Assembly: GCA_026414765.1 (NCBI GenBank)
Contig: JAOAIJ010000015.1
Span: 62,001 to 126,000, forward strand
DNA from: Clostridia bacterium
GTDB lineage: Bacteria > Bacillota > Clostridia > Acetivibrionales > DSM-27016
DNA length: 64,000 nucleotides
Direction: 5' to 3'
This document shows positions 1 through 64,000 of the stretch, in pieces. How positions within the stretch are numbered: position 1 is the stretch's first letter; each line of letters opens with the position of its first letter. Both the position numbers and the translations under genes were made by a program. Under the pieces are notes generated by a model that saw only the letters and a program-made list of their open reading frames with translations, was not told the DNA's origin and made no database searches.

Positions 1-1
1 G

Positions 2-463
2 GCCTGTGAGTTAATGAACAGATTTAGCCTGAATTCAAAGGTCATAAAGCGTAAGGGGATATATATTACTTATCTAAAAGAAGGGGAAAATATTGTCGAC
101 TTTTTAAATATAATTGGTGCGCACACTTCACTTCTTGAACTTGAAAATGTTCGTATACTTAAAGAAATGCGGAATAATGTGAACAGAATTGTGAATTGTG
201 AGACTGCAAACCTGGAAAAAACCGTTAATGCATCTTTGAGACAAGTAGAAAATATCAGGTTTATAAGGGATAAGATAGGGCTGGATAATCTACCAGAAAA
301 CCTGAAGGAAATAGCAGAGTTAAGGCTTATATATAGTGATGCCAACCTTAAGGAACTTGGTGAAATGCTGAATCCTCCTTTAGGGAAATCGGGCGTAAAC
401 CATAGATTGCGGAAGCTCGATGAAATTGCTGAAAGTGTTAGGAATTTGAAAGGGGAGCTGTAA
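2..463 (+). CDS. whiA: Sporulation/cell-division transcription regulator WhiA, C-terminal part (5' end outside window)
   Basis: The frame is open from base 2, so the gene begins upstream; the ATG at 14 is internal. The visible 154 residues match the end of WhiA. They contain the conserved stretch with [18 protein letters not shown], then [12 protein letters not shown], and a C-terminal helix-turn-helix region with [20 protein letters not shown]. WhiA is a DNA-binding protein with a homing-endonuclease-like N-domain and a WhiA-type HTH, linked to sporulation in actinomycetes and to division in Firmicutes. The HPr gene follows with no gap, as in the Bacillus yvcJ-yvcK-whiA-crh order, so the missing upstream genes are probably rapZ and yvcK homologues (inference). 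Confidence 0.93.
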
Positions 464-727
464 ATGATAGAAAAGGCCGTAAAAGTAACAAATCCAACCG
501 GACTCCATGCAAGACCGGCAGCTTTGTTTGTACAAACAGCCGGTAAATTTACTTCTCATATCTGGATATCCAAATCGGACAAAAGAGTAAATGCTAAAAG
601 TATAATGGGATTAATGTCTCTGGCTGTTTCATGCGGGACAGAAGTGGTTATCGGAGCAGAGGGTGAAGATGAACATTTAGCTGTAAAGGAATTGGTTGAT
701 CTGATTACTTCCGGCTTTAAGGAGTAA
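464..727 (+). CDS. ptsH: HPr family phosphocarrier protein with both His15 and Ser46
   Basis: The protein has 87 residues, the usual HPr length. His15 lies in GLHARPAA, the site phosphorylated by enzyme I in the phosphotransferase system. Ser46 lies in AKSIMGLMSL, the site used by HPr kinase/phosphorylase for carbon catabolite control. The ATG follows the whiA stop directly, and an AGGGGAG ribosome binding site sits inside the end of whiA, so the two are co-transcribed. In Bacillus this slot holds Crh, which lacks the His; here the His is present, so the protein could do both transport and regulation. A terminator follows at 775. The family call is secure; whether it is the main HPr of the cell cannot be told from the window. 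Confidence 0.93.
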   Translation: MIEKAVKVTNPTGLHARPAALFVQTAGKFTSHIWISKSDKRVNAKSIMGLMSLAVSCGTEVVIGAEGEDEHLAVKELVDLITSGFKE

Positions 728-774
728 AATCAGTAACAGATATAAATAGAGGATGGGGATTTACGATAAAGGAT

Positions 775-803
775 AAAACTGGTGAATACACCGGTTTTTT
801 TGT
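775..803 (+). terminator. Rho-independent terminator after whiA-ptsH
   Basis: The arms AAAACTGGTG and CACCGGTTTT (one G-T pair) enclose a short loop, and a T run follows. It separates the whiA-ptsH unit from the spoIIA operon. Confidence 0.85.
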
Positions 804-875
804 ATTTTATTGACGTAAGAAATATTTATTTCTACAAAAGCTTACATAATTTTATGAAGGGATTGCTTAGTATTG

Positions 876-901
876 AGGAGAATTACTATCTCAAATGAAA
901 T
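876..901 (+). promoter_or_regulatory. Candidate sigma-H promoter of the spoIIA operon
   Basis: AGGAGAA at 876-882 and GAAAT at 897-901 are separated by 14 bases. This matches the sigma-H layout (AGGA-type -35, GAAT-type -10) as I recall it from Bacillus spoVG. It lies about 70 bases upstream of spoIIAA, an operon known to be sigma-H and Spo0A dependent in Bacillus. I found no clear Spo0A box, and the match is by eye only. Confidence 0.4.
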
Positions 902-968
902 GAACTATGTTTCTTATAGGCATAGTTACTGATTCTTTATATTAATTGTATAATAGGAGGCGAAAACC

Positions 969-1304
969 TTGCAGGTGAAATTTTCTAACAAGGGTTCTAC
1001 GTTAATAGTAAGCATTATCGGGGAATTGGATCATCATTCTGCAGAATATATACGGGAAAAAGTTGATGCGGAAATGATGAAATCTACTACTAAAAACATG
1101 ATATTTGATTTTTCAAAAGTAAGCTTTATGGACAGTTCAGGTATAGGAGTAATAATGGGAAGATATAAAAATATTCAGAAACTGAATGGAAAAGCAGTTA
1201 TAGTCAGTGTCAGTGACCAAATCAAACGTATATTTGATATGTCCGGGCTTTTGAGAATAATGCCGGTATATGATAATATAGATACTGCTATCAATGGAAT
1301 GTGA
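969..1304 (+). CDS. spoIIAA: Anti-sigma F factor antagonist SpoIIAA
   Basis: The 111-residue protein is a single STAS domain. The phosphorylation loop reads FMDSSGIGVIMGRYK, with the target serine near residue 57. In its unphosphorylated form SpoIIAA binds SpoIIAB and frees sigma F in the forespore; SpoIIAB inactivates it by phosphorylating this serine. The start is a TTG placed 8 bases after a perfect AGGAGG at 955-960; a GTG two codons later is possible but less well spaced. spoIIAB follows 11 bases downstream and sigF comes next, the standard spoIIA operon order. Confidence 0.95.
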   Translation: MQVKFSNKGSTLIVSIIGELDHHSAEYIREKVDAEMMKSTTKNMIFDFSKVSFMDSSGIGVIMGRYKNIQKLNGKAVIVSVSDQIKRIFDMSGLLRIMPVYDNIDTAINGM

Positions 1305-1315
1305 GGGGATAAACT

Positions 1316-1753
1316 ATGGAACCAATAAATGAAATGAAGCTTGAGTTCTTAAGTAAATCGAGCAATGAAGCTTTTGCACGGGTTGTTGCAGCTGCTTTTG
1401 TATCACAACTTGACCCTACTCTTGAAGAACTGGCGGATATAAAAACTGCCGTATCAGAAGCAGTTACAAATGCTATTATACATGGATATGAAAATAAAGA
1501 GGGATATGTAAAAATGTCCTGTGAGTTATATAGTGATTCCGTACAGATTACAATTTCTGACGAAGGAAATGGTATAGATGACATAGAGATGGCAAGACAG
1601 CCTTTATACACTTCTAAACCTGAGCTTGAGCGTTCAGGTATGGGATTTACGGTAATGGAGACATTTATGGATAGCATAGAAATTGTTTCACAGCCTGGTA
1701 TGGGAACTACGGTTAAGATGATTAAAACCTTTGTATCCCTGAAAGAAAAATAG
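1316..1753 (+). CDS. spoIIAB: Anti-sigma F factor and serine kinase SpoIIAB
   Basis: This is a 145-residue GHKL-fold ATPase of the usual length. The N box is in the helix with [14 protein letters not shown], the DEGNGI segment forms the ATP lid region, and [13 protein letters not shown] covers the G2 region. It binds sigma F to block it and phosphorylates SpoIIAA. The ATG is preceded by GAGGGGAT. It is followed by an unusually long gap of about 160 bases before sigF, where most relatives have only a few bases or an overlap. I see no clear terminator or second promoter in that gap. Confidence 0.95.
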
Positions 1754-1916
1754 CGGACATATAAAATAGTTTATTTCACAGGAAGAGTGAAAATTTTTTT
1801 ATTCTCCCATGTAAAAAAGAGTAAAATATGGGCAATTATGTTAAATAGAATACATATACCGGAACCTTAGATGTTTATTGCGTGGAATAATGCCTACGAA
1901 AGGTTTAGGAGAAATT

Positions 1917-2672
1917 ATGAATGACTATTATAATAATGAATATACTGAGGAAAACGCTCTGGAGCTTATTAAAAATGCAAAAACAGGAGATAAGGATGCA
2001 CAATCTCTCCTGGTTGAAAAAAACGTCGGTCTGGTTTGGAGTATAGTAAAGAGATTTCAGAATAGAGGCTATGAAACCGATGATATATTCCAGATTGGCT
2101 GCATAGGACTCATAAAAGCTATAAAAAAGTTTGATAGTTCATTTGACGTTAAGTTTTCTACGTATGCTGTACCTATGATAATAGGAGAAATAAAAAGGTT
2201 CATACGTGATGATGGTATTATTAAAGTCAGCAGGTCTCTAAAGGAAATGTCTAATAAAGCAAGAGTGACAAAGGAGATTATGAGTAAAGAATTGGGGCGC
2301 GAGCCATCTATTAATGAAATGGCAGCCAGGCTGGAGATTTCTCCTGAAGATCTTGTAATGGCCATAGAGTCCGGATGCTCGCCGGAATCACTGTACAGCA
2401 CTATCGGAGAAGGCGATAATTCTCCAGTGCTTCTGATAGACAGGATTAATGGAGAAACAAATAATAATGAGGTGGATATCATAGATAAGATTGCTCTGAG
2501 GCAGGTACTTGAGACTCTGGGGCCAAGGGAAAAACAGATAATCATACTAAGATATTTCAAAGAAAAAACTCAGTTTCAGATAGCAAGTATGCTTGGGATT
2601 TCGCAAGTGCAGGTTTCAAGGATTGAAAAGAAAATACTGGAGGAAATCAGGAAAAAAATAATCTACGGTTAG
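1917..2672 (+). CDS. sigF: RNA polymerase sporulation sigma factor SigF (forespore)
   Basis: With the ATG at 1917 the protein has 251 residues, close to Bacillus sigma F (255). This start has AGGAG 5 bases upstream; a longer reading from a TTG at 1878 has no good ribosome binding site. Region 2 is seen as YETDDIFQIGCIGLIKAIKKFD and FSTYAVPMIIGEIKRFIRDDG, region 3 as the ELGREPSINEMA segment, and region 4 as LGPREKQIIILRYF followed by the helix-turn-helix QFQIASMLGISQVQVSRIEKK. It directs early forespore transcription and is held by SpoIIAB until SpoIIAA releases it. Confidence 0.95.
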   Translation: MNDYYNNEYTEENALELIKNAKTGDKDAQSLLVEKNVGLVWSIVKRFQNRGYETDDIFQIGCIGLIKAIKKFDSSFDVKFSTYAVPMIIGEIKRFIRDDGIIKVSRSLKEMSNKARVTKEIMSKELGREPSINEMAARLEISPEDLVMAIESGCSPESLYSTIGEGDNSPVLLIDRINGETNNNEVDIIDKIALRQVLETLGPREKQIIILRYFKEKTQFQIASMLGISQVQVSRIEKKILEEIRKKIIYG

Positions 2673-2711
2673 AAAAAAACAATATGCGTTGCGGCTGCAT
2701 ATTGTTTTTTT
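2673..2711 (+). terminator. Terminator after sigF
   Basis: A 15-base arm AAAAAAACAATATGC is repeated in inverted form as GCATATTGTTTTTTT with a 9-base loop. It suggests that the spoVA genes downstream have their own promoter, though I could not recognise a sigma-G promoter in the 80 bases that follow. Confidence 0.85.
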
Positions 2712-2793
2712 ATTTCTCTAATACTATCAATGTACAAAAAAACTGTAAACTTACCTTATCCTGTTTAGATATTAATTTAAAGGAGGTTTGGCT

Positions 2794-2964
2794 ATGAGCG
2801 AGGTTTTACACAGGTATAGATTTCTGATCCTCATATTTTTACTATTGATACTTACAGGTATAATCTGTGTTGTTTTCCTGGGAGCCAGTACGGACAAAAC
2901 GCCTATGAGAGGTGTATTTGTAGTTGAATATATTTTGAGTCATGGATATGATTTGCAGGTGTGA
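2794..2964 (+). CDS. Small single-pass membrane protein (56 aa) between sigF and spoVA genes
   Basis: The ATG follows a perfect AGGAGG at 2781-2786. The 56-residue product has a short basic start (MSEVLHRYR), one strongly hydrophobic segment from about residue 10 to 30 (LILIFLLLILTGIICVVFLG), and a polar tail of about 25 residues. It would sit in the membrane with the tail probably outside or in the intermembrane space. It is the first gene after the sigF terminator and about 65 bases before spoVAC, so it is likely transcribed with the spoVA genes. I do not recognise the family. Its ribosome binding site and position argue that it is real. Confidence 0.65.
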   Translation: MSEVLHRYRFLILIFLLLILTGIICVVFLGASTDKTPMRGVFVVEYILSHGYDLQV

Positions 2965-3028
2965 AAAGTATTGCCTGATGTAAAAAAACAGATTATGCAT
3001 AAAATACCGACGGAGGTGAAGTCAAAGA

Positions 3029-3475
3029 ATGCAGAAAACATTTACTAAAAAGGAATACGAGCAGTATGTAGAAAAAGTATCTCCTAAGTCCAGAATAGTG
3101 AGAAATGTAGTAAGAGCTTTTGTTGTTGGCGGCTCGATTTGCATAGTGGGCCAGTTCATAAATAACCTTCTGGCAATGAGAGGGATTGACAAAGATACGG
3201 TGTCAAACCTTACGGCACTTATACTAGTATTTTTGGGCGCATTGCTAACAGGGCTTAACATATATGATGAACTAGGAAGGTATGCTGGAGCGGGATCCAT
3301 CATACCTATTACCGGTTTTGCCAATTCTATAGTATCTCCTGCCATGGAGTTTAAAAGCGAGGGTTATCTAGTCGGGGTAGGCTCAAAAATGTTTGTAATA
3401 GCCGGCCCGGTGCTTGTATATGGGATTTCTACCTCTGTAATAGTGGGGATAATCCATTACCTTTTAAGGTTTTAG
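3029..3475 (+). CDS. spoVAC: Stage V sporulation protein AC (SpoVAC)
   Basis: The 148-residue protein has a charged start followed by several membrane segments. Recognisable stretches are VGGSICIVGQFI, LTGLNIYDELGRYAGAGS and PITGFANSIVSPAMEFKSEG, typical of SpoVAC. In Bacillus, SpoVAC is a mechanosensitive channel component of the inner spore membrane that moves dipicolinic acid into the forespore and releases it on germination. An ATG with GGAGGTG upstream is used. spoVAD follows after 16 bases. The reduced set AC-AD-AEb-AEa here fits clostridia, which lack several Bacillus spoVA genes. Confidence 0.95.
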   Translation: MQKTFTKKEYEQYVEKVSPKSRIVRNVVRAFVVGGSICIVGQFINNLLAMRGIDKDTVSNLTALILVFLGALLTGLNIYDELGRYAGAGSIIPITGFANSIVSPAMEFKSEGYLVGVGSKMFVIAGPVLVYGISTSVIVGIIHYLLRF

Positions 3476-3491
3476 GAAAAGGATGATTTAT

Positions 3492-4520
3492 ATGTCTAAC
3501 AAAAGAAATGGAAAACAAACAGTGAAATTGCAGAACCCTCCTTCTATAGCGGCTGCAGCTTCAATTGTTGGTCCAAAGGAGGGGCAGGGACCTTTAAGGA
3601 AATTTTTTGACAACATCATTGACGATGAAATGTGGGGCGAAAAAAGCTGGGAAAAAGCTGAAAGTAAACTAATGAGAGAGACCTTTTCAAAACTTGTGAC
3701 AAAGTCCGGAAAGCTGATGAATGACATTGATTATATAATTGCCGGTGATTTGCTGAATCAATGTATAGCTGCCAATTATGGGTTAAGAGAATCCAACATA
3801 CCCTTTTTTGGAATATATGGTGCCTGCTCGACCATGGCTGAATCCATAAGTCTTGGTTCTATGCTGATTGATGGGGGCTTCGCAGACAATATCGCCTGTA
3901 TGACGTCCAGCCACTTTTGTTCGGCAGAAAAACAATTCCGGTTCCCTCTGGAATTAGGCGGACAAAGACCTCCTACGGCTCAATGGACTGTTACAGGCTC
4001 AGGAGGTGTATTATTGACCAGTCAAGGCACCGGGCCATTTATAACTTGTGTTACGACAGGAAAGATAGTAGATATGGGGATAAAGGATGCAAATAATATG
4101 GGAGCAGCTATGGCACCGGCAGCTGTCGATACGATTCTTGCCCATTTCCAGGATACAGGCCTGGAGCCTCAGTTCTATGATTTGATTATTACGGGCGATC
4201 TTGGCATGGTAGGCAGGTGTATATGTGAAGGGCTGCTTAAGGAAAATGGCTTTGATATAAGCGGCAGGTATAATGACTGTGGACTTATGATTTATGACAG
4301 GGAAAAGCAGGATGCACATGCCGGTGGGAGTGGGTGCGGATGCTCTGCTACTGTATTTGCAGGATTCATTTATAATGAAATAACAAAAGGGAACCTGAAT
4401 AATGTATTGTTTGTTGCAACAGGTGCTTTAATGAGTCCAACCAGTACTCAGCAAGGGGAATCAATACCTTCAGTAGCTCACGCAGTCAGTATTCAAAGGT
4501 CCGCAGGAAATATGCAATAG
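3492..4520 (+). CDS. spoVAD: Stage V sporulation protein AD (SpoVAD)
   Basis: This 342-residue protein has the thiolase/ketoacyl-synthase-like fold typical of SpoVAD. Visible signatures are the start with NPPSIAAAASIVGPKEGQGP, the segment FGIYGACSTMAESISLGSML, and a C-terminal GSGCGCSA turn. SpoVAD binds dipicolinic acid and is a soluble partner of the SpoVA channel. The ATG at 3492 is preferred over one at 3483 because the ribosome binding site AGGAAAAGG ends right at 3482, leaving proper spacing only for the later codon. It lies between spoVAC and spoVAEb on the same strand. Confidence 0.95.
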   Translation: MSNKRNGKQTVKLQNPPSIAAAASIVGPKEGQGPLRKFFDNIIDDEMWGEKSWEKAESKLMRETFSKLVTKSGKLMNDIDYIIAGDLLNQCIAANYGLRESNIPFFGIYGACSTMAESISLGSMLIDGGFADNIACMTSSHFCSAEKQFRFPLELGGQRPPTAQWTVTGSGGVLLTSQGTGPFITCVTTGKIVDMGIKDANNMGAAMAPAAVDTILAHFQDTGLEPQFYDLIITGDLGMVGRCICEGLLKENGFDISGRYNDCGLMIYDREKQDAHAGGSGCGCSATVFAGFIYNEITKGNLNNVLFVATGALMSPTSTQQGESIPSVAHAVSIQRSAGNMQ

Positions 4521-4563
4521 GTGTTTTACTAACAGGAAATAGTAACAAGGAGTGTTTACATAT

Positions 4564-4932
4564 ATGCAAAACTTACTGACGTATTTGAATGCTTTTATAG
4601 TCGGAGGAGTTATCTGCTCGATAGGGCAAATACTCATAGACAGGACAAAACTTACTACTGCAAGGATTTTGGTACTATTTGTGGCCTCTGGTGCGGTATT
4701 AACTGCTTTGGGAGTATATCAGAAAATTGTTGATATCGGAGGAGCTGGAGCAACAGTTCCATTGACGGGTTTTGGATATAATCTTGCAAAGGGAGCTTTT
4801 AAGGATATTGATCAATATGGACTTCTGGGTGCATTTACGGGAGGGGTGAGATCTGCTGCTGCAGGTATTACAGCAGCTATCTTTTTCGGGTATTTGGCAT
4901 CTGTAGCATTTTCTCCAAAGGCAAAGAGATAG
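4564..4932 (+). CDS. spoVAEB: Stage V sporulation protein AE, membrane form (SpoVAEb)
   Basis: The 122-residue hydrophobic protein has about three membrane segments. It carries FIVGGVICSIGQILID near the start and GGAGATVPLTGFGYNLAKGA in the middle, both typical of SpoVAEb and related to SpoVAC. It forms part of the dipicolinate channel. The ATG at 4564 is chosen; an upstream GTG at 4552 overlaps the AAGGAG ribosome binding site itself. spoVAEa follows after 15 bases. Confidence 0.93.
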   Translation: MQNLLTYLNAFIVGGVICSIGQILIDRTKLTTARILVLFVASGAVLTALGVYQKIVDIGGAGATVPLTGFGYNLAKGAFKDIDQYGLLGAFTGGVRSAAAGITAAIFFGYLASVAFSPKAKR

Positions 4933-4947
4933 GAGGTATTTTCTGTT

Positions 4948-5514
4948 ATGAGTAAACGTAAGGTTATTATGGTAACGGACGGTGATACTGTAGCTCAGAA
5001 AGCTGTTGAGATAGCTGCCGGCAACATAGGAGGGAGATGTATATCCGCCTCTGCCGGCAATCCGACAGTCTTAAGCGGAGAACAGATAATCGAGTTGATT
5101 AAGGAGGCTCCTCACGACCCTGTAGTAGTTATGGTTGATGATAGAGGAGCAAAAGGTGTAGGGGATGGTGAAGCAGCCATGGAAACCATTATTGAAAGCG
5201 GAGCGGTAGACGTACTCGGAGTAGTGGCCGTCTCATCAAATGGTAAAGACTGCAGAGGCATAAACGTTTCCTGTTCAATTACAAAAGAAGGAAAAGTTTT
5301 TGAGGGTGGTGCAGTAGATAAGTATGGAAATAACGTGGGTGATAAAGGAATATGCGGTGATACACTCAGTATATTACGCAATAGAAAAGATATGATAATT
5401 GTGGGTATCGGGGATCCCGGCAAAATGGATTATAACGATGATGCATACAACGGGGCTCCTGTCACAACCATGGCTTTGAAGGAGGTCATGAAAAGGAGCG
5501 GATACAGGCAATAG
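4948..5514 (+). CDS. spoVAEA: Stage V sporulation protein AE, soluble form (SpoVAEa)
   Basis: The 188-residue protein begins MSKRKVIMVTDGDTVAQKAVE and continues with GGRCISASAGNPTVLSG and HDPVVVMVDDRG. It ends with a VGIGDPGKMDYNDD segment and a GAPVTTMALKEVMKR tail. This matches the soluble SpoVAEa protein, which in Bacillus is encoded next to SpoVAEb. Its exact role is not settled; it lies on the outer face of the inner spore membrane in Bacillus and affects germination. The start has AGGAGGT upstream, and a terminator follows at 5562, which closes the operon. Confidence 0.92.
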   Translation: MSKRKVIMVTDGDTVAQKAVEIAAGNIGGRCISASAGNPTVLSGEQIIELIKEAPHDPVVVMVDDRGAKGVGDGEAAMETIIESGAVDVLGVVAVSSNGKDCRGINVSCSITKEGKVFEGGAVDKYGNNVGDKGICGDTLSILRNRKDMIIVGIGDPGKMDYNDDAYNGAPVTTMALKEVMKRSGYRQ

Positions 5515-5561
5515 GCTGGCTTGGTATCTTTTGCTGGTTGGTTAACTAATACTAATTGGAA

Positions 5562-5597
5562 GAGCAAGGTAGATAATTACGCTACCTTGTTTTTTAT
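5562..5597 (+). terminator. Terminator after the spoVA operon
   Basis: CAAGGTAG and CTACCTTG form an 8-bp stem around a 9-base loop, followed by a T-rich run. Confidence 0.85.
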
Positions 5598-5754
5598 TGT
5601 CCACACCCTCATGCCACGAAAGAGGAGCAGGCTACATTGTTTCTGCCGAAAAAAAGCCACCATACTACTTGAATTTATCCTCTTCACTAATAGGCGGTAT
5701 GAGTGTATACTTTAAATGTCGGATTTTATACTAAATTGTTATGGGGGAAGAATG

Positions 5755-6975
5755 ATGAAGAGAAAGGTCAAGTTTGCAGCAATATTATATGGATACTTTT
5801 ATAAAACAGCGGTTGCCGGATTGGCGTTAATACTTTCGCTATCCTTGTCTGGCTGCTTCCTTTTCCCAAAAGAAGAGGAAGTGCTGGCACCACCGTTAAA
5901 GGAACCTCCAAAGATAGTCTATAACCATACCGAGTTGAAGAAAGTCACTATAGAAAATAAAAAGAGAGCCGTAGGCTATTTTATTTCCATAGAGCAGAGC
6001 GATTTGAGTTTCAAGCACAGGGGTGGCCGCCTGAAGAAAATATATGTGGCTGCCGGAGCCAAGGTGAAAAAAGGTGACCTTTTGGCTGAACTTGACACTG
6101 ATAACCTGGAAAACCAGGTTAAGCAGCAGGAAATAATTCTCAAAAAATCACAGCTGGCATATGAACAGATTAAGACTAGCGGAAGAAAAGACATTGATAT
6201 GCAGGAAATTCAGCTTGAAAGCCTGAAGAAGCAGTATGGCAAAATGATTTCCATACCTGATGCCTATTCGATAGAACAAATAGAAAATCTTAAGCAGCAG
6301 ATTAAAGAAAATGAAATTCTGTATAAAAGTGCAAAGTTTTCATATGAAACAAACCTCAAGACATCCTACAGTGATGTTGAGCTGAACAAATTGCAGCTGG
6401 ACAATCTTAGACAGGAACTCAGCAACTCCAAGCTCGTTTCACCTATGGACGGTACAGTCGATTATGTTGCTGACTGCAAGCAGGGAGAAAATATTGATGC
6501 TTACAGAAATATCATAAGGATAGCGGATTCAAGGAAATTGCAGGTGCAATACTCTGAAGACCAATCAAGCGGCTCGGAGCTTTCAGGCAGTATAGCATCA
6601 GTGTTTGAAATTGGACAAAAAGTAGCCCTAAGTGCCAGAAATGTAGATTTTAGCGGTGAGGTTGTCATGACGCCTTCCACGGCTCCGGATAATGCAGATG
6701 AGAAGACGCAAAGGGCGGTTAGGATAAAGATAGATAAAGTTCCTGAAGGAGTAAAAATAGGAGACTCTGTCGAGATTGTTGTAACCCTCGGGAAGAAAGA
6801 TAAAGTTATAGCCATACCGAAGAACCATGTACATAAGCTTTTAGGACGTACCTTTGTACATATATTTGAAAACGGTCTGAGAAAAGAAAAAGATGTGGAA
6901 TTAGGTATAGAAAACCAGACAGAGGTTGAGGTAGTGAAGGGATTGGATGAAGGAGATAAACTAATAAGGGAATAA
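5755..6975 (+). CDS. Lipoprotein membrane-fusion (HlyD/MacA-type) subunit of an ABC export system
   Basis: The product of about 406 residues starts with a basic stretch and a hydrophobic signal ending in the lipobox LSGC, so it should be a lipoprotein on the outer face of the membrane. A biotinyl-lipoyl-like half motif is seen in GGRLKKIYVAAGAKVKKGDLLAELD. A coiled-coil hairpin (about residues 125-225, rich in Q, E, K and L) follows, and the second half motif is LVSPMDGTVDYVADCKQGENI. This is the MacA/YknX layout. ATGs at 5752 and 5755 both follow GGGGGAAG; the second is better spaced. The permease starts 5 bases after the stop. The substrate is unknown; an antimicrobial compound or peptide is a common role for the family. 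Confidence 0.85.
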   Translation: MKRKVKFAAILYGYFYKTAVAGLALILSLSLSGCFLFPKEEEVLAPPLKEPPKIVYNHTELKKVTIENKKRAVGYFISIEQSDLSFKHRGGRLKKIYVAAGAKVKKGDLLAELDTDNLENQVKQQEIILKKSQLAYEQIKTSGRKDIDMQEIQLESLKKQYGKMISIPDAYSIEQIENLKQQIKENEILYKSAKFSYETNLKTSYSDVELNKLQLDNLRQELSNSKLVSPMDGTVDYVADCKQGENIDAYRNIIRIADSRKLQVQYSEDQSSGSELSGSIASVFEIGQKVALSARNVDFSGEVVMTPSTAPDNADEKTQRAVRIKIDKVPEGVKIGDSVEIVVTLGKKDKVIAIPKNHVHKLLGRTFVHIFENGLRKEKDVELGIENQTEVEVVKGLDEGDKLIRE

Positions 6976-6980
6976 GCGGG

Positions 6981-9836
6981 GTGTCTTTGGTGCTTTTAAT
7001 CACTGTAAGAAAAATGTTAAGCAACAAGTGGATGCTCATTTGTATGCTTTTAGGTTCAATAATTACTGTCTCTATATTAAGCAGTATATCCATATTTTCT
7101 GACGGTATGCTGCAAAGGATGCTTACAAGAGATCTGGAAATATCTCAGCAGACTTTTGGCAAGTATCCTGGAGGGTATCTAATCAGCTATTCCAATGCTT
7201 ACCCTACGGAAGGCGGGAAAAATTCCAAATTTTACTCTTATGAGAAAAAAGTATCGGAAGTAATAGCGAAAAGTATAGATTTGCCGGTTGTTACACAGTG
7301 CAACTTTGTTCATGCCGCATCAAGAGTTATCATAAGGCAGGATGTTAAAAAATCCATATCAACAGATATCGGTTCTCTTTCAGACATGAAGGAACATGTG
7401 AAGATTGTCCATGGCCGGATGTTTTCAGATAAAAAGGCGGATGGTGCATATGAAGTTATTGTTTCAGAGGAGGGGGCAAAAGATCTTGAAATTACGCTCG
7501 GAAACACTTACAGTCTCCCAAATGCGGCTTTCTATAAGCCAGGCGGTAAAGTCTTCAAAATCAAAGTTGTAGGAATATTTACATATAAAACTGCAAATGA
7601 TCCATATTGGTTTGAAGGTATAGAAAAGTATAATAAAACTATCTTTATGGATCCAAATCTGCTAAAAGAAACCCTGATAAAGGAAGAAGTCTTTAATATT
7701 TATGCTGCAAAATGGTTTTTGGCTTATGACTACCATAAAATCAAGCTAACCAATATGTCATCGATTATGAATGCATTTGATGCTCATACCAGGTGGTTTG
7801 ACAAGAACAGCACATACCTGAAATATGATGCACCGGTTATGCCTGTAATTAAAAAGTACCTGGAAAGGGAAAAGCAGCTTAAGACAACTCTCCTGGTACT
7901 TCAGGTGCCTATTTTAATAATGCTGGCATTCTATCTCTTTATGGTATCGAAGCTTAAGATTGATTTTGAAAGCAATGAGATTGCTGTCATTAAGAGTCGT
8001 GGCGGAAAAGGATCACTTATTTTTAGCATTTATCTTATAGAAAGCCTTTTCATAGGGCTGGTATCTTTAATAATAGGACCGTTACTGGGTTTTTATATTT
8101 GCAGAATTATAGGAGCCTCAAACGGATTCCTGGAATTTGTGCAAAGATCAGCGTTGCCGCTGGATATAGGTCCTAATGTGTATATTTATTCTTTTGCTGC
8201 GGTCATGCTTATAGCTGTTTCTACACTGATACCTGCTTTTGCAGCATCACGTACAAGTATTGTCCTGTATAAGCAAAAAAAGGCGAGAAAGTTTAACACT
8301 GCTTTCTGGAGGAAGTTTTTTATCGATATTATCCTGCTGGCCATATCCTTTTATGGGCTTTTTGTATACAAGAAACAGCAGAAGGTTATATTCGTAAGCG
8401 GGGTTAAAGGGACAGACCTGGAGATGGATCCGCTGCTGTTCATCATATCGGTGTTGTTTATATTCGGATGTGGACTTTTGGTTTTAAGGGTATTTCCATA
8501 CATTATCAGGTTTATATTCTGGGTGGGAAGAAAAATCTGGAGCCCTGTATTCTATGCCTCGTTTATCCAGGTTGGAAGAACTTCGGGGCAGGAACAGTTT
8601 ACAATGATTTTTATAATACTGACTCTCTCTATAGGTATATTCAGCGCAAATTCAGCACGGACTATAAATAAAAATGTTGAGGAAAAAGTACGATATGAGG
8701 TTGGGGCAGATATTGTTGTAAAGGGACATTGGACCAGTACGAATCCCACGGCATCCGTTGTATCCAGTCCATTTGGCGGAAGTAGGAGCAGTTCTGCTCA
8801 GGGAACAGAGGAACCAATTTATTTTGAGCCTCCATATGAACCTTTTACAAAGATTGAAGGTGCCGAATCGGTAACAAAGGTGTTTAAGGAGGAAAAAGCC
8901 AGTGCTTCGTTTGGGAACGAGCAGCTGACAAATGTATCGCTGATGGGGATCATACCCAACGAGTTCGGGAAAACAGCCTGGTTCAGGAATGGCCTTCTTC
9001 CGCACCACTGGTATAATTACCTGAATCTTATGTCGGATTCACCTGCTGCTATCCTGGTATCAAAAGCTTTTAAGGACAAGCTGAAGGCAAAGGAAGGGGA
9101 TACTGTTATAATCAACTGGGGTAAACAGAGCAGCATCAGCGGAGTTATATATGCATTTGTAGACTACTGGCCTACGCTGAATCCCAACAGAAAGGTGGAA
9201 GATATAGTATCTCCATATTTTGTTGTGGCAAATCTTAATTATATACATTCAATGCTTCCGGTTGAACCCTATGAGGTATGGATAAAGAAAAAGCCTGATA
9301 CAACCAGCAATCAGATATATAGCAGTATGGCTTCACAAAAGCTTGAACTGGATTCCAGAAAAGATACTTCAGAACAGCTGATAAAGCGTAAAAACGATCC
9401 TATGCTGCAAGGCACAAACGGGTCATTGACACTGGGATTTATTGTAACAATCATTATAAGCATCATAGGCTTTTTAATATATTGGGTTATGTCTATTAAG
9501 AAAAGAGTGCTCCAGTTTGGTATATTCAGGGCTATGGGACTAACTTCAAACAAGATCATAGGCATGCTGTCCTGTGAGCAATTCCTTATCACAGGGACTT
9601 CAGTATTGGCAGGTGTCTTTATAGGAAGCCTTTCCAGTAAGATATTTGTACCCCTGCTTCAGCTGGTATACGGCTCTGAAGAACAGGTCCCTCCGTTCAG
9701 AATTATTTCTTATATGAGTGACTATGTCAGAATGTATATAATCGTAGGGATAATGCTGGTTACATGCTTTATCATTCTTTGGAGAATAATTGCAAAGATA
9801 AACATCGGACAGGCATTAAAACTTGGAGAGGACTAG
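6981..9836 (+). CDS. Large ABC transporter permease with two FtsX domains
   Basis: This is a 951-residue permease. It has an N-terminal membrane helix, a large outer domain (about residues 35-300) of the MacB periplasmic-core type, and a first FtsX block of membrane segments (about 305-430). More helices follow near 450-520 and 535-560, then a second outer domain (about 570-800), and a second FtsX block near 815-945 with SIKKRVLQFGIFRAMGLTSNKIIG, typical of FtsX. The architecture resembles LolC/MacB-type mechanotransmission exporters fused as a tandem. The GTG start has GCGGGG just upstream. It sits between the adaptor gene and two ATPase genes, so all belong to one complex or two related ones. 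Confidence 0.85.
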   Translation: MSLVLLITVRKMLSNKWMLICMLLGSIITVSILSSISIFSDGMLQRMLTRDLEISQQTFGKYPGGYLISYSNAYPTEGGKNSKFYSYEKKVSEVIAKSIDLPVVTQCNFVHAASRVIIRQDVKKSISTDIGSLSDMKEHVKIVHGRMFSDKKADGAYEVIVSEEGAKDLEITLGNTYSLPNAAFYKPGGKVFKIKVVGIFTYKTANDPYWFEGIEKYNKTIFMDPNLLKETLIKEEVFNIYAAKWFLAYDYHKIKLTNMSSIMNAFDAHTRWFDKNSTYLKYDAPVMPVIKKYLEREKQLKTTLLVLQVPILIMLAFYLFMVSKLKIDFESNEIAVIKSRGGKGSLIFSIYLIESLFIGLVSLIIGPLLGFYICRIIGASNGFLEFVQRSALPLDIGPNVYIYSFAAVMLIAVSTLIPAFAASRTSIVLYKQKKARKFNTAFWRKFFIDIILLAISFYGLFVYKKQQKVIFVSGVKGTDLEMDPLLFIISVLFIFGCGLLVLRVFPYIIRFIFWVGRKIWSPVFYASFIQVGRTSGQEQFTMIFIILTLSIGIFSANSARTINKNVEEKVRYEVGADIVVKGHWTSTNPTASVVSSPFGGSRSSSAQGTEEPIYFEPPYEPFTKIEGAESVTKVFKEEKASASFGNEQLTNVSLMGIIPNEFGKTAWFRNGLLPHHWYNYLNLMSDSPAAILVSKAFKDKLKAKEGDTVIINWGKQSSISGVIYAFVDYWPTLNPNRKVEDIVSPYFVVANLNYIHSMLPVEPYEVWIKKKPDTTSNQIYSSMASQKLELDSRKDTSEQLIKRKNDPMLQGTNGSLTLGFIVTIIISIIGFLIYWVMSIKKRVLQFGIFRAMGLTSNKIIGMLSCEQFLITGTSVLAGVFIGSLSSKIFVPLLQLVYGSEEQVPPFRIISYMSDYVRMYIIVGIMLVTCFIILWRIIAKINIGQALKLGED

Positions 9837-9845
9837 GGGGTAGCT

Positions 9846-10526
9846 ATGCAGCATATTATTAAGGCAGAGGAAGTAAAACGAAAGTTTATAGTAGGGAAAG
9901 AAACTATTAATGTCCTCAAAGGCATAACACTAATGGTTGATAAGGGTTCTCTGACTATCCTCAGGGGACGTTCCGGATCAGGAAAAACAACTTTGATGAA
10001 CTTATTCGGAGCACTGGATATGCCTACTTCCGGGAAAATATATTTTGACAATGAAGATATTACTGTAATGTCGGAAAGAAAACGGGATAATATAAGGCGT
10101 GCAAGCATGGGCTTTGTTTTCCAGTCTGTTGCCCTTATTCCAGTAATGTCGGCATTTGAAAATGTAGAATTCAGTCTCAGAGTGGCCGGATATGATTCAA
10201 AAAGCAGAGGGAAAAGAGTAGAGGAATGTCTCAATCTGGTCGGATTGGGAAAAAGGATGCATCACAGACCCGGCGAGCTTTCGGGGGGAGAACAGCAAAG
10301 AGTAGCTATTGCTAGGGCTATAGCACATAAGCCGAAACTGATTTTTGCTGATGAGCCTACTGCAGAACTTGATACACACATGGGTCTCCAGGTTGTAAAG
10401 CTGTTTAGAGAACTGGTACAAAAAGAAGGAGTTACAGTTCTTATGACAACACATGATCCGAGTATGCTGGAGATTGCAGATAAAGTGTTCACACTTGAGG
10501 ATGGTGAGATAACAGATGCAAGCTGA
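9846..10526 (+). CDS. ABC transporter ATP-binding protein (LolD/MacB type), first of two
   Basis: The 226-residue ATPase has Walker A GRSGSGKTT, Q-loop FVFQSVALIP, signature LSGGEQQRVAIARAI, Walker B LIFADEPTAELD and the switch histidine in TTHDP. All catalytic residues are present. It pairs with the FtsX-type permease upstream (9-base gap, GGGGGTAG ribosome binding site) to power export. Its end overlaps the next ATPase gene by 11 bases, so translation is coupled. Two different ATPases for one double-FtsX permease could form a heterodimer (inference). Confidence 0.92.
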   Translation: MQHIIKAEEVKRKFIVGKETINVLKGITLMVDKGSLTILRGRSGSGKTTLMNLFGALDMPTSGKIYFDNEDITVMSERKRDNIRRASMGFVFQSVALIPVMSAFENVEFSLRVAGYDSKSRGKRVEECLNLVGLGKRMHHRPGELSGGEQQRVAIARAIAHKPKLIFADEPTAELDTHMGLQVVKLFRELVQKEGVTVLMTTHDPSMLEIADKVFTLEDGEITDAS

Positions 10527-11442
10527 AGATATACAGAAACAGAAAATGATATTATGCGAAAACCTTGTTAAAATCTACAAGACTAAGGATATAGAGGTAG
10601 TAGCACTCCAGGGGCTGGATCTGATAGTGGAGGCCGGAGAAATGATGGCTATCATAGGAAACAGCGGAAGCGGTAAATCAACTCTGCTGAATATGCTCGG
10701 GGGTCTGGACAGGCCTTCTGCAGGAAGGCTGCTTATTGATGGAAAGGATCTGCTGAAATTCTCAGACAGACAGATGGTTGATTACAAACTCAAAACTGTC
10801 GGATTTGTATGGCAGAATAATGCCAGGAATCTGATACCTTATCTGACGGCTCTGGAAAATGTCGAACTCCCAATGATAATCTCTGGAGCAGGTGAAAGAA
10901 GAAAGAAAGCTCTTGAATTACTTGAAATGATGGGCCTGTCACACAGGAAAAACAGTAAACTAAACCAGTTGTCAGGTGGGGAACAGCAGCGTATAGCTAT
11001 ATGTATTGCGGTAGCCAATAATCCAAAGCTTTTACTTGCAGATGAGCCTACAGGGTCAGTCGACACAAAAACCTCAAATATGATACTAGATATATTCAGG
11101 GAGCTTAACAGGTCCTTGGGAATTACCATTGTTATAGTTACACATGACATGCAGCTTTCCAAAAAGGTTGACAGAGTAGTTGCGATCCGGGATGGGCGAA
11201 CCAGCAGTGAGTTCATAAGAAAGAAGATGTATGCTGAAGAGTTGGCTGAGCTGGGGAGTTTGGTAGAAGAGGAGGCTCACGTGGAGTTTGCAGTATTGGA
11301 TAAAGCAGGACGTTTGCAAGTTCCCAGAGAATATCTGGAAACACTCGGACTGTCAGGCAAGGGCAAGGTGCAGGTAGAGGTGGACGGAGATAGGATAATA
11401 TTACTTAATCCCGAAAGTGTAAGGAAAGAGAGTGTGAGCTAA
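10516..11442 (+). CDS. ABC transporter ATP-binding protein with AbrB-like C-terminal tail, second of two
   Basis: The 308-residue protein has Walker A GNSGSGKST, Q-loop FVWQNNARNLIP, signature LSGGEQQRIAICIAV, Walker B LLADEPTGSVD and the switch His in VTHDM. After the ATPase (about residue 235) it has an extra tail. Residues around 258-302 (EFAVLDKAGRLQVPREYLE, then an ITLLNPE-like strand) resemble a swapped-hairpin AbrB/SpoVT domain. Such tails are seen in some Firmicute export ATPases and probably aid dimerisation rather than DNA binding (inference). The gene overlaps the previous ATPase gene by 11 bases and precedes a solute-binding protein gene. Confidence 0.88.
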   Translation: MQAEDIQKQKMILCENLVKIYKTKDIEVVALQGLDLIVEAGEMMAIIGNSGSGKSTLLNMLGGLDRPSAGRLLIDGKDLLKFSDRQMVDYKLKTVGFVWQNNARNLIPYLTALENVELPMIISGAGERRKKALELLEMMGLSHRKNSKLNQLSGGEQQRIAICIAVANNPKLLLADEPTGSVDTKTSNMILDIFRELNRSLGITIVIVTHDMQLSKKVDRVVAIRDGRTSSEFIRKKMYAEELAELGSLVEEEAHVEFAVLDKAGRLQVPREYLETLGLSGKGKVQVEVDGDRIILLNPESVRKESVS

Positions 11443-11445
11443 AGC

Positions 11446-12978
11446 ATGAATAAGCGTATATTAGTGGCGGCTGTCGCGTTGGTTCTGGTAGCTTCAGTGT
11501 CTGTAGCAGTTTATTTTAGTTTTAAGAGTAACGATGTTTTTTCTCAGCTTGATGACGAGGATACATCACAGGAAGCCTTGGAAGAGACTAAATTGACATT
11601 TTACTTCCAGGGGAATGAGCCCGGTGATACAAAGGAAGTGCTTGAGCAGGTTGAAGAAAAATCTAAAAACAGGCTTAAGGCCAATCTGGATTTTAAATTC
11701 ATACAGAACTCGGAAGATTATTTGGGTGAGATAAGAAGTATAATTGCGTCAGGGCAGCCATGCGATGCGTTTTTCTTTTCCGATTACTTTCCGCAGGGCT
11801 TAAGGAATCTTGTAAGGGAAGATGTTATTAAGGATATAACCGGTTTATTCCCCAAATATGCACCGAGCTACTACAAGTATTTCAGCAGTGAGGAATTAAG
11901 GACTGCAACTGTAGAAGGAAAAATCTATGCAATACCTAATCATATGCCTACCGCCCAGACACTGTCAGCAATAGTAAGAACAGACCTTATGGAAAAGTAT
12001 GGCATACCGGAAATAAAAAACTATGAAGATTTTGAAGTATATTTAAAAGCTGTAAAGCAGAACCAGCCTGAAGTGATTCCTATGACTTTTTATGAATCGG
12101 TAATGGGCCTTTTTTCCTGGATAAATGGTTATGTAATGCTTGACTATTCGCAAGGGCTTGTATACAGGCAGGATGATCCGGGAATGAAGGTTATTGCATG
12201 GGAGAGCACTTCGGAGTTCAAAAAGGGAATTGAGACTATTAGGAGATGGTATAAAGAAGGCTATCTCTCAAATGGTTCCATTAGGCCTATAGATGAAGCT
12301 TCTATCAGCTCAGGCAGTTTTGCATCCTTCATATCGACTTATGACGCAGAATACCAGTATAATACTATGTTGAAAAACAGGCAGATAGAATGGAGGTACA
12401 AGGCATACCCACTAAGTGATAAAATATCCCTGAGAAATTCTCCTTTGAATGGTGCCATGTTAATCAATTCAAAATCAGATAATACAGAGAGGGTACTGAT
12501 GTTTGTGGAATGGCTCCAGTCCAACCAGGAGAACTATGATTCCCTCATGTACGGAATAAAGGACAAGCATTATACGCTAGCAGACAACTGGCTGAAGCTG
12601 CCGGATAATGTCGATGCCGGTGAACTTTCACTTTCATGGGCATGGCGCTGGCCTTTTACCAATATCGACTATGAGCGTCCGGATAGTAAAAGTGCAGAAG
12701 ATTACAAAAAAGCATATATTGACTTAATAAATACCAAAACTCAATATCCCAGACACCTTGGCTTCGTTGCAGATTTTTCACCTGTCAGGGATTTAGTAGA
12801 TTTCAGGCGGTCGGCTTTTTTCTCAATGGAGCAGAATATACATGCCGGATACCTAACTCCTGAGGATATAGATACTTATATAAAAGACCAAAAGAGTGAG
12901 GGCATAGGCACGATCATAGCAGAAGTCCAAAGCCAGCTGGATAAATGGGCTTCAGAAAATAAAAGCAATGATCAATAA
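11446..12978 (+). CDS. Membrane-anchored extracellular solute-binding protein (sugar ABC type)
   Basis: The 510-residue protein starts with a hydrophobic segment (about residues 5-26) without a lipobox cysteine, so it is either anchored by that helix or secreted. The rest looks like a family 1 solute-binding protein: an open alpha/beta fold with FYFQGNEPGDTKEVLEQVEE, the segment SGQPCDAFFFSDYFPQGLR, and a C-terminal region with SWAWRWPFTNIDYERPD close to the DUF3502 type. The ATG lies 3 bases after the second ATPase stop, so it is co-transcribed with the export genes. No sugar permease lies nearby. It may serve as a substrate sensor or chaperone for the exporter (speculative). A strong hairpin ends the unit. 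Confidence 0.78.
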   Translation: MNKRILVAAVALVLVASVSVAVYFSFKSNDVFSQLDDEDTSQEALEETKLTFYFQGNEPGDTKEVLEQVEEKSKNRLKANLDFKFIQNSEDYLGEIRSIIASGQPCDAFFFSDYFPQGLRNLVREDVIKDITGLFPKYAPSYYKYFSSEELRTATVEGKIYAIPNHMPTAQTLSAIVRTDLMEKYGIPEIKNYEDFEVYLKAVKQNQPEVIPMTFYESVMGLFSWINGYVMLDYSQGLVYRQDDPGMKVIAWESTSEFKKGIETIRRWYKEGYLSNGSIRPIDEASISSGSFASFISTYDAEYQYNTMLKNRQIEWRYKAYPLSDKISLRNSPLNGAMLINSKSDNTERVLMFVEWLQSNQENYDSLMYGIKDKHYTLADNWLKLPDNVDAGELSLSWAWRWPFTNIDYERPDSKSAEDYKKAYIDLINTKTQYPRHLGFVADFSPVRDLVDFRRSAFFSMEQNIHAGYLTPEDIDTYIKDQKSEGIGTIIAEVQSQLDKWASENKSNDQ

Positions 12979-13005
12979 AATATAGTAGAATATGAATCAG
13001 CAATT

Positions 13006-13045
13006 GATAGAAACAGCTTCACTTCCAGGTGAAGCTGTTTCTATC
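13006..13045. terminator. Bidirectional hairpin between the export operon and splB
   Basis: A perfect 17-bp inverted repeat (arms 13006-13022 and 13029-13045, core GAAACAGCTTCAC) surrounds a 6-base loop. The two genes converge on it, and its right end overlaps the splB stop codon. It has no long T run on either strand, but the stem is strong. Confidence 0.8.
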
Positions 13046-14084
13046 ATGTAAAATACTCAATCCGTGCATCAGGAAATCTGGCTGTTATCAGCGAGGAGAT
13101 GTATTCTTTGATTTCTGCAGCTGTCTCCTTTTTATATACGTATTTATACCTGCCGAATTTACCCCACTTCAAGGCACGTGCAGTTTCATCCATATCAAGT
13201 CTGGTATTGGGAAAACGCTCCAGAATGAATTTCTTTGCTATAGGAGTAAATCTATGCTGGATAAGCTCGAAAGTAACCTGTTCAGGAGATCCGTCCATGT
13301 CTATGCTCTGCTTCAGCCTGTCAAAAAGCTCCTTATACTCTTCCTTCCAATTCTCATATACCATTATCGGGGCTACAATGAAACCTACAGGATAGCCGGC
13401 GGAAGATATTTTTGATGCAGCTTCTATTCTTTCATCAAAATCCGCAGTATTGTGTTCAAAGTTCTTAATTACATACCTTGAATTTATACTCACCCTGAAT
13501 CTTGTGTGATTGTTGTGGCTAATGCCAAGGAGTGGGTCAACATTACTGAATTTGGTTACCACTCTAAGCCTTGCATTATCCAGTTTGCCAAAAAATTCTA
13601 TCGTTTTGGTAAGACTGCCGGTAATATGCTCTAAAGCCAAGGGATCACCAGCACTTGCTACCTCGAAAGTTGTAAGATTGTCATTGTTTTTAGCTATATG
13701 ACGTTTTATGGTGCTGAAAATATCTTCAAGATTGACATAAGTTCTCAAATATGGTTTATATGCTTGTGTTGTCTGGAGATAGCAGTATTCGCAATTTCCC
13801 GGACAATTTGTTACAAGTGAAAACTCAAAGTCGGCCGAGGGCTTGCATACATCAAGGGAAAGCCCTTTTTTTGTTGCTATAACAAGAGTTTTCTTTGATC
13901 GTGCATATTTTTCTCTTTCTGTTTTTCCGGGTATGGAACGGGCTACATTCTGGGCACCGGCTGTAATTATTTCTGTGCCTTTGCTTTCAAAAAAATCATA
14001 TAATTCCCTGCCCAGAGGGTATTTCAGCGAAGAGGGTTCAAAAAATACTCTTTCCGGCATAAATAGCTTCATTTGATACTTCAC
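13044..14084 (-). CDS. splB: Spore photoproduct lyase family radical SAM protein
   Basis: The 346-residue protein has the radical SAM cluster motif CPGNCEYC (C94, C98, C101; spacing C-x3-C-x2-C), which is the SplB spacing. Further matches are the start with FMPERVFFEPSSL, the segment YLQTTQAYKPYLRTYVNLEDI, and ELIQHRFTPIAKKFI. The enzyme repairs the thymine dimer of UV-damaged spores during germination. Odd point: apart from C80 and the three cluster cysteines there is no other cysteine in the protein, so the H-atom donor Cys141 of the Bacillus enzyme is missing; the equivalent site reads ASAGD. The ATG has GAAAGGTGTG upstream. The gene is divergent from the DUF362 gene. Confidence 0.85.
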   Translation of the reverse strand: MKYQMKLFMPERVFFEPSSLKYPLGRELYDFFESKGTEIITAGAQNVARSIPGKTEREKYARSKKTLVIATKKGLSLDVCKPSADFEFSLVTNCPGNCEYCYLQTTQAYKPYLRTYVNLEDIFSTIKRHIAKNNDNLTTFEVASAGDPLALEHITGSLTKTIEFFGKLDNARLRVVTKFSNVDPLLGISHNNHTRFRVSINSRYVIKNFEHNTADFDERIEAASKISSAGYPVGFIVAPIMVYENWKEEYKELFDRLKQSIDMDGSPEQVTFELIQHRFTPIAKKFILERFPNTRLDMDETARALKWGKFGRYKYVYKKETAAEIKEYISSLITARFPDARIEYFT

Positions 14085-14104
14085 ACCTTTCTGCCTGCAC
14101 TAAT

Positions 14105-14133
14105 TATTATTTCAAAAAAAATTTACTGTATTC
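14105..14133 (-). promoter_or_regulatory. Possible sigma-G promoter of splB
   Basis: On the minus strand, GAATA (14129-14133) and AATAATA (14105-14111) are 17 bases apart. This fits the sigma-G pattern loosely (GMATR and CATNMTA as I recall them). splB is sigma-G controlled in Bacillus. The -10 match is imperfect in this AT-rich stretch, so the call is weak. Confidence 0.3.
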
Positions 14134-14205
14134 TTTACTTTTTATTTGCAATAACTAAAATAGTAAATAAGTATTAGCAATGATTTGAAAGAAGAGGAAA
14201 TAAGC

Positions 14206-15387
14206 TTGAGTTGTGTTTCGATAGAGAGATGTAAGAGTTATGATATAAAAAATGTAGAAGCTGCTATTAACAAAACTTTTGTTAACCTGGGTGGTGTGGG
14301 GAAGTTTATAAAGCCAGGTATGAAAGTAGCGATAAAACCAAACCTTGTAATGAAAAAAAGACCTGAGGAAGCGGCTACAACGCATCCGAGCCTGATAAAG
14401 GCCATATGCAGTCTTGTAAATGCAGCAGGAGGAGAAATATTGATCATTGACAGTCCGGGAGGTTTATATACGGAAAGCGCCCTGAAAGGAGTGTACAACG
14501 CTTGTGGCATGACTGAGGCAGCACGGGTAACAGGGGTAAATCTTAATTTTAGTCTGGATGAGGCAGAGGTTGATATTCCGGATGGGAAAATCCTGAAAAG
14601 AGTGACACTTCTCAAGCCCTTAGTTGAGGCTGACATAATAATTAACGTTTCTAAGTTGAAAACACACGGGCAGATGGTATACACAGGTGCTGTAAAAAAC
14701 ATGTTCGGTGCAGTGCCTGGTGTCCTTAAAGCTGAATACCATCTGCGGATGGCTGAATACAATGATTTTGCAAATGCACTCATAGATATTTTCCTGAGTG
14801 TAAGGCCGTCTATAAATATATTAGATGCAGTAATTGGAATGGAAGGTGATGGTCCCACTGCCGGAAATCCTAAAAAAATAGGCTATATCATGGGTTCTGA
14901 AAATGCATTTGAACTGGATCTTGCTGCACTGGACCTGATCAATATAAACCCGGCGGATGTACCGGTAATTAAAAATGCCATTGGCAGGGGCTTGTGTTGT
15001 AGGAATATAGCAGAATTGGAAATTATAGGGGAAAACTTGGATAATTCAAGATTAAACGGATTTGATGTACCACAGCTTGATACTCTAAGAGCTATACAGT
15101 TTTATGACAAGGGGTTAATGAAATTCCTGATATCATGGTTAAGACCTAAGCCTGCATTTGTACATGCATTATGTACAGGGTGCAAAGAGTGTGTGAGGAG
15201 TTGCCCAGCGCATATTATTGAAATGTATGAAAACAGGCCCAGGGTGGATTTGTCCGGATGTATACGTTGCTTCTGCTGTCAGGAATTATGTCCTGCAAAG
15301 GCGGTAAATATCAAAAGACCTTTTTTGTCAAAATTTTTATTTAAAAAAGCAAAAAAATGTAATGTAAAGAAGGATTTTTGTCGTTAA
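14206..15387 (+). CDS. DUF362 domain protein with C-terminal ferredoxin domain
   Basis: The product of 393 residues carries a DUF362 domain (about residues 25-290). It shows VAIKPNLVMKKRPEEAATTHP, the segment IIDSPGG, and the KLKTHGQMVYTGAVKNMFG motif. The C-terminus has two 4Fe-4S motifs, CTGCKECVRSCP and CIRCFCCQELCP. Such proteins are common in anaerobes, and their substrates are mostly unknown; a redox or cofactor role is likely. The TTG at 14206 is preferred: it has GAGG 8 bases upstream, while the upstream TTG at 14185 has none. A small hairpin with a T-poor tail lies downstream near 15441. Confidence 0.82.
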   Translation: MSCVSIERCKSYDIKNVEAAINKTFVNLGGVGKFIKPGMKVAIKPNLVMKKRPEEAATTHPSLIKAICSLVNAAGGEILIIDSPGGLYTESALKGVYNACGMTEAARVTGVNLNFSLDEAEVDIPDGKILKRVTLLKPLVEADIIINVSKLKTHGQMVYTGAVKNMFGAVPGVLKAEYHLRMAEYNDFANALIDIFLSVRPSINILDAVIGMEGDGPTAGNPKKIGYIMGSENAFELDLAALDLININPADVPVIKNAIGRGLCCRNIAELEIIGENLDNSRLNGFDVPQLDTLRAIQFYDKGLMKFLISWLRPKPAFVHALCTGCKECVRSCPAHIIEMYENRPRVDLSGCIRCFCCQELCPAKAVNIKRPFLSKFLFKKAKKCNVKKDFCR

Positions 15388-15581
15388 TATAGAATAGGAA
15401 TTATATTAGTGTTAATATATAATTAATTGGTATTTGTATGACAACTACATCAAAAGGATAGTTGTTATAATTTGGATATATGCTGTATATCGTTTTTTCT
15501 ATATCAGCGGACATAATTATTGTATTGATATGTTTATAGTACCGTATTAAGCAAATGATAATTAAAAGGTGGGGATTATTA

Positions 15582-16049
15582 GTGAACATTGAATACATAA
15601 ACCCATTCATTGAAGCAAGTCAGACAGTTCTTATGCAAATAGCAGGAATTGATGCAAAACTTGGTAAAGTGTATTTGAAGGATTCACCCTATAAAAGTGA
15701 TGCCATAGCAATAATTGTAGGATTAACAGGTAAGATAAGAGGTCAGGCTGTTTTTACAATGAATATTCCTGTTGCTCTTGGAATTGCTTCAAAGATGATG
15801 TGTGGAATGCCTGTTTCGGAATTGGATGAGATTTCCAAAAGTGCAATATCTGAGCTCACCAATATGATTCTTGGCAATACGGCGACAATTTTGTATAACA
15901 AGGGGATTGGCATTGAAATAACACCTCCCTCCTTTGTAATGGGTGAAAATCTGCAAATATCTACAAACAAATTGAAAACAATAAGTGTTCCATTACTGCT
16001 GAGTGAAAGTGAAACTATGGAGATAGACATTTCTGTAGTTGAGAATTGA
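15582..16049 (+). CDS. cheX: Chemotaxis protein CheX-like (CheY-P phosphatase)
   Basis: The 155-residue protein matches the CheX/CheC family. The phosphatase motif E-x-x-N is in SAISELTNMILGNTAT, the central helix of the active site. CheX removes the phosphate from CheY-P to reset the flagellar motor. The GTG at 15582 is chosen because AAGGTGGGG lies 7 bases upstream; the ATG at 15555 has no ribosome binding site. No other chemotaxis gene lies nearby, so it is an orphan gene here. A terminator follows at 16081. The roughly 190 bases upstream are AT-rich and hold only a small hairpin near 15441. Confidence 0.85.
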   Translation: MNIEYINPFIEASQTVLMQIAGIDAKLGKVYLKDSPYKSDAIAIIVGLTGKIRGQAVFTMNIPVALGIASKMMCGMPVSELDEISKSAISELTNMILGNTATILYNKGIGIEITPPSFVMGENLQISTNKLKTISVPLLLSESETMEIDISVVEN

Positions 16050-16080
16050 TAGAAACTTAATTCATATTTATTTGTTATTT

Positions 16081-16123
16081 AAGATGATGACTGTACATTT
16101 TTTGTCAGTGCATCATCTTTTTG
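16081..16123 (+). terminator. Terminator after cheX
   Basis: AAGATGATG and CATCATCTT form the outer stem, with CTG and CAG inside, followed by five Ts. Confidence 0.8.
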
Positions 16124-16216
16124 CTATTGAAGCTGGTTTTTGTGGTAAAATATATTAGGCATACTAAAGTAAAACAGCTGAGGTTAGGCTTTTTGTGTTA
16201 TTAGGAGGTATAGGAA

Positions 16217-16711
16217 TTGTCTTTGAATATAGTTTTGGTAGAACCGGAAATTCCACAGAATACAGGTAATATTGTAAGAACATGTGCTGCTATAGGAGCT
16301 TCACTGCATCTGGTGAAACCATTGGGGTTTTCGGTAGATGACAGGTATTTGAAACGTGCAGGCCTGGATTACTGGAATGAGGTTGGAATACAATATTATG
16401 ACAGCTTTATGGAGCTAAAAAGGAAATATGCGGATAGCAGCTTTTATTATGCTACCACTAAAGCTGTTAACACATATGCAGATGTAAAGTATCCCGAAAA
16501 CTGCTTCATAGTATTTGGCAAGGAAACCGCAGGGCTCCCGGAAGAACTTCTGAAAGAGAATAAGGAATGGTGCATGCGAATACCTATGAAAGAAGGAATA
16601 CGGTCACTGAACCTGGCAAATTCAGTAGCGATTGTAGCATATGAAATATTAAGGCAAAGAGATTTTTACGGGCTTATGGAAGAAGGGAAGCTGACGAGGT
16701 ATGATTGGTGA
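16217..16711 (+). CDS. trmL: tRNA (cytidine/uridine-2'-O)-methyltransferase TrmL, SPOUT family
   Basis: The 164-residue protein has the SPOUT knot motifs: the start LVEPEIPQNTGNIVRTCAA, the centre FGKETAGLPEELL, and the end MKEGIRSLNLANSVAIVAYE. This matches TrmL (CspR/YibK), which methylates the ribose of the wobble base 34 in certain leucine tRNAs using S-adenosylmethionine. The TTG start lies 8 bases after AGGAGG. It is followed by about 160 bases with no clear feature before the peptidase gene. Confidence 0.93.
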   Translation: MSLNIVLVEPEIPQNTGNIVRTCAAIGASLHLVKPLGFSVDDRYLKRAGLDYWNEVGIQYYDSFMELKRKYADSSFYYATTKAVNTYADVKYPENCFIVFGKETAGLPEELLKENKEWCMRIPMKEGIRSLNLANSVAIVAYEILRQRDFYGLMEEGKLTRYDW

Positions 16712-16874
16712 CTTGCGGTTTATTGATCTGAATCCTATGAATAAAATTAATCCGGTTGTAAATATATACTCTTATGAGACTGATAATCTGTATGGTTTGA
16801 GCAGACTAATTTAGAGGCAGTACCCGTAAACGGTTTTGATTTCCGGTTTCTGCTATTATGGGGTGGTGTTTTTT

Positions 16875-17990
16875 ATGATTAATAAAGACAGGATGGTTAA
16901 TGAATTTATTGAACTTGTCAGAATTGACAGTATAAGTTTGCAGGAAAGGAAGATGGCGGATGTTTTGAAACAAAAAATAGCCGCTATGGGGATCGAGACT
17001 TTTGAAGATAGTGCAGGTGACAGGGTTGGTGGTAATTCGGGAAATATCCTGTTCACAGTAAAAGGCAGTAAGGATGTTCCTGCAATATTATTAACTGCAC
17101 ATATGGATACTGTAGCTCCGGGCAAGGGCAAAAAACCTGTAATTGAAGGCGATATAATAAAAACTGACGGAACTACCATACTGGGGGGCGACGATGCTGC
17201 GGGTATTGAATGTATTCTTGAAGCACTAAGGGTTATCAGGGAAAAACACTATCCCCACGGTGATATACAGGTTGTTTTTACTATTGCCGAAGAGATAGGA
17301 CTTCTTGGGGCAAAAAACTTGGATTATAGTAAAATATATGCAAAATACGGGTTTGTTCTTGACAGCGACGGAAGTATAGGAACTGTAGCAGTCAGGGCTC
17401 CATCACAGCATAAAATAAATGTGACGGTGAAGGGAAAGGCTGCTCATGCCGGAATGGAACCAGAGAAGGGAATAAGTGCAGTACAGATTGCAGCGGATGC
17501 AATCTGCAGAATGAAACTTGGGAGAATAGATGAAGAGACAACTGCAAATATAGGAATCATAAGTGGCGGGACAGCGACTAATATTGTGTGTGACAGGATA
17601 GAAATCAAAGCTGAAGCAAGAAGCCGGAACCAGAAAAAGCTTGAAGAGCAAACAGAACATATGAAAAAGTGCTTTACTGAGGCAGCAGCAAGGTTTGGAG
17701 GTAGTGTGGATTTTAAGTCCGAATTGGAATATCCTGCATATTCGATAAATCAAAACAGCAGTATAGTAAAAATTTTACAGAAAGCCGCTGAAGGAGCAGG
17801 TGTTAAGCTGCTGCTTGAGTCTACAGGCGGAGGAAGCGATACCAACATAATCAATGGAAAAGGAATAGAAGCTGTTGATATAAGTGTGGGAATGGATAAA
17901 GTCCATAGTGTCGAAGAGCAGATAAGAATCAGTGATATGGTTAAAGCGGCAGAGTTTCTGGTAAATATAATCAAAGCAGTTGAGAGTTGA
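16875..17990 (+). CDS. M20 family metallopeptidase, PepT-like
   Basis: The 371-residue protein has the M20 zinc sites. HMDTV supplies the first ligand and the nearby Asp. GGDDAAG supplies the bridging Asp, AEEIGLLGA the general base and Glu pair, and VLDSDG a further ligand. The dimerisation domain shows KAAHAGMEPEKGISAVQIAA. It resembles peptidase T and related PepT-like tripeptidases or amidohydrolases; the true substrate is not certain. The ATG at 16875 has GGGGTGGTG upstream; an upstream start at 16836 lacks one. The phosphofructokinase gene begins 24 bases after its stop. Confidence 0.85.
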   Translation: MINKDRMVNEFIELVRIDSISLQERKMADVLKQKIAAMGIETFEDSAGDRVGGNSGNILFTVKGSKDVPAILLTAHMDTVAPGKGKKPVIEGDIIKTDGTTILGGDDAAGIECILEALRVIREKHYPHGDIQVVFTIAEEIGLLGAKNLDYSKIYAKYGFVLDSDGSIGTVAVRAPSQHKINVTVKGKAAHAGMEPEKGISAVQIAADAICRMKLGRIDEETTANIGIISGGTATNIVCDRIEIKAEARSRNQKKLEEQTEHMKKCFTEAAARFGGSVDFKSELEYPAYSINQNSSIVKILQKAAEGAGVKLLLESTGGGSDTNIINGKGIEAVDISVGMDKVHSVEEQIRISDMVKAAEFLVNIIKAVES

Positions 17991-18014
17991 GAATGTAAAT
18001 TACAGGAGGATTCT

Positions 18015-19100
18015 ATGATTAAACGTATAGGTGTTTTGACAGGCGGTGGGGATTGCCCCGGGTTGAATGCTGTACTAAGAGCGGTTGTTAAAACTGCTAT
18101 GGTTAAGTATGGCTATGATGTTATAGGGTTTAAAGACGGGTATAGAGGGTTGGTTGTAAATAACTTTGTTACTTTTAAACCGGGTGATGTTTCCGGTATT
18201 CTTGATAAAGGCGGCACCATTCTTGGTACGTCTAACAGGGATAATCCCTTTAATTTCAAGATTGAGAGAGAAGGAAAAGCAGAGTATAAGGACATGTCCG
18301 AAAGAGTTGTCAATAACATCAACATGCTCGACATAGACTGTATGGTGCTGATAGGCGGTGACGGTACGCTCACCAGTGCAAGAGATTTTGCAAGAAAGGG
18401 TGTTAAGGTTGTAGGCGTCCCTAAAACGATAGACAATGATCTTTCCGCTACCGACACAACCTTTGGTTTTATGACAGCAGTAGAAACCGCTACTGAGGCA
18501 ATAGACAAGCTTCACTCGACAGCAGAATCCCATCACAGGGTGATGATACTTGAAGTGATGGGAAGGTATGCAGGCTGGATTGCTCTTGAATCAGGAATAG
18601 CCGGAGGCGCTGATGTAATTCTTATTCCTGAAATACCATATGATATAAACAAGGTAGCTCAAAAAGTGATGGAAAGAAGGAATGCAGGGAAGAATTTCAG
18701 TATAATAGTGGTGGCTGAAGGTGCAAAGTCAATAGATGGCGATGTGGTAGTAAGCAAGATATTAAAAGACAGTCCTGACCCTATAAGGCTTGGGGGTATA
18801 GGAAACAGAGTGGCTGAAGAAATAGAGAAACTTACAAATATTGAAACAAGGGTTACGGTGCTTGGACACCTGCAGAGGGGCGGCAGACCTATACCGTATG
18901 ATAGGATTTTGTCTACGCGCTATGGTGTAGAAGCAGTTGAGCTTGTAAACAGGGAAGAGTTTGGGAAAATGGTAAGCCTTCAGGGTAATGCCATAACCTC
19001 GGTATCTCTTGAGGAAGCTGTAGGAAAGCTTAAGACGGTAGATCCTGAAGGAGAACTGGTGAGGATAGCTAAAAGTCTGGGGGTTGGATTTGGGGATTGA
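18015..19100 (+). CDS. pfkA: 6-phosphofructokinase (phosphoryl donor uncertain)
   Basis: The 361-residue enzyme phosphorylates fructose 6-phosphate in glycolysis. It shows GVLTGGGDCPGLNAV at the N-terminus, the substrate loop PKTIDNDL with the catalytic base region TDTTFGF, and EVMGRYAGWIAL. Two positions sort donors in this family. The residue after GGD (G117 here, in GGDGT) is Gly, typical of ATP enzymes. The residue before TIDND (K137 here) is Lys, typical of pyrophosphate enzymes, while ATP types have Gly. So it is a mixed type, and the donor cannot be called from sequence. The ATG has AGGAGG upstream. The DUF2156 gene follows at once. Confidence 0.9.
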   Translation: MIKRIGVLTGGGDCPGLNAVLRAVVKTAMVKYGYDVIGFKDGYRGLVVNNFVTFKPGDVSGILDKGGTILGTSNRDNPFNFKIEREGKAEYKDMSERVVNNINMLDIDCMVLIGGDGTLTSARDFARKGVKVVGVPKTIDNDLSATDTTFGFMTAVETATEAIDKLHSTAESHHRVMILEVMGRYAGWIALESGIAGGADVILIPEIPYDINKVAQKVMERRNAGKNFSIIVVAEGAKSIDGDVVVSKILKDSPDPIRLGGIGNRVAEEIEKLTNIETRVTVLGHLQRGGRPIPYDRILSTRYGVEAVELVNREEFGKMVSLQGNAITSVSLEEAVGKLKTVDPEGELVRIAKSLGVGFGD

Positions 19101-19101
19101 G

Positions 19102-20001
19102 ATGATAAATTTTTCTGAAATAACTATTGAGGATAAGGCTTTATTTGATAAGTATTTGAGACCGCATAATCCACAGGTTTCAGAAATGACATTTACTAAT
19201 TTTTTCATGTGGAGGAATTTCTATAAATTCAGATACGCTGAGATTAACGGCCTTTTATGTGTAATTGCAGTGCCTGAAGGAAAGAATCCCTTTTGCTTTG
19301 TGCCCTTCGGAAAGCCTGAAAAGGCTGTGTTTACAGAAGTGTTCCTAAAACTGAAGACATACTTTCAAATTAATGGCTGGAAGCTGAGATTTGAGAGAAT
19401 GGATGAAATACAATCCGGGTATTTCAGGGAGTACCTGGGTTTTACTGATGAATATATAGTTAAAGACACTGATAATTCCGATTATGTCTATTTTGCGGAA
19501 AACCTCATCAATCTGAGAGGAAAGAAGTTTGACGGCAAACGGAACCATATAAACAAGTTTAAAAAGATGTACAACTATGAATATGTAATGTTGAGCAGTG
19601 AAAATACAGGAGAATGCAGCAAAATAATGGATAAATGGTGTTTGGAAAGGAGCTGCGAAGAGCATAAGGATTTTTATTGCGAAAAGAAGGCTAATATGGA
19701 ACTGCTTAATAATTTTACCGCATTAAGTTGCAAAGGTGCGTTAATAAAAGTAAATGGAGAATTTGAGGCTTTTACAGTAGGGGAAATGCTGAATGAGGAT
19801 ACTGCTGTAATCCATATAGAAAAGGCAAACGGGAGTATCAACGGTTTGTATACGTTTATAAACCAGCAGTTCTGCGAGCGTGAATGGCGGGAAGCAGCCT
19901 TTATTAACAGGGAACAGGACCTCGGTATTGAAGGCCTCAGGAAAGCCAAGCTTTCCTACCATCCGGCCAAGATGATAAATAAATACAAGCTCATATTATA
20001 A
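19102..20001 (+). CDS. DUF2156 (phosphatidylglycerol lysyltransferase-like acyltransferase) protein
   Basis: The 299-residue protein fits the DUF2156 pattern of tandem GNAT-like folds, with EMTFTNFFMWRNFYKFRY near the start, KKFDGKRNHINKFKKMY in the middle, and NREQDLGIEGLRKAKLSYHP at the end. Relatives join aminoacyl or acyl groups to lipids or other acceptors; the real reaction is unknown for this soluble form. The ATG at 19102 sits 1 base after the phosphofructokinase stop, and a GGGGATTG ribosome binding site overlaps the end of pfkA, so the two are co-translated. It has no membrane segments, unlike full-length MprF. Confidence 0.82.
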   Translation: MINFSEITIEDKALFDKYLRPHNPQVSEMTFTNFFMWRNFYKFRYAEINGLLCVIAVPEGKNPFCFVPFGKPEKAVFTEVFLKLKTYFQINGWKLRFERMDEIQSGYFREYLGFTDEYIVKDTDNSDYVYFAENLINLRGKKFDGKRNHINKFKKMYNYEYVMLSSENTGECSKIMDKWCLERSCEEHKDFYCEKKANMELLNNFTALSCKGALIKVNGEFEAFTVGEMLNEDTAVIHIEKANGSINGLYTFINQQFCEREWREAAFINREQDLGIEGLRKAKLSYHPAKMINKYKLIL

Positions 20002-20148
20002 TTTTGAATACGCCTGTGAAATCTGCAGTCGGTATGCTGAAATTTTTTACACATATATGTTCTGGAGTTTGCCATTGTAAATGTATTGCATTAAAATTTC
20101 GAATGCTTTAAAAATATATGTACATAATAATATTGTTGTACTAGTGAT

Positions 20149-20191
20149 ACTTTGTTAAAAAATTAATTATTTTTTACCAGTACTATTGAAA
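20149..20191 (+). promoter_or_regulatory. Conserved upstream element of gap with Rex-like operator
   Basis: The block holds ACTTTGTTAAAAAAT and, 33 bases from its first base, ACTATTGAAA. Both strings recur at the same spacing upstream of pgk-tpi (23976). Inside it, 20152-20169 reads TTGTTAA-AAAA-TTAATTA, which agrees with the Rex operator TTGTTAA-N4-TTAACAA in 12 of 14 positions. A TTGTTG-like -35 box lies 17 bases before the TAAAAA at 20156. The rest of the 370-base gap before gap is AT-rich with no gene seen. Confidence 0.5.
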
Positions 20192-20306
20192 AAAAAGATG
20201 AAATATAATAAAATATTTTTGGCTTGGAAGAATTTCTAACCAGAATTAGTTTTTCATGCTAATAAGCCTGCAAGTATTATAATACAATATGGATTTATTA
20301 CTTTAA

Positions 20307-21380
<1,074 letters not shown>

Positions 21381-21394
21381 GCATAGTGCTTTTT

Positions 21395-21428
21395 AAAATG
21401 TCCGGTATTTTTTACCGGACATTTTTTT
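21395..21428 (+). terminator. Terminator after gap
   Basis: AAAATGTCCGGTA and TACCGGACATTTT form a strong stem with a short T loop, followed by a T run. Confidence 0.9.
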
Positions 21429-21494
21429 ATCCGGATATTCATGCCATTAAAGTGGCAGACCCAACTTTGTTCCATAGTTCTATAAATTTTTGAG

Positions 21495-23111
21495 GTGATT
21501 CTTATTAGGGTTGTTCTGGTACTCATTCTATCCGTTTTGTTAACCGGTTTTAGCACATACAAACAGGGTATTTCCGTTGATTTCACTACGGTTCGTACTG
21601 CACAGGCCGCGGAATCAGTAGATATTTTGATTAGTGCCATAGGTGACTGTGTTTTGGGAAATGATTACAGGGCTTCGTATCAGGGCTCTTTTGATGGTGT
21701 GTTTGCTAAAAATAGAGGTGACTACAGCTACTTCTTCAGAAGCGTATACAGTGTTTTATCCAAGGATGATCTGACAATAGCAAATTTGGAAACGCCGCTT
21801 ACATTGCAAAAAGAAAGAATTGCAAAAAATGATGTAAAAGATAGTTTTTGGTTTAAAGGCAGCCCCCATTATGTAAATATTTTAAAACAAGGCAGTATAG
21901 AGGCAGTAAACCTGGCAAACAATCATACTTTTGACTATAAGGAGATAGGGTACAGCGAGACCCGGAAGTACCTGGGCAAAGGGGGAATAGGGTATTTCGG
22001 CTATTCACATAGCTATATAAAAACCGTAAAAGGAATAAAAGTCGGAATGGTAGGATTCAACCAGCTTGGCAGTATTGAGCAAGGGGTTGACTATGGTGCT
22101 CTGAAAAAAAATATTGAGGAAACTATCAGGAATGTGAAAAAAGAAAGCAATCTTGTAATTGCAAGTTTCCACTGGGGTAAGGAAAATAGTTATGATATTG
22201 ATGAGACTCAAAGGGAATTAGCCCATTTTACAGTCGATTGCGGTGCTGATATGGTCATAGGGCATCATCCGCATGTCGTACAGGCAATTGAAAAATATAA
22301 AAATCGGTACATTGCGTTCAGCCTTGGCAATTTTTGTTTTGGAGGAAATTCTTCTCCCGAAGATTTTGATACATACATACTTCAGCAGAAATTCACTTTT
22401 AATAAGGAAAAAGAGATAAAAAATATTTCAGGGCCAATTGTCATTCCGTGTTCTATCTCTTCTGTATCAGGGGTTAATGATTACAGACCTGTATTGCTAA
22501 AAGGTCCGGATGCAGAAAGAATACTGGAAAAGATACAAAAAGGCTCAAATATTGATATTTTTCCTACAGAGAGAAAAAAAGAGTTTGTGATCCTGAATTC
22601 GTTCATAAAGGATATTGTTATTGATTTGGCGTATGCAAAACAAGATAACTTTACCGGAGAGAAAATATATAAGGATAATACTGCATATCTGAGGAGAGGT
22701 ACGGCTGAGAAATTAAGAAAAGCGAGTGAGCTGCTCCGTGAAAAGGGTTATTTGATAAAAGTCTGGGATGCATACAGACCGCCGTCTTGCCAGAATTTTT
22801 TATGGAGTAAGGCAGTAAACAAAAGTTTTTTTGCTGCACCGGAGAAAGGGTCAAATCATTCCAGGGGGGCATCTGTCGATATTACGATAACTGATATGAA
22901 GGGTAATGAGGTTGATATGCCCAGTAAATTTGACGAAATGTCTGGGAAAGCTACCAGGGGTTACAAATATGCAACAGACAAGCAAAGAGAAAACTCCGTG
23001 ATGCTTGAAAACATCATGGAAAAGTGCGGATTTATCCCCCTTTACCTCGAGTGGTGGCATTTTGATGATTCAGATTGCAGACAGTATGATTTGGTGGATA
23101 GTGTCAGGTGA
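21495..23111 (+). CDS. Secreted CapA-like metallophosphatase fused to a VanX-type D-Ala-D-Ala dipeptidase
   Basis: The 538-residue protein has an N-terminal signal or anchor helix. A CapA/PgsA-like domain (about residues 45-300) follows, with ISAIGDCVLGNDYR, NLANNHTFDY, SFHWG and GHHPHVVQ. The C-terminal domain (about 365-535) matches the M15D dipeptidase VanX: VWDAYRPP, SNHSRGASVDIT with zinc-binding His and Asp, and EWWHF with catalytic Glu and His. All VanX active-site residues are present. A wall-modifying role is likely, but the combination is unusual. Start uncertain: the GTG at 21495 overlaps the best ribosome binding site (GAGGTGA, 21492-21498), so a rare start a few codons later is possible. 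Confidence 0.83.
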   Translation: MILIRVVLVLILSVLLTGFSTYKQGISVDFTTVRTAQAAESVDILISAIGDCVLGNDYRASYQGSFDGVFAKNRGDYSYFFRSVYSVLSKDDLTIANLETPLTLQKERIAKNDVKDSFWFKGSPHYVNILKQGSIEAVNLANNHTFDYKEIGYSETRKYLGKGGIGYFGYSHSYIKTVKGIKVGMVGFNQLGSIEQGVDYGALKKNIEETIRNVKKESNLVIASFHWGKENSYDIDETQRELAHFTVDCGADMVIGHHPHVVQAIEKYKNRYIAFSLGNFCFGGNSSPEDFDTYILQQKFTFNKEKEIKNISGPIVIPCSISSVSGVNDYRPVLLKGPDAERILEKIQKGSNIDIFPTERKKEFVILNSFIKDIVIDLAYAKQDNFTGEKIYKDNTAYLRRGTAEKLRKASELLREKGYLIKVWDAYRPPSCQNFLWSKAVNKSFFAAPEKGSNHSRGASVDITITDMKGNEVDMPSKFDEMSGKATRGYKYATDKQRENSVMLENIMEKCGFIPLYLEWWHFDDSDCRQYDLVDSVR

Positions 23112-23136
23112 AATTATTTTTGAATAATAAGCCGGA

Positions 23137-23511
23137 GTGTTTCATAGTTTATACAAACGTTTTTATTTGTATGGTGAGTCTGAATTGCCAAATATCATAA
23201 ACTGTTTTCTTATAGCTTTTGGGGTCATAGTGGGAGCAAGTGCTTTTGCAGGTATAGCAGCTCTTATAAATGACCAGCCTCCAGTAAAAACTATGACCAA
23301 CCTGGCAGCATCTATAAAGATCTGGGCTGTAGCAGTGGCTCTGGGCGGGACTTTCTCTTCCTTTGAAATAATTGATAAAAGCCTTTTCAGAGGTGAAATA
23401 AAATCCATGATGAAGCAGGCAATATATGTGCTGATGGCTATCCTGGGAGCAAATGCAGGCTGCAGATTTATTAAGCTGATGCAAAGGTGTGGGGAGATAT
23501 GGGGGAAATAG
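23137..23511 (+). CDS. ytrH: Sporulation protein YtrH
   Basis: The 124-residue protein has about three membrane segments and the YtrH pattern. It shows INCFLIAFGVIVGASAFAGI, then KTMTNLAASIKIWAVAVALGGTF, a short basic loop, and an AILGANAGCRFI segment. YtrH is made in the mother cell under sigma E in Bacillus and is needed for normal spores. The GTG at 23137 is the reported start; a later TTG cannot be excluded. ytrI overlaps its end by 13 bases, as in relatives where the two are paired. Confidence 0.85.
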   Translation: MFHSLYKRFYLYGESELPNIINCFLIAFGVIVGASAFAGIAALINDQPPVKTMTNLAASIKIWAVAVALGGTFSSFEIIDKSLFRGEIKSMMKQAIYVLMAILGANAGCRFIKLMQRCGEIWGK

Positions 23512-23969
23512 ACCGCAGAGCTTCTAAGGCTTTATTTTGCTTTGTTGCGGGAATACTGACGGGGGTAGTCGCGGGTGCTGCACTTGTAATCACACTGATA
23601 GGTTATAGAGTAGACAGCTACCATGAGAGAATCCGGAGTCTGGAAATTGTAATTTATGAAAAAGAGGTTTCTCTGAAAAAACTCAATGAGTCTGTAAATA
23701 AAAGAAAATACTTGCTTAAGGAAATAGAAATCATTCTCCTGTCTGAAGAAGGTGACGAAATTGATTTAAGGTTTCTCGAGAAGACAATAAAAGAGAAATA
23801 TAGTAATTTGTTAGGTAAGGAAGTAAGAAGTATTGATATGGAAATGGTTACTGAAGTCATTGACCGGAGGCTTTTCCGGATAAATGAAAAACTCTTCAAG
23901 CTTAAAGTTAACAGGATACTCCTTTCTGAAGAGATGAAAATATGGGCACAGGTAGAAGTGTTGGAGTAA
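23499..23969 (+). CDS. ytrI: YtrI-like sporulation membrane protein
   Basis: The 156-residue protein has one N-terminal membrane helix (about residues 10-35). A coiled-coil-like charged region follows (VDSYHERIRSLEIVIYEKEVSLKKLN), then a C-terminal domain with SIDMEMVTEVIDRRLFRINE. The layout and pairing with ytrH fit the YtrI family; the sequence itself is only weakly conserved. The ATG at 23499 is chosen because GGGGAG lies just upstream; an earlier GTG at 23487 is less well placed. Likely a mother-cell membrane protein in spore formation (by context). Confidence 0.7.
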   Translation: MGEIDRRASKALFCFVAGILTGVVAGAALVITLIGYRVDSYHERIRSLEIVIYEKEVSLKKLNESVNKRKYLLKEIEIILLSEEGDEIDLRFLEKTIKEKYSNLLGKEVRSIDMEMVTEVIDRRLFRINEKLFKLKVNRILLSEEMKIWAQVEVLE

Positions 23970-23975
23970 CCATAT

Positions 23976-24018
23976 ACTTTGTTAAAAAATAGATAAATTT
24001 TAGCACTGACTATTGAAA
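23976..24018 (+). promoter_or_regulatory. Conserved upstream element of pgk-tpi, twin of the gap element
   Basis: ACTTTGTTAAAAAAT at 23976 and ACTATTGAAA at 24009 repeat two segments from upstream of gap, with the same 33-base offset. A weaker Rex-like palindrome lies at 23979-23996 (TTGTTAA-AAAA-TAGATAA, 11 of 14). The remaining 200 bases before pgk show no gene. Confidence 0.5.
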
Positions 24019-24225
24019 TAAGGAAGAAAAAGATGTAAAATGTAAACGGTTAAAGTGGTGTTAATTTTGGCTTTAGTACATAATCTTTCTATTCATTGAA
24101 AAAAATAACCGTATCAATATTTAGGTGCTTCCATGCATTTGTTGTGCACCATTAACCAGACATAAATGCTTTGCATGCTTAATCAAAATACTACATTATT
24201 AATTAAATACAGGAGAGTGAACAAT

Positions 24226-26172
24226 ATGAGTATGATGAACAAAAAGACGATTGAAGATATCGACGTAAAAGGCAAAAAAGTCATAGTAAGGGTAGATTTT
24301 AACGTTCCACTGGATGAAAACAGAAATATTACTGATGATAAAAGAATAGTTGGTGCATTGCCGACTATCAAATACCTTGTTGACAACGGAGCTAAAACCA
24401 TATTGGTTTCCCATCTAGGAAGACCCAAAAACGGTTTTGAAGATAAATATAGTATGAAGCCTACAGCAGTAAGATTAAGCGAATTACTTGGCAAAGAAGT
24501 TATCATGGCTAAAGACGTTATTGGAGAGGATGCGAAAGCAAAAGCGGCTGCTCTTGAATCAGGCGAAGTACTTATGCTTGAAAATGTAAGGTTCCATAAG
24601 GAAGAAGAAAAGAATGATGCGGCTTTTGCAAAAGAGCTTGCTTCGTTAGCCGAGATTTTCGTAAATGATGCATTTGGTACTGCTCACAGGGCGCATGCTT
24701 CAACTGCAGGCCTGGCAGATTATCTACCGGCAGTATGCGGATTTTTGATTCAGAAAGAACTTCAATTTATGGGAAAAGCTCTTGCAAATCCTGCAAGACC
24801 TTTTGTTGCAATACTTGGTGGAGCTAAGGTTTCCGACAAAATTGCAGTAATAGAAAATCTTATAGATAAAGTTGATACTCTTATAATCGGTGGTGGTATG
24901 GCTTACACTTTCCTTAAGGCAAAGGGGTATAGGATAGGTAACTCAATTTGTGAAAATGATAAATTGGATCTCGCTAAGAGCCTGATGGAAAAGGCTGAGA
25001 AGAAGGGTGTCAATTTGATGCTTCCTATCGGAAGTATTGTTGGTAAAGAGTTTAAAAATGATACAGAGCATAAATATGTTCCTTCCGATGATATGCCGGA
25101 CGAATGGATGGGTATGGATATCGGATCACTGACAATCGAGAAGTTTTCCAAAGAAATAAAGAAGGCTCAGACAATAGTTTGGAACGGACCTATGGGAGTA
25201 TTTGAATTCCCTAACTTTGCGACAGGAACAAAGGAGGTAGCAAGAGCGGTTGCAGAATCAGGTGCTATATCCATAGTTGGTGGCGGAGATTCAGCTGCTG
25301 CTGTTGAACAGTTAGGTTATGCAGATAAGATAACACATATATCGACAGGGGGTGGAGCTTCACTGGAGTTCCTTGAAGGTAAGGAATTGCCAGGTATAGC
25401 GGTATTGATGGATAAAAACAACAGAAAGAAAATAGCTGCAGGAAACTGGAAAATGAACAAAACAGTAAAAGAAGCTGTTGAGTTTGTAGAAGCTTTGAAA
25501 GCAAGAGTTGCAGATGCTGATGCGGAAGTAGTTGTAGGTGTTCCTGCTGTTTGCATACCTGATGTTAAGAAAGCTGTACAAGAGTCAAACATAAAGGTAG
25601 CTGCTCAGAACATGCACTGGGAAGAAAAAGGAGCATTTACCGGAGAAATATCCGGCCCGATGCTTGCTGAACTCGGTGTTGATTATGTAATAATCGGGCA
25701 CTCTGAAAGAAGGCAGTATTTCGGAGAAACAGATGAAACCGTGAATAAAAGGGCTTTAGCTGTATTCAAATACGGAATGACACCTATAGTTTGTGTTGGG
25801 GAATCACTTGCACAGAGAGAACAGGGAGTAACTGCGGACCTTGTAAGATACCAGGTTAAGATTGCTTTGCAAGGAATGAGTGCTGAACAGGTTAAGAATG
25901 TTGTTATAGCTTATGAACCAATCTGGGCTATAGGAACAGGTAAAACTGCTACAAATGAGCAGGCAAATGAAGTTTGTGCGATAATCAGGGAAACTGTAAA
26001 AGGGTTGTATGGTGCAGAAGTTTCTGATGCAACAAGAATTCAGTATGGTGGAAGTGTAACTGCTGCTAATGCAGGAGAACTCTTTAATATGTCCGATATA
26101 GACGGTGGTCTTGTTGGCGGAGCAAGCTTAAAGCTTGATGATTTTGAGAAGATAGCTAAATATAATAAATAA
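24226..26172 (+). CDS. pgk-tpiA: Phosphoglycerate kinase - triosephosphate isomerase fusion
   Basis: One uninterrupted frame encodes 648 residues. Residues 1 to about 395 are phosphoglycerate kinase: [28 protein letters not shown], the hinge with [12 protein letters not shown], and the C-terminal [13 protein letters not shown]. From about residue 403 it is triosephosphate isomerase: [10 protein letters not shown], the electrophile His in IGHSERRQ, catalytic Glu in [12 protein letters not shown], and YGGSVTAAN. Both active sites look intact. The join is direct ([16 protein letters not shown]), with no stop and no clear ribosome binding site for a separate isomerase. Such fusions are known in Thermotoga and some clostridia. 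The ATG at 24226 follows AGGAGAG. Confidence 0.96.
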
Positions 26173-26214
26173 TTGATAAATTAGTTGTTTTGCGCCTATA
26201 AGAAATTTTCTCTG

Positions 26215-26245
26215 CAAACCCTCCGGTTTTGAGCTGGGGGGTTTG
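26215..26245 (+). terminator. Terminator after pgk-tpi
   Basis: CAAACCCTCC pairs with GGGGGGTTTG (one G-T pair) around an 11-base loop. No strong T run follows, so it may be leaky. Confidence 0.65.
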
Positions 26246-26295
26246 TCAATTTATAATGGGCACCATGTGTGGGTATAAGAAAGTGGGGAGAAAGA

Positions 26296-27591
26296 GTGGC
26301 AGTTAACACTTCAATTAGTTTAAGGAACAAAATCATATATTGCGTATATACTCGGAACTATAAAGGGAATGGCACTTTTAGGGATGTGGAAAGCGATCTG
26401 GATAGAATCAGGGACTTGGGTGTGGACATAGTATGGTTTCTGCCTGTTCATCCTATTGGACAGGTAAATAGGAAAGGAAATCTCGGAAGTCCTTATTCCA
26501 TAGAGGATCACAGGGAAATAAACCCTGAATACGGAACAATAGAGGATTTTAAGAAATTGTTAGATGGTATACACAGCAAGGGGATGATGGTAATGATGGA
26601 TATACCATTCTACTATACATCATACAAATCCAAGCTGTATAAGGCTCACCCGGAGTGGTTCTATAGAAAACCGGATGGCAGTTTGGGAAGTAAAATTGAT
26701 CACTGTGATGATGTTATTGAACCTGATTACTCAAACCGGGAGCTTTGGGACTATCAGATAGAGACATTGAAATACTGGGCAGAGTTTGGAATTGATGGCT
26801 TCAGGTGTGATTTGGCACAGCTTGTACCTCTTGAGTTCTGGCAGAAGGCACGGGAAGAAGTTGAAAAGGTAAAAAAAGGTATAATCTGGCTTTCAGACAG
26901 CATTAGTCCGGATTTTATGATGTATATGCGTAATAATGGATTTTCTGCCAGTTCAGATTGTGAAATGTTTCAGGTGTTTGACATAACCTATGATTACGAT
27001 GTAGATTTTGCCTTTCGTCCATTCCTAAGAGGTGAATCAAGCCTGGATTCATATATAGAAAGATTACGCTGCCAGGAAATAATCAATCCATCTAACTATG
27101 TAAAACTGAGGTTTTTGGAAAATCATGATCAGGAAAGGGCTAAAATGCTATTCCCTGTAAAAGAGGATCTGATTATGTGGACGGCATTTCTGTATTTCCA
27201 GAAGGGTGCTGTGCTGTTGTATGCCGGTCAGGAAGCAATGGATGAAAAGACACCAAACTTGTTTGACAAGGACAGGGTCAACTGGAATGGCATGACAGGA
27301 GAATTTAGCTCATATATCAAACTTTTAGGGGCTATCAAAAAAGATCCCTTATTTGCATCAGGCAGATATATGATTAATGACACATCCAAACGCGGAGTCG
27401 TAGCAGCATCATATAAGGGCGATACCAAAAAACTCATAGGAGTATTCAATATAGAAAGGAAAGAAGGATTTATTGAAGTAGATTGCAGGGATGGGATTTA
27501 TAAAAATATGATCGATGGTGAGGATTTGGCTATAAATCAGGGAAAATTGAGACTGAACACAAAGCCTGTAATTTTTGAAGTTAAGATATAG
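26296..27591 (+). CDS. GH13 (alpha-amylase family) protein with altered catalytic motifs
   Basis: The 431-residue protein has the alpha-amylase barrel: VDIVWFLPVHPIGQ, YSIEDHREINPEYGT, AHPEWFYRKPDG, GFRCDLAQ and ENHDQERA. The nucleophile Asp (D172) and the late His-Asp pair (277-278) are present. However, region I reads DIPFYY, where family members have D-x-x-x-N-H, and the general acid Glu of region III is an Asp (WLSDSI, D201). It may have a changed or very weak activity, or a binding role. The GTG at 26296 follows GTGGGGAG. No signal peptide is seen, so it acts in the cytosol, perhaps on glycogen or maltodextrin. It lies between pgk-tpi and gpmI. Confidence 0.8.
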   Translation: MAVNTSISLRNKIIYCVYTRNYKGNGTFRDVESDLDRIRDLGVDIVWFLPVHPIGQVNRKGNLGSPYSIEDHREINPEYGTIEDFKKLLDGIHSKGMMVMMDIPFYYTSYKSKLYKAHPEWFYRKPDGSLGSKIDHCDDVIEPDYSNRELWDYQIETLKYWAEFGIDGFRCDLAQLVPLEFWQKAREEVEKVKKGIIWLSDSISPDFMMYMRNNGFSASSDCEMFQVFDITYDYDVDFAFRPFLRGESSLDSYIERLRCQEIINPSNYVKLRFLENHDQERAKMLFPVKEDLIMWTAFLYFQKGAVLLYAGQEAMDEKTPNLFDKDRVNWNGMTGEFSSYIKLLGAIKKDPLFASGRYMINDTSKRGVVAASYKGDTKKLIGVFNIERKEGFIEVDCRDGIYKNMIDGEDLAINQGKLRLNTKPVIFEVKI

Positions 27592-27609
27592 AACCGCCTT
27601 ATAGGAACA

Positions 27610-27662
27610 TTGAGAAATAATTAACACAATAAGTTTTCAAAACAAATATTGTGGTATATAAT
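27610..27662 (+). promoter_or_regulatory. Promoter of gpmI with a Rex-like palindrome
   Basis: TTTTCA (27634-27639) and a perfect TATAAT (27657-27662) are 17 bases apart. Just upstream, 27610-27627 reads TTGAGAA-ATAA-TTAACAC, agreeing with the Rex consensus TTGTTAA-N4-TTAACAA at 11 of 14 positions. The promoter is convincing; the operator is tentative. Confidence 0.55.
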
Positions 27663-27767
27663 AATGGAGATTATATATATGTAAATTATAGCTTATGTAT
27701 ATTTGAATAATTTGCATTTACATATTGAAAAGTAGTAATAGTTATAGATGAAATGGAGAGTGGATTT

Positions 27768-29306
27768 ATGAAAGGTGATAAATTAGTTGCTTTAATAATC
27801 CTGGATGGTTTTGGAATAAACCCAAAAGAACAGGGCAATGCCATAAAAGCTGCAAATAAGCCAAATCTTGACAGACTTTTCGCTGAATACCCAAACACTG
27901 TCATACATACAAGTGGTATGGATGTAGGCCTTCCAAGAGGACAAATGGGAAATTCTGAAGTAGGGCATACCAATATCGGTGCAGGAAGGATTGTTTATCA
28001 GGAGCTTACCAGGATAACAAAGTCAATCGAGGATGGAGATTTTTTTGATAAGAATGAATTTCTGAGTGCTGTTGAAAACTGTAAAAAGAACAATTCTAAA
28101 TTGCACTTGTTCGGATTACTGTCAGATGGGGGAGTTCACAGCCATAACACACATCTTTACGCTCTGATTGAACTTGCAAAAAAACAGGGTCTGAAGGATG
28201 TATATGTTCACTGCTTCTTTGATGGTAGGGATGTACCACCTGACAGTGCAAAAGGTTATGTTGAAGAGTTGGAAGCTAAGTTGAAGGAAATCGGTACAGG
28301 TAAAATAGCATCGATCATGGGAAGATATTTCTCCATGGACAGAGATAACCGCTGGGACAGGGTAAAACAAGCATATGATGTTATGGTGCTTGGACAGGGG
28401 CTTACATCTGAGAGTGCAGGTAAAGCTGTCGCTGATTCTTACGCAGCTGAAATATATGACGAATTTGTTAAACCTACAGCTATCGTAGAAAACGGTAAGC
28501 CTGTAGCTACTATAGATAAAAATGATTCTGTCATTTTCTTTAATTTCAGACCAGACAGAGCCAGGGAAATAACAAGAACCTTTGTAGATCCTGACTTTAG
28601 CGGTTTTGAAAGAGCGAAGGGATTTTTCCCGCTTTATTATGTATGTATGACTCAGTATGATAAAACAATGCCTAATGTTGTTGTTGCTTTTAAGCCTGAC
28701 AGTCTTGCAAATACATTTGGAGAATACATCAGCAAGCAGGGGTACAAGCAGTTGAGGATAGCGGAAACTGAAAAGTACGCACATGTCACTTTCTTCTTCA
28801 ACGGGGGTGTTGAGACCGTGTATGAGGGAGAAGACAGGGCCTTGATTCCGTCTCCTAAGGTTGCAACTTATGATCTGAAGCCGGAAATGAGTGCTTATGA
28901 AGTTGCGGAGGAAGCTCTGGAAAGGATTAATTCCAAAAAGTATGATGTTATTGTACTGAATTTTGCAAACTGTGATATGGTAGGGCATACAGGTGTTTTT
29001 GACGCTGCTAAGGTTGCTGTTGAGACTATAGATGTTTGTCTTGGTAAAATAATCGATGCCATAGAGGCTCAAGGCGGGATAGCATTGATCACTGCCGACC
29101 ATGGAAATGCCGAACAGATGCTGGATTATGAGACAGGAGGTCCTTTTACCGCTCATACTACCTACACAGTTCCATTGATTGGAGTGGGACTCGGAAATAT
29201 GAAACTAAAAGAAGGAAAACTTGCCGACCTTGCTCCTACAATACTTGATTTGATGGGACTTAAGAAGCCTGAAGAGATGACAGGGACTTCACTTATAGAA
29301 AAATAA
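27768..29306 (+). CDS. gpmI: 2,3-bisphosphoglycerate-independent phosphoglycerate mutase
   Basis: The 512-residue enzyme interconverts 3- and 2-phosphoglycerate. It shows [18 protein letters not shown], the phosphoserine site [17 protein letters not shown], metal ligands in [17 protein letters not shown] and NCDMVGHTG, and the ending [11 protein letters not shown]. It is the alkaline-phosphatase-fold type that needs manganese. The ATG at 27768 is preferred because GGAGAGTGG lies just before it; an ATG at 27753 is inside that site. A bidirectional terminator follows and faces the regulator gene on the other strand. Confidence 0.96.
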
Positions 29307-29309
29307 CAA

Positions 29310-29340
29310 AAAAACAGGGCGGCTATGTCGCCCTGTTTTT
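29310..29340. terminator. Bidirectional terminator between gpmI and the response regulator
   Basis: AAAAACAGGGCG and CGCCCTGTTTTT form a 12-bp stem with a 7-base loop and T runs on both strands. Confidence 0.9.
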
Positions 29341-30927
29341 ATCACTTTCCTTATACTCGAAAGGGGTCATTCCGGTTATTTTCTTAAACAGTTTACTGAA
29401 ATATTTCGGATCGGAGTAACCGATCTTACTGCTTATTTCATATATGTTCATATCGGTAGACTGTAAGAGCCTTTTTGCATTTTCTATCCTTACATTGGTT
29501 TTGTAGTCTACAAAACTCATTCCCAAATCTTTTTTAAACAGTTCACTGAAATATGTCGGATTCAGATGGATATACTTTGCTACCTGTTCAAGACTTATGT
29601 CATTATTATAATTCTGGTCTATGATTCTTTTGGCATTTTCTACAGGGTTTAAATTGGTTTCAGGATTCCTAACACTGTAATGATTGCATATGTTTTGCAG
29701 CAGTTCTACCATGTAGGCTTCCAAATCAGCCATAAACACAGTATTCCTGATTTTTTCATACGGATGCAGGTTTGAAAAAGAAGAAACGTACTCTATAAAG
29801 GACATTTGCATATTTAGCTTGGTTATTATTGTTTGAATAAAGTTCCAGAAAAATTCCTTTATAGTATCAGGCTTAAAATATTGTCTGGATCTAAAGTGGG
29901 TTACGGCACTTTCCACACACTGCTGAGCTGCTTCAATGTTTAGAAATTTTATTCCGAAAACTACTCTGTCCATATTCTCCTCTGAAATATAAAAACTGGT
30001 ATTTTCTATAATGCTGTTTTGGCTATGATATATTGTTTTACCATACCCTTCCCAGAATCTTAATGCAAGGGTATCACATGCCTGGGCGTAAAGCTCGGGC
30101 AATTTTGTGATCTGAGCAGGACCACTTACACCTATGGACAATGTGCTTTCAAAGGCCTTATTGAAAAGTGCGCAGCAAAGTTCAAAGGCTTTATTTAAGA
30201 TAAAACTGTCATAGCTTGCCGGATGGTTGATTATGGCAATTATTTCGTTATCTGCAGATGGTTTTGTGAAGGTAACACCCCTAAGATATTTTCTTACTAC
30301 GCGCCTTATTATTGCCCTGAATCTAATAGTGCAACTATTATTTCTTATAACTGTGAGATCATCGGGAGAAAAGACTGCAACTGTATAAAACGGAAGATCA
30401 AACCTGATTCCACACTTGAGAAGCGTTCCCTGCATGGCATCAGCTGTCAGCAGGCTGGGAACAATCAGCTGGTTTAGTACATTATCATACATTAGGGGAA
30501 TAGTAGCCCTATACTGATCTTTCAGCATTTTATGTTCTTCCTTATGCCTGCTCTCATCTCTTATGGTGTCTATCACTTTTTGAAGTACCTGGGTAATTTC
30601 TGACTGATTCACCGGTTTCAGTACATAATCGGATACTCCGAATTTAATGGCGGCTTTTGTGTATTCAAAGTCACTATGTCCACTTATTATTATTATTTTT
30701 ATGTACGGATAAACCTGTCTGAGTTCTTGAATTAATTCAAGCCCAGTAAGTCCGGGCATCCTGATATCTGTTATGAGAATATCAGGTTCATATTTTTTGC
30801 ACATGTCCAGTGCTTCGATACCGTTTGAAGCTTCTCCCACAAGATGAAGCCCAAGCTGTTGGAAGGGTATCACACTTGTTATAGTCATCCTTACCCATTT
30901 CTCGTCATCTGCTATGAGAACTTTCAT
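29323..30927 (-). CDS. YesN-like response regulator with AraC-type DNA-binding domain
   Basis: The 534-residue protein has a receiver domain (about residues 1-120) with KVLIADDEKW and phospho-acceptor Asp54 in LITDIRMPG. A long middle region follows, and a C-terminal AraC double helix-turn-helix with YIHLNPTYFSELFKKD and EISSKIGYSDPKYFSKLFKK closes it. The ATG at 30927 has GAAAGGGGAA upstream; the frame open further upstream has no such site. It should be phosphorylated by the histidine kinase encoded upstream. Relatives often control sugar uptake or glycoside hydrolase genes; no such target is adjacent, unless the GH13 or gpmI region is involved (speculative). Confidence 0.9.
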   Translation of the reverse strand: MKVLIADDEKWVRMTITSVIPFQQLGLHLVGEASNGIEALDMCKKYEPDILITDIRMPGLTGLELIQELRQVYPYIKIIIISGHSDFEYTKAAIKFGVSDYVLKPVNQSEITQVLQKVIDTIRDESRHKEEHKMLKDQYRATIPLMYDNVLNQLIVPSLLTADAMQGTLLKCGIRFDLPFYTVAVFSPDDLTVIRNNSCTIRFRAIIRRVVRKYLRGVTFTKPSADNEIIAIINHPASYDSFILNKAFELCCALFNKAFESTLSIGVSGPAQITKLPELYAQACDTLALRFWEGYGKTIYHSQNSIIENTSFYISEENMDRVVFGIKFLNIEAAQQCVESAVTHFRSRQYFKPDTIKEFFWNFIQTIITKLNMQMSFIEYVSSFSNLHPYEKIRNTVFMADLEAYMVELLQNICNHYSVRNPETNLNPVENAKRIIDQNYNNDISLEQVAKYIHLNPTYFSELFKKDLGMSFVDYKTNVRIENAKRLLQSTDMNIYEISSKIGYSDPKYFSKLFKKITGMTPFEYKESDKNRAT

Positions 30928-31148
30928 TTTACCGGTTTCCCCTTTCAATCTCCATTTATGCTGATAGAAATGATAACTTTGTTTTAGTGAGGTTTGTTTG
31001 TAAGTAAGTATCAAGTTTGTTGTATCAATTATGTTCCAGGGTAAAACTCATTGTTCAATTATGGAGTACTATGTTATATAGTAAAGGAAAACAATTTCCA
31101 GAAGCTGTTTTCTGACCTGTAAGACATTGTTTTTCCTATTTATCTCAG

Positions 31149-33065
31149 CTAATATAAAGGGTTTATCTTTGTTATGTTTTCTGTTATAGAGGGCAGAATT
31201 ATCTCAACACATGCTCCGGATTGGCATTCCTTATAAGTAATGCCATATTGGCTGCCAAAGTATAGCTTTATTCTGGAATTAACGTTTTGGGCGCCTATCC
31301 CTGTTCCTTTGGCTGAAGTAATATGACCGTTTTCTGAGTTTTGTGCACTTAAAATATTCTGCTCGGAATACTGACATTCAGAGAGCGTCCTGTTTAGCTC
31401 GCGTACCTTCTCGGGGGTTATACCCATACCATCGTCAGAGATCTCTATCCTGATAGTATTTTCCAGACTGAGTATACTGATTTTTATCCTGCCTTTTCCA
31501 AGTTTCAGTTCCAGCCCATGCTTTATTGAGTTTTCTACAATCGGCTGAAGTGTCAGTTTTAATATTTTATGATCATATAACTTTTCAGGTATATTATATG
31601 ATAAAATAAATTTGTTGTCATGCCGGAAGTTTTGTATGGCAATATACTCTTCAATATTCTGAATTTCACTTCTCACAGATACCAGCAAATCGCTGCTTAT
31701 ACTGTATCTGAAGAGTGAAGACAGGCACCTGGACATCTCAGCTATGCCGGGTATACCGTGGAAAAGTGCTGCACCTCTTATTGACTCTAAGGTGTTATAT
31801 AAAAAATGGGGATTTATCTGGCTTTGAAGGGATTTTAACTGTGTTTCCTTCTGTTCGAGCCTGCTGCTGTATACCTTATGTATAAGACTCTGAATATCTG
31901 ACAAGTTATGGGCATCCTGATTTCTTGCAGGCTCATTCTCTTTTGTTGATGAATTTGAAGCGGAGCTGTAACTGTTTCTGCTGTATGAGTATACTGCCGT
32001 AGAAAGCTCATTTATGGGATTAAGGAAAATCATTTTTATAATAAATGAAAATGCATAAATTACTATAAAGCACAAGACCAGTAATAAAACCAGATAATTT
32101 TTCATAAAAAAGGTATATTTTAATGACTCATCTATAGGAATTACACTGATTACTTTCCAATGGTATATGGGTATAGAGCGGTTACTGATATGTACGTTCT
32201 TTCCATCTATCTTGTCTGTAAGGAAACCCTCAGGCCTTTTTGCGACATTTCTTACAAGAAATTCATCAAGCTCTGTAGTTAATAAGGGAAGATTGCTGCT
32301 GAACATTATATTGTTTGATTCATCAACCATATAGATTTCACTTCCGGAAAAATTGCTGCTCCTTATAACGTTAACTGCAGAAGCAATGCTTTCATACTCA
32401 ATATCTACCAGAAATATGCAGGAAGGCAGATTTTCATTAGTTTCATCTTTTATGGATTTGACAAAGGATGTTACGTAAGTATAGCTTCCATCTTCGTAGA
32501 AGCGCATGTTTGTTCCAATAAGTTTGTGTTCGTCTGTAGCCTGGCTGGCAGCTTTAATCCAGTTATCCCAAGTGGTAGGGCCCAATACGGTCTTGCTTAC
32601 GTGTTTACTGTAAAGGGTATACAGTTCATTATTATAAATAATATATATGTTTTCTACAGGTACTTGGGTGTTTTTTGAAATGTTCAATTTCCTGTCAAGC
32701 TGTTCTTTAAAAGCTTCCAGATCAGAGTGTGAGAGAGGTCTCGAGGAACGCGAAAGAATATTTTGCCTGAAGAAGTCAGAATTTTCAATATTGTCCAATA
32801 TTGTTCTGCTATATATGCCCATGTTATCAAGGATAAAGCTTATGGCAGAACTGACCTGAGTTATATTTTCGTTTGCTATGGTAGAGATATTTTCTTGCAT
32901 GTCTTTTTTATAATTATCATAGGTCAATGCTCCGAATATACCAAAAGGCATAAGTACTACAAGTGTAAAGGTTAACATGAAGTATGCCCGGAGTTTAAGG
33001 TAAAGACGGCTGCTGCTGTTCTGCATTAATTTTTTCCGATACCCGAATAAATTTAATAACCTCAT
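31149..33065 (-). CDS. YesM-like sensor histidine kinase
   Basis: The 638-residue protein has an N-terminal membrane helix (about 28-50) and an outer sensing domain of Cache type (about 50-320). A second helix follows (about 325-350), then a linker, and a His-kinase domain with QSQINPHFLYNTLESI, in which the His is the phosphorylation site. The ATPase domain has LQPIVENSIKHGLE (N box), EISDDGMGI and GTGIGAQNVNSRI. This is the LytS/YesM type that pairs with YesN regulators. The ATG has AGGGGATG upstream. About 220 bases separate it from the regulator gene. Confidence 0.9.
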   Translation of the reverse strand: MRLLNLFGYRKKLMQNSSSRLYLKLRAYFMLTFTLVVLMPFGIFGALTYDNYKKDMQENISTIANENITQVSSAISFILDNMGIYSRTILDNIENSDFFRQNILSRSSRPLSHSDLEAFKEQLDRKLNISKNTQVPVENIYIIYNNELYTLYSKHVSKTVLGPTTWDNWIKAASQATDEHKLIGTNMRFYEDGSYTYVTSFVKSIKDETNENLPSCIFLVDIEYESIASAVNVIRSSNFSGSEIYMVDESNNIMFSSNLPLLTTELDEFLVRNVAKRPEGFLTDKIDGKNVHISNRSIPIYHWKVISVIPIDESLKYTFFMKNYLVLLLVLCFIVIYAFSFIIKMIFLNPINELSTAVYSYSRNSYSSASNSSTKENEPARNQDAHNLSDIQSLIHKVYSSRLEQKETQLKSLQSQINPHFLYNTLESIRGAALFHGIPGIAEMSRCLSSLFRYSISSDLLVSVRSEIQNIEEYIAIQNFRHDNKFILSYNIPEKLYDHKILKLTLQPIVENSIKHGLELKLGKGRIKISILSLENTIRIEISDDGMGITPEKVRELNRTLSECQYSEQNILSAQNSENGHITSAKGTGIGAQNVNSRIKLYFGSQYGITYKECQSGACVEIILPSITENITKINPLY

Positions 33066-33263
33066 AAAGTTACATCCCCTAAGAGTTTATAGATAATATG
33101 AAAATTTCTGCGTCATATAGATTATTAGTATTAAGTCATATTTATATAAGGAAAGTAATTTTTTATCACAGTATTATTATTCTATTTAATAATCATCGAA
33201 AAAGCAATCTAAGATTTGTCTTTTACCCCCTATACACAGTTTTCCTACCATATTATTTACCTT

Positions 33264-34079
33264 TTAGACTTTTTGCACAGGGATAAGTATCTTCAAAGGA
33301 AGATATCCGTCTGAAGCTGAGGGGGAATTAGCACCAAGAAATTCGATCGAATAGGGTTTGCAAAAAGAGTATGGGGAAAGGGGTATCCATGTCTGAAATA
33401 TATACTCATATGTAAATTCGATATTTCCGGAAACATGGTTGAATTCAATGCAGCTGAGGGCAGGGATGGTTTTCCCGATGGAATTATCGGGTATGTTTTC
33501 CAATGAATGGACTTGAGAGAATGCTATTTTGAGGATATCTTTACCACATGTATGAGGTTCATGTGCTATTATGTGAGAATGCCTGCCTGAAGGGTGCAGG
33601 CGAGCTTTCTTTCCACTTAACTCTTTGATTTCTCCAACCAGATTTAGCTGCTTTATTTCAACTAAGGAAGGTGTAAAAAAATTATTCGTGTTGATATGGA
33701 TCAGGTATTCAATGTTTGAAGGTGATTTTATAGCTGTTTTACAGATATGATGATCAGTCTTATATTTATTCGGAGTAAGGCCAAACATTCTCTTAAACGC
33801 TCTGGAAAATGTTTCAAGGTTATTAAACTGGTACTCAAATGCGATATCGGTAATCTTTTCATCATTCTGGCGAATAATTTTTGCTGCTTCGGACAACCTC
33901 CTGCGGATAATATAATCATATGGGTTATGACCTGTAAATGCATTGAAAACCCTGGAAAAGTAAAATATGGAGTATCCTATACTTTTTGCCGCATCCATGA
34001 CAGTGATAGGCTCTTTTAAATTTTTCTCAATAAAACATATAGAGTTGTATATTTCGTTTATAGCAGCCATAAGCTCCAT
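33264..34079 (-). CDS. AraC family transcriptional regulator with GyrI-like C-terminal domain
   Basis: The 271-residue protein starts with an AraC helix-turn-helix pair (about 10-108): ITVMDAAKSIGYSIFYFSRVFNAFTGHNPYDYI and AFEYQFNNLETFSRAFKRMFGLTPNKYK. The rest (about 120-270) looks like the effector-binding fold of Rob/GyrI type. This N-terminal HTH order is like Rob and SoxS relatives. The first ATG and one three codons later (34070) both fit the ribosome binding site, so the start is uncertain by 3 residues. The gene for a lone GyrI-like protein lies just upstream with a 9-base gap, so both are co-transcribed. Confidence 0.82.
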   Translation of the reverse strand: MELMAAINEIYNSICFIEKNLKEPITVMDAAKSIGYSIFYFSRVFNAFTGHNPYDYIIRRRLSEAAKIIRQNDEKITDIAFEYQFNNLETFSRAFKRMFGLTPNKYKTDHHICKTAIKSPSNIEYLIHINTNNFFTPSLVEIKQLNLVGEIKELSGKKARLHPSGRHSHIIAHEPHTCGKDILKIAFSQVHSLENIPDNSIGKTIPALSCIEFNHVSGNIEFTYEYIFQTWIPLSPYSFCKPYSIEFLGANSPSASDGYLPLKILIPVQKV

Positions 34080-34088
34080 TCCAATTAA

Positions 34089-34604
34089 TCATATATTCTT
34101 TTCTCTTACAGGGATATATACATCCATTTCGGAGGATTCGACGGAGTCTATACCCTTGAACCGCTTATCATAACAAAGAACCGAGAAATTATATGATACC
34201 TCATATTCTTTTCCAAGCCAGGTGTTGAGTATTTCCCCCCCCCAGTCGGATGTGATTTCCTCGCCCTTCAGTGTAAATACAGCATACCTTGTAGGCGGCA
34301 GCTGTCTTGCAACACATTCTATGGGGATGTCCTCCAGTCTGCTCACAATAACACCGGCAAACACATCAAAAAGGCCGGTTTCTATAGTCTGTTGGGTTAT
34401 GAAGTGTATTTCAAAGGTGCAATCCTGAAAGCGGACATTTTTTATCAGTCCGGAGTTTGTACTATAATACTTGTAAAACCGTTTCCACAATTCACCGATT
34501 TGATTTTCTTCGCTCCATGCTGAAGCTTTTTCAAAGGGATCGCCGAAGAAATTCATACCTATAAGAAAGAAAGTTTCTACTTCGGTTATTCTTATAAATT
34601 CCAT
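34089..34604 (-). CDS. GyrI-like small-molecule-binding domain protein
   Basis: The 171-residue protein has the SOUL/GyrI-like effector-binding fold of AraC-type activators but no DNA-binding part. Visible segments are ENQIGELWKRFYKYY, GLFDVFAGVIVSRLEDIP, LPPTRYAVFTLKGEEIT and NTWLGKEYEVSYNF. The ATG at 34604 has AAAGGTGA upstream; the longer frame begins with a GTG inside that site. It could bind a drug or metabolite and act with the AraC regulator next to it. The roughly 300 bases upstream, facing trmO, hold no gene I can support. Confidence 0.78.
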   Translation of the reverse strand: MEFIRITEVETFFLIGMNFFGDPFEKASAWSEENQIGELWKRFYKYYSTNSGLIKNVRFQDCTFEIHFITQQTIETGLFDVFAGVIVSRLEDIPIECVARQLPPTRYAVFTLKGEEITSDWGGEILNTWLGKEYEVSYNFSVLCYDKRFKGIDSVESSEMDVYIPVREKNI

Positions 34605-34907
34605 ATATATCACCTTTCAGATGCAGCATTCATCAATTTAGCCGGTCGGCTCAGATAAAACCATGTTTTATCAAAGCTTCGTAGGCGTACTCCAGGTCAC
34701 CATATAAGCAGTTTTTACCAAACTAACATGACGAGATGAATTAATTATATAATATGCGCTACCAATAGGCGAGAGCAAATTTCATCAAATCACTACCTCA
34801 AATTGCCTTAATAGGTACTGTAATCAAGCAATAATAGTCAAGAAGTTTTTTTATGCCAATGGTAAAATTTTAACATAAAAAATTATTTGATAAGGATGGG
34901 GTTTAAG

Positions 34908-35393
34908 ATGAGTGAAGAAATCAGAATATCACCAATCGGGTTTGTTAAAGTTATAAATAACCGGCAAATGCTGGTTATAAACAAGGAATTCATAGAGGCT
35001 ATGGACGGTCTGGATGGTTTTAGCCATATAAATGTACTTTGGTGGTGCAACTTGTTTGATAATAGTGAATACCGAAATATTTTGACATCAGAGCAGCCAT
35101 ATAAAAACGCACCTGAAAAACTTGGTATCTTCGCAACAAGGGCACCAATCAGACCAAATCCGGTAGCATTAACAACAGTGTCACTAATCGGGATAGATAA
35201 AAAAACAGGTGAAATACATGTAGACTATATTGATGCTGAAGAGGGTACTCCGATAATAGATATTAAACCATACTACCCTTGTTCAGATAGAGTCAAAAAC
35301 GTAACTACGCCTGAATGGAGCTCCGGTTGGCCGGCATGGAGAGAGGATTCTGCTCACTTTGACTGGAGTTCGGTCTTTATTAATGCCAGATAA
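34908..35393 (+). CDS. trmO: tRNA (N6-threonylcarbamoyladenosine(37)-N6)-methyltransferase TrmO-like
   Basis: The 161-residue protein shows ISPIGFVKV at the start, DGFSHINVLWWCN, the S-adenosylmethionine site ATRAPIRPNPVAL, and a C-terminal DIKPYYPCSDRV. This is the TsaA/YaeB/TrmO fold, an unusual beta-barrel methyltransferase that adds a methyl to t6A37 of some tRNAs. Short lone forms such as this are common in anaerobes and may act on other substrates. The ATG at 34908 has AAGGATGGGG upstream. The gene ends in a terminator shared with the peroxiredoxin gene. Confidence 0.85.
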   Translation: MSEEIRISPIGFVKVINNRQMLVINKEFIEAMDGLDGFSHINVLWWCNLFDNSEYRNILTSEQPYKNAPEKLGIFATRAPIRPNPVALTTVSLIGIDKKTGEIHVDYIDAEEGTPIIDIKPYYPCSDRVKNVTTPEWSSGWPAWREDSAHFDWSSVFINAR

Positions 35394-35400
35394 AGTGAAT

Positions 35401-35443
35401 TACTTCCCCAAGGAAATAAGGAGTAAATATCCCTGGGGAAGTA
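35401..35443. terminator. Bidirectional hairpin between trmO and the peroxiredoxin gene
   Basis: TACTTCCCCA and TGGGGAAGTA form a 10-bp stem with a 23-base loop; T-rich stretches flank it on the plus strand. Confidence 0.7.
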
Positions 35444-35446
35444 GTT

Positions 35447-35983
35447 TTACAATGTTCCTTCTCCCGGATGCCAGTCAATAGGACACAAACCACCGGATTG
35501 CAGGGCTTGAAGAACTCTTAGCGTTTCATCAACACTTCTTCCTACATTTAAGTCATGTACGACAGAATATCTTACATATCCTTTAGGATCTAAAATAAAT
35601 AATCCCCTAAGTGCAATTCCTTCTTCGTCAATTAATATGCCGTAGCTGCGCGTGACAGATTTGGTCATGTCAGAAGCCAGCGGATAATTAATCTTACCGA
35701 GTCCACCATTTTCTATTTCAGTATTGATCCATGCCTTATGTGAGAACTTGCTGTCAACACTTACCCCAAGAACCTCCGCATTAAACTTTTTGAATTCATC
35801 AATTCTTTTGCTGATTCCTGAGATTTCTGTAGGACATACAAATGTAAAATCAAGGGGGTAAAAGAAGAGTACAAGCCATTTATCTCTATAGCCGGATGAG
35901 GTAACTTCTATAAAGTCCTCTCCGTTACCGCTTACAGCTTCCATCTTGAAATCCGGCGCAATTTTGCCTACAAGTCTTTCCAT
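35447..35983 (-). CDS. Two-cysteine peroxiredoxin (AhpC/Prx family)
   Basis: The 178-residue protein has the peroxidatic Cys in FYPLDFTFVCPTE and the resolving Cys near the end in GGLCPIDWHPGEGTL. It is a typical 2-Cys peroxiredoxin that reduces hydrogen peroxide and organic peroxides, protecting an anaerobe from oxygen stress. The ATG at 35983 is chosen because GAATGGAG lies upstream and the family begins near MERLVGKIAPDFK; an ATG further upstream at 36019 is less likely. No thioredoxin-like partner gene lies next to it. Confidence 0.93.
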   Translation of the reverse strand: MERLVGKIAPDFKMEAVSGNGEDFIEVTSSGYRDKWLVLFFYPLDFTFVCPTEISGISKRIDEFKKFNAEVLGVSVDSKFSHKAWINTEIENGGLGKINYPLASDMTKSVTRSYGILIDEEGIALRGLFILDPKGYVRYSVVHDLNVGRSVDETLRVLQALQSGGLCPIDWHPGEGTL

Positions 35984-36159
35984 GCTTATCTCCATTCCTT
36001 TCAGATTTTTTTGTTCCATATTTAAATCTGATCCAAAGAGCAGTTATTGGGGCAGACACTCTGCTCAGCTAAACTTATTATTCCCCAAAGCTGCGGTAAT
36101 AATCTCAATAGAAAGTTTTAAATCTGAAAATCTGGTTAAAATAATGCTAAGCTTATATA

Positions 36160-36177
36160 TTGATAAAAAAATATCAA
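36160..36177 (+). promoter_or_regulatory. Palindrome upstream of eno, Rex-like
   Basis: TTGATA and TATCAA form a perfect inverted repeat around six As. Compared with TTGTTAA-N4-TTAACAA it agrees at 11 of 14 positions. It lies about 75 bases before the eno ribosome binding site. Tentative, because the sequence is very AT-rich. Confidence 0.4.
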
Positions 36178-36197
36178 AAAATATTTACAATTTATAA

Positions 36198-37571
<1,374 letters not shown>

Positions 37572-37594
37572 TTAATGTAGCTCTGTAAATAATC

Positions 37595-37628
37595 AAACAA
37601 GCCATATTTATAAATGTGGCTTGTTTTT
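37595..37628 (+). terminator. Terminator after eno
   Basis: AACAAGCCATA and TGTGGCTTGTT (one G-T pair) enclose an 8-base loop, followed by a T run. Confidence 0.88.
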
Positions 37629-37681
37629 TATATAGCAATATGTTAGAATGATACTTGTCAATTTTTTAGGAGGTGTTCTCT

Positions 37682-37933
37682 TTGAGCGTAGTTGGTTACA
37701 TTTTTACTGCAATACACATAATCTTCTGTTTATCAATAATAGTAATAGTACTTTTGCAGTCAGGAAAAACAGCTGGTATATCCGGCGCAATTTCCGGCGG
37801 TGCAGAAACATTTTTCGGTAAGAACAAGGGTAGGACAATAGATGCATTGCTCAGTAAATATACAGCGGTTGCAGCTATAGCCTTTCTTATTACTTCAATA
37901 CTGGTATACGCCTTAGCAAGCAAATTGATATAA
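37682..37933 (+). CDS. secG: Preprotein translocase subunit SecG
   Basis: The 83-residue protein has two membrane segments with the SecG motif LLQSGKTAGISGAISGGAETFFGKNKGRT between them. It supports protein export with SecYE. The TTG start at 37682 is 8 bases after AGGAGG; a GTG at 37673 lies in that site and is less likely. In many Firmicutes secG is next to rnr and smpB; here rnr comes about 4.3 kb later. Confidence 0.92.
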   Translation: MSVVGYIFTAIHIIFCLSIIVIVLLQSGKTAGISGAISGGAETFFGKNKGRTIDALLSKYTAVAAIAFLITSILVYALASKLI

Positions 37934-37947
37934 TAGTATATAAATCA

Positions 37948-37980
37948 AAGGTTGTGCATAAATGCACAACCTTTTTTGTT
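37948..37980 (+). terminator. Terminator after secG
   Basis: AAGGTTGTGCA and TGCACAACCTT form an 11-bp stem with a 4-base loop and a T run. Confidence 0.9.
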
Positions 37981-38111
37981 TCCTTTTTTATCACCACCCA
38001 AAAAAAAGACACCAAACACCAGAAGTTTGTACACTTTACCTGATTCCAAAGGAGATATATGATTAGAATGAAAAAAATCATCTGCTGGTAAATGTATTAA
38101 GGAGTATGAAT

Positions 38112-39023
38112 ATGGTGTTAGAAACTATAGGGAAACAGATATATATCGGGCTGAAAATTCCTTTGTGGCAAAACCTTGAGGAAAAATTCCTGCATAAACG
38201 TGTGATTGACAGGTTTAGGCTGGTTCTTATAGAAAAGGGGTCAGGAATACTTAAGGTTGGGGGAAACAGGGTTTTATTCAATGCACCGATGGTTTTCTGC
38301 ATAAGTGAAAATGAAGAGGTTATACTGGAAAAAAGCATACAGCTTAAGGCAAGCTCTGTCTATTTTAGCCCAGAGGCCGTAAATAGTGCACTGACTTTCG
38401 AAAACATAAGGAGTGACAGCGCTGGAATATCAGAAATAGAGCGTAATGACTGTATACTTTTTGAACCGTTTCATATCAGACATAACGGTTATCATGGGCA
38501 GTTGCAATTAACACCTTCTACATTTAGCAGAATAATACAGTTGCTCGGTTTTATAGGGAAAGAGCTTGGAGAGCAGAAGAATTATTATTGGCCGTGCCGC
38601 AGCAGATCTTTTTTCATTGAACTTTTGTTTATAGCTAAAAGCATATTTTTAATTTCACAGACAGATAATAGTGTGGTATTAGATGAAAAATCCGAAGTTT
38701 GCTTGAACCAGATAGCATTATATCTGAATTCGAATTATGAAAAAAAGATTACTGTGCCGGATTTATCCAAAGCATTCAATATTAATAAGATTATACTGAA
38801 TGAAAATTTCAAAGAGCGATTCGGGATGCCGGTTATTCCTTACCTAGTAAAATTGCGTATCTGTCTTGCAACTATGCTGCTGAGAAATACAATGATTCCT
38901 ATATCGGAGATAATGGAAAGGACAGGGTTTAATGACCTGGCCAATTTTACGAGAATATTCCATAAAGAAGAGGGGTTATCTCCTGGTGAATACAGAGAGA
39001 AGAACTGCTGGCTGCTAAAATGA
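38112..39023 (+). CDS. AraC family transcriptional regulator
   Basis: The 303-residue protein has a divergent N-terminal sensing half and a C-terminal AraC helix-turn-helix pair. The latter shows KITVPDLSKAFNINKIILNENFKERFGMPVIPYL and ISEIMERTGFNDLANFTRIFHKEEGLSPGEYR. The N-half begins like a cupin (RFRLVLIEKGSGILKVGG), as in AraC sensors. The ATG at 38112 is better spaced from AAGGAG (38099-38104) than the ATG at 38106. It converges with the choloylglycine hydrolase-like gene, which may be a target (guess). Confidence 0.85.
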   Translation: MVLETIGKQIYIGLKIPLWQNLEEKFLHKRVIDRFRLVLIEKGSGILKVGGNRVLFNAPMVFCISENEEVILEKSIQLKASSVYFSPEAVNSALTFENIRSDSAGISEIERNDCILFEPFHIRHNGYHGQLQLTPSTFSRIIQLLGFIGKELGEQKNYYWPCRSRSFFIELLFIAKSIFLISQTDNSVVLDEKSEVCLNQIALYLNSNYEKKITVPDLSKAFNINKIILNENFKERFGMPVIPYLVKLRICLATMLLRNTMIPISEIMERTGFNDLANFTRIFHKEEGLSPGEYREKNCWLLK

Positions 39024-39145
39024 TACTGGGGTTAATGCAGAGCTATCTCCTATTTGTAGGAAAAAGCGTAATCCAGGCAGATAACTTAAGCCGAATACTT
39101 GAAAGTGTATCCGGCCATATAGGTATAATGCTTGGTGGTACATAA
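39020..39145 (+). CDS. Possible 41-aa small ORF overlapping the AraC gene stop
   Basis: An ATG at 39020 overlaps the preceding TGA (ATGA). The frame runs for 41 residues, beginning MILGLMQSYLLFVGKSV, and stops before the converging gene. Overlapping start and stop hint at coupled translation, but there is no own ribosome binding site and no known family. It may well be chance. Confidence 0.2.
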   Translation: MILGLMQSYLLFVGKSVIQADNLSRILESVSGHIGIMLGGT

Positions 39146-39153
39146 TAACTTAG

Positions 39154-40158
39154 TTATTCGAGCTTATTAGTTAAATCCACGTACCAGGTAGTCTTGATAA
39201 TGTCGGTAGTTTTTTGTGTTGAGCCATTCAGATCCAGGTTTTTTAGATGTATGCCGTATAACCTGCTATTAAAGGCACTATAGAAATAAATACTGCGGTT
39301 GGTATGATCCCTGATAACTCCCCACTGCGTCCAATCGAACTTGGATTTAGAAGTGCTCATATTGAGTGTACCGCAAGGTACTGCGAGGGTTTGCAGTATT
39401 TGTAGGGCTAATCCAACACTTTCCTGGGTATTCTTTGGTTGAAAAGTACTGTGCCGCAGAAGTTCTGCCCGAATGAAACGGGAGGCAGATGTTGGATCGC
39501 CGGGACTTCCGAGCTGGCCGCTGCCGAAAAGCTCTACATCCGGACAAGGCTTAGGGTTATTTCTGAGGCTTAAGTTTTCGTAATTATATAGATTGGTAAG
39601 ATGCCAATCAAATGGTGGATCATTAGTTAACACACCTATATTATTAGTATAAGTCTTCATCTCTCCGTCAATAAATTCCACAATCAAGTGGTTTCCTGAG
39701 GCATCGCTGATAATAAAGTGCAGCGGGGCTTCGGAAGAGGTTTGAGTTTGAGTTGGGTCGATTATCGTTAGTTTAGTAAGCGCTGCTTTTACTTCATCAA
39801 CACTCCTGAAATTTCCTAATACAAAGCTTACAAACCTTGCATTGCAAAGTATAGGAGTGCCTGGCGTGGGATTTGGGTACTTACTGCACTGCAACCATAA
39901 GGAAGCAGCAGAAAGTCCTGCTTCGTTCAAACCATCGGAAGAACATAATATGGGAACCCCAGGCCGACCATGCACCATACTGACAAATGCGTATTTGTTC
40001 TTCCATTGGATTTCTCCAGGCAGTGCGGCTGCAGGAAACGACTGGCCACGAGGTGTAAAGTAGATTTTTGTTAGAAGTTCTTCAACAAAATCCATCGTTC
40101 GTGCTGAAATCATAGGAGCATCCTTTGAATTTCTCTGAAATGATATATTAGTACACAT
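39154..40158 (-). CDS. Choloylglycine hydrolase family (linear amide C-N hydrolase) protein
   Basis: The 334-residue protein begins MCTNISFQ, so removal of Met exposes Cys2 as the N-terminal nucleophile of the Ntn-hydrolase fold. Other marks are the RTMDF segment with the conserved Arg, the Asp in GLNEAGLS, and Asn in the TNDPPFDWHLTNLYNY block. Members cleave penicillin V, bile salt amides or acyl-homoserine lactones; the substrate is open. The ATG at 40158 has GTGAGGAGA just upstream. There is no signal peptide. Confidence 0.85.
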   Translation of the reverse strand: MCTNISFQRNSKDAPMISARTMDFVEELLTKIYFTPRGQSFPAAALPGEIQWKNKYAFVSMVHGRPGVPILCSSDGLNEAGLSAASLWLQCSKYPNPTPGTPILCNARFVSFVLGNFRSVDEVKAALTKLTIIDPTQTQTSSEAPLHFIISDASGNHLIVEFIDGEMKTYTNNIGVLTNDPPFDWHLTNLYNYENLSLRNNPKPCPDVELFGSGQLGSPGDPTSASRFIRAELLRHSTFQPKNTQESVGLALQILQTLAVPCGTLNMSTSKSKFDWTQWGVIRDHTNRSIYFYSAFNSRLYGIHLKNLDLNGSTQKTTDIIKTTWYVDLTNKLE

Positions 40159-40337
40159 GTTTTTTCTCCTCACAGCTTATTCTATAAAGTATTCCCTGTT
40201 TACAGAATATGCACTTAAGTTTTTCTTTGTGTCTTCCGGAGTAAACAAAATCGTTATCAATAAAGGGGCTAAAAAACCATATGCCGTTGTGTCTGTGTCA
40301 TGCATAGTGTTTTTGATGTTATGCAGGATTTTTTTAA

Positions 40338-40356
40338 AATTACATAGAATGTAATT
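40338..40356. promoter_or_regulatory. Palindrome between the divergent hydrolase and HD genes
   Basis: AATTACAT and ATGTAATT form a perfect 8-bp inverted repeat around AGA. It lies in the 247-base divergent region and could be an operator or just a small hairpin. No clear promoter elements could be fixed. Confidence 0.3.
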
Positions 40357-40405
40357 CATATAAAGGAAATAATAAATGAATTAATATATACAGGAGATGA
40401 GTTTT

Positions 40406-40957
40406 ATGGAGAGGATAGAGGCTCTTAAAGAATTGAAAAGCAGGCTTACCAACAATAATCTTATCAAGCATTCACTTGCCGTTGAGGCAATCATGAGGGA
40501 GTTGGCTTCATATTTTAGGGAGGATGGGGAGAAGTGGGGACTGGCAGGATTGATGCATGATATAGATTATGACAATACTGCTGCAGAGCCTTCCAAACAT
40601 AGTATCTTGGGAGCTGAAATCCTTGAAGAGCTTGGTGTGGATGAGGCCATAGTCTATGCTGTCAGAGCGCACAACAATTATCATGGAATCGAAAGAAAGA
40701 GGAAGATGGATAAGGCACTATATGCAGCTGATCCCGTTTCAGGTCTGATAACTGCTGCGGCACTGATACTTCCTTCGAAAAAACTTGATGATGTGGATGT
40801 GAATTTCATAATGAAGAGGTTTAGTGAAAAAGGTTTTGCGAAAGGTGCAAACAGAGAACAGATCACATCCTGTAAGGAACTTGGACTAGATTTGGAACAG
40901 TTTATAGGCATTTCACTGGAGGCTATGAAAAAAATATCATCAGAGCTTGGATTATAG
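40406..40957 (+). CDS. HD (HDIG) domain protein
   Basis: The 183-residue protein has an HD phosphohydrolase fold. It shows LIKHSLAVEAIMRELA, the metal-binding HD in GLAGLMHDIDYD, a His in SKHSILGAEILEE, and a late Asp region with ALYAADPVSGLI. The HD family splits phosphate esters, nucleotides or cyclic dinucleotides; this short form is not assigned to a substrate. The ATG at 40406 lies 9 bases after AGGAG (40392-40396); the ATG at 40397 touches that site and is unlikely. Confidence 0.82.
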   Translation: MERIEALKELKSRLTNNNLIKHSLAVEAIMRELASYFREDGEKWGLAGLMHDIDYDNTAAEPSKHSILGAEILEELGVDEAIVYAVRAHNNYHGIERKRKMDKALYAADPVSGLITAAALILPSKKLDDVDVNFIMKRFSEKGFAKGANREQITSCKELGLDLEQFIGISLEAMKKISSELGL

Positions 40958-41126
40958 CCGGATAGCTCTGGCTCAGCTAACAGAAAATATTCCACCTTAT
41001 TACCGAAGAATACCTACTGTGAAATTATAATGCAATGTAATAGTATGTAGTTGTAAATACTTATTAAGTCAGTTTCCTATGAGCACAGATGTTTGTAGGC
41101 ATTATTTTACAGGAGGAATTCAGTTT

Positions 41127-41993
41127 ATGAAGGTACGGAGAATAATTGTATTATCACTGATTATTTCAGTGCTGTGCGTATTTACAGCAGGTTGTACGGA
41201 TAAAAAGGCAGAGGAGAAAAATGGCAGTGTGAAACAAACAGTTACACTGGAGAGCAATGAAACTACGGATAAGGATAATACTGGTGGAGCTGAAGAAAAA
41301 AGTACTGCAAAAATGCCCATAACAAAAAACGATTCGGGAAAAACCTTGATACAGCGAGTGTCAACAGATAAAACCTATAGCAATACATTTATGATTACTT
41401 CAAAAAGTGGAACAGTAGTTATAGCGGATCCATATACAATGCCTGACGGTATAATTAAAAGTGTCGATACCATATGCAGCACACATACCCATTACGATCA
41501 TGTGGATGCGATCTTTTCGGACCAGTTTAATTGCAAAAAATCCCTCGGTAAAGCAGAGAATTTCAAAGTAAAAGATATAAGTATAACCTCTATTGCATCA
41601 TCACATGATGATCTTGAGATTTCACCTGAAAATCCTACCAATGTAATTTATATCTTCGAAGTGGATGGATTAAGGATTGCACACATGGGTGATATAGGGC
41701 AGGAATCTCTGACTGATGAACAAATAAAGCAGCTGGGGAAAATAGATATAGCATTTATGCAGTTTGAAAACAGTTATTCAAACATGTCGCTGGAAAATGA
41801 AAAAGGATTGAAACTGATAGAACAGCTAAAGCCTCAGATAATTATTCCTACTCATAGTTCAGCCGATGCAACAAAAAAGATAGGTGAAATCGCAGGAAAA
41901 CTTGAGACTGTAGAGAATATTTTTGAAGTTAGTAAGGATGATTTGAAAGATTCGGGAAGAAAGGTAATTGATCTGATAAATACACTGTATTAA
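41127..41993 (+). CDS. Metallo-beta-lactamase-fold lipoprotein (UPF0173-like)
   Basis: The 288-residue protein has a signal peptide ending in the lipobox FTAGC, so it should be anchored outside the membrane. The MBL metal site is seen in STHTHYDHVDA, with further ligands in HMGDIG and PTHSSADA. The SKSGTVVIADPY and IAFMQFEN segments fit the UlaG/UPF0173 branch. A polar, low-complexity linker (about residues 25-75) follows the lipid anchor. The ATG at 41127 has AGGAGGAA upstream. A strong terminator follows. Substrate unknown. Confidence 0.83.
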   Translation: MKVRRIIVLSLIISVLCVFTAGCTDKKAEEKNGSVKQTVTLESNETTDKDNTGGAEEKSTAKMPITKNDSGKTLIQRVSTDKTYSNTFMITSKSGTVVIADPYTMPDGIIKSVDTICSTHTHYDHVDAIFSDQFNCKKSLGKAENFKVKDISITSIASSHDDLEISPENPTNVIYIFEVDGLRIAHMGDIGQESLTDEQIKQLGKIDIAFMQFENSYSNMSLENEKGLKLIEQLKPQIIIPTHSSADATKKIGEIAGKLETVENIFEVSKDDLKDSGRKVIDLINTLY

Positions 41994-42030
41994 TCATTTG
42001 ATTATGTGAAGCAAATATACAAAATGTTAG

Positions 42031-42088
42031 AAAAAACCTCTTTAAAATGCTCGAAATTTAGTTAATGGCATTTTTAGAGGTTTTTGTT
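42031..42088 (+). terminator. Terminator after the MBL lipoprotein gene
   Basis: AAAACCTCTTTAAAATGC pairs with GCATTTTTAGAGGTTTT with one bulge; a T run follows. Confidence 0.8.
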
Positions 42089-42216
42089 TTTGAGTATATG
42101 CTAATTATGATATAATCTTTAGGATATCTATATTTGTTTTTATTTTATGTAAATTATTAAACTAAATATATGGTTAAGATTTCATAAATTGAGAATAATA
42201 ATTCTTATAGCATTCT

Positions 42217-42254
42217 GGGAGGAGAAAACCGTATAAATACGGTTGGTGAAATTT
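42217..42254 (+). promoter_or_regulatory. Ribosome binding site of rnr separated from the start by a hairpin
   Basis: GGGAGGAG (42217-42224) lies about 30 bases from the ATG at 42255, too far for normal use. A hairpin between them (AACCGTA and TACGGTT, loop TAAA, 42227-42244) would bring the site close to the GTG or ATG. A weak GGTTGGTG also lies next to the ATG. Confidence 0.45.
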
Positions 42255-44525
42255 ATGAAGGAAGAAAGAAAAGAACGTATACTGGCTTTTATGCGAGAGG
42301 ATGCTTACAAGCCTCTGCTTTTTAAAGAACTCGCCATGGTACTGGATGTTCCGAAAACTGACATGGACGAATTTGGGAGTATAGTTGAAGAGCTTGAGAA
42401 TGAAGGAAAAATATTCAAGACACATCGGGATAGGTATGGAATACCTGAAAGGATGAGTCTTGTTGTAGGGCGTATACAGGGAAATGAGCGTGGTTATGGA
42501 TTTGTCCTACCCGAAGATGAAAAACTGGGCGATGTATTTATTGCTGCCGATGCTTTAAATGGTGCTATGCACAATGATAGGGTAATAGCCAGAATAAATA
42601 AGAAGCTGGCAACTGATAAAAGGGCTGAAGGTGAAGTTATCAGAATACTGAAAAGAGCTAATGATACTATCGTCGGAACATTTGAAAGCAGTAAATATTT
42701 CGGCTTTGTAGTACCGGATAACAAAAGGATTTCAAGTGATATTTTCATTCCCAAAGATGAATTTAACAAAGCCAAACCCGGGCAAAAAGTTATTGCCGAA
42801 ATCGTTAAGTGGCCAGAAAAACGGAGAAATGCCGAAGGCAGAATAGTTGAGATTATCGGTGATAAAAATGAGCCTGGCACGGATATATTATCTATAATTA
42901 AGACATATAGTCTGAAGGAAGATTTTCCGGAGGATGTAATTAAACAGGCTGAAGCAGTACCGGATACGGTTACTGAAAGCATGACTGCGGGGCGGAGAGA
43001 TTTAAGACAGCTAAAGATGATAACTATAGACAGTGAAGATGCAAAAGACCTGGATGATGCGGTTTCAGTTGAAATACTTCCTGACGGTAATTACAGATTG
43101 GGAGTACACATAGCTGATGTAAGTCACTATGTGACTGAAGGCTCACCCCTTGATAAGGAAGCGTTAAAACGTGGAACAAGTGTTTATCTGGTGGACAGGG
43201 TGATACCCATGCTTCCAAGAAAGCTTTCAAATGGGATTTGCAGCCTAAACCCCAAGGTGGACAGGTTGGCATTTACTGTAATGATGGATATTGACTCAAA
43301 CGGCAAGGTTTTAGGCCATGATATATTTGAGAGCGTAATAAATATCAATGAGAGAATGACTTATAAAAATGTATATAAAATTCTTGTTGAAAATGATAAT
43401 AAACTAATAAAACAGTACGATTATCTTATAGAGGATTTTAAAAACATGGAGAAGCTAGCCATGATATTACGCAAGAGGAGGTTTTCCAGAGGGGCAATAG
43501 ATTTTGATTTTGAAGAAGCGAAAATCATATTGGATGAAAAAGGCAAGCCTGTAGATATCAAGCGATATGAAATTACTGTAGCAAATAAGATTATTGAAGA
43601 ATTCATGCTTGCATGTAATGAAACTGTGGCTGAACACTTTTTCTGGGCCAATGTACCTTTTGTCTACAGAATACATGAAGACCCCGACACTGAGAGAATC
43701 GAATCCTTCAGTGAATTCGTTCACAACCTGGGATATACATTGAAGGGTATAAATAAGATTCATCCGAAAGCGCTGCAAGAGCTGCTTTCGAAAGTAAAAG
43801 GCACGAAAGAGGAAAGAATAATCAGCACTGTAATGCTAAGATCTTTATCAAAAGCAAGATACAGCAACCAGAACACAGGGCATTTTGGACTGGCAGCGAA
43901 GTATTATTCCCATTTTACCTCACCCATAAGAAGATATCCTGACCTCATAATACACAGGATTATGAAGGAATTCCTGAAAGGGAAAATGAGTACCGGCAGA
44001 GAACAGTCGCTGAACGAAAGTCTGCCCGAAGTGGCAAGGATATGCTCTGAAAGGGAACGGGCGGCAGAGGAAGCTGAGAGGGAGACTGAAGATCTTAAAA
44101 AAGTGGAATACATGAAGGAGCATGAAGGAGAAATCTTTGAGGGAATTATATCAAATGTCACATCCTTTGGTATGTTCATAGAGATGGATAATACTATTGA
44201 AGGTCTGGTAAGAATGAGTAGTATGGAAGATGATTACTATATATATAATGAAAAGCAGTATTGCCTGGTAGGTGAAAGAACAAGGAAAACATACAGAATT
44301 GGTGATGTAGTGCGTGTGAAACTTGCAAAAGCTGACATTGCCACTAGAAAGATAGACTTTATACTGGCTGAAGATGAGGATGGCAATGAATCAAAGATTA
44401 AAGAAGTAAATGAGAAAGAAGAAAAGCCTAAAAAGAGCAGACGTAGAAAAAATCCGGTAGATAAGGAAGTATTGCTTAATATAATGGGCAAAAAGAAGAG
44501 GAAAAAGAAAAAAGGTAAAGAATAA
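42255..44525 (+). CDS. rnr: Ribonuclease R
   Basis: The 756-residue exoribonuclease degrades structured RNA from the 3' end. The order is an N-terminal helix-turn-helix, two cold-shock domains (RIQGNERGYGFVLPED and TFESSKYFGFVVPDN), and the RNB domain with ITIDSEDAKDLDDAVSVE and its Asp cluster. Further along are the PYHR-type AKYYSHFTSPIRRYPDL and a C-terminal S1 domain (EIFEGIISNVTSFGMFIEM). A lysine-rich tail ends the protein. The ATG at 42255 begins the family-like MKEERKERILAFMREDAYKPL; GTG 42246 or TTG 42243 are possible. smpB is not next to it. Confidence 0.95.
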   Translation: MKEERKERILAFMREDAYKPLLFKELAMVLDVPKTDMDEFGSIVEELENEGKIFKTHRDRYGIPERMSLVVGRIQGNERGYGFVLPEDEKLGDVFIAADALNGAMHNDRVIARINKKLATDKRAEGEVIRILKRANDTIVGTFESSKYFGFVVPDNKRISSDIFIPKDEFNKAKPGQKVIAEIVKWPEKRRNAEGRIVEIIGDKNEPGTDILSIIKTYSLKEDFPEDVIKQAEAVPDTVTESMTAGRRDLRQLKMITIDSEDAKDLDDAVSVEILPDGNYRLGVHIADVSHYVTEGSPLDKEALKRGTSVYLVDRVIPMLPRKLSNGICSLNPKVDRLAFTVMMDIDSNGKVLGHDIFESVININERMTYKNVYKILVENDNKLIKQYDYLIEDFKNMEKLAMILRKRRFSRGAIDFDFEEAKIILDEKGKPVDIKRYEITVANKIIEEFMLACNETVAEHFFWANVPFVYRIHEDPDTERIESFSEFVHNLGYTLKGINKIHPKALQELLSKVKGTKEERIISTVMLRSLSKARYSNQNTGHFGLAAKYYSHFTSPIRRYPDLIIHRIMKEFLKGKMSTGREQSLNESLPEVARICSERERAAEEAERETEDLKKVEYMKEHEGEIFEGIISNVTSFGMFIEMDNTIEGLVRMSSMEDDYYIYNEKQYCLVGERTRKTYRIGDVVRVKLAKADIATRKIDFILAEDEDGNESKIKEVNEKEEKPKKSRRRKNPVDKEVLLNIMGKKKRKKKKGKE

Positions 44526-44541
44526 GACGGGGTATATAGTA

Positions 44542-44994
44542 ATGATAATTGTGAGTGCATGTCTGGCAGGTATAAGCTGTAGATATAATGGAGAGGGCAG
44601 TCTTGACGGAGAAATTAGGAAACTGCTTCAGGAAGGCAGGGCAATCCCGTTGTGTCCCGAGCAGCTTGGAGGATGTCCTACTCCAAGGAGAAAAGCTGAA
44701 ATATATAAGGGGACTGGTGGGGATGTTTTAGACGGTAAATGTATTATTGTAGATGAAAAGGGTGAGGATGTAACCACCAGGTTTGTAAGAGGGGCGGAGG
44801 AAGTATTGAAAATAGCAAAAATAGTTGGTGCTGATAAAGCATTCTTGAAGGCAAACAGCCCTTCTTGCGGATGCGGACAAATCTATGACGGCACTTTTTC
44901 GGGTAATTTGACCATAGGGAATGGAGTTACAGCTGAGCTGCTTATAAGGAACGGTATAATAGTGAAATCCGAGAGCGAAATAGGCAATAAATAA
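44542..44994 (+). CDS. DUF523 family protein
   Basis: The 150-residue protein has the DUF523 pattern: the start VSACLAGISCRYNGEG, the centre PLCPEQLGGCPTPR, and the late motif ANSPSCGCGQIYDGTFSG. The conserved cysteines could bind a metal or an iron-sulfur cluster (inference). The function is unknown. The ATG has a weak GACGGGG upstream. It follows rnr after 16 bases and ends in a terminator shared with the HPr-like gene. Confidence 0.85.
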   Translation: MIIVSACLAGISCRYNGEGSLDGEIRKLLQEGRAIPLCPEQLGGCPTPRRKAEIYKGTGGDVLDGKCIIVDEKGEDVTTRFVRGAEEVLKIAKIVGADKAFLKANSPSCGCGQIYDGTFSGNLTIGNGVTAELLIRNGIIVKSESEIGNK

Positions 44995-45019
44995 AAAAGC
45001 CGGGCTTATCCCGGCTTTT
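44995..45019. terminator. Bidirectional terminator between the DUF523 and HPr-like genes
   Basis: AAAAGCCGGG and CCCGGCTTTT form a perfect 10-bp stem with loop CTTAT and A/T tails on both sides. Confidence 0.9.
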
Positions 45020-45028
45020 GCTTAACGG

Positions 45029-45256
45029 TTATATAACAAAGTTTTTGATTTCTTCAAAGAATTTATCACAATCATCTGAATGTACATCTACTTTAATTGG
45101 TTTGCTCAAATCAAGGCTGAATATACCCATAATTGATTTTGCATCAACTACATAACGACCTGATGTCAAATCAACATCGAAATCGTATTTATTAACGTTA
45201 TTTACAAAATCCTTTACATCATTGATTGACTTTAAAGTAATGTTAAAAGTTTTCAT
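45029..45256 (-). CDS. HPr-like protein without the active-site histidine (Crh-like)
   Basis: The 75-residue protein has the HPr fold pattern, but the first loop reads KSINDVKDFV instead of the GLHARPA histidine motif, so it cannot carry phosphate from enzyme I. The regulatory serine is kept in AKSIMGIFSLDL (Ser41), as in Crh of Bacillus. That implies a purely regulatory partner of HPr kinase and CcpA-type control (inference from the family). The ATG has GGGAGGTATA upstream. A strong promoter lies at 45324. A normal HPr is encoded at 464, so the organism has both types. Confidence 0.85.
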   Translation of the reverse strand: MKTFNITLKSINDVKDFVNNVNKYDFDVDLTSGRYVVDAKSIMGIFSLDLSKPIKVDVHSDDCDKFFEEIKNFVI

Positions 45257-45323
45257 ATAGTATACCTCCCAAAATAATGTTTATGTCGAGTCAATGCCAA
45301 ACAGCAAAATTTTCTATGCTTTT

Positions 45324-45352
45324 ATATTATCCTGTTTGTAGTTACAAGTCAA
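45324..45352 (-). promoter_or_regulatory. Sigma-A type promoter of the HPr-like gene
   Basis: On the minus strand TTGACT (45347-45352) and TAATAT (45324-45329) are 17 bases apart, a near-consensus vegetative promoter about 70 bases from the start codon. Confidence 0.65.
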
Positions 45353-45360
45353 TGACGATA

Positions 45361-45389
45361 TTGTTAAAACTTACTATATGCATTATAAT
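45361..45389 (+). promoter_or_regulatory. Sigma-A type promoter facing mtaB
   Basis: TTGTTA (45361-45366) and a perfect TATAAT (45384-45389) are 17 bases apart. It lies back to back with the promoter of the HPr-like gene in a 366-base divergent gap and would give a leader of about 220 bases before mtaB; I see no known riboswitch in that leader. Confidence 0.55.
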
Positions 45390-45622
45390 AAAGTAGTTGA
45401 ATCTGGCTTGCTAGTGCGTTTTTACCACTTATTGTGCATATTAAACAAACTTTTTAATAAAAATATGTGAAAATGCCAGTAGTGGTAGATTTGATGGGTT
45501 TTTCCACAAAAGCAGACAGGTTTTTGATGCTGATACAGGCTAAAACGAAGTTGTTAGTTAATAAATATTCCGGCAGGAAAAGATAAGAATAATTGTATGA
45601 AGAAATATACGTGGGAGCAGAA

Positions 45623-46924
45623 ATGAAGAGAGTAGCATTTTACACCCTTGGATGCAAGGTAAATCAATATGAAACGGAAGCCATAACAGGGCTCTTTCAA
45701 AAGGAAGGCTATGAAGTTGTGGATTTTGACGATAAGGCTGATGTATATGTAATAAATACCTGTACAGTCACAAATCTGAGTGACAGGAAGTCGAGACAGA
45801 TGATCAGGCGTGCAAAGCATAACAATGAAAATTCCATTGTTGCAGTCATAGGTTGCTATGCACAGACTGCTCCGGACGAAGTACTTGGTATACCGGGAGT
45901 GAATCTTATTATAGGCACGAAAGACCGGGGTAATATTATAGAATATATCAAGGAAATTGAAACAAGTGAGGACAAACTGGATAAAGTAAACAATATCATG
46001 GGTACAGTGGGTTTTGAGGAATTGAGGGTAGATTCCTATAAAGAGAGAACAAGAGCATTTCTGAAAATCCAGGAAGGCTGTAATCAGTTTTGTGCGTATT
46101 GTATCATTCCTTATGCCCGTGGTCCTATCAGAAGCCGGGTACCAGAGGAAATTCTGAGTGAAGTCAAAAAACTTGCGGCTGCAGGCTTTAAGGAAGTAGT
46201 GCTGACAGGAATACATATAAGTTCCTATGGTAAAGATATAGGAAAAACTTCACTTCTGGAAATTATTAAAGAAGTACATGAGGTTAATGGTATAGAGAGA
46301 ATACGTTTAGGTTCACTAGAGCCTACTATAGTTGATAATGAATTCATTAATACTGTGAAGAACCTTGAAAAGCTGTGCCCTCATTACCATTTATCATTGC
46401 AGAGTGGTTGTGATGGTACATTGAGAAGAATGAACAGAAAATACACGGTTGAAGAGTATAGAGATGTAGTAAAACTACTCAGGGATAACTTTAGTGACGT
46501 AGCTGTCACTACTGATGTCATGGTAGGTTTTCCAGGGGAAACAGATGAGGAATTTGACATGACATATTCATTCCTTAAGGATATATCTTTCGCTCAGATG
46601 CATGTTTTCAAATACTCTCCAAGAAAAGGTACTCCTGCAGCAAGCTTCCCGGACCAGGTTTCTCCAGATAAAAAAGAAGAACGCAGTAAAAAGCTGATAT
46701 TGCTGTCAAAAGAAAAAACACTGGAATTCAATACTAGATTTCTGGGAAATACTATGAAGGTACTTCTGGAACAAGCAGTTCCCGGGAAAAGGGGAGTATT
46801 GGAAGGGTTGACATCCAACTATATAAAGGTGCTGTGCAGGGGTGAGGAAGCATTGAAGGGAAAGATACTGGATATAAGGCTCGAGGAAGCCATAGATGAT
46901 TATGTTAATGGCAGCAGAGTATGA
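45623..46924 (+). CDS. mtaB: tRNA t6A37 methylthiotransferase MtaB
   Basis: The 433-residue radical SAM enzyme adds a methylthio group to t6A37 of tRNA. The N-terminal UPF0004 domain has YTLGCKVNQYETEA, NTCTVTNLSDRKSRQ and VIGCYAQ, giving the three cysteines of the second cluster. The radical SAM motif is EGCNQFCAYCIIPYARGP, followed by SGCDGTLRRMNRKYT. The C-terminal TRAM region ends the protein. The KVNQYE signature fits MtaB rather than MiaB. The ATG at 45623 has GTGGGAG upstream; an earlier start at 45593 is less likely. Confidence 0.94.
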   Translation: MKRVAFYTLGCKVNQYETEAITGLFQKEGYEVVDFDDKADVYVINTCTVTNLSDRKSRQMIRRAKHNNENSIVAVIGCYAQTAPDEVLGIPGVNLIIGTKDRGNIIEYIKEIETSEDKLDKVNNIMGTVGFEELRVDSYKERTRAFLKIQEGCNQFCAYCIIPYARGPIRSRVPEEILSEVKKLAAAGFKEVVLTGIHISSYGKDIGKTSLLEIIKEVHEVNGIERIRLGSLEPTIVDNEFINTVKNLEKLCPHYHLSLQSGCDGTLRRMNRKYTVEEYRDVVKLLRDNFSDVAVTTDVMVGFPGETDEEFDMTYSFLKDISFAQMHVFKYSPRKGTPAASFPDQVSPDKKEERSKKLILLSKEKTLEFNTRFLGNTMKVLLEQAVPGKRGVLEGLTSNYIKVLCRGEEALKGKILDIRLEEAIDDYVNGSRV

Positions 46925-47215
46925 TATAAAAATTTAATAAATTGTTCAAATTGCGATGCTACTGGGTGTCAAACCCATAACCGGATTTATATGACTTGCA
47001 TAAATTATCCTGTTGTATTACTATATATATACAATGTGTAATAGCACATAGGAATTATATATAGTAATATTGAATACACTAAAATAGGACAAAGTTTAGT
47101 GAACGGATCAGAAGTATCCGGGCTACTTGCACAATGAATCTGAATACATTAGAGGGAAGATTTCGGGTGTCATAATCCTGAATACAGTTTTCCGTCGGCA
47201 GGGGAGTGGTTAGTT

Positions 47216-47470
47216 ATGATAAACAGTGAAACCATGATGTTTAAAGTTGAGAAAGATAAACTGAATGAAGCCAGAGAAGTCATTACAACTGTTTATGAAG
47301 CTTTGAAGGAAAAGGGTTATAACCCGATCAACCAGATTGTAGGTTATATCCTGTCGGGCGATCCTACATACATAACTAGTCATAAGAATGCGAGGAGCAT
47401 AATAAGAAGGCTTGAAAGAGATGAGCTGCTTGAGGAAATCCTGAAATGTTATTTAGAGGATAAAAAATAA
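47216..47470 (+). CDS. ireB: IreB family regulatory phosphoprotein (UPF0297, YrzL)
   Basis: The 84-residue protein matches Ire[39 protein letters not shown] and [20 protein letters not shown]. In Enterococcus it is a substrate of the Ser/Thr kinase IreK and affects cephalosporin tolerance. The ATG has GGGGAGTGG upstream. The usual partners ruvX and the DUF1292 gene lie just beyond an aldo/keto reductase gene. alaS, often upstream, is absent; the 290 bases upstream hold no gene I can support, only a weak promoter-like TTGCAT/TACTAT pair near 46996. Confidence 0.93.
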
Positions 47471-47474
47471 TCTT

Positions 47475-47506
47475 AACCCCGTATTTCAATGAATACGGGG
47501 TTTTTA
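47475..47506 (+). terminator. Terminator after ireB
   Basis: AACCCCGTATT and AATACGGGGTT form a perfect 11-bp stem with a 6-base loop and T run. It splits ireB from ruvX, which are often co-transcribed elsewhere. Confidence 0.88.
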
Positions 47507-47523
47507 GTGTTCTGGTGGTTGTT

Positions 47524-48471
47524 ATGGAATATGTTGCTTTGGGAAATACGGGAATCAGAGTATCTAAAATGTGCTTCGGGGGTTTGGTAATCGGTCCGCT
47601 GCAGGCTAATCTGTCCATAAATGAAGGCGCAGAGGTCATACTTAAGGCTTTTGAAATGGGAGTAAATTTTATTGATACTGCTGAGCTCTACGGTACATAC
47701 TCTCACATAAGGGAAGCTACTAAAAGATTTGGGAATAAGCCTGTGGTAGCCACAAAATCATACGCTTATACAGCAGAAGGAGCAGCAGAAAGTCTTGAAA
47801 AGGCAAGGAAAGAGCTCGACTCTGATATAATTGATATCTTTCTGCTCCATGAGCAGGAAAGTAAACTGACACTTAGGGGACACAGGGATGCTCTGGACTA
47901 TTTCCTTGCAGCAAAGGCTAAAGGGATTATTAAGGCTGTAGGTGTATCTACCCATAATATAGAAGTTGTGAAAGCATGTGCGGATATGCCGGAAATTGAT
48001 GTGCTTCATCCTATTGTAAATAAGACTGGAATAGGAATAGGGGACGGTTCGGTGGATGAAATGCTTGAAGCTGTGAAAAATGCTTTTGATAAGGGAAAAG
48101 GGATTTACAGCATGAAGCCCCTTGGAGGAGGAAACTTACTTAGATCGTACGATGAAGCAATGAAGTTCGTTCTGGATATTCCATATATTCATTCTATAGC
48201 TTTAGGTATGCAGACTGTAGAAGAGGTAATAATGAATATCAGTGTGTTTGAGAAAAAGAAAGTACCTGGGGATATAAAAAAGGCACTGGATAGCAAAAAA
48301 AGAAAACTGCATGTAGACTATTGGTGTGAAGGCTGCGGAAGGTGTATAGAAAGATGCAGCCATAAAGCGCTTAGGTTGGTTGACGGGAAGGTTACAGTCG
48401 ATCAGGATAGCTGTGTATTGTGCGGTTATTGCGGCAGTGTGTGTCCTCAGTTTTCGATAAAAATATGTTAA
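47524..48471 (+). CDS. Aldo/keto reductase with C-terminal 4Fe-4S domain
   Basis: The 315-residue protein has the aldo/keto reductase barrel (about residues 1-255). NFIDTAELYGTYSH carries the catalytic Asp and Tyr, and the conserved Lys is in VVATKSYA. A ferredoxin-type end follows, with CEGCGRCIERC and CVLCGYCGSVCP, for two 4Fe-4S clusters. Such enzymes are common in clostridia and may pass electrons between ferredoxin and NAD(P)H substrates; the true substrate is unknown. The ATG at 47524 has a weak GGTGG upstream. It overlaps the open frame of ruvX but not its likely start. Confidence 0.87.
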   Translation: MEYVALGNTGIRVSKMCFGGLVIGPLQANLSINEGAEVILKAFEMGVNFIDTAELYGTYSHIREATKRFGNKPVVATKSYAYTAEGAAESLEKARKELDSDIIDIFLLHEQESKLTLRGHRDALDYFLAAKAKGIIKAVGVSTHNIEVVKACADMPEIDVLHPIVNKTGIGIGDGSVDEMLEAVKNAFDKGKGIYSMKPLGGGNLLRSYDEAMKFVLDIPYIHSIALGMQTVEEVIMNISVFEKKKVPGDIKKALDSKKRKLHVDYWCEGCGRCIERCSHKALRLVDGKVTVDQDSCVLCGYCGSVCPQFSIKIC

Positions 48472-48494
48472 AAGGCAGGTGTAATGGAAGTAAC

Positions 48495-48929
48495 ATGCGG
48501 ATAATGGGAATTGATTATGGAGACAGCAGAATCGGAATATCTATTAGCGACCCGTTTGGGTGGACAGCTCAGGGAGTGGAAACTATCCATTTGAAAGGGG
48601 GCTTGCAAAAGGCTCTTGAGAGAATACACCACTTAATTAAGGAATATAATATTAATAAAGTAGTTGTGGGATTTCCCAGAAATATGAACGGTACTATAGG
48701 TCCCAGAGGGGAAAAGACACTGGAATTCATTGATATGATTGGTAAATACACTACAGAAAACAACCTGAGTGATTTTGAAATAATTAAATGGGATGAACGG
48801 CTTACAACGGTAGCAGCAAACAGGACCATGCATGAACTGGGTGTTAAGACATCAAAGAAAAAAGGTGTGGTTGACCAAATAGCGGCTGTGTACATTTTAC
48901 AAGGTTATCTGGATAGTATAAAAAAATAA
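48495..48929 (+). CDS. ruvX: Putative Holliday junction resolvase RuvX (YqgF)
   Basis: The 144-residue protein has the RNase H-like fold: MGIDYGDSRIGISISDP with the first catalytic Asp, VVGFPRNMNGTIGPR, and WDERLTTVAANR with a conserved Asp-Glu. YqgF processes pre-16S rRNA ends in Escherichia coli and was first named a resolvase. The ATG at 48495 has GGAAG upstream; the frame extends further up into the previous gene but without a start that fits. It lies 23 bases after the aldo/keto reductase gene and 138 bases before the DUF1292 gene. Confidence 0.93.
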   Translation: MRIMGIDYGDSRIGISISDPFGWTAQGVETIHLKGGLQKALERIHHLIKEYNINKVVVGFPRNMNGTIGPRGEKTLEFIDMIGKYTTENNLSDFEIIKWDERLTTVAANRTMHELGVKTSKKKGVVDQIAAVYILQGYLDSIKK

Positions 48930-49067
48930 TTACTACGGATAATGGGAAATAGATGGATTATGTGATATAATCTCAATGACTGCAAAAACTATATTGAAAA
49001 TACAGATATGTCTGAGATTTTTTATAGTTTCAATAAATGTCTCACGCGATAAGAGGAGGAGTTTTTT

Positions 49068-49358
49068 ATGTCAGAAGAAAGAGACGATCTAGTGGTACTG
49101 GTTGACGAAAATGGTGATGAGGTTGAATTCGAGCATATTGACACCATTGAAATGAATGGGAACGAGTATGTAATTTTAATTCCTTTCACTACTGAAGAAG
49201 AACAGGATTCAGATGAAGTTGTTATTCTTAAAATAGAGCACGGGGAAGAAGGCGAAGATTCTTTCGTAAGTGTTGAGGACGAAGAAGAACTCAATCAGGT
49301 GTTTGAAGAATTCAAGCAAAGAATGGAAGACGAATATGAATTTGATGGAGAAGAATAA
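49068..49358 (+). CDS. DUF1292 domain protein (YrzB-like)
   Basis: The 96-residue, very acidic protein shows VVLVDENGDEVEFEHIDTIE, YVILIP and ILKIEHGEEGEDSFVSVEDEEEL, the DUF1292 pattern. It is nearly always found downstream of ruvX. Function unknown. The ATG follows AGGAGGAG. A terminator separates it from the PilZ gene on the other strand. Confidence 0.9.
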   Translation: MSEERDDLVVLVDENGDEVEFEHIDTIEMNGNEYVILIPFTTEEEQDSDEVVILKIEHGEEGEDSFVSVEDEEELNQVFEEFKQRMEDEYEFDGEE

Positions 49359-49363
49359 GAATC

Positions 49364-49384
49364 AGCCGGTATGAAATACCGGCT
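49364..49384. terminator. Bidirectional hairpin between the DUF1292 and PilZ genes
   Basis: AGCCGGTAT and ATACCGGCT form a 9-bp stem with loop GAA. The T run on the plus strand is short. Confidence 0.75.
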
Positions 49385-49387
49385 TAC

Positions 49388-50086
49388 TTATTTACTCTCC
49401 CTTTTCAGCTGGAGTCTTTGCTGATCAAAAATGTACTTAACTACGCTATCCTGGTCCTTTGCAGAAATTTTCTTAAAATATAGGCCTAGTTCATATTTCT
49501 TTTCCTTTGAAGTGTGAATTTCAGAATTACGCATTATAATACAAACTGCCTTAATCGGATTATTGTCACTCAGGAAAACCTGAACTTCTACAAAAGAACC
49601 TTTAGGGATATTTTCACTTACGACTATACAGGTTCCGTTACCGCTTAAGTTTCGGGTGATTGCCTTTTTGAATTCTGCAGATTCGGGTACAGGGCTATTC
49701 TCCTGAGCGGGATCCGTTTCGTTATGTATACGGTATAGAGCATTTAGGTTACAGTCAAATCTATAGTATTTTCTTCTCTGAATTTTTTCTATTTCGCTGG
49801 TAAGCTTTATATGAAGGAGCAATATGTTACCTTTTTTTTCCTTGTTTGTAACTACTGCGGTAAAAGACATGAGACCGTACTTGTCATGCATGAATAAAGA
49901 TCTCATATTACTTCCTTGAGCAATAAATACAAACTTTGATTCATATATGGGACATAGAATCAATGCATCCTCATTATTAACTATATCAATAAGCTGGCTG
50001 ACATATGTTTGCCCTGTTTTTTCACCCAAGCTGTTTATTAATTCAACCTCAAGTCTTGTTCCTATCACTATTTCCCGAATGTTCAT
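49388..50086 (-). CDS. PilZ domain protein (YcgR/YpfA-like, c-di-GMP binding)
   Basis: The 232-residue protein has an N-terminal YcgR-type domain (about residues 1-100). A PilZ domain follows, with the c-di-GMP motif RRKYYRF and the second motif RNLSGNGTCIV (N-x-S-x-x-G). It likely slows flagellar motion when c-di-GMP is high. The ATG at 50086 has GGAGAA 6 bases upstream; the reading two codons longer starts with TTG. No flagellar gene is adjacent. The 250 bases between it and the DUF3048 gene hold no other gene. Confidence 0.88.
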   Translation of the reverse strand: MNIREIVIGTRLEVELINSLGEKTGQTYVSQLIDIVNNEDALILCPIYESKFVFIAQGSNMRSLFMHDKYGLMSFTAVVTNKEKKGNILLLHIKLTSEIEKIQRRKYYRFDCNLNALYRIHNETDPAQENSPVPESAEFKKAITRNLSGNGTCIVVSENIPKGSFVEVQVFLSDNNPIKAVCIIMRNSEIHTSKEKKYELGLYFKKISAKDQDSVVKYIFDQQRLQLKRESK

Positions 50087-50339
50087 TAGCAATTCTCCAT
50101 TTATCCAGTATGTTAAATATATAGCAATTATATTTAGTCTGGTTTTTTATCTATAAACATTATATTATGTTTTACTATTAAGGTCATAAAAATATTACCA
50201 TAACCGACCTGAATGTATTTATTAACATATTATTTTTGTAATAAAGAAGGGTTTTAAAATTCCGGTATAGAATTTTATACTATAAAAGGCCTTACCTATA
50301 TCCAGGTCTGATATGCCTTAATTTTTATGGAGGGGTCCC

Positions 50340-51410
50340 ATGAATAGAAAAAACTTAACAATTCTGATCGTTTTATTGGTTATTATAACATATCTTTCTG
50401 CTTGTGACAATGACAAAAGCTCGGTCAGCAAGAATACATCGACAAAACCGGAAACCTCTAAAGTGAGCACCGCAGAGGAACAGACAAATAGTGTACAGCC
50501 TGAAAAGAAGGAAGATGCTAAGAAGAATGATTTTGTTTTTCCTATAGACGGAATCAGACCAATGGCAGTAATGATCGATAATGAAGGAAACAGACCTTTG
50601 CCTCAAGGTGGACTATATAAAGCTCAAGTCATATATGAAATCATAGTAGAGGGCGGTGTAACGAGACTGATGCCGGTCTTTTGGAATACCGAACCTGAAA
50701 TGATAGGACCTGTGAGGAGTTCCAGACATTACTTTATTGATTATGCAATGGAACATGATGCAATTTATGTACATTTCGGATATAGCCCACAGGCTCTGAG
50801 CGACCTGAAAAAATTCAAGATAAACAATGTTAATGGTGTTGCCAACGGTGGCGAAGTTTTCTGGGATTTGACAAAGGACAGATATAACTGGCAAGATTCC
50901 TATACCTCACCCCAGAAGGTCAGTGCATATACTAAGAGGGTCAAATACAGGACAACTACAGACAAAAAAAGTGTATTTTCCTTTAATACAGAGGATACAG
51001 CGCTTGTTGACGGACAGAAGGCAGAAAAGATACTTGTTAAGTACTCAAACGATTACAAGTGCAGTTATGTGTACGATACCGCAACAAGTATGTACATGAG
51101 GTTTAGAAAGGACAAGCCTCATACTGATAGAATAACCAAAGACCAGCTTTCCGCAAAGAATATAATTATTCAATATGTGGGCAATAACCGTATAAAGGGA
51201 GACACTAAAGACAGGCAGGAGTTAGGTAATGTAGGCAAGGGGAAAGGTCTTTTCATAACAAACGGAAAGGTTATAGAGATTACCTGGTCCAAGGCATCCA
51301 GAACAGCACCAACCAAGTATAATGACACAAATGGGAACGCAATCAGGTTGAATCCGGGGCAGACATGGATTCAAATCGTTCCTAAAAGTAACCCGGCAAG
51401 TATAAGTTAA
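50340..51410 (+). CDS. DUF3048 lipoprotein (YerB-like)
   Basis: The 356-residue protein has a signal peptide with lipobox YLSAC and a polar linker (about 25-65). A DUF3048 domain follows, with IRPMAVMIDNEGNRPLPQGG, VTRLMPVFWNTEPEMIGPVR, SSRHYFIDYAMEHDA and the end AIRLNPGQTWIQIVP. Relatives are surface lipoproteins of unknown function, possibly carbohydrate or wall linked. The ATG has TGGAGGGG upstream. A hairpin ends the unit. Confidence 0.88.
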   Translation: MNRKNLTILIVLLVIITYLSACDNDKSSVSKNTSTKPETSKVSTAEEQTNSVQPEKKEDAKKNDFVFPIDGIRPMAVMIDNEGNRPLPQGGLYKAQVIYEIIVEGGVTRLMPVFWNTEPEMIGPVRSSRHYFIDYAMEHDAIYVHFGYSPQALSDLKKFKINNVNGVANGGEVFWDLTKDRYNWQDSYTSPQKVSAYTKRVKYRTTTDKKSVFSFNTEDTALVDGQKAEKILVKYSNDYKCSYVYDTATSMYMRFRKDKPHTDRITKDQLSAKNIIIQYVGNNRIKGDTKDRQELGNVGKGKGLFITNGKVIEITWSKASRTAPTKYNDTNGNAIRLNPGQTWIQIVPKSNPASIS

Positions 51411-51424
51411 TAGAAAAATTAAGT

Positions 51425-51450
51425 AACCGGTGGCTGTTGCTGCCGGTTTG
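51425..51450 (+). terminator. Hairpin after the DUF3048 gene
   Basis: AACCGG and CCGGTT with a partly paired interior and a following T-rich run; the cca gene converges on it. Confidence 0.65.
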
Positions 51451-51479
51451 TTTCTTTCGTATTTTGTGTGATTTATGAT

Positions 51480-52838
51480 TTATTGCCGCGGCATGCGTCT
51501 GACAAGTTCCAATAATTTTTCCTTTTCATTCAGTTCAGGATCATCTATGACAGCATCCAATAGTCTTTTCAGTATATTTCCTATTTCCTTCCCTTCCTTA
51601 AAGCCTTCCTGCTTGAGTATATTTCCGTTAACAGCCAGATTGTTGAGGCTGAAGCATTGATTTTCTTGTTTTATATTATTGTACATACTCCTTATTATGC
51701 TGATTTTCTCCAACCTCTTGATCAGAAAGTCGGGGTTTTGTGCTTTATAGTCAGCTTCCTTCACTTCCAAAAGCTCCGGGAAAATATCATCTCCTACCGA
51801 GTAAACAGCTTTCCTTACAGCATTGCATGTAAGTTCAATTGGTCTGTCATGGAGCTTAACCAGCCTGCAAACCTTATCAATTGTTTTTTTATCAAACCTA
51901 AGCCTGTATAAAATCTTTTGAGCTATATGAAAACTTTTATCAGGGTGGCCGTAAAAGTGGTCAATCCCTTTTTCATCAGTTGTTTTGGTAAGCGGTTTCC
52001 CTAAATCATGAAGAAGCATGGTCCACCTGAGTACAGGGGTCTGTCTTATGCTGGCTACAGCTTTTATAGTGTGTTCTGCCACAGAATATATATGATACGG
52101 GTTATTCTGCTTTGTTAAAAAACAGGGTTCAAATTCAGGCAATATGTGCTTCAATAGGTATGTCCGGTATAGTAATAGAAATCTTTCCGGGTATTCGGAA
52201 AGTAAAAGTTTAGTTAGCTCCTCCCTTATTCTTTCCTGACTGATATTCCGTATCAGACCGTTGTGGTCCTCTATTGCTTTATGTGTAAGCGCATCAATTG
52301 AAAAATTCAGTTGGGCTGAAAAGCGTATTGCCCGAAGCATCCTCAATGCGTCTTCACGGAATCTTTCACCTGCATCACCAACGCAGCGAATCACACATTC
52401 CTTTATATCTTCCATACCATTGAAAGGGTCTGCAAAACCTTTTTCCGGGTGATAGGCTATAGCGTTTACGGTAAAATCCCTGCGGCTTAAATCATCTTTA
52501 AGGGAAGATGTGAAACTGACGGATTTAGGCCTTCTGCTGTCGGCATATTCGCCATCTACCCGGTAAGTGGTTACTTCGAAATTCTCTCCTTTTATTACTA
52601 CAGTAACTGTCCCGTGTTGTATTCCGGTATCTATGGTTTTATTGAATACCTTTTTTATCTCATCAGGTTTGGCGCTGGTTGCTATATCCCAATCCTTCGG
52701 TTTTACACCTAAAATGCTGTCCCTTACGCATCCACCTACTACGTAGGCCTCGTAGCCGTTTTGATTAAGCGTATCAATTATAGAGAGAGGTGCTGCGGGT
52801 ATGCTGATACTTCTGGAAGCTCCAAGTTTGCGTATCAA
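51480..52838 (-). CDS. cca: CCA-adding tRNA nucleotidyltransferase with HD domain
   Basis: The 452-residue enzyme has the class II nucleotidyltransferase head with AYVVGGCVRDSILGVKPKDWDIAT, whose Asp pair binds metal, then RRDFTVNAIAYHPEKGFADPFNG and RCVGDAGERFREDALRMLRAIRF. An HD region follows with MLLHDLGKPLTKT. It completes or repairs the CCA end of tRNAs. The TTG start is supported by AGGAGG 8 bases upstream on the minus strand. It is divergent from the Rrf2 regulator gene. Confidence 0.93.
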   Translation of the reverse strand: MIRKLGASRSISIPAAPLSIIDTLNQNGYEAYVVGGCVRDSILGVKPKDWDIATSAKPDEIKKVFNKTIDTGIQHGTVTVVIKGENFEVTTYRVDGEYADSRRPKSVSFTSSLKDDLSRRDFTVNAIAYHPEKGFADPFNGMEDIKECVIRCVGDAGERFREDALRMLRAIRFSAQLNFSIDALTHKAIEDHNGLIRNISQERIREELTKLLLSEYPERFLLLYRTYLLKHILPEFEPCFLTKQNNPYHIYSVAEHTIKAVASIRQTPVLRWTMLLHDLGKPLTKTTDEKGIDHFYGHPDKSFHIAQKILYRLRFDKKTIDKVCRLVKLHDRPIELTCNAVRKAVYSVGDDIFPELLEVKEADYKAQNPDFLIKRLEKISIIRSMYNNIKQENQCFSLNNLAVNGNILKQEGFKEGKEIGNILKRLLDAVIDDPELNEKEKLLELVRRMPRQ

Positions 52839-52923
52839 AAAAAAACCTCCTGCCTAGTCGGAATTCAATATATTTATTTTACCCTATTTATGAAATCGCT
52901 TAAAGCAAATCATAATAATTCTC

Positions 52924-52953
52924 TTGACAAAACTTGCTAAAACATAGTATTAT
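52924..52953 (+). promoter_or_regulatory. Sigma-A promoter of the cymR-metY unit
   Basis: TTGACA (52924-52929) and TATTAT (52948-52953) with an 18-base spacer give a good vegetative promoter just before the operator-like repeat. Confidence 0.65.
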
Positions 52954-52966
52954 TGTATTAATCTTA

Positions 52967-52983
52967 TAGGAATACTGGGAATT
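52967..52983 (+). promoter_or_regulatory. CymR-type operator candidate upstream of cymR
   Basis: TAGGAATACTGGGAATT holds the direct repeat GGAAT-N4-GGAAT. The same motif (GGAATACT-A/G-GGAAT) occurs before the transporter operon at 54956. It lies just after the promoter at 52924, where a bound repressor would block transcription, and suggests autoregulation. Confidence 0.55.
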
Positions 52984-52995
52984 GGAGTGACAAAT

Positions 52996-54791
<1,796 letters not shown>

Positions 54792-54796
54792 TCATA

Positions 54797-54830
54797 GATA
54801 AGAGTGGAGAATGTTTTCTCCACTCTTATC
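54797..54830 (+). terminator. Hairpin after metY
   Basis: A perfect 14-bp stem GATAAGAGTGGAGA and its inverse with a 6-base loop; the following bases are only moderately T-rich. Confidence 0.75.
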
Positions 54831-54904
54831 TAACATATTGTCCTGGTTAGTTTTAGTAAGCGTTTAGTAAATAAATATTAATGCAAAAATATGCTCAAAT
54901 TGCA

Positions 54905-54933
54905 TTGACAAAATTTAGATGACCGAATAAAAT
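54905..54933 (+). promoter_or_regulatory. Sigma-A promoter of the sulfur uptake and assimilation operon
   Basis: TTGACA (54905-54910) and TAAAAT (54928-54933) with a 17-base spacer. It gives a leader of about 200 bases before the binding protein gene. Confidence 0.65.
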
Positions 54934-54955
54934 AATATTAAGTTCACAATGCACA

Positions 54956-54973
54956 TCGGAATACTAGGAATAA
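54956..54973 (+). promoter_or_regulatory. CymR-type operator candidate of the sulfur operon
   Basis: TCGGAATACTAGGAATAA repeats the motif seen before cymR (GGAAT-N4-GGAAT) and lies 22 bases after the -10 box. A CymR-like repressor bound here would stop transcription when cysteine is plentiful. Confidence 0.55.
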
Positions 54974-55053
54974 ACATATGAGTATTGCTAATAAATCTTG
55001 ATTAAAGCAAATTACTAATTTATAAGTTGAGAGTAAAAAGCATTTGACCTGCA

Positions 55054-55082
55054 ACCCTCACAGAACATTATAGAGTGAGGGT
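55054..55082 (+). other. Leader hairpin before the transporter genes
   Basis: ACCCTCAC and GTGAGGGT form an 8-bp stem with a 13-base loop, followed by As and not Ts. It does not match an S-box, T-box or cobalamin riboswitch that I know. The remaining leader is AT-rich. Confidence 0.4.
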
Positions 55083-55140
55083 AAAAAAATACACTAATAC
55101 CCAGTAAGTTGATAGGAATAATTATATTAGGAGGGATAGA

Positions 55141-56181
55141 ATGAAAAAAACCGGATTAGTGCGGAGGATTTCGATTTTACTACTGTTGATTTATATATCA
55201 GGTGTTTTCACTGCATGTTCTTCCAAAAAGGAGAGTAAAAACTCAGCAGTAAGGGTTGCGCATTTTCCAAACATAACTCATTCACAAGCTCTGATAGGCA
55301 GAGCTGAAGGACAGTTTCAAAAAGCAATCGGTGAGGATAACAAAATTGAATGGAAGGTATTTAACGCAGGACCAGCAGAGATTGAAGCATTTTTTGCTGG
55401 TGAAGTAGATATTGGGTACATAGGACCCGGACCGGCAATAAACGGATATTCGAGGTCAAAAGGAGAGCTTCAGATAGTGGCAGGGGCTACCAATGCAGGA
55501 GCTATACTGGTTTCCAGAAGGGATTTGACGATAAGGAATGTCAAGGAATTAAGCGGTAAAAAGGTTGCGGTTCCACAGTTTGGAAACACACAAGACCTAT
55601 CACTGAGAAATCTTCTGAAAGAAAACGGGTTGAGAGATGCAGCAAAAGGTGGAGATGTCGAAATCCGACAAGCTGATAACCCGGATATAAAAATCCTGCT
55701 GGATAAAGGTGATATCGATGCTGCATTGGTGCCAGAACCATGGGGTTCCAGATTGATTAAGGAAGTAGGCGCAAAAGTGGTCCTGGATTTCAACCGGATA
55801 TGGAGGGGAGGGGAATATTCTACAGCTGTTGTAGTAGTCAGAACAGCATTTCTTGAAGAATATCCGGATTTGGTAGAAAAATTCATCAAGGCACATGTAG
55901 AACTTACAGAATATATAAATAAAAACATTGATACGGCAAAACAAACGGTAAACGCTCAGATTGAATTGCTCACTAAAAAACCCCTTTCAAAGGATATTCT
56001 TGATGAATCCTTTAAAAGACTGACAGTTACATATAGCCCTGAGAAGGACTCTGTAATAGGATTTGTCGACCTTTCTGTGGAAAATGGCTTTTTAAGACAA
56101 AGACCGGAGATCAAGAATATTTTCAATCTCGAAATCCTTAATAAAGTACTAAAAGAAAAGGGTCTTTCTGAGGTCGGTTGA
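55141..56181 (+). CDS. ABC transporter substrate-binding lipoprotein, SsuA/TauA type
   Basis: The 346-residue protein has a signal with lipobox FTACS and a SsuA/TauA/NMT1-like fold. It shows VAHFPNITHSQALIGRAEG, then EAFFAGEVDIGYIGPGPAI, KELSGKKVAVPQFGNTQD and DAALVPEPWGSRL. Such proteins bind sulfonates, taurine or, in some clusters, other sulfur or nitrogen compounds. No sulfonate monooxygenase lies nearby, while APS reductase and sulfate adenylyltransferase genes do, so sulfate or a related oxyanion is a possible ligand (inference). The ATG has AGGAGGGA upstream. It is the first gene of the operon. Confidence 0.85.
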   Translation: MKKTGLVRRISILLLLIYISGVFTACSSKKESKNSAVRVAHFPNITHSQALIGRAEGQFQKAIGEDNKIEWKVFNAGPAEIEAFFAGEVDIGYIGPGPAINGYSRSKGELQIVAGATNAGAILVSRRDLTIRNVKELSGKKVAVPQFGNTQDLSLRNLLKENGLRDAAKGGDVEIRQADNPDIKILLDKGDIDAALVPEPWGSRLIKEVGAKVVLDFNRIWRGGEYSTAVVVVRTAFLEEYPDLVEKFIKAHVELTEYINKNIDTAKQTVNAQIELLTKKPLSKDILDESFKRLTVTYSPEKDSVIGFVDLSVENGFLRQRPEIKNIFNLEILNKVLKEKGLSEVG

Positions 56182-56220
56182 TTGAATAAGCATTGAAAAA
56201 TATCAAAAGAGGTGTATTGT

Positions 56221-57060
56221 TTGAGCCTGATAATTGATAGAGTAAGCAAACAATTTGTTTCAAAGCATAAGAAGACTCATACCCTGGATAATGTGAGTCT
56301 GGAGTTTAAGAAAGGTGAGTTTATTTGCCTTTTGGGTCCCTCAGGGTGTGGCAAATCCACACTTCTGAACATAATTGCGGGATTGGAGATGGCTTCACAC
56401 GGAAAAGTCCTGCTGAATGGAAATGAAGTGAAAGGTGCAGGACCAGATAGAGCAGTTATGTTTCAGGAATCTGCTTTGTTTCCATGGCTAAGAGTTGTTG
56501 ATAATGTGGAATTCGGTATGAAAATGGCAGGTATACCTAAGGGGGAGCGCAGGGAGAGAGCATTGAGATATCTGAAGATGGTGCACCTGACAAAGTTTCA
56601 GAATTCATATATACATGAATTGTCGGGGGGGATGAAGCAGAGGGTTGCATTGGCCAGAGCCCTTACACTGGATTCGGATGTACTCTTGATGGATGAACCC
56701 TTCGCGGCTTTGGACAGTCAGACTAAAAGCATATTGCAGCAGGAAGTGCAGCAGATATGGTGGGAAACCAAGAAAACCATAGTTTTTGTGACTCATAATG
56801 TAGAAGAAGCCGTATTGCTGGCTGACAGAGTAATAGTGATGTCGGCAAACCCCGGAAGAGTAAAAAAGGTATTTGATATACAGATTGCCAGACCCAGACA
56901 GGTAGAAAGCATTGACTTGACATATATGGCAGCAGCCATAATGAAGGAGTTGAAAGAGGAGGTGGAAAAGGTTGCAAAAGCTGAATACGACAATGATTGG
57001 AATATCGAAAAGGATATTATTCTACATAATACTGATAGTGATATGGGAGTTGGTCTATAA
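56221..57060 (+). CDS. ABC transporter ATPase, SsuB/TauB type
   Basis: The 279-residue protein has Walker A GPSGCGKST, Q-loop VMFQESALFPWL, signature LSGGMKQRVALARAL, Walker B VLLMDEPFAALD and the switch His in VTHNVEEA. This is the SsuB/TauB pattern. The TTG at 56221 has AGAGGTG 6 bases upstream. Its last 89 bases overlap the permease gene, whose start carries a strong site inside this gene. Confidence 0.92.
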   Translation: MSLIIDRVSKQFVSKHKKTHTLDNVSLEFKKGEFICLLGPSGCGKSTLLNIIAGLEMASHGKVLLNGNEVKGAGPDRAVMFQESALFPWLRVVDNVEFGMKMAGIPKGERRERALRYLKMVHLTKFQNSYIHELSGGMKQRVALARALTLDSDVLLMDEPFAALDSQTKSILQQEVQQIWWETKKTIVFVTHNVEEAVLLADRVIVMSANPGRVKKVFDIQIARPRQVESIDLTYMAAAIMKELKEEVEKVAKAEYDNDWNIEKDIILHNTDSDMGVGL

Positions 57061-57766
57061 AGCAGGAGTAGATATTATCGGATTTTGGAAACCCTATACT
57101 TTTCCTTCTCCGGTTGATGTAGCTAAAACATTGGCAAGTCTGGTTTCTGATAATACACTTGGAATTGCAGTGCTGGCAAGTATGAAGAGAATAATCATAG
57201 GGTATGCGATTTCATTGATTATCGGTATTGCTATAGGGCTTACCGTAGTGCGCTATAAATACCTGGATGAAAACTTCAGCGCCTTGATTCTGGGTCTCCA
57301 GACACTTCCGAGCATATGCTGGCTGCCTTTTTCAATACTGTGGTTTGGTTTGAGTGAAAGTGCAATTATTTTTGTTATAGCCATTGGTTCCACTTTCGCT
57401 ATTTCAATAGCAATAGAGTCCGGTATTAAGAACGTGAATCCGCTATTTGTCAGAGCTTCAAAAACCATGGGGGCAAGTGGGATGAAAATATATTGGAATG
57501 TTATTATTCCTGCAAGTCTGCCAAGCGTGGTTTCAGGTATGAAACAGGGGTGGTCTTTTGCCTGGAGAGCATTGATGGCAGGCGAGATGCTGTCTGCTAC
57601 AAAAGGTCTGGGACAGGTGCTGATGGTTGGAAGAGATCTTGCTGACATCAGCCAGGTAATGGCGGTTATGGTTGTTATCATAGTGTTGGGACTTGTTGTT
57701 GACAAGCTGGTGTTCGGGAAAGCGGAACTAAGCATAAGACACAGGTGGGGATTGGATAAAGCTTGA
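56972..57766 (+). CDS. ABC transporter permease, SsuC/TauC type
   Basis: The 264-residue permease has about six membrane segments and the EAA loop ASKTMGASGMKIYWNVIIPASLPSVVSGMKQG. It works with the ATPase and lipoprotein upstream. The TTG at 56972 lies 6 bases after AGGAGGTGG, so it is the favoured start despite an 89-base overlap with the ATPase gene; an ATG at 56993 is the other choice. The next gene in the operon is the sulfur carrier, after about 85 bases. Confidence 0.9.
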   Translation: MQKLNTTMIGISKRILFYIILIVIWELVYKAGVDIIGFWKPYTFPSPVDVAKTLASLVSDNTLGIAVLASMKRIIIGYAISLIIGIAIGLTVVRYKYLDENFSALILGLQTLPSICWLPFSILWFGLSESAIIFVIAIGSTFAISIAIESGIKNVNPLFVRASKTMGASGMKIYWNVIIPASLPSVVSGMKQGWSFAWRALMAGEMLSATKGLGQVLMVGRDLADISQVMAVMVVIIVLGLVVDKLVFGKAELSIRHRWGLDKA

Positions 57767-57852
57767 CAGGAAGCCGGAATCTATAACAGTACTTTACGTA
57801 ATAGAAGTGATTGTAGTTTGAATATTATAAAATATTTTATGGAGTGAGAACG

Positions 57853-58062
57853 ATGAAAATTAAAGTGAACGGAAATGTTGTAGAGCTTGAAAAGGAAATT
57901 ACGGTAAATGAACTGTTAATTGTGCAAAAAGTGGAAATGCAGGACTATGTTACAGTTCAGATCAATGATGAATTTGTTTCCAGGGATGATTTCGGGACAA
58001 TTACGGTCAAGCAAAATGATGTAGTTGAGTTTCTGTACTTTATGGGTGGAGGTGCTGTATGA
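57853..58062 (+). CDS. ThiS/MoaD-like sulfur carrier protein ending in GGG-Ala-Val
   Basis: The 69-residue protein has the beta-grasp fold of ThiS/MoaD (MKIKVNGNVVELEKEITVNELL, then VTVQINDEFVSRDDF and VKQNDVVEFLYFMGGGAV). Normal carriers end in Gly-Gly, which is adenylated and turned into a thiocarboxylate. Here two more residues, Ala-Val, follow. In known systems (QbsE, HcyS, CysO) such carriers act with a JAMM protease, which trims the tail of QbsE and HcyS; a JAMM gene lies two genes on. The ATG at 57853 has GGAG 8 bases upstream. The stop overlaps the E1 gene start (ATGA). Confidence 0.88.
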   Translation: MKIKVNGNVVELEKEITVNELLIVQKVEMQDYVTVQINDEFVSRDDFGTITVKQNDVVEFLYFMGGGAV

Positions 58063-58874
58063 GTTTTTCCAATGAGCAGTTGGAGAGGTACTCCAGACAT
58101 ATAATACTCAAGGAAGTTGGAGTAAAGGGGCAGAAAAAGCTGCTGAACTCAAAAGTGCTTATAATAGGTACGGGAGGACTCGGAGCACCCGCGGCAATGT
58201 TTCTTGCAGCAGCCGGGACCGGAACGATAGGTCTTGTGGATTTTGATGCTGTAGAACTGTCAAATCTCCAAAGGCAGATAATACATTTGACTAAAGATGT
58301 AGGAAAGCCTAAGGTTGTGTCAGGTAGGGAAACTATAAATGAGATGAATCCTGATGTAGCTGTTGTTACATATCAGGAATGGGTAAGCGCCTCAAATATC
58401 AAGGATATCATTAAGGATAAGGATTATGATTTCATCATAGACGGTACTGATAATTTTCCTGCAAAGTTTCTTATAAATGATGCCTGCGTTCTTACAGGCA
58501 AGCCATTCTCACATGCAGGCATAATAAGGTTTCAGGGGCAGACCATGACTTTTGTCCCAGGGCGGGGGCCTTGCTACAGATGTGTGTTTCAAAATCCCCC
58601 GCCTCCAGATGCAGTGCCTACATGCAAGCAGGCAGGCGTACTTGGTGTCATGGGGGGGATTATAGGAACAATACAGGCTACGGAAGCCATAAAGTATGTG
58701 CTGGGTATCGGTGATTTGCTGACAGGGAATTTACTCACATATGATTCTCTGAAGATGGAGTTCAGAAAAGTAAAATTGCCTGTGAGGAAAAGTTGCCAGG
58801 TTTGTGGAGATAACCCAACCATTACATCGCTGATCGACTATGAACAGGCAGCATGTGATTTGAAGAATCATTGA
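58059..58874 (+). CDS. E1-like adenylyltransferase (ThiF/MoeB/HesA family) for the sulfur carrier
   Basis: The 271-residue protein has the ATP site VLIIGTGGLGAPAAMFL (37-42), the RQIIH Arg region, the DGTDNF segment, and zinc cysteines CYRC (172/175) and CQVC (246/249). A further Cys (189, in PTCKQAGVLG) fits the position used for sulfur transfer in ThiF. It adenylates the carrier's Gly end and likely helps form the thiocarboxylate. It overlaps the carrier gene by ATGA. In Wolinella a similar enzyme is called HcyF. Confidence 0.9.
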   Translation: MSFSNEQLERYSRHIILKEVGVKGQKKLLNSKVLIIGTGGLGAPAAMFLAAAGTGTIGLVDFDAVELSNLQRQIIHLTKDVGKPKVVSGRETINEMNPDVAVVTYQEWVSASNIKDIIKDKDYDFIIDGTDNFPAKFLINDACVLTGKPFSHAGIIRFQGQTMTFVPGRGPCYRCVFQNPPPPDAVPTCKQAGVLGVMGGIIGTIQATEAIKYVLGIGDLLTGNLLTYDSLKMEFRKVKLPVRKSCQVCGDNPTITSLIDYEQAACDLKNH

Positions 58875-58948
58875 CCCTGATCCCTCTGCTAAAATCAGGC
58901 GGGGGATATGGAAAATACAAGGTGAGGGTCAGACAGAGAGGTACTTGT

Positions 58949-59359
58949 ATGATTATTATAAAAAGAGCTCAATTCAAAGAAATATTGGATCATTCATTGA
59001 AAGCGTTACCTAATGAGGCTTGTGGACTGATTGGTGGAAGGATAGAAGATGGTAGCAAGGTTGTAGAAAAAGTATATTTGCTTACAAATGCCGATAATAG
59101 CCCTGAGCATTTTTCCATGGATCCAAAGGAGCAGTTTGCTGCGGTAAAGGATATGCGGAATAATGGCTGGAAAATGCTTGGGAATTTCCACAGCCACCCA
59201 GCTTCACCATCACGGCCTTCCGAAGAAGACAAGAGATTAGCTTTTGACCCTGAGGCAAGTTACCTGATAATTTCATTGGCTGATATAGGGAATCCGGTAC
59301 TCAAAAGCTTCCGGATAAGAGCAGCAGTGGTGCAGGAAGAGGATATAAAGATTATATAG
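58949..59359 (+). CDS. JAMM/MPN metalloprotease, carrier-tail processing (Mec/HcyD/QbsD-like)
   Basis: The 136-residue protein has a complete JAMM zinc site: Glu23 in NEACGLI, His81 and His83 in NFHSHP, Ser91 and Asp94 in RPSEED. This is the Mec/QbsD type that cuts a C-terminal peptide from sulfur carriers or removes cysteine or homocysteine from them. Its place right after carrier and E1 genes argues that it removes the Ala-Val of the carrier (inference) or releases a product. The ATG at 58949 has AGAGAGG upstream; an in-frame TTG at 58871 would overlap the E1 gene and lacks a site. Confidence 0.9.
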   Translation: MIIIKRAQFKEILDHSLKALPNEACGLIGGRIEDGSKVVEKVYLLTNADNSPEHFSMDPKEQFAAVKDMRNNGWKMLGNFHSHPASPSRPSEEDKRLAFDPEASYLIISLADIGNPVLKSFRIRAAVVQEEDIKII

Positions 59360-59430
59360 ACATACAAGAAAACAGCAGGGAATTGTCAGGTGATATATAT
59401 GGCGGTTCCTGATTAGGGGAGGAATGTAGT

Positions 59431-60297
59431 TTGGCACAGGCAGATTATAAGGAATTGAAAAAAGGCGGATTTATGAAGCAGGTTCAGAAAGACCGCTTTT
59501 CTCTCAGATTGCGTATAGTAGGTGGACAGATACAGACTGAACAGCTAAAAAAGGTGTATGAGATTGCAGAAAAATACGGACAGGGATATGTTCACATGAC
59601 TTCAAGACAGAGCATGGAAATACCTTTTATTAAGCTTGAGGATGTTGAAGCTGTCAGAGTTGAACTATCTTCAGCTGGTTTACAGCCGGGAGCTTGTGGT
59701 CCGAGAGTAAGGACAATAACAGCGTGCCAGGGAAATGGAATTTGTCCCAGCGGTCTGATAGACACAACCGGGCTGGCAGAAGAGTTTGACAAATTGTATT
59801 ATGCAAGGGAGCTGCCTCACAAATTTAAGCTTGGGATTACAGGCTGCCGTAACAACTGTCTGAAAGCGGAAGAGAACGATCTGGGTGTCAAGGGCGGAAT
59901 GATGCCCTCGTGGATAGAAAGTAAATGCAGTTACTGCGGGCTATGTGAAGCTGTGTGTCCAACTAATGCAATCAAAGTACAAAGAAGTGAAAAGAAGCTT
60001 CAGTTTGAGGAAAGCAGCTGTATATACTGTGGTAAATGTGTTAAAGCTTGTCCGGTAGAGGCATGGAAAGGCAAAAGCGGATTCATTGTATATTTTGGCG
60101 GTTTGTTTGGAAATAGGATTGCAATAGGGAAGCAGCTTTTACCAATAATTTTTGGAAAGGAAAAACTTCATGTGATTATTGAAGCTACGCTGGGATTTTT
60201 CAAAAAGCATGCAAAGCCCAGTGAAAGATTCAGAAACACTCTTGATCGTGTAGGCTGGGATCTGCTTTCCAAAGAATTGGAGGAAGCCTTAAAATGA
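59431..60297 (+). CDS. Compact siroheme sulfite/nitrite reductase with two ferredoxin clusters
   Basis: The 288-residue protein has the siroheme-4Fe-4S cysteines C99 and C105 (TACQGNGIC) and C139 and C143 (GCRNNC). It then has two 4Fe-4S motifs, C166-C176 (CSYCGLCEAVCP) and C197-C207 (CIYCGKCVKACP). The start shows RLRIVGGQIQTEQLKKV and HMTSRQSMEIPFI of the ferredoxin-like half. It resembles AsrC and small sulfite reductases. The expected reaction is sulfite to sulfide with reduced ferredoxin. The TTG at 59431 has AGGGGAGG upstream. It overlaps tusA by ATGA. Confidence 0.87.
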   Translation: MAQADYKELKKGGFMKQVQKDRFSLRLRIVGGQIQTEQLKKVYEIAEKYGQGYVHMTSRQSMEIPFIKLEDVEAVRVELSSAGLQPGACGPRVRTITACQGNGICPSGLIDTTGLAEEFDKLYYARELPHKFKLGITGCRNNCLKAEENDLGVKGGMMPSWIESKCSYCGLCEAVCPTNAIKVQRSEKKLQFEESSCIYCGKCVKACPVEAWKGKSGFIVYFGGLFGNRIAIGKQLLPIIFGKEKLHVIIEATLGFFKKHAKPSERFRNTLDRVGWDLLSKELEEALK

Positions 60298-60539
60298 GCG
60301 ATATCAAAGCTGATGCATATGTAGATATTACCGATGTAGTTTGTCCCATTACCTTTGTTAAAACAAAGGTTGCAATAGAAGAGTTGGCAGACGGACAGGT
60401 GCTGGAGATTAAGATGAATGAGGGAGAACCTATACAAAATGTACCAAGGAGCCTGAAGGAAGAAGGGCATAAGGTCGTCAGGGTAAATAACAACGAGGAT
60501 GGGACATACACTATTTTTGTTGAAAAGGGTGTGCTGTGA
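60294..60539 (+). CDS. tusA: TusA/SirA family sulfurtransferase
   Basis: The 81-residue protein has the TusA fold with the active cysteine C17 in DVVCPITFVKTK (CPIT here, where CPxP is common). It passes persulfide sulfur between proteins; in this operon it could carry sulfur from sulfide or reductase to the carrier or enzyme. It overlaps the sulfite reductase gene by ATGA and its stop touches the next start (TGATG). Confidence 0.88.
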   Translation: MSDIKADAYVDITDVVCPITFVKTKVAIEELADGQVLEIKMNEGEPIQNVPRSLKEEGHKVVRVNNNEDGTYTIFVEKGVL

Positions 60540-61768
60540 TGCGGTTTAATACATCTCTTTTACACGGAAATTTTACATCTGAAGAGAAGACGGGAGCAAC
60601 TACCACACCTATATACCAGTCTTCGTCATTCAGACATGGTACCGCAGAAGAATTGGAAAGTATTTTTGCCGGAAATGCCCCGGGTTTCATATATACGAGA
60701 ATAAACAATCCTACAATTGAAGCTTTTGAAAGACGGATAGCCTTTCTTGAAGGAGGGGTTACTTCAGTTGCCTGTTCTTCCGGGATGGCTGCCGTTGCTC
60801 TTGCAATGCTGAATATTCTTAGAAGTGGCGATGAGATTGTGTCAGGCAGCGGAATATTCGGCGGAACTTATTCATTATTCAAGGGGCTTGAGGATTTTGG
60901 CATCATCGCCAGATATGTTAAGGATAACAGTATAGAGAGTTTTGAACAATGTATCAATGAAAGGACACGCCTGATTTTTATTGAGACCATCGGAAATCCA
61001 AAGCTGGATGTACCTGATATAGCCCAGGTTTCAGAACTTGCACAAAAGAGCGGAATACCACTTGTTGTTGATAATACAGTTACTACACCTTATCTGGTGA
61101 AGCCTATAAAGCTGGGGGCTGACATTGTAATCCACTCGACATCTAAATATATAAACGGCAGTGGTAATTCCATAGGTGGAATTATAGTAGACGGTGGCAG
61201 ATTCAAATGGGATTTCAAAAAATATACTTCACTGGAACCATATAAAAAATTCGGACATTTTGTATATGCAGCTAGGCTTAGAAAAAGCCTGTTCAAGGAC
61301 TTTGGTGCATGTATTTCCCCTTTTAACGCGTATCTGACCGGTATAGGACTGGAAACCTTGGGACTACGTATGGATAAGATATGTGAAAACGCGCTGAGGC
61401 TGGCAGAGAATCTGAATCAAAACAGCAAAGTTGAGGCAGTGAATTATCCGGGTCTGGAAAGCAGTGAATATAGTGGGATTGCAAAAAAACAATTTGGAGG
61501 CAGATTTGGGGGTATACTCACTATAAGATTGGGTTCAAAGGAAAAGGCTTTTAAAGTTATTAACAGCCTCAAGTATGTCTCTAATCTGGCAAATATCGGT
61601 GACGTGAGAACTCTTGTCATACACCCTGCATCAACAATATATGCATCAAACAGTGTGGAAGAGAAGGAAAACATGGGTGTTTATGAAGATATGATAAGAA
61701 TCAGCACCGGGTTGGAGGATATTGAAGACATCATTGAGGATTTTGGCCAGGCGTTAAGCAGGATTTAG
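60539..61768 (+). CDS. PLP sulfhydrylase (MetY / cystathionine gamma-synthase-like), second copy
   Basis: The 409-residue PLP enzyme shows FTSEEKTGATTTPIYQSSSF, FIYTRINNPTIEAFERR, GMAAVALAMLN, and the PLP lysine in VIHSTSKYINGSGNS. The end VIHPASTIYASNSVEEKE is like homocysteine or cystathionine synthases. It is distinct from the MetY at 53499. In this place it is a good candidate for taking sulfur from the carrier thiocarboxylate to make homocysteine, as MetY does in Wolinella with HcyS (inference). The ATG at 60539 lies inside the tusA stop. Confidence 0.87.
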   Translation: MRFNTSLLHGNFTSEEKTGATTTPIYQSSSFRHGTAEELESIFAGNAPGFIYTRINNPTIEAFERRIAFLEGGVTSVACSSGMAAVALAMLNILRSGDEIVSGSGIFGGTYSLFKGLEDFGIIARYVKDNSIESFEQCINERTRLIFIETIGNPKLDVPDIAQVSELAQKSGIPLVVDNTVTTPYLVKPIKLGADIVIHSTSKYINGSGNSIGGIIVDGGRFKWDFKKYTSLEPYKKFGHFVYAARLRKSLFKDFGACISPFNAYLTGIGLETLGLRMDKICENALRLAENLNQNSKVEAVNYPGLESSEYSGIAKKQFGGRFGGILTIRLGSKEKAFKVINSLKYVSNLANIGDVRTLVIHPASTIYASNSVEEKENMGVYEDMIRISTGLEDIEDIIEDFGQALSRI

Positions 61769-61795
61769 CAGGCAGATAACCAAAAGGAAAGTTGT

Positions 61796-63493
61796 GTGAT
61801 CAGTATGAAACTTGAAGCTAAAGTATTGGAGACAGATGTTCTTATAATAGGCGGCGGTACGGCGGGCTGTTATGCAGCAATAACTATAGCAGAGAAATCC
61901 GATGCTAAAGTGATAATAGCGGAAAAGGCCAACATAAAAAGAAGCGGCTGTCTTGCAGCAGGAGTGAATGCACTGAACGCCTATATTGTCAACGGCGAAA
62001 CACCGGAGTCCTATCTGGAATATGTAAAAAATGATTCGGAGGGCTTGATAAGAGAAGACCTGGTCTACTCCATGTCTAAAGGTCTGAATAGAGTTACTGA
62101 AAAGATGGAAAGCTTGGGCCTTGTGATTTTGAAGAATTCCAATGGCGAGTATGCTGCCAGAGGCAGAAGGAACATAAAAATAAACGGTGAAAATATTAAG
62201 CCTATTCTGGCGGATGCAGTAGGAAAGTTTCCGAATGTCCGGGTGCTGAACCGTGTAAACATCATTGATTATCTTGTAAATAACAATAAAGTGATAGGGG
62301 CATACGGGTTTTCACTTGATGAGGGTGTCTTGTATGTAATCAACTCAAAGGCTGTAATATGTGCAACTGGTGGAGCGGCCGGATTATACAAACCTAACAA
62401 TCCCGGGTTTTCCAGACATAAGATGTGGTATCCTCCTTTTAATACCGGTTCAGGATATGCAATGGGAATAAGGGCAGGAGCAGAAATGACAACCTTTGAA
62501 ATGAGGTTTATTGCATTGAGATGCAAAGATACCATTGCACCTACAGGTACAATTGCGCAGGGAGTAGGAGCACCTCAGGTAAACAGTGAAGGAAATGAAT
62601 ATGAAAAACAGTATGGCAGGCCCGGCACGCCTATTCGCTTATATTCAACCGTTATGGAAAACAGGGAGGGAAGAGGTCCCTGCTATCTGAAAACAGCCGG
62701 GACACCGAAGGAACAGGAAGCTGAACTGCTGAAGGCGTATTTGAATATGGCGCCGGCACAAACCCTAAGATGGCTGGAAAGCGGTAAGGGACCGTCAGAA
62801 GAAAATGTAGAGATAGAAGGTTCTGAGCCATATATAGTAGGTGGGCATACTTCAAGCGGCTATTGGGTAGACATAAACAGAACCACAACCCTTGAAGGAT
62901 TATTTGCTGCAGGGGATGTTGCCGGGGGAAGTCCACAAAAATACGTAACAGGCTGTTTTGTAGAAGGAGAAATAGCAGCTGTGGCTGCACTGGATTATAT
63001 AGTTCATAAAGAGAAGGAAATACCGGATTTAAGTAATATAGATGCAAAACTCCAGGAAATAAACAGCTTTGTGGATGGTGCGGAAAGTCCGTTCAGCCCG
63101 GAAGAAATTGAAGATGCGATGCAAAAGACAATGGATACCTATGCAGGCGGTATTTCTACAGGCTACGCTTATAATTCTGCAAAGCTTAGATTAGCAAAAG
63201 GCAGAATTGATGAACTTTTGGAGTTGAGTAAGGGATTGAGGGCAAGTGACTTGCACCAATTAATGCACATTTACGAAGTTATTGACCGTCTTTATGTATG
63301 CAAGGTGCTTATAAGGCATTTGGAGGAAAGGAAGGAAACCAGATGGCGCAGCTTCCAGGAAAACACCGATTATCCGGAGAAGGACGATGTTAACTGGATG
63401 AAATATGTCAACTCACGTTATGAAAACGGAGAAATAAAGGTCATTTTCAGAGACCTGGTAAAGAAGGATGAGGTTTATGAGCATAAGGATTGA
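61796..63493 (+). CDS. aprA: Adenylylsulfate reductase alpha subunit, AprA-like flavoprotein
   Basis: The 565-residue flavoprotein has the FAD site VLIIGGGTAGCYAA, an ATGGAAGLYKPNNPG block, and the AprA-like GSGYAMGIRAGAEMTTFEMR with CKDTIAPTGTIAQG. The later FAADVAG-type FAAGDVAGGSPQKYVTG is also present. Together with AprB it reduces APS to sulfite and AMP. The GTG at 61796 has AAAGGAAAG upstream; an ATG at 61805 is the other choice. It overlaps the aprB start by 17 bases. This is the form usual in sulfate reducers, but used here with a sulfur-assimilation set. Confidence 0.9.
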   Translation: MISMKLEAKVLETDVLIIGGGTAGCYAAITIAEKSDAKVIIAEKANIKRSGCLAAGVNALNAYIVNGETPESYLEYVKNDSEGLIREDLVYSMSKGLNRVTEKMESLGLVILKNSNGEYAARGRRNIKINGENIKPILADAVGKFPNVRVLNRVNIIDYLVNNNKVIGAYGFSLDEGVLYVINSKAVICATGGAAGLYKPNNPGFSRHKMWYPPFNTGSGYAMGIRAGAEMTTFEMRFIALRCKDTIAPTGTIAQGVGAPQVNSEGNEYEKQYGRPGTPIRLYSTVMENREGRGPCYLKTAGTPKEQEAELLKAYLNMAPAQTLRWLESGKGPSEENVEIEGSEPYIVGGHTSSGYWVDINRTTTLEGLFAAGDVAGGSPQKYVTGCFVEGEIAAVAALDYIVHKEKEIPDLSNIDAKLQEINSFVDGAESPFSPEEIEDAMQKTMDTYAGGISTGYAYNSAKLRLAKGRIDELLELSKGLRASDLHQLMHIYEVIDRLYVCKVLIRHLEERKETRWRSFQENTDYPEKDDVNWMKYVNSRYENGEIKVIFRDLVKKDEVYEHKD

Positions 63494-63791
63494 GAAGGAT
63501 AAGTGCGTAGGGTGCGGCAGATGCAGTGGTGTTTGTCCCGGAAGCCTCATCAGTAAAGACGGTGAGGACAAAGCCTATATCAGATTTCCAAAGGACTGCT
63601 GGGGCTGTACTGCTTGTTTGAAAGAGTGCAGGACAGGGGCAATCAGGTATTTTTTAGGAGCGGATATAGGTGGTAAGGGGTCTACTCTGCATATAAAGCG
63701 GGAGAAGGATTTGCTCCACTGGCATATTATAAGGCCGGGCGGGGAGGTAGAGGTAATTACTATAAATCAAAAAGAATCAAACAAGTATTGA
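63477..63791 (+). CDS. aprB: Adenylylsulfate reductase beta subunit, AprB-like ferredoxin
   Basis: The 104-residue protein has two 4Fe-4S motifs, CVGCGRCSGVCP and CWGCTACLKECRTGAI, followed by a beta-rich tail (TLHIKREKDLLHWHIIRPGG) as in AprB. It is shorter than the usual AprB of sulfate reducers (about 150 residues), lacking the C-terminal extension. It passes electrons to AprA. The ATG at 63477 has GGATGAGG upstream. Its own stop is followed by a 70-base gap before cysD. Confidence 0.88.
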   Translation: MSIRIEKDKCVGCGRCSGVCPGSLISKDGEDKAYIRFPKDCWGCTACLKECRTGAIRYFLGADIGGKGSTLHIKREKDLLHWHIIRPGGEVEVITINQKESNKY

Positions 63792-63861
63792 CAGAGAGTG
63801 GCGATAAGCGTTTAACATTGCAGTTCAGTATATTTTAAATTTTTCCTAAGGGGGATTAAAA

Positions 63862-64000
63862 ATGGATCATTTGGACAGGTTGGAAGCACAAAGTATTTTT
63901 ATATTAAGAGAAGCTTATAAGAAATTCGGAAAGCTTGGAATGCTGTGGTCAATAGGAAAGGATTCTACGGTATTGCTATGGTTGGCGAAAAAAGCATTTT
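63862..64000 (+). CDS. cysD: Sulfate adenylyltransferase subunit 2 (CysD), N-terminal part
   Basis: The first 46 residues run off the window. They begin [19 protein letters not shown] and carry the PP-loop [17 protein letters not shown] of CysD. With CysN (expected downstream) it makes APS from sulfate and ATP. The ATG has AAGGGGGA upstream. It completes a sulfate activation step next to the AprBA genes. Confidence 0.9.

Follow-up and report, generated by a model that had tools for sequence, protein, structure and literature searches.

What would a cell do with a CapA-type metallo-domain joined to a VanX-type D-Ala-D-Ala dipeptidase in one protein? The question is raised by a gene in a 64,000-nucleotide stretch of DNA from a Clostridia bacterium (GCA_026414765.1, contig JAOAIJ010000015.1, positions 62,001 to 126,000), which was analysed as a whole and is called the window here. 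Proteins of the CapA/PgsA family are widespread, with no settled catalytic role. VanX-type enzymes cleave the free D-Ala-D-Ala dipeptide.

One polypeptide with conserved active-site residues in both domains

The gene (window 21495..23111, + strand) is a single uninterrupted reading frame of 538 codons with an annotated GTG start. Both parts score above their Pfam gathering cut-offs: PGA_cap (PF09587) matches aa 46-282 (E 1.2e-56, 192.5 bits against a cut-off of 27), and Peptidase_M15 (PF01427) matches aa 361-527 (E 1.8e-29, 103.4 bits against 27). The protein is thus a true two-domain protein, as the first-pass annotation of this DNA had it. The calcineurin-like CapA domain spans aa 41-350 (21615..22544, +) and the VanX/DdpX-type M15 domain aa 360-538 (22572..23108, +). 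An AlphaFold2 model built from an 80-row alignment reached a mean pLDDT of 92.8 and a pTM of 0.81, with the N-terminal tether alone modelled poorly. Compared with solved structures in VIA-align 2, the model matched MslH (Z 35.1, 2.3 A, 288 aa), VanX 1r44 (Z 24.5, 2.2 A, 176 aa) and YmdB (Z 18.9, 3.4 A, 225 aa). By sequence, too, the CapA part matches MslH among solved structures and the M15 part matches VanX (E 4e-17).

The VanX catalytic residues, described earlier as complete, are indeed intact. They comprise R428 in the RPP motif (22776..22778, +), the equivalent of the VanX RPx arginine; the zinc ligands H455-x6-D462 (22857..22880, +); and E519-W-W-H522 (23049..23060, +), which holds the catalytic Glu and the third zinc ligand. 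In the alignment, R428, S453, H455, D462, E519 and H522 are invariant in 34/34 M15 sequences. The domain shares its fold, zinc ligands, catalytic Glu and RPx arginine with DdpX, VanX and PcgL (M15D, PF01427), and differs in being joined to CapA and in its predicted export; unlike VanX, it also has a shorter stretch ahead of the H-x6-D motif. It lies nearer DdpX (NCBIfam PRK10178, 158.6 bits) than VanX (NF033115, 82.3 bits) while falling below both equivalog cut-offs, just under for DdpX (176) and well under for VanX (320). No vancomycin-resistance genes were found among the adjacent genes examined.

The fusion begins with a predicted hydrophobic signal or anchor (aa 1-17; 21495..21545, +), with a 15-residue mean hydropathy of 3.21 at residue 1 and no lipobox in the N-terminus. 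The tether that follows, up to about aa 40, has low model confidence and carries an AQA|A motif (residues 36-38). The first three residues are doubtful because the annotated GTG sits within the Shine-Dalgarno-like GAGGTGAT (window 21492-21506), and an in-frame ATT at 21504 (+), a possible alternative non-standard start, is better spaced. Since a hydrophobic N-terminal stretch is present in 13/13 fusions, both domain orders included, and a hydrophobic N-terminus or lipobox in nearly all single-domain relatives, the fusion is likely to be exported and tethered to the membrane. Export had been proposed as a departure from cytoplasmic VanX. The export itself is supported, but the departure is not special to this protein, as most clostridial M15 relatives, both single-domain and otherwise fused, also have hydrophobic or lipoprotein N-termini. 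Exported VanX-type enzymes appear to be common among these relatives. PcgL, too, is periplasmic. This Salmonella protein is an established D-Ala-D-Ala dipeptidase (PMC7933661).

Distribution, domain order and wall-gene neighbours

A domain search recovered the same pairing in 12 other genomes, 10 with the same domain order and 2 with the reverse; an assembly artefact or a chance pairing is thereby ruled out. The 10 proteins with CapA ahead of M15 are 44-51% identical to the window protein and come from the same taxonomic order (G034, G036, G037, G038, G039, G041), the same class (G306, G421) and the same phylum (G470, G739). M15 comes first and CapA second in Desulfosporosinus sp. I2 (L006) and in G495 (L080/L106). 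To arrive at opposite arrangements takes two or more fusions, or else a single fusion plus a permutation. Such proteins are rare, being found in at least 7 of 58 genomes in the taxonomic order and in a few (lower bounds) in samples of 391 genomes from the class and 398 from the phylum. In the CapA tree, 10 of 11 same-order fusions fall in one clade (support 100/98), and sub-groups of this clade reappear in the M15 tree, as expected of a long-lived fusion. The G739 protein and the two reversed proteins fall outside the clade on poorly supported branches. None of the papers covered by a literature search combined "CapA family protein" with "peptidase M15", which is weak evidence given the scope of the search.

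In 7 genomes a second MurE lies beside the fusion, and a partial gene is found in that place at a contig end in G421. These loci often also hold a FemX-like transferase, a SpoVB-like flippase, a PBP5-like D,D-carboxypeptidase and an ATP-grasp protein. Three of these genes (MurE, FemX-like and ATP-grasp) are found again at the fusion locus of G306, which belongs to a different taxonomic order, and in G739 the gene immediately upstream of the fusion encodes alanine racemase. A PDB search found no relative of the ATP-grasp protein, which we take to resemble D-aspartate ligase. The neighbouring ligase scores as MurE, above the TIGR01085 cut-off, and reads EDPG where 4/4 housekeeping copies examined have DNPR, the motif of DAP-type MurE (PMC3829189). 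Copies with EDPG clustered with the FemX-like, ATP-grasp and fusion genes include L098:7152-8663 and L102:8278-9807. It is possible that these are alternative stem-peptide loci. In G495 the fusion has, as judged by eye, flavodoxin-like and aldo/keto-reductase-like neighbours instead of wall genes, and the window fusion lies outside any wall cluster, in a genome whose single MurE is elsewhere.

Both domains have other partners as well. In L123 (by Pfam) and L124-L125 (by eye), exported M15 domains are joined to a YkuD L,D-transpeptidase, and in L126 to SH3 and M14 carboxypeptidase domains. These clostridial wall enzymes resemble the window protein in joining an exported M15 domain to a domain that acts on wall peptides, and differ in the identity of that partner. 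CapA is combined with three S-layer homology (SLH) repeats, a cell-surface anchor, in L113:1441-3144, and the CapA proteins of L114-L119 share an unnamed C-terminal region of about 150 residues.

A candidate two-headed wall enzyme and its alternatives

On balance, we favour the view that the fusion is a membrane-tethered, outward-facing enzyme with two heads for the processing of peptidoglycan stem peptides. The two domains with their conserved residues and predicted folds, the occurrence of both domain orders, the wall genes near relatives, the YkuD, M14 and SLH fusions, and the hydrophobic N-termini all point this way; the position of the window gene outside a wall cluster, the M15 scores below the equivalog cut-offs and the non-wall neighbours in G495 point against it. 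The C-terminal zinc domain would hydrolyse D-Ala-D-Ala set free as the wall is built or turned over, and the cell could recover the resulting D-Ala. The N-terminal CapA domain would serve as a metal-dependent hydrolase, probably with two metals, on a candidate wall-linked substrate in the same place, and tethering both domains would keep linked steps together at the membrane. Export, catalysis and the D-Ala-D-Ala substrate are what we infer for the fusion. The earlier proposal that it acts on wall peptides gains from the fusion partners and neighbours, but, because VanX-type enzymes use the free dipeptide, it is limited to D-Ala-D-Ala that has been released, barring a wider pocket.

The fusion and the wall-gene neighbourhoods tie the CapA family to cell-wall peptides and so hint at what CapA does. 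With CapA repeatedly joined, in either order, to a type of enzyme whose substrate is well understood, the search for what CapA acts on narrows to wall peptides that end in D-Ala and lie outside the membrane. In some Clostridia, the linked second-MurE locus points to an alternative stem peptide.

A simpler but unlikely explanation is that the protein only scavenges, with the M15 domain using free extracellular D-Ala-D-Ala as DdpX and PcgL do and CapA either carried along or serving to bind the wall, with no linked catalytic step. The M15 domain is indeed closest to DdpX, and CapA looks like a mobile exported module because it is also fused to SLH anchors and to the unnamed C-terminal region. 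However, the metal-binding and His/Asp residues of CapA are kept in essentially all 57 sequences, which would not be expected of a dead binding module, and fusion in either order suggests that the two domains are linked in function.

If CapA is catalytic, its conserved residues bear on what it does. D51, E99, N143, H144, D147, H226 and H260 are invariant in 57/57 CapA sequences, and H258 is present in 56/57. We know of no biochemistry for the CapA subgroup to which the fusion belongs. MslH is a lasso-peptide epimerase with a single metal, in contrast to two-metal relatives such as YmdB, and four of its residues, D11, H88, D91 and H295, are proposed to be catalytic (PMC10406935). In the alignment, E99 corresponds to MslH E44, H144/D147 to H88/D91, H226 to H259 and H260 to H295; the equivalence of D51 and D11 is taken from the structural-alignment offset. 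The fusion retains both MslH dyads, H88/D91 and H295/D11, as H144/D147 and H260/D51. The calcium ligands E44, N87 and H259 are kept as E99, N143 and H226, whereas the fourth, H261, is Gly228 in 57/57 sequences; conversely, the fusion retains H258, the usual metallophosphoesterase histidine, where MslH has Gly293. With the dyad residues kept and the ordinary GxHPH motif present, a two-metal hydrolase of calcineurin fold is the more likely reading, and the ligand pattern fits a calcineurin-like di-metal phosphoesterase.

A bolder version of the stem-peptide model, which we regard as quite unlikely, is that CapA itself acts on the stem peptide, cutting or inverting near the D-Ala end, and hands D-Ala-D-Ala to the attached dipeptidase; in relatives this would take place within a second-stem-peptide locus with its non-DNPR MurE, FemX-like protein and ATP-grasp ligase. 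If this were true, the widespread CapA/PgsA family would gain a wall-peptide substrate.

We give little credence to the alternative that CapA is an MslH-like peptide epimerase that inverts wall peptides at their C-terminal residue, either ahead of the M15 cut or following it. Among solved folds, MslH matches best by a wide margin, well ahead of YmdB in Z score, and all four of its proposed catalytic residues are kept. But MslH is the sole PGA_cap-type sequence match in the PDB search, so its top rank reflects family membership, not function. The loss of H261 and the presence of H258 also argue against an epimerase, as does an MslH equivalog score of 39 against a cut-off of 700. MslH is a RiPP enzyme, unlike the fusion with its predicted export.

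Sporulation, poly-gamma-glutamate and the surrounding genes

Upstream of the fusion, a strong intrinsic terminator (21395..21425, +) with a 13-bp stem and a U run (-18.1 kcal/mol, z -5.4 by folding) follows the GAPDH gene gapA and separates the fusion from it. The terminator rule of the promoter scanner missed this hairpin, which folding shows clearly. Downstream, the fusion ends 25 nt before ytrH (PF14034; 23137..23511, +), with which it is possibly co-transcribed, and ytrH is overlapped by a ytrI-like gene (23487..23969, +). The same group of glycolysis genes that includes GAPDH holds phosphoglycerate kinase and triosephosphate isomerase in one 668-aa reading frame (24166-26172, +).

The position just before ytrH/ytrI, correctly noted in the first-pass annotation, had been taken as a link to sporulation. 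On that reading the fusion gene would share a sigma-E-driven transcript with ytrH/ytrI, and its product would act on cortex peptides as a sporulation-specific enzyme. A B. subtilis screen lists ytrH/ytrI under cortex and coat/cortex synthesis and places ytrH in the sigma-E regulon (PMC4703394), and a SpoVB-like neighbour occurs in related genomes. The adjacency is nevertheless confined to one genome. At all 17 other ytrH loci in the taxonomic order, neither a CapA nor an M15 gene adjoins ytrH, and ytrH was not detectable in the order's other fusion genomes. Sigma-E-like sites upstream of the fusion were no better than in shuffled sequence (0.52 of shuffles as good), and the same was true of a sigma-70 scan. 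Membership in a conserved ytrH operon is rejected on the 17 loci, the sporulation link is weakened, and a cortex-specific role is improbable.

A part in poly-gamma-glutamate synthesis or release (PgsBCA/CapBCA) can be set aside almost entirely: the fusion belongs to the PGA_cap family and adjoins a Mur-ligase-family gene in several genomes, but that ligase is a MurE by score, and PgsC/CapC was not found in the window genome, nor in 11/12 fusion genomes, by a search that detected the B. subtilis control, which makes such synthesis unlikely. The fusion shares the domain, an N-terminal anchor and conserved metal-site motifs with CapA/PgsA, and is set apart from those systems by its C-terminal peptidase as well as by the missing PgsC.

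The window genome encodes two more CapA homologues without M15 (44% and 35% identical). A CapA-only paralogue (L107:9488-10564, in G000:C21) lies between gpsA and a lipid kinase gene, near spoIVA, and a phospho-sugar mutase gene is found near both this paralogue and its distant relative in L108.
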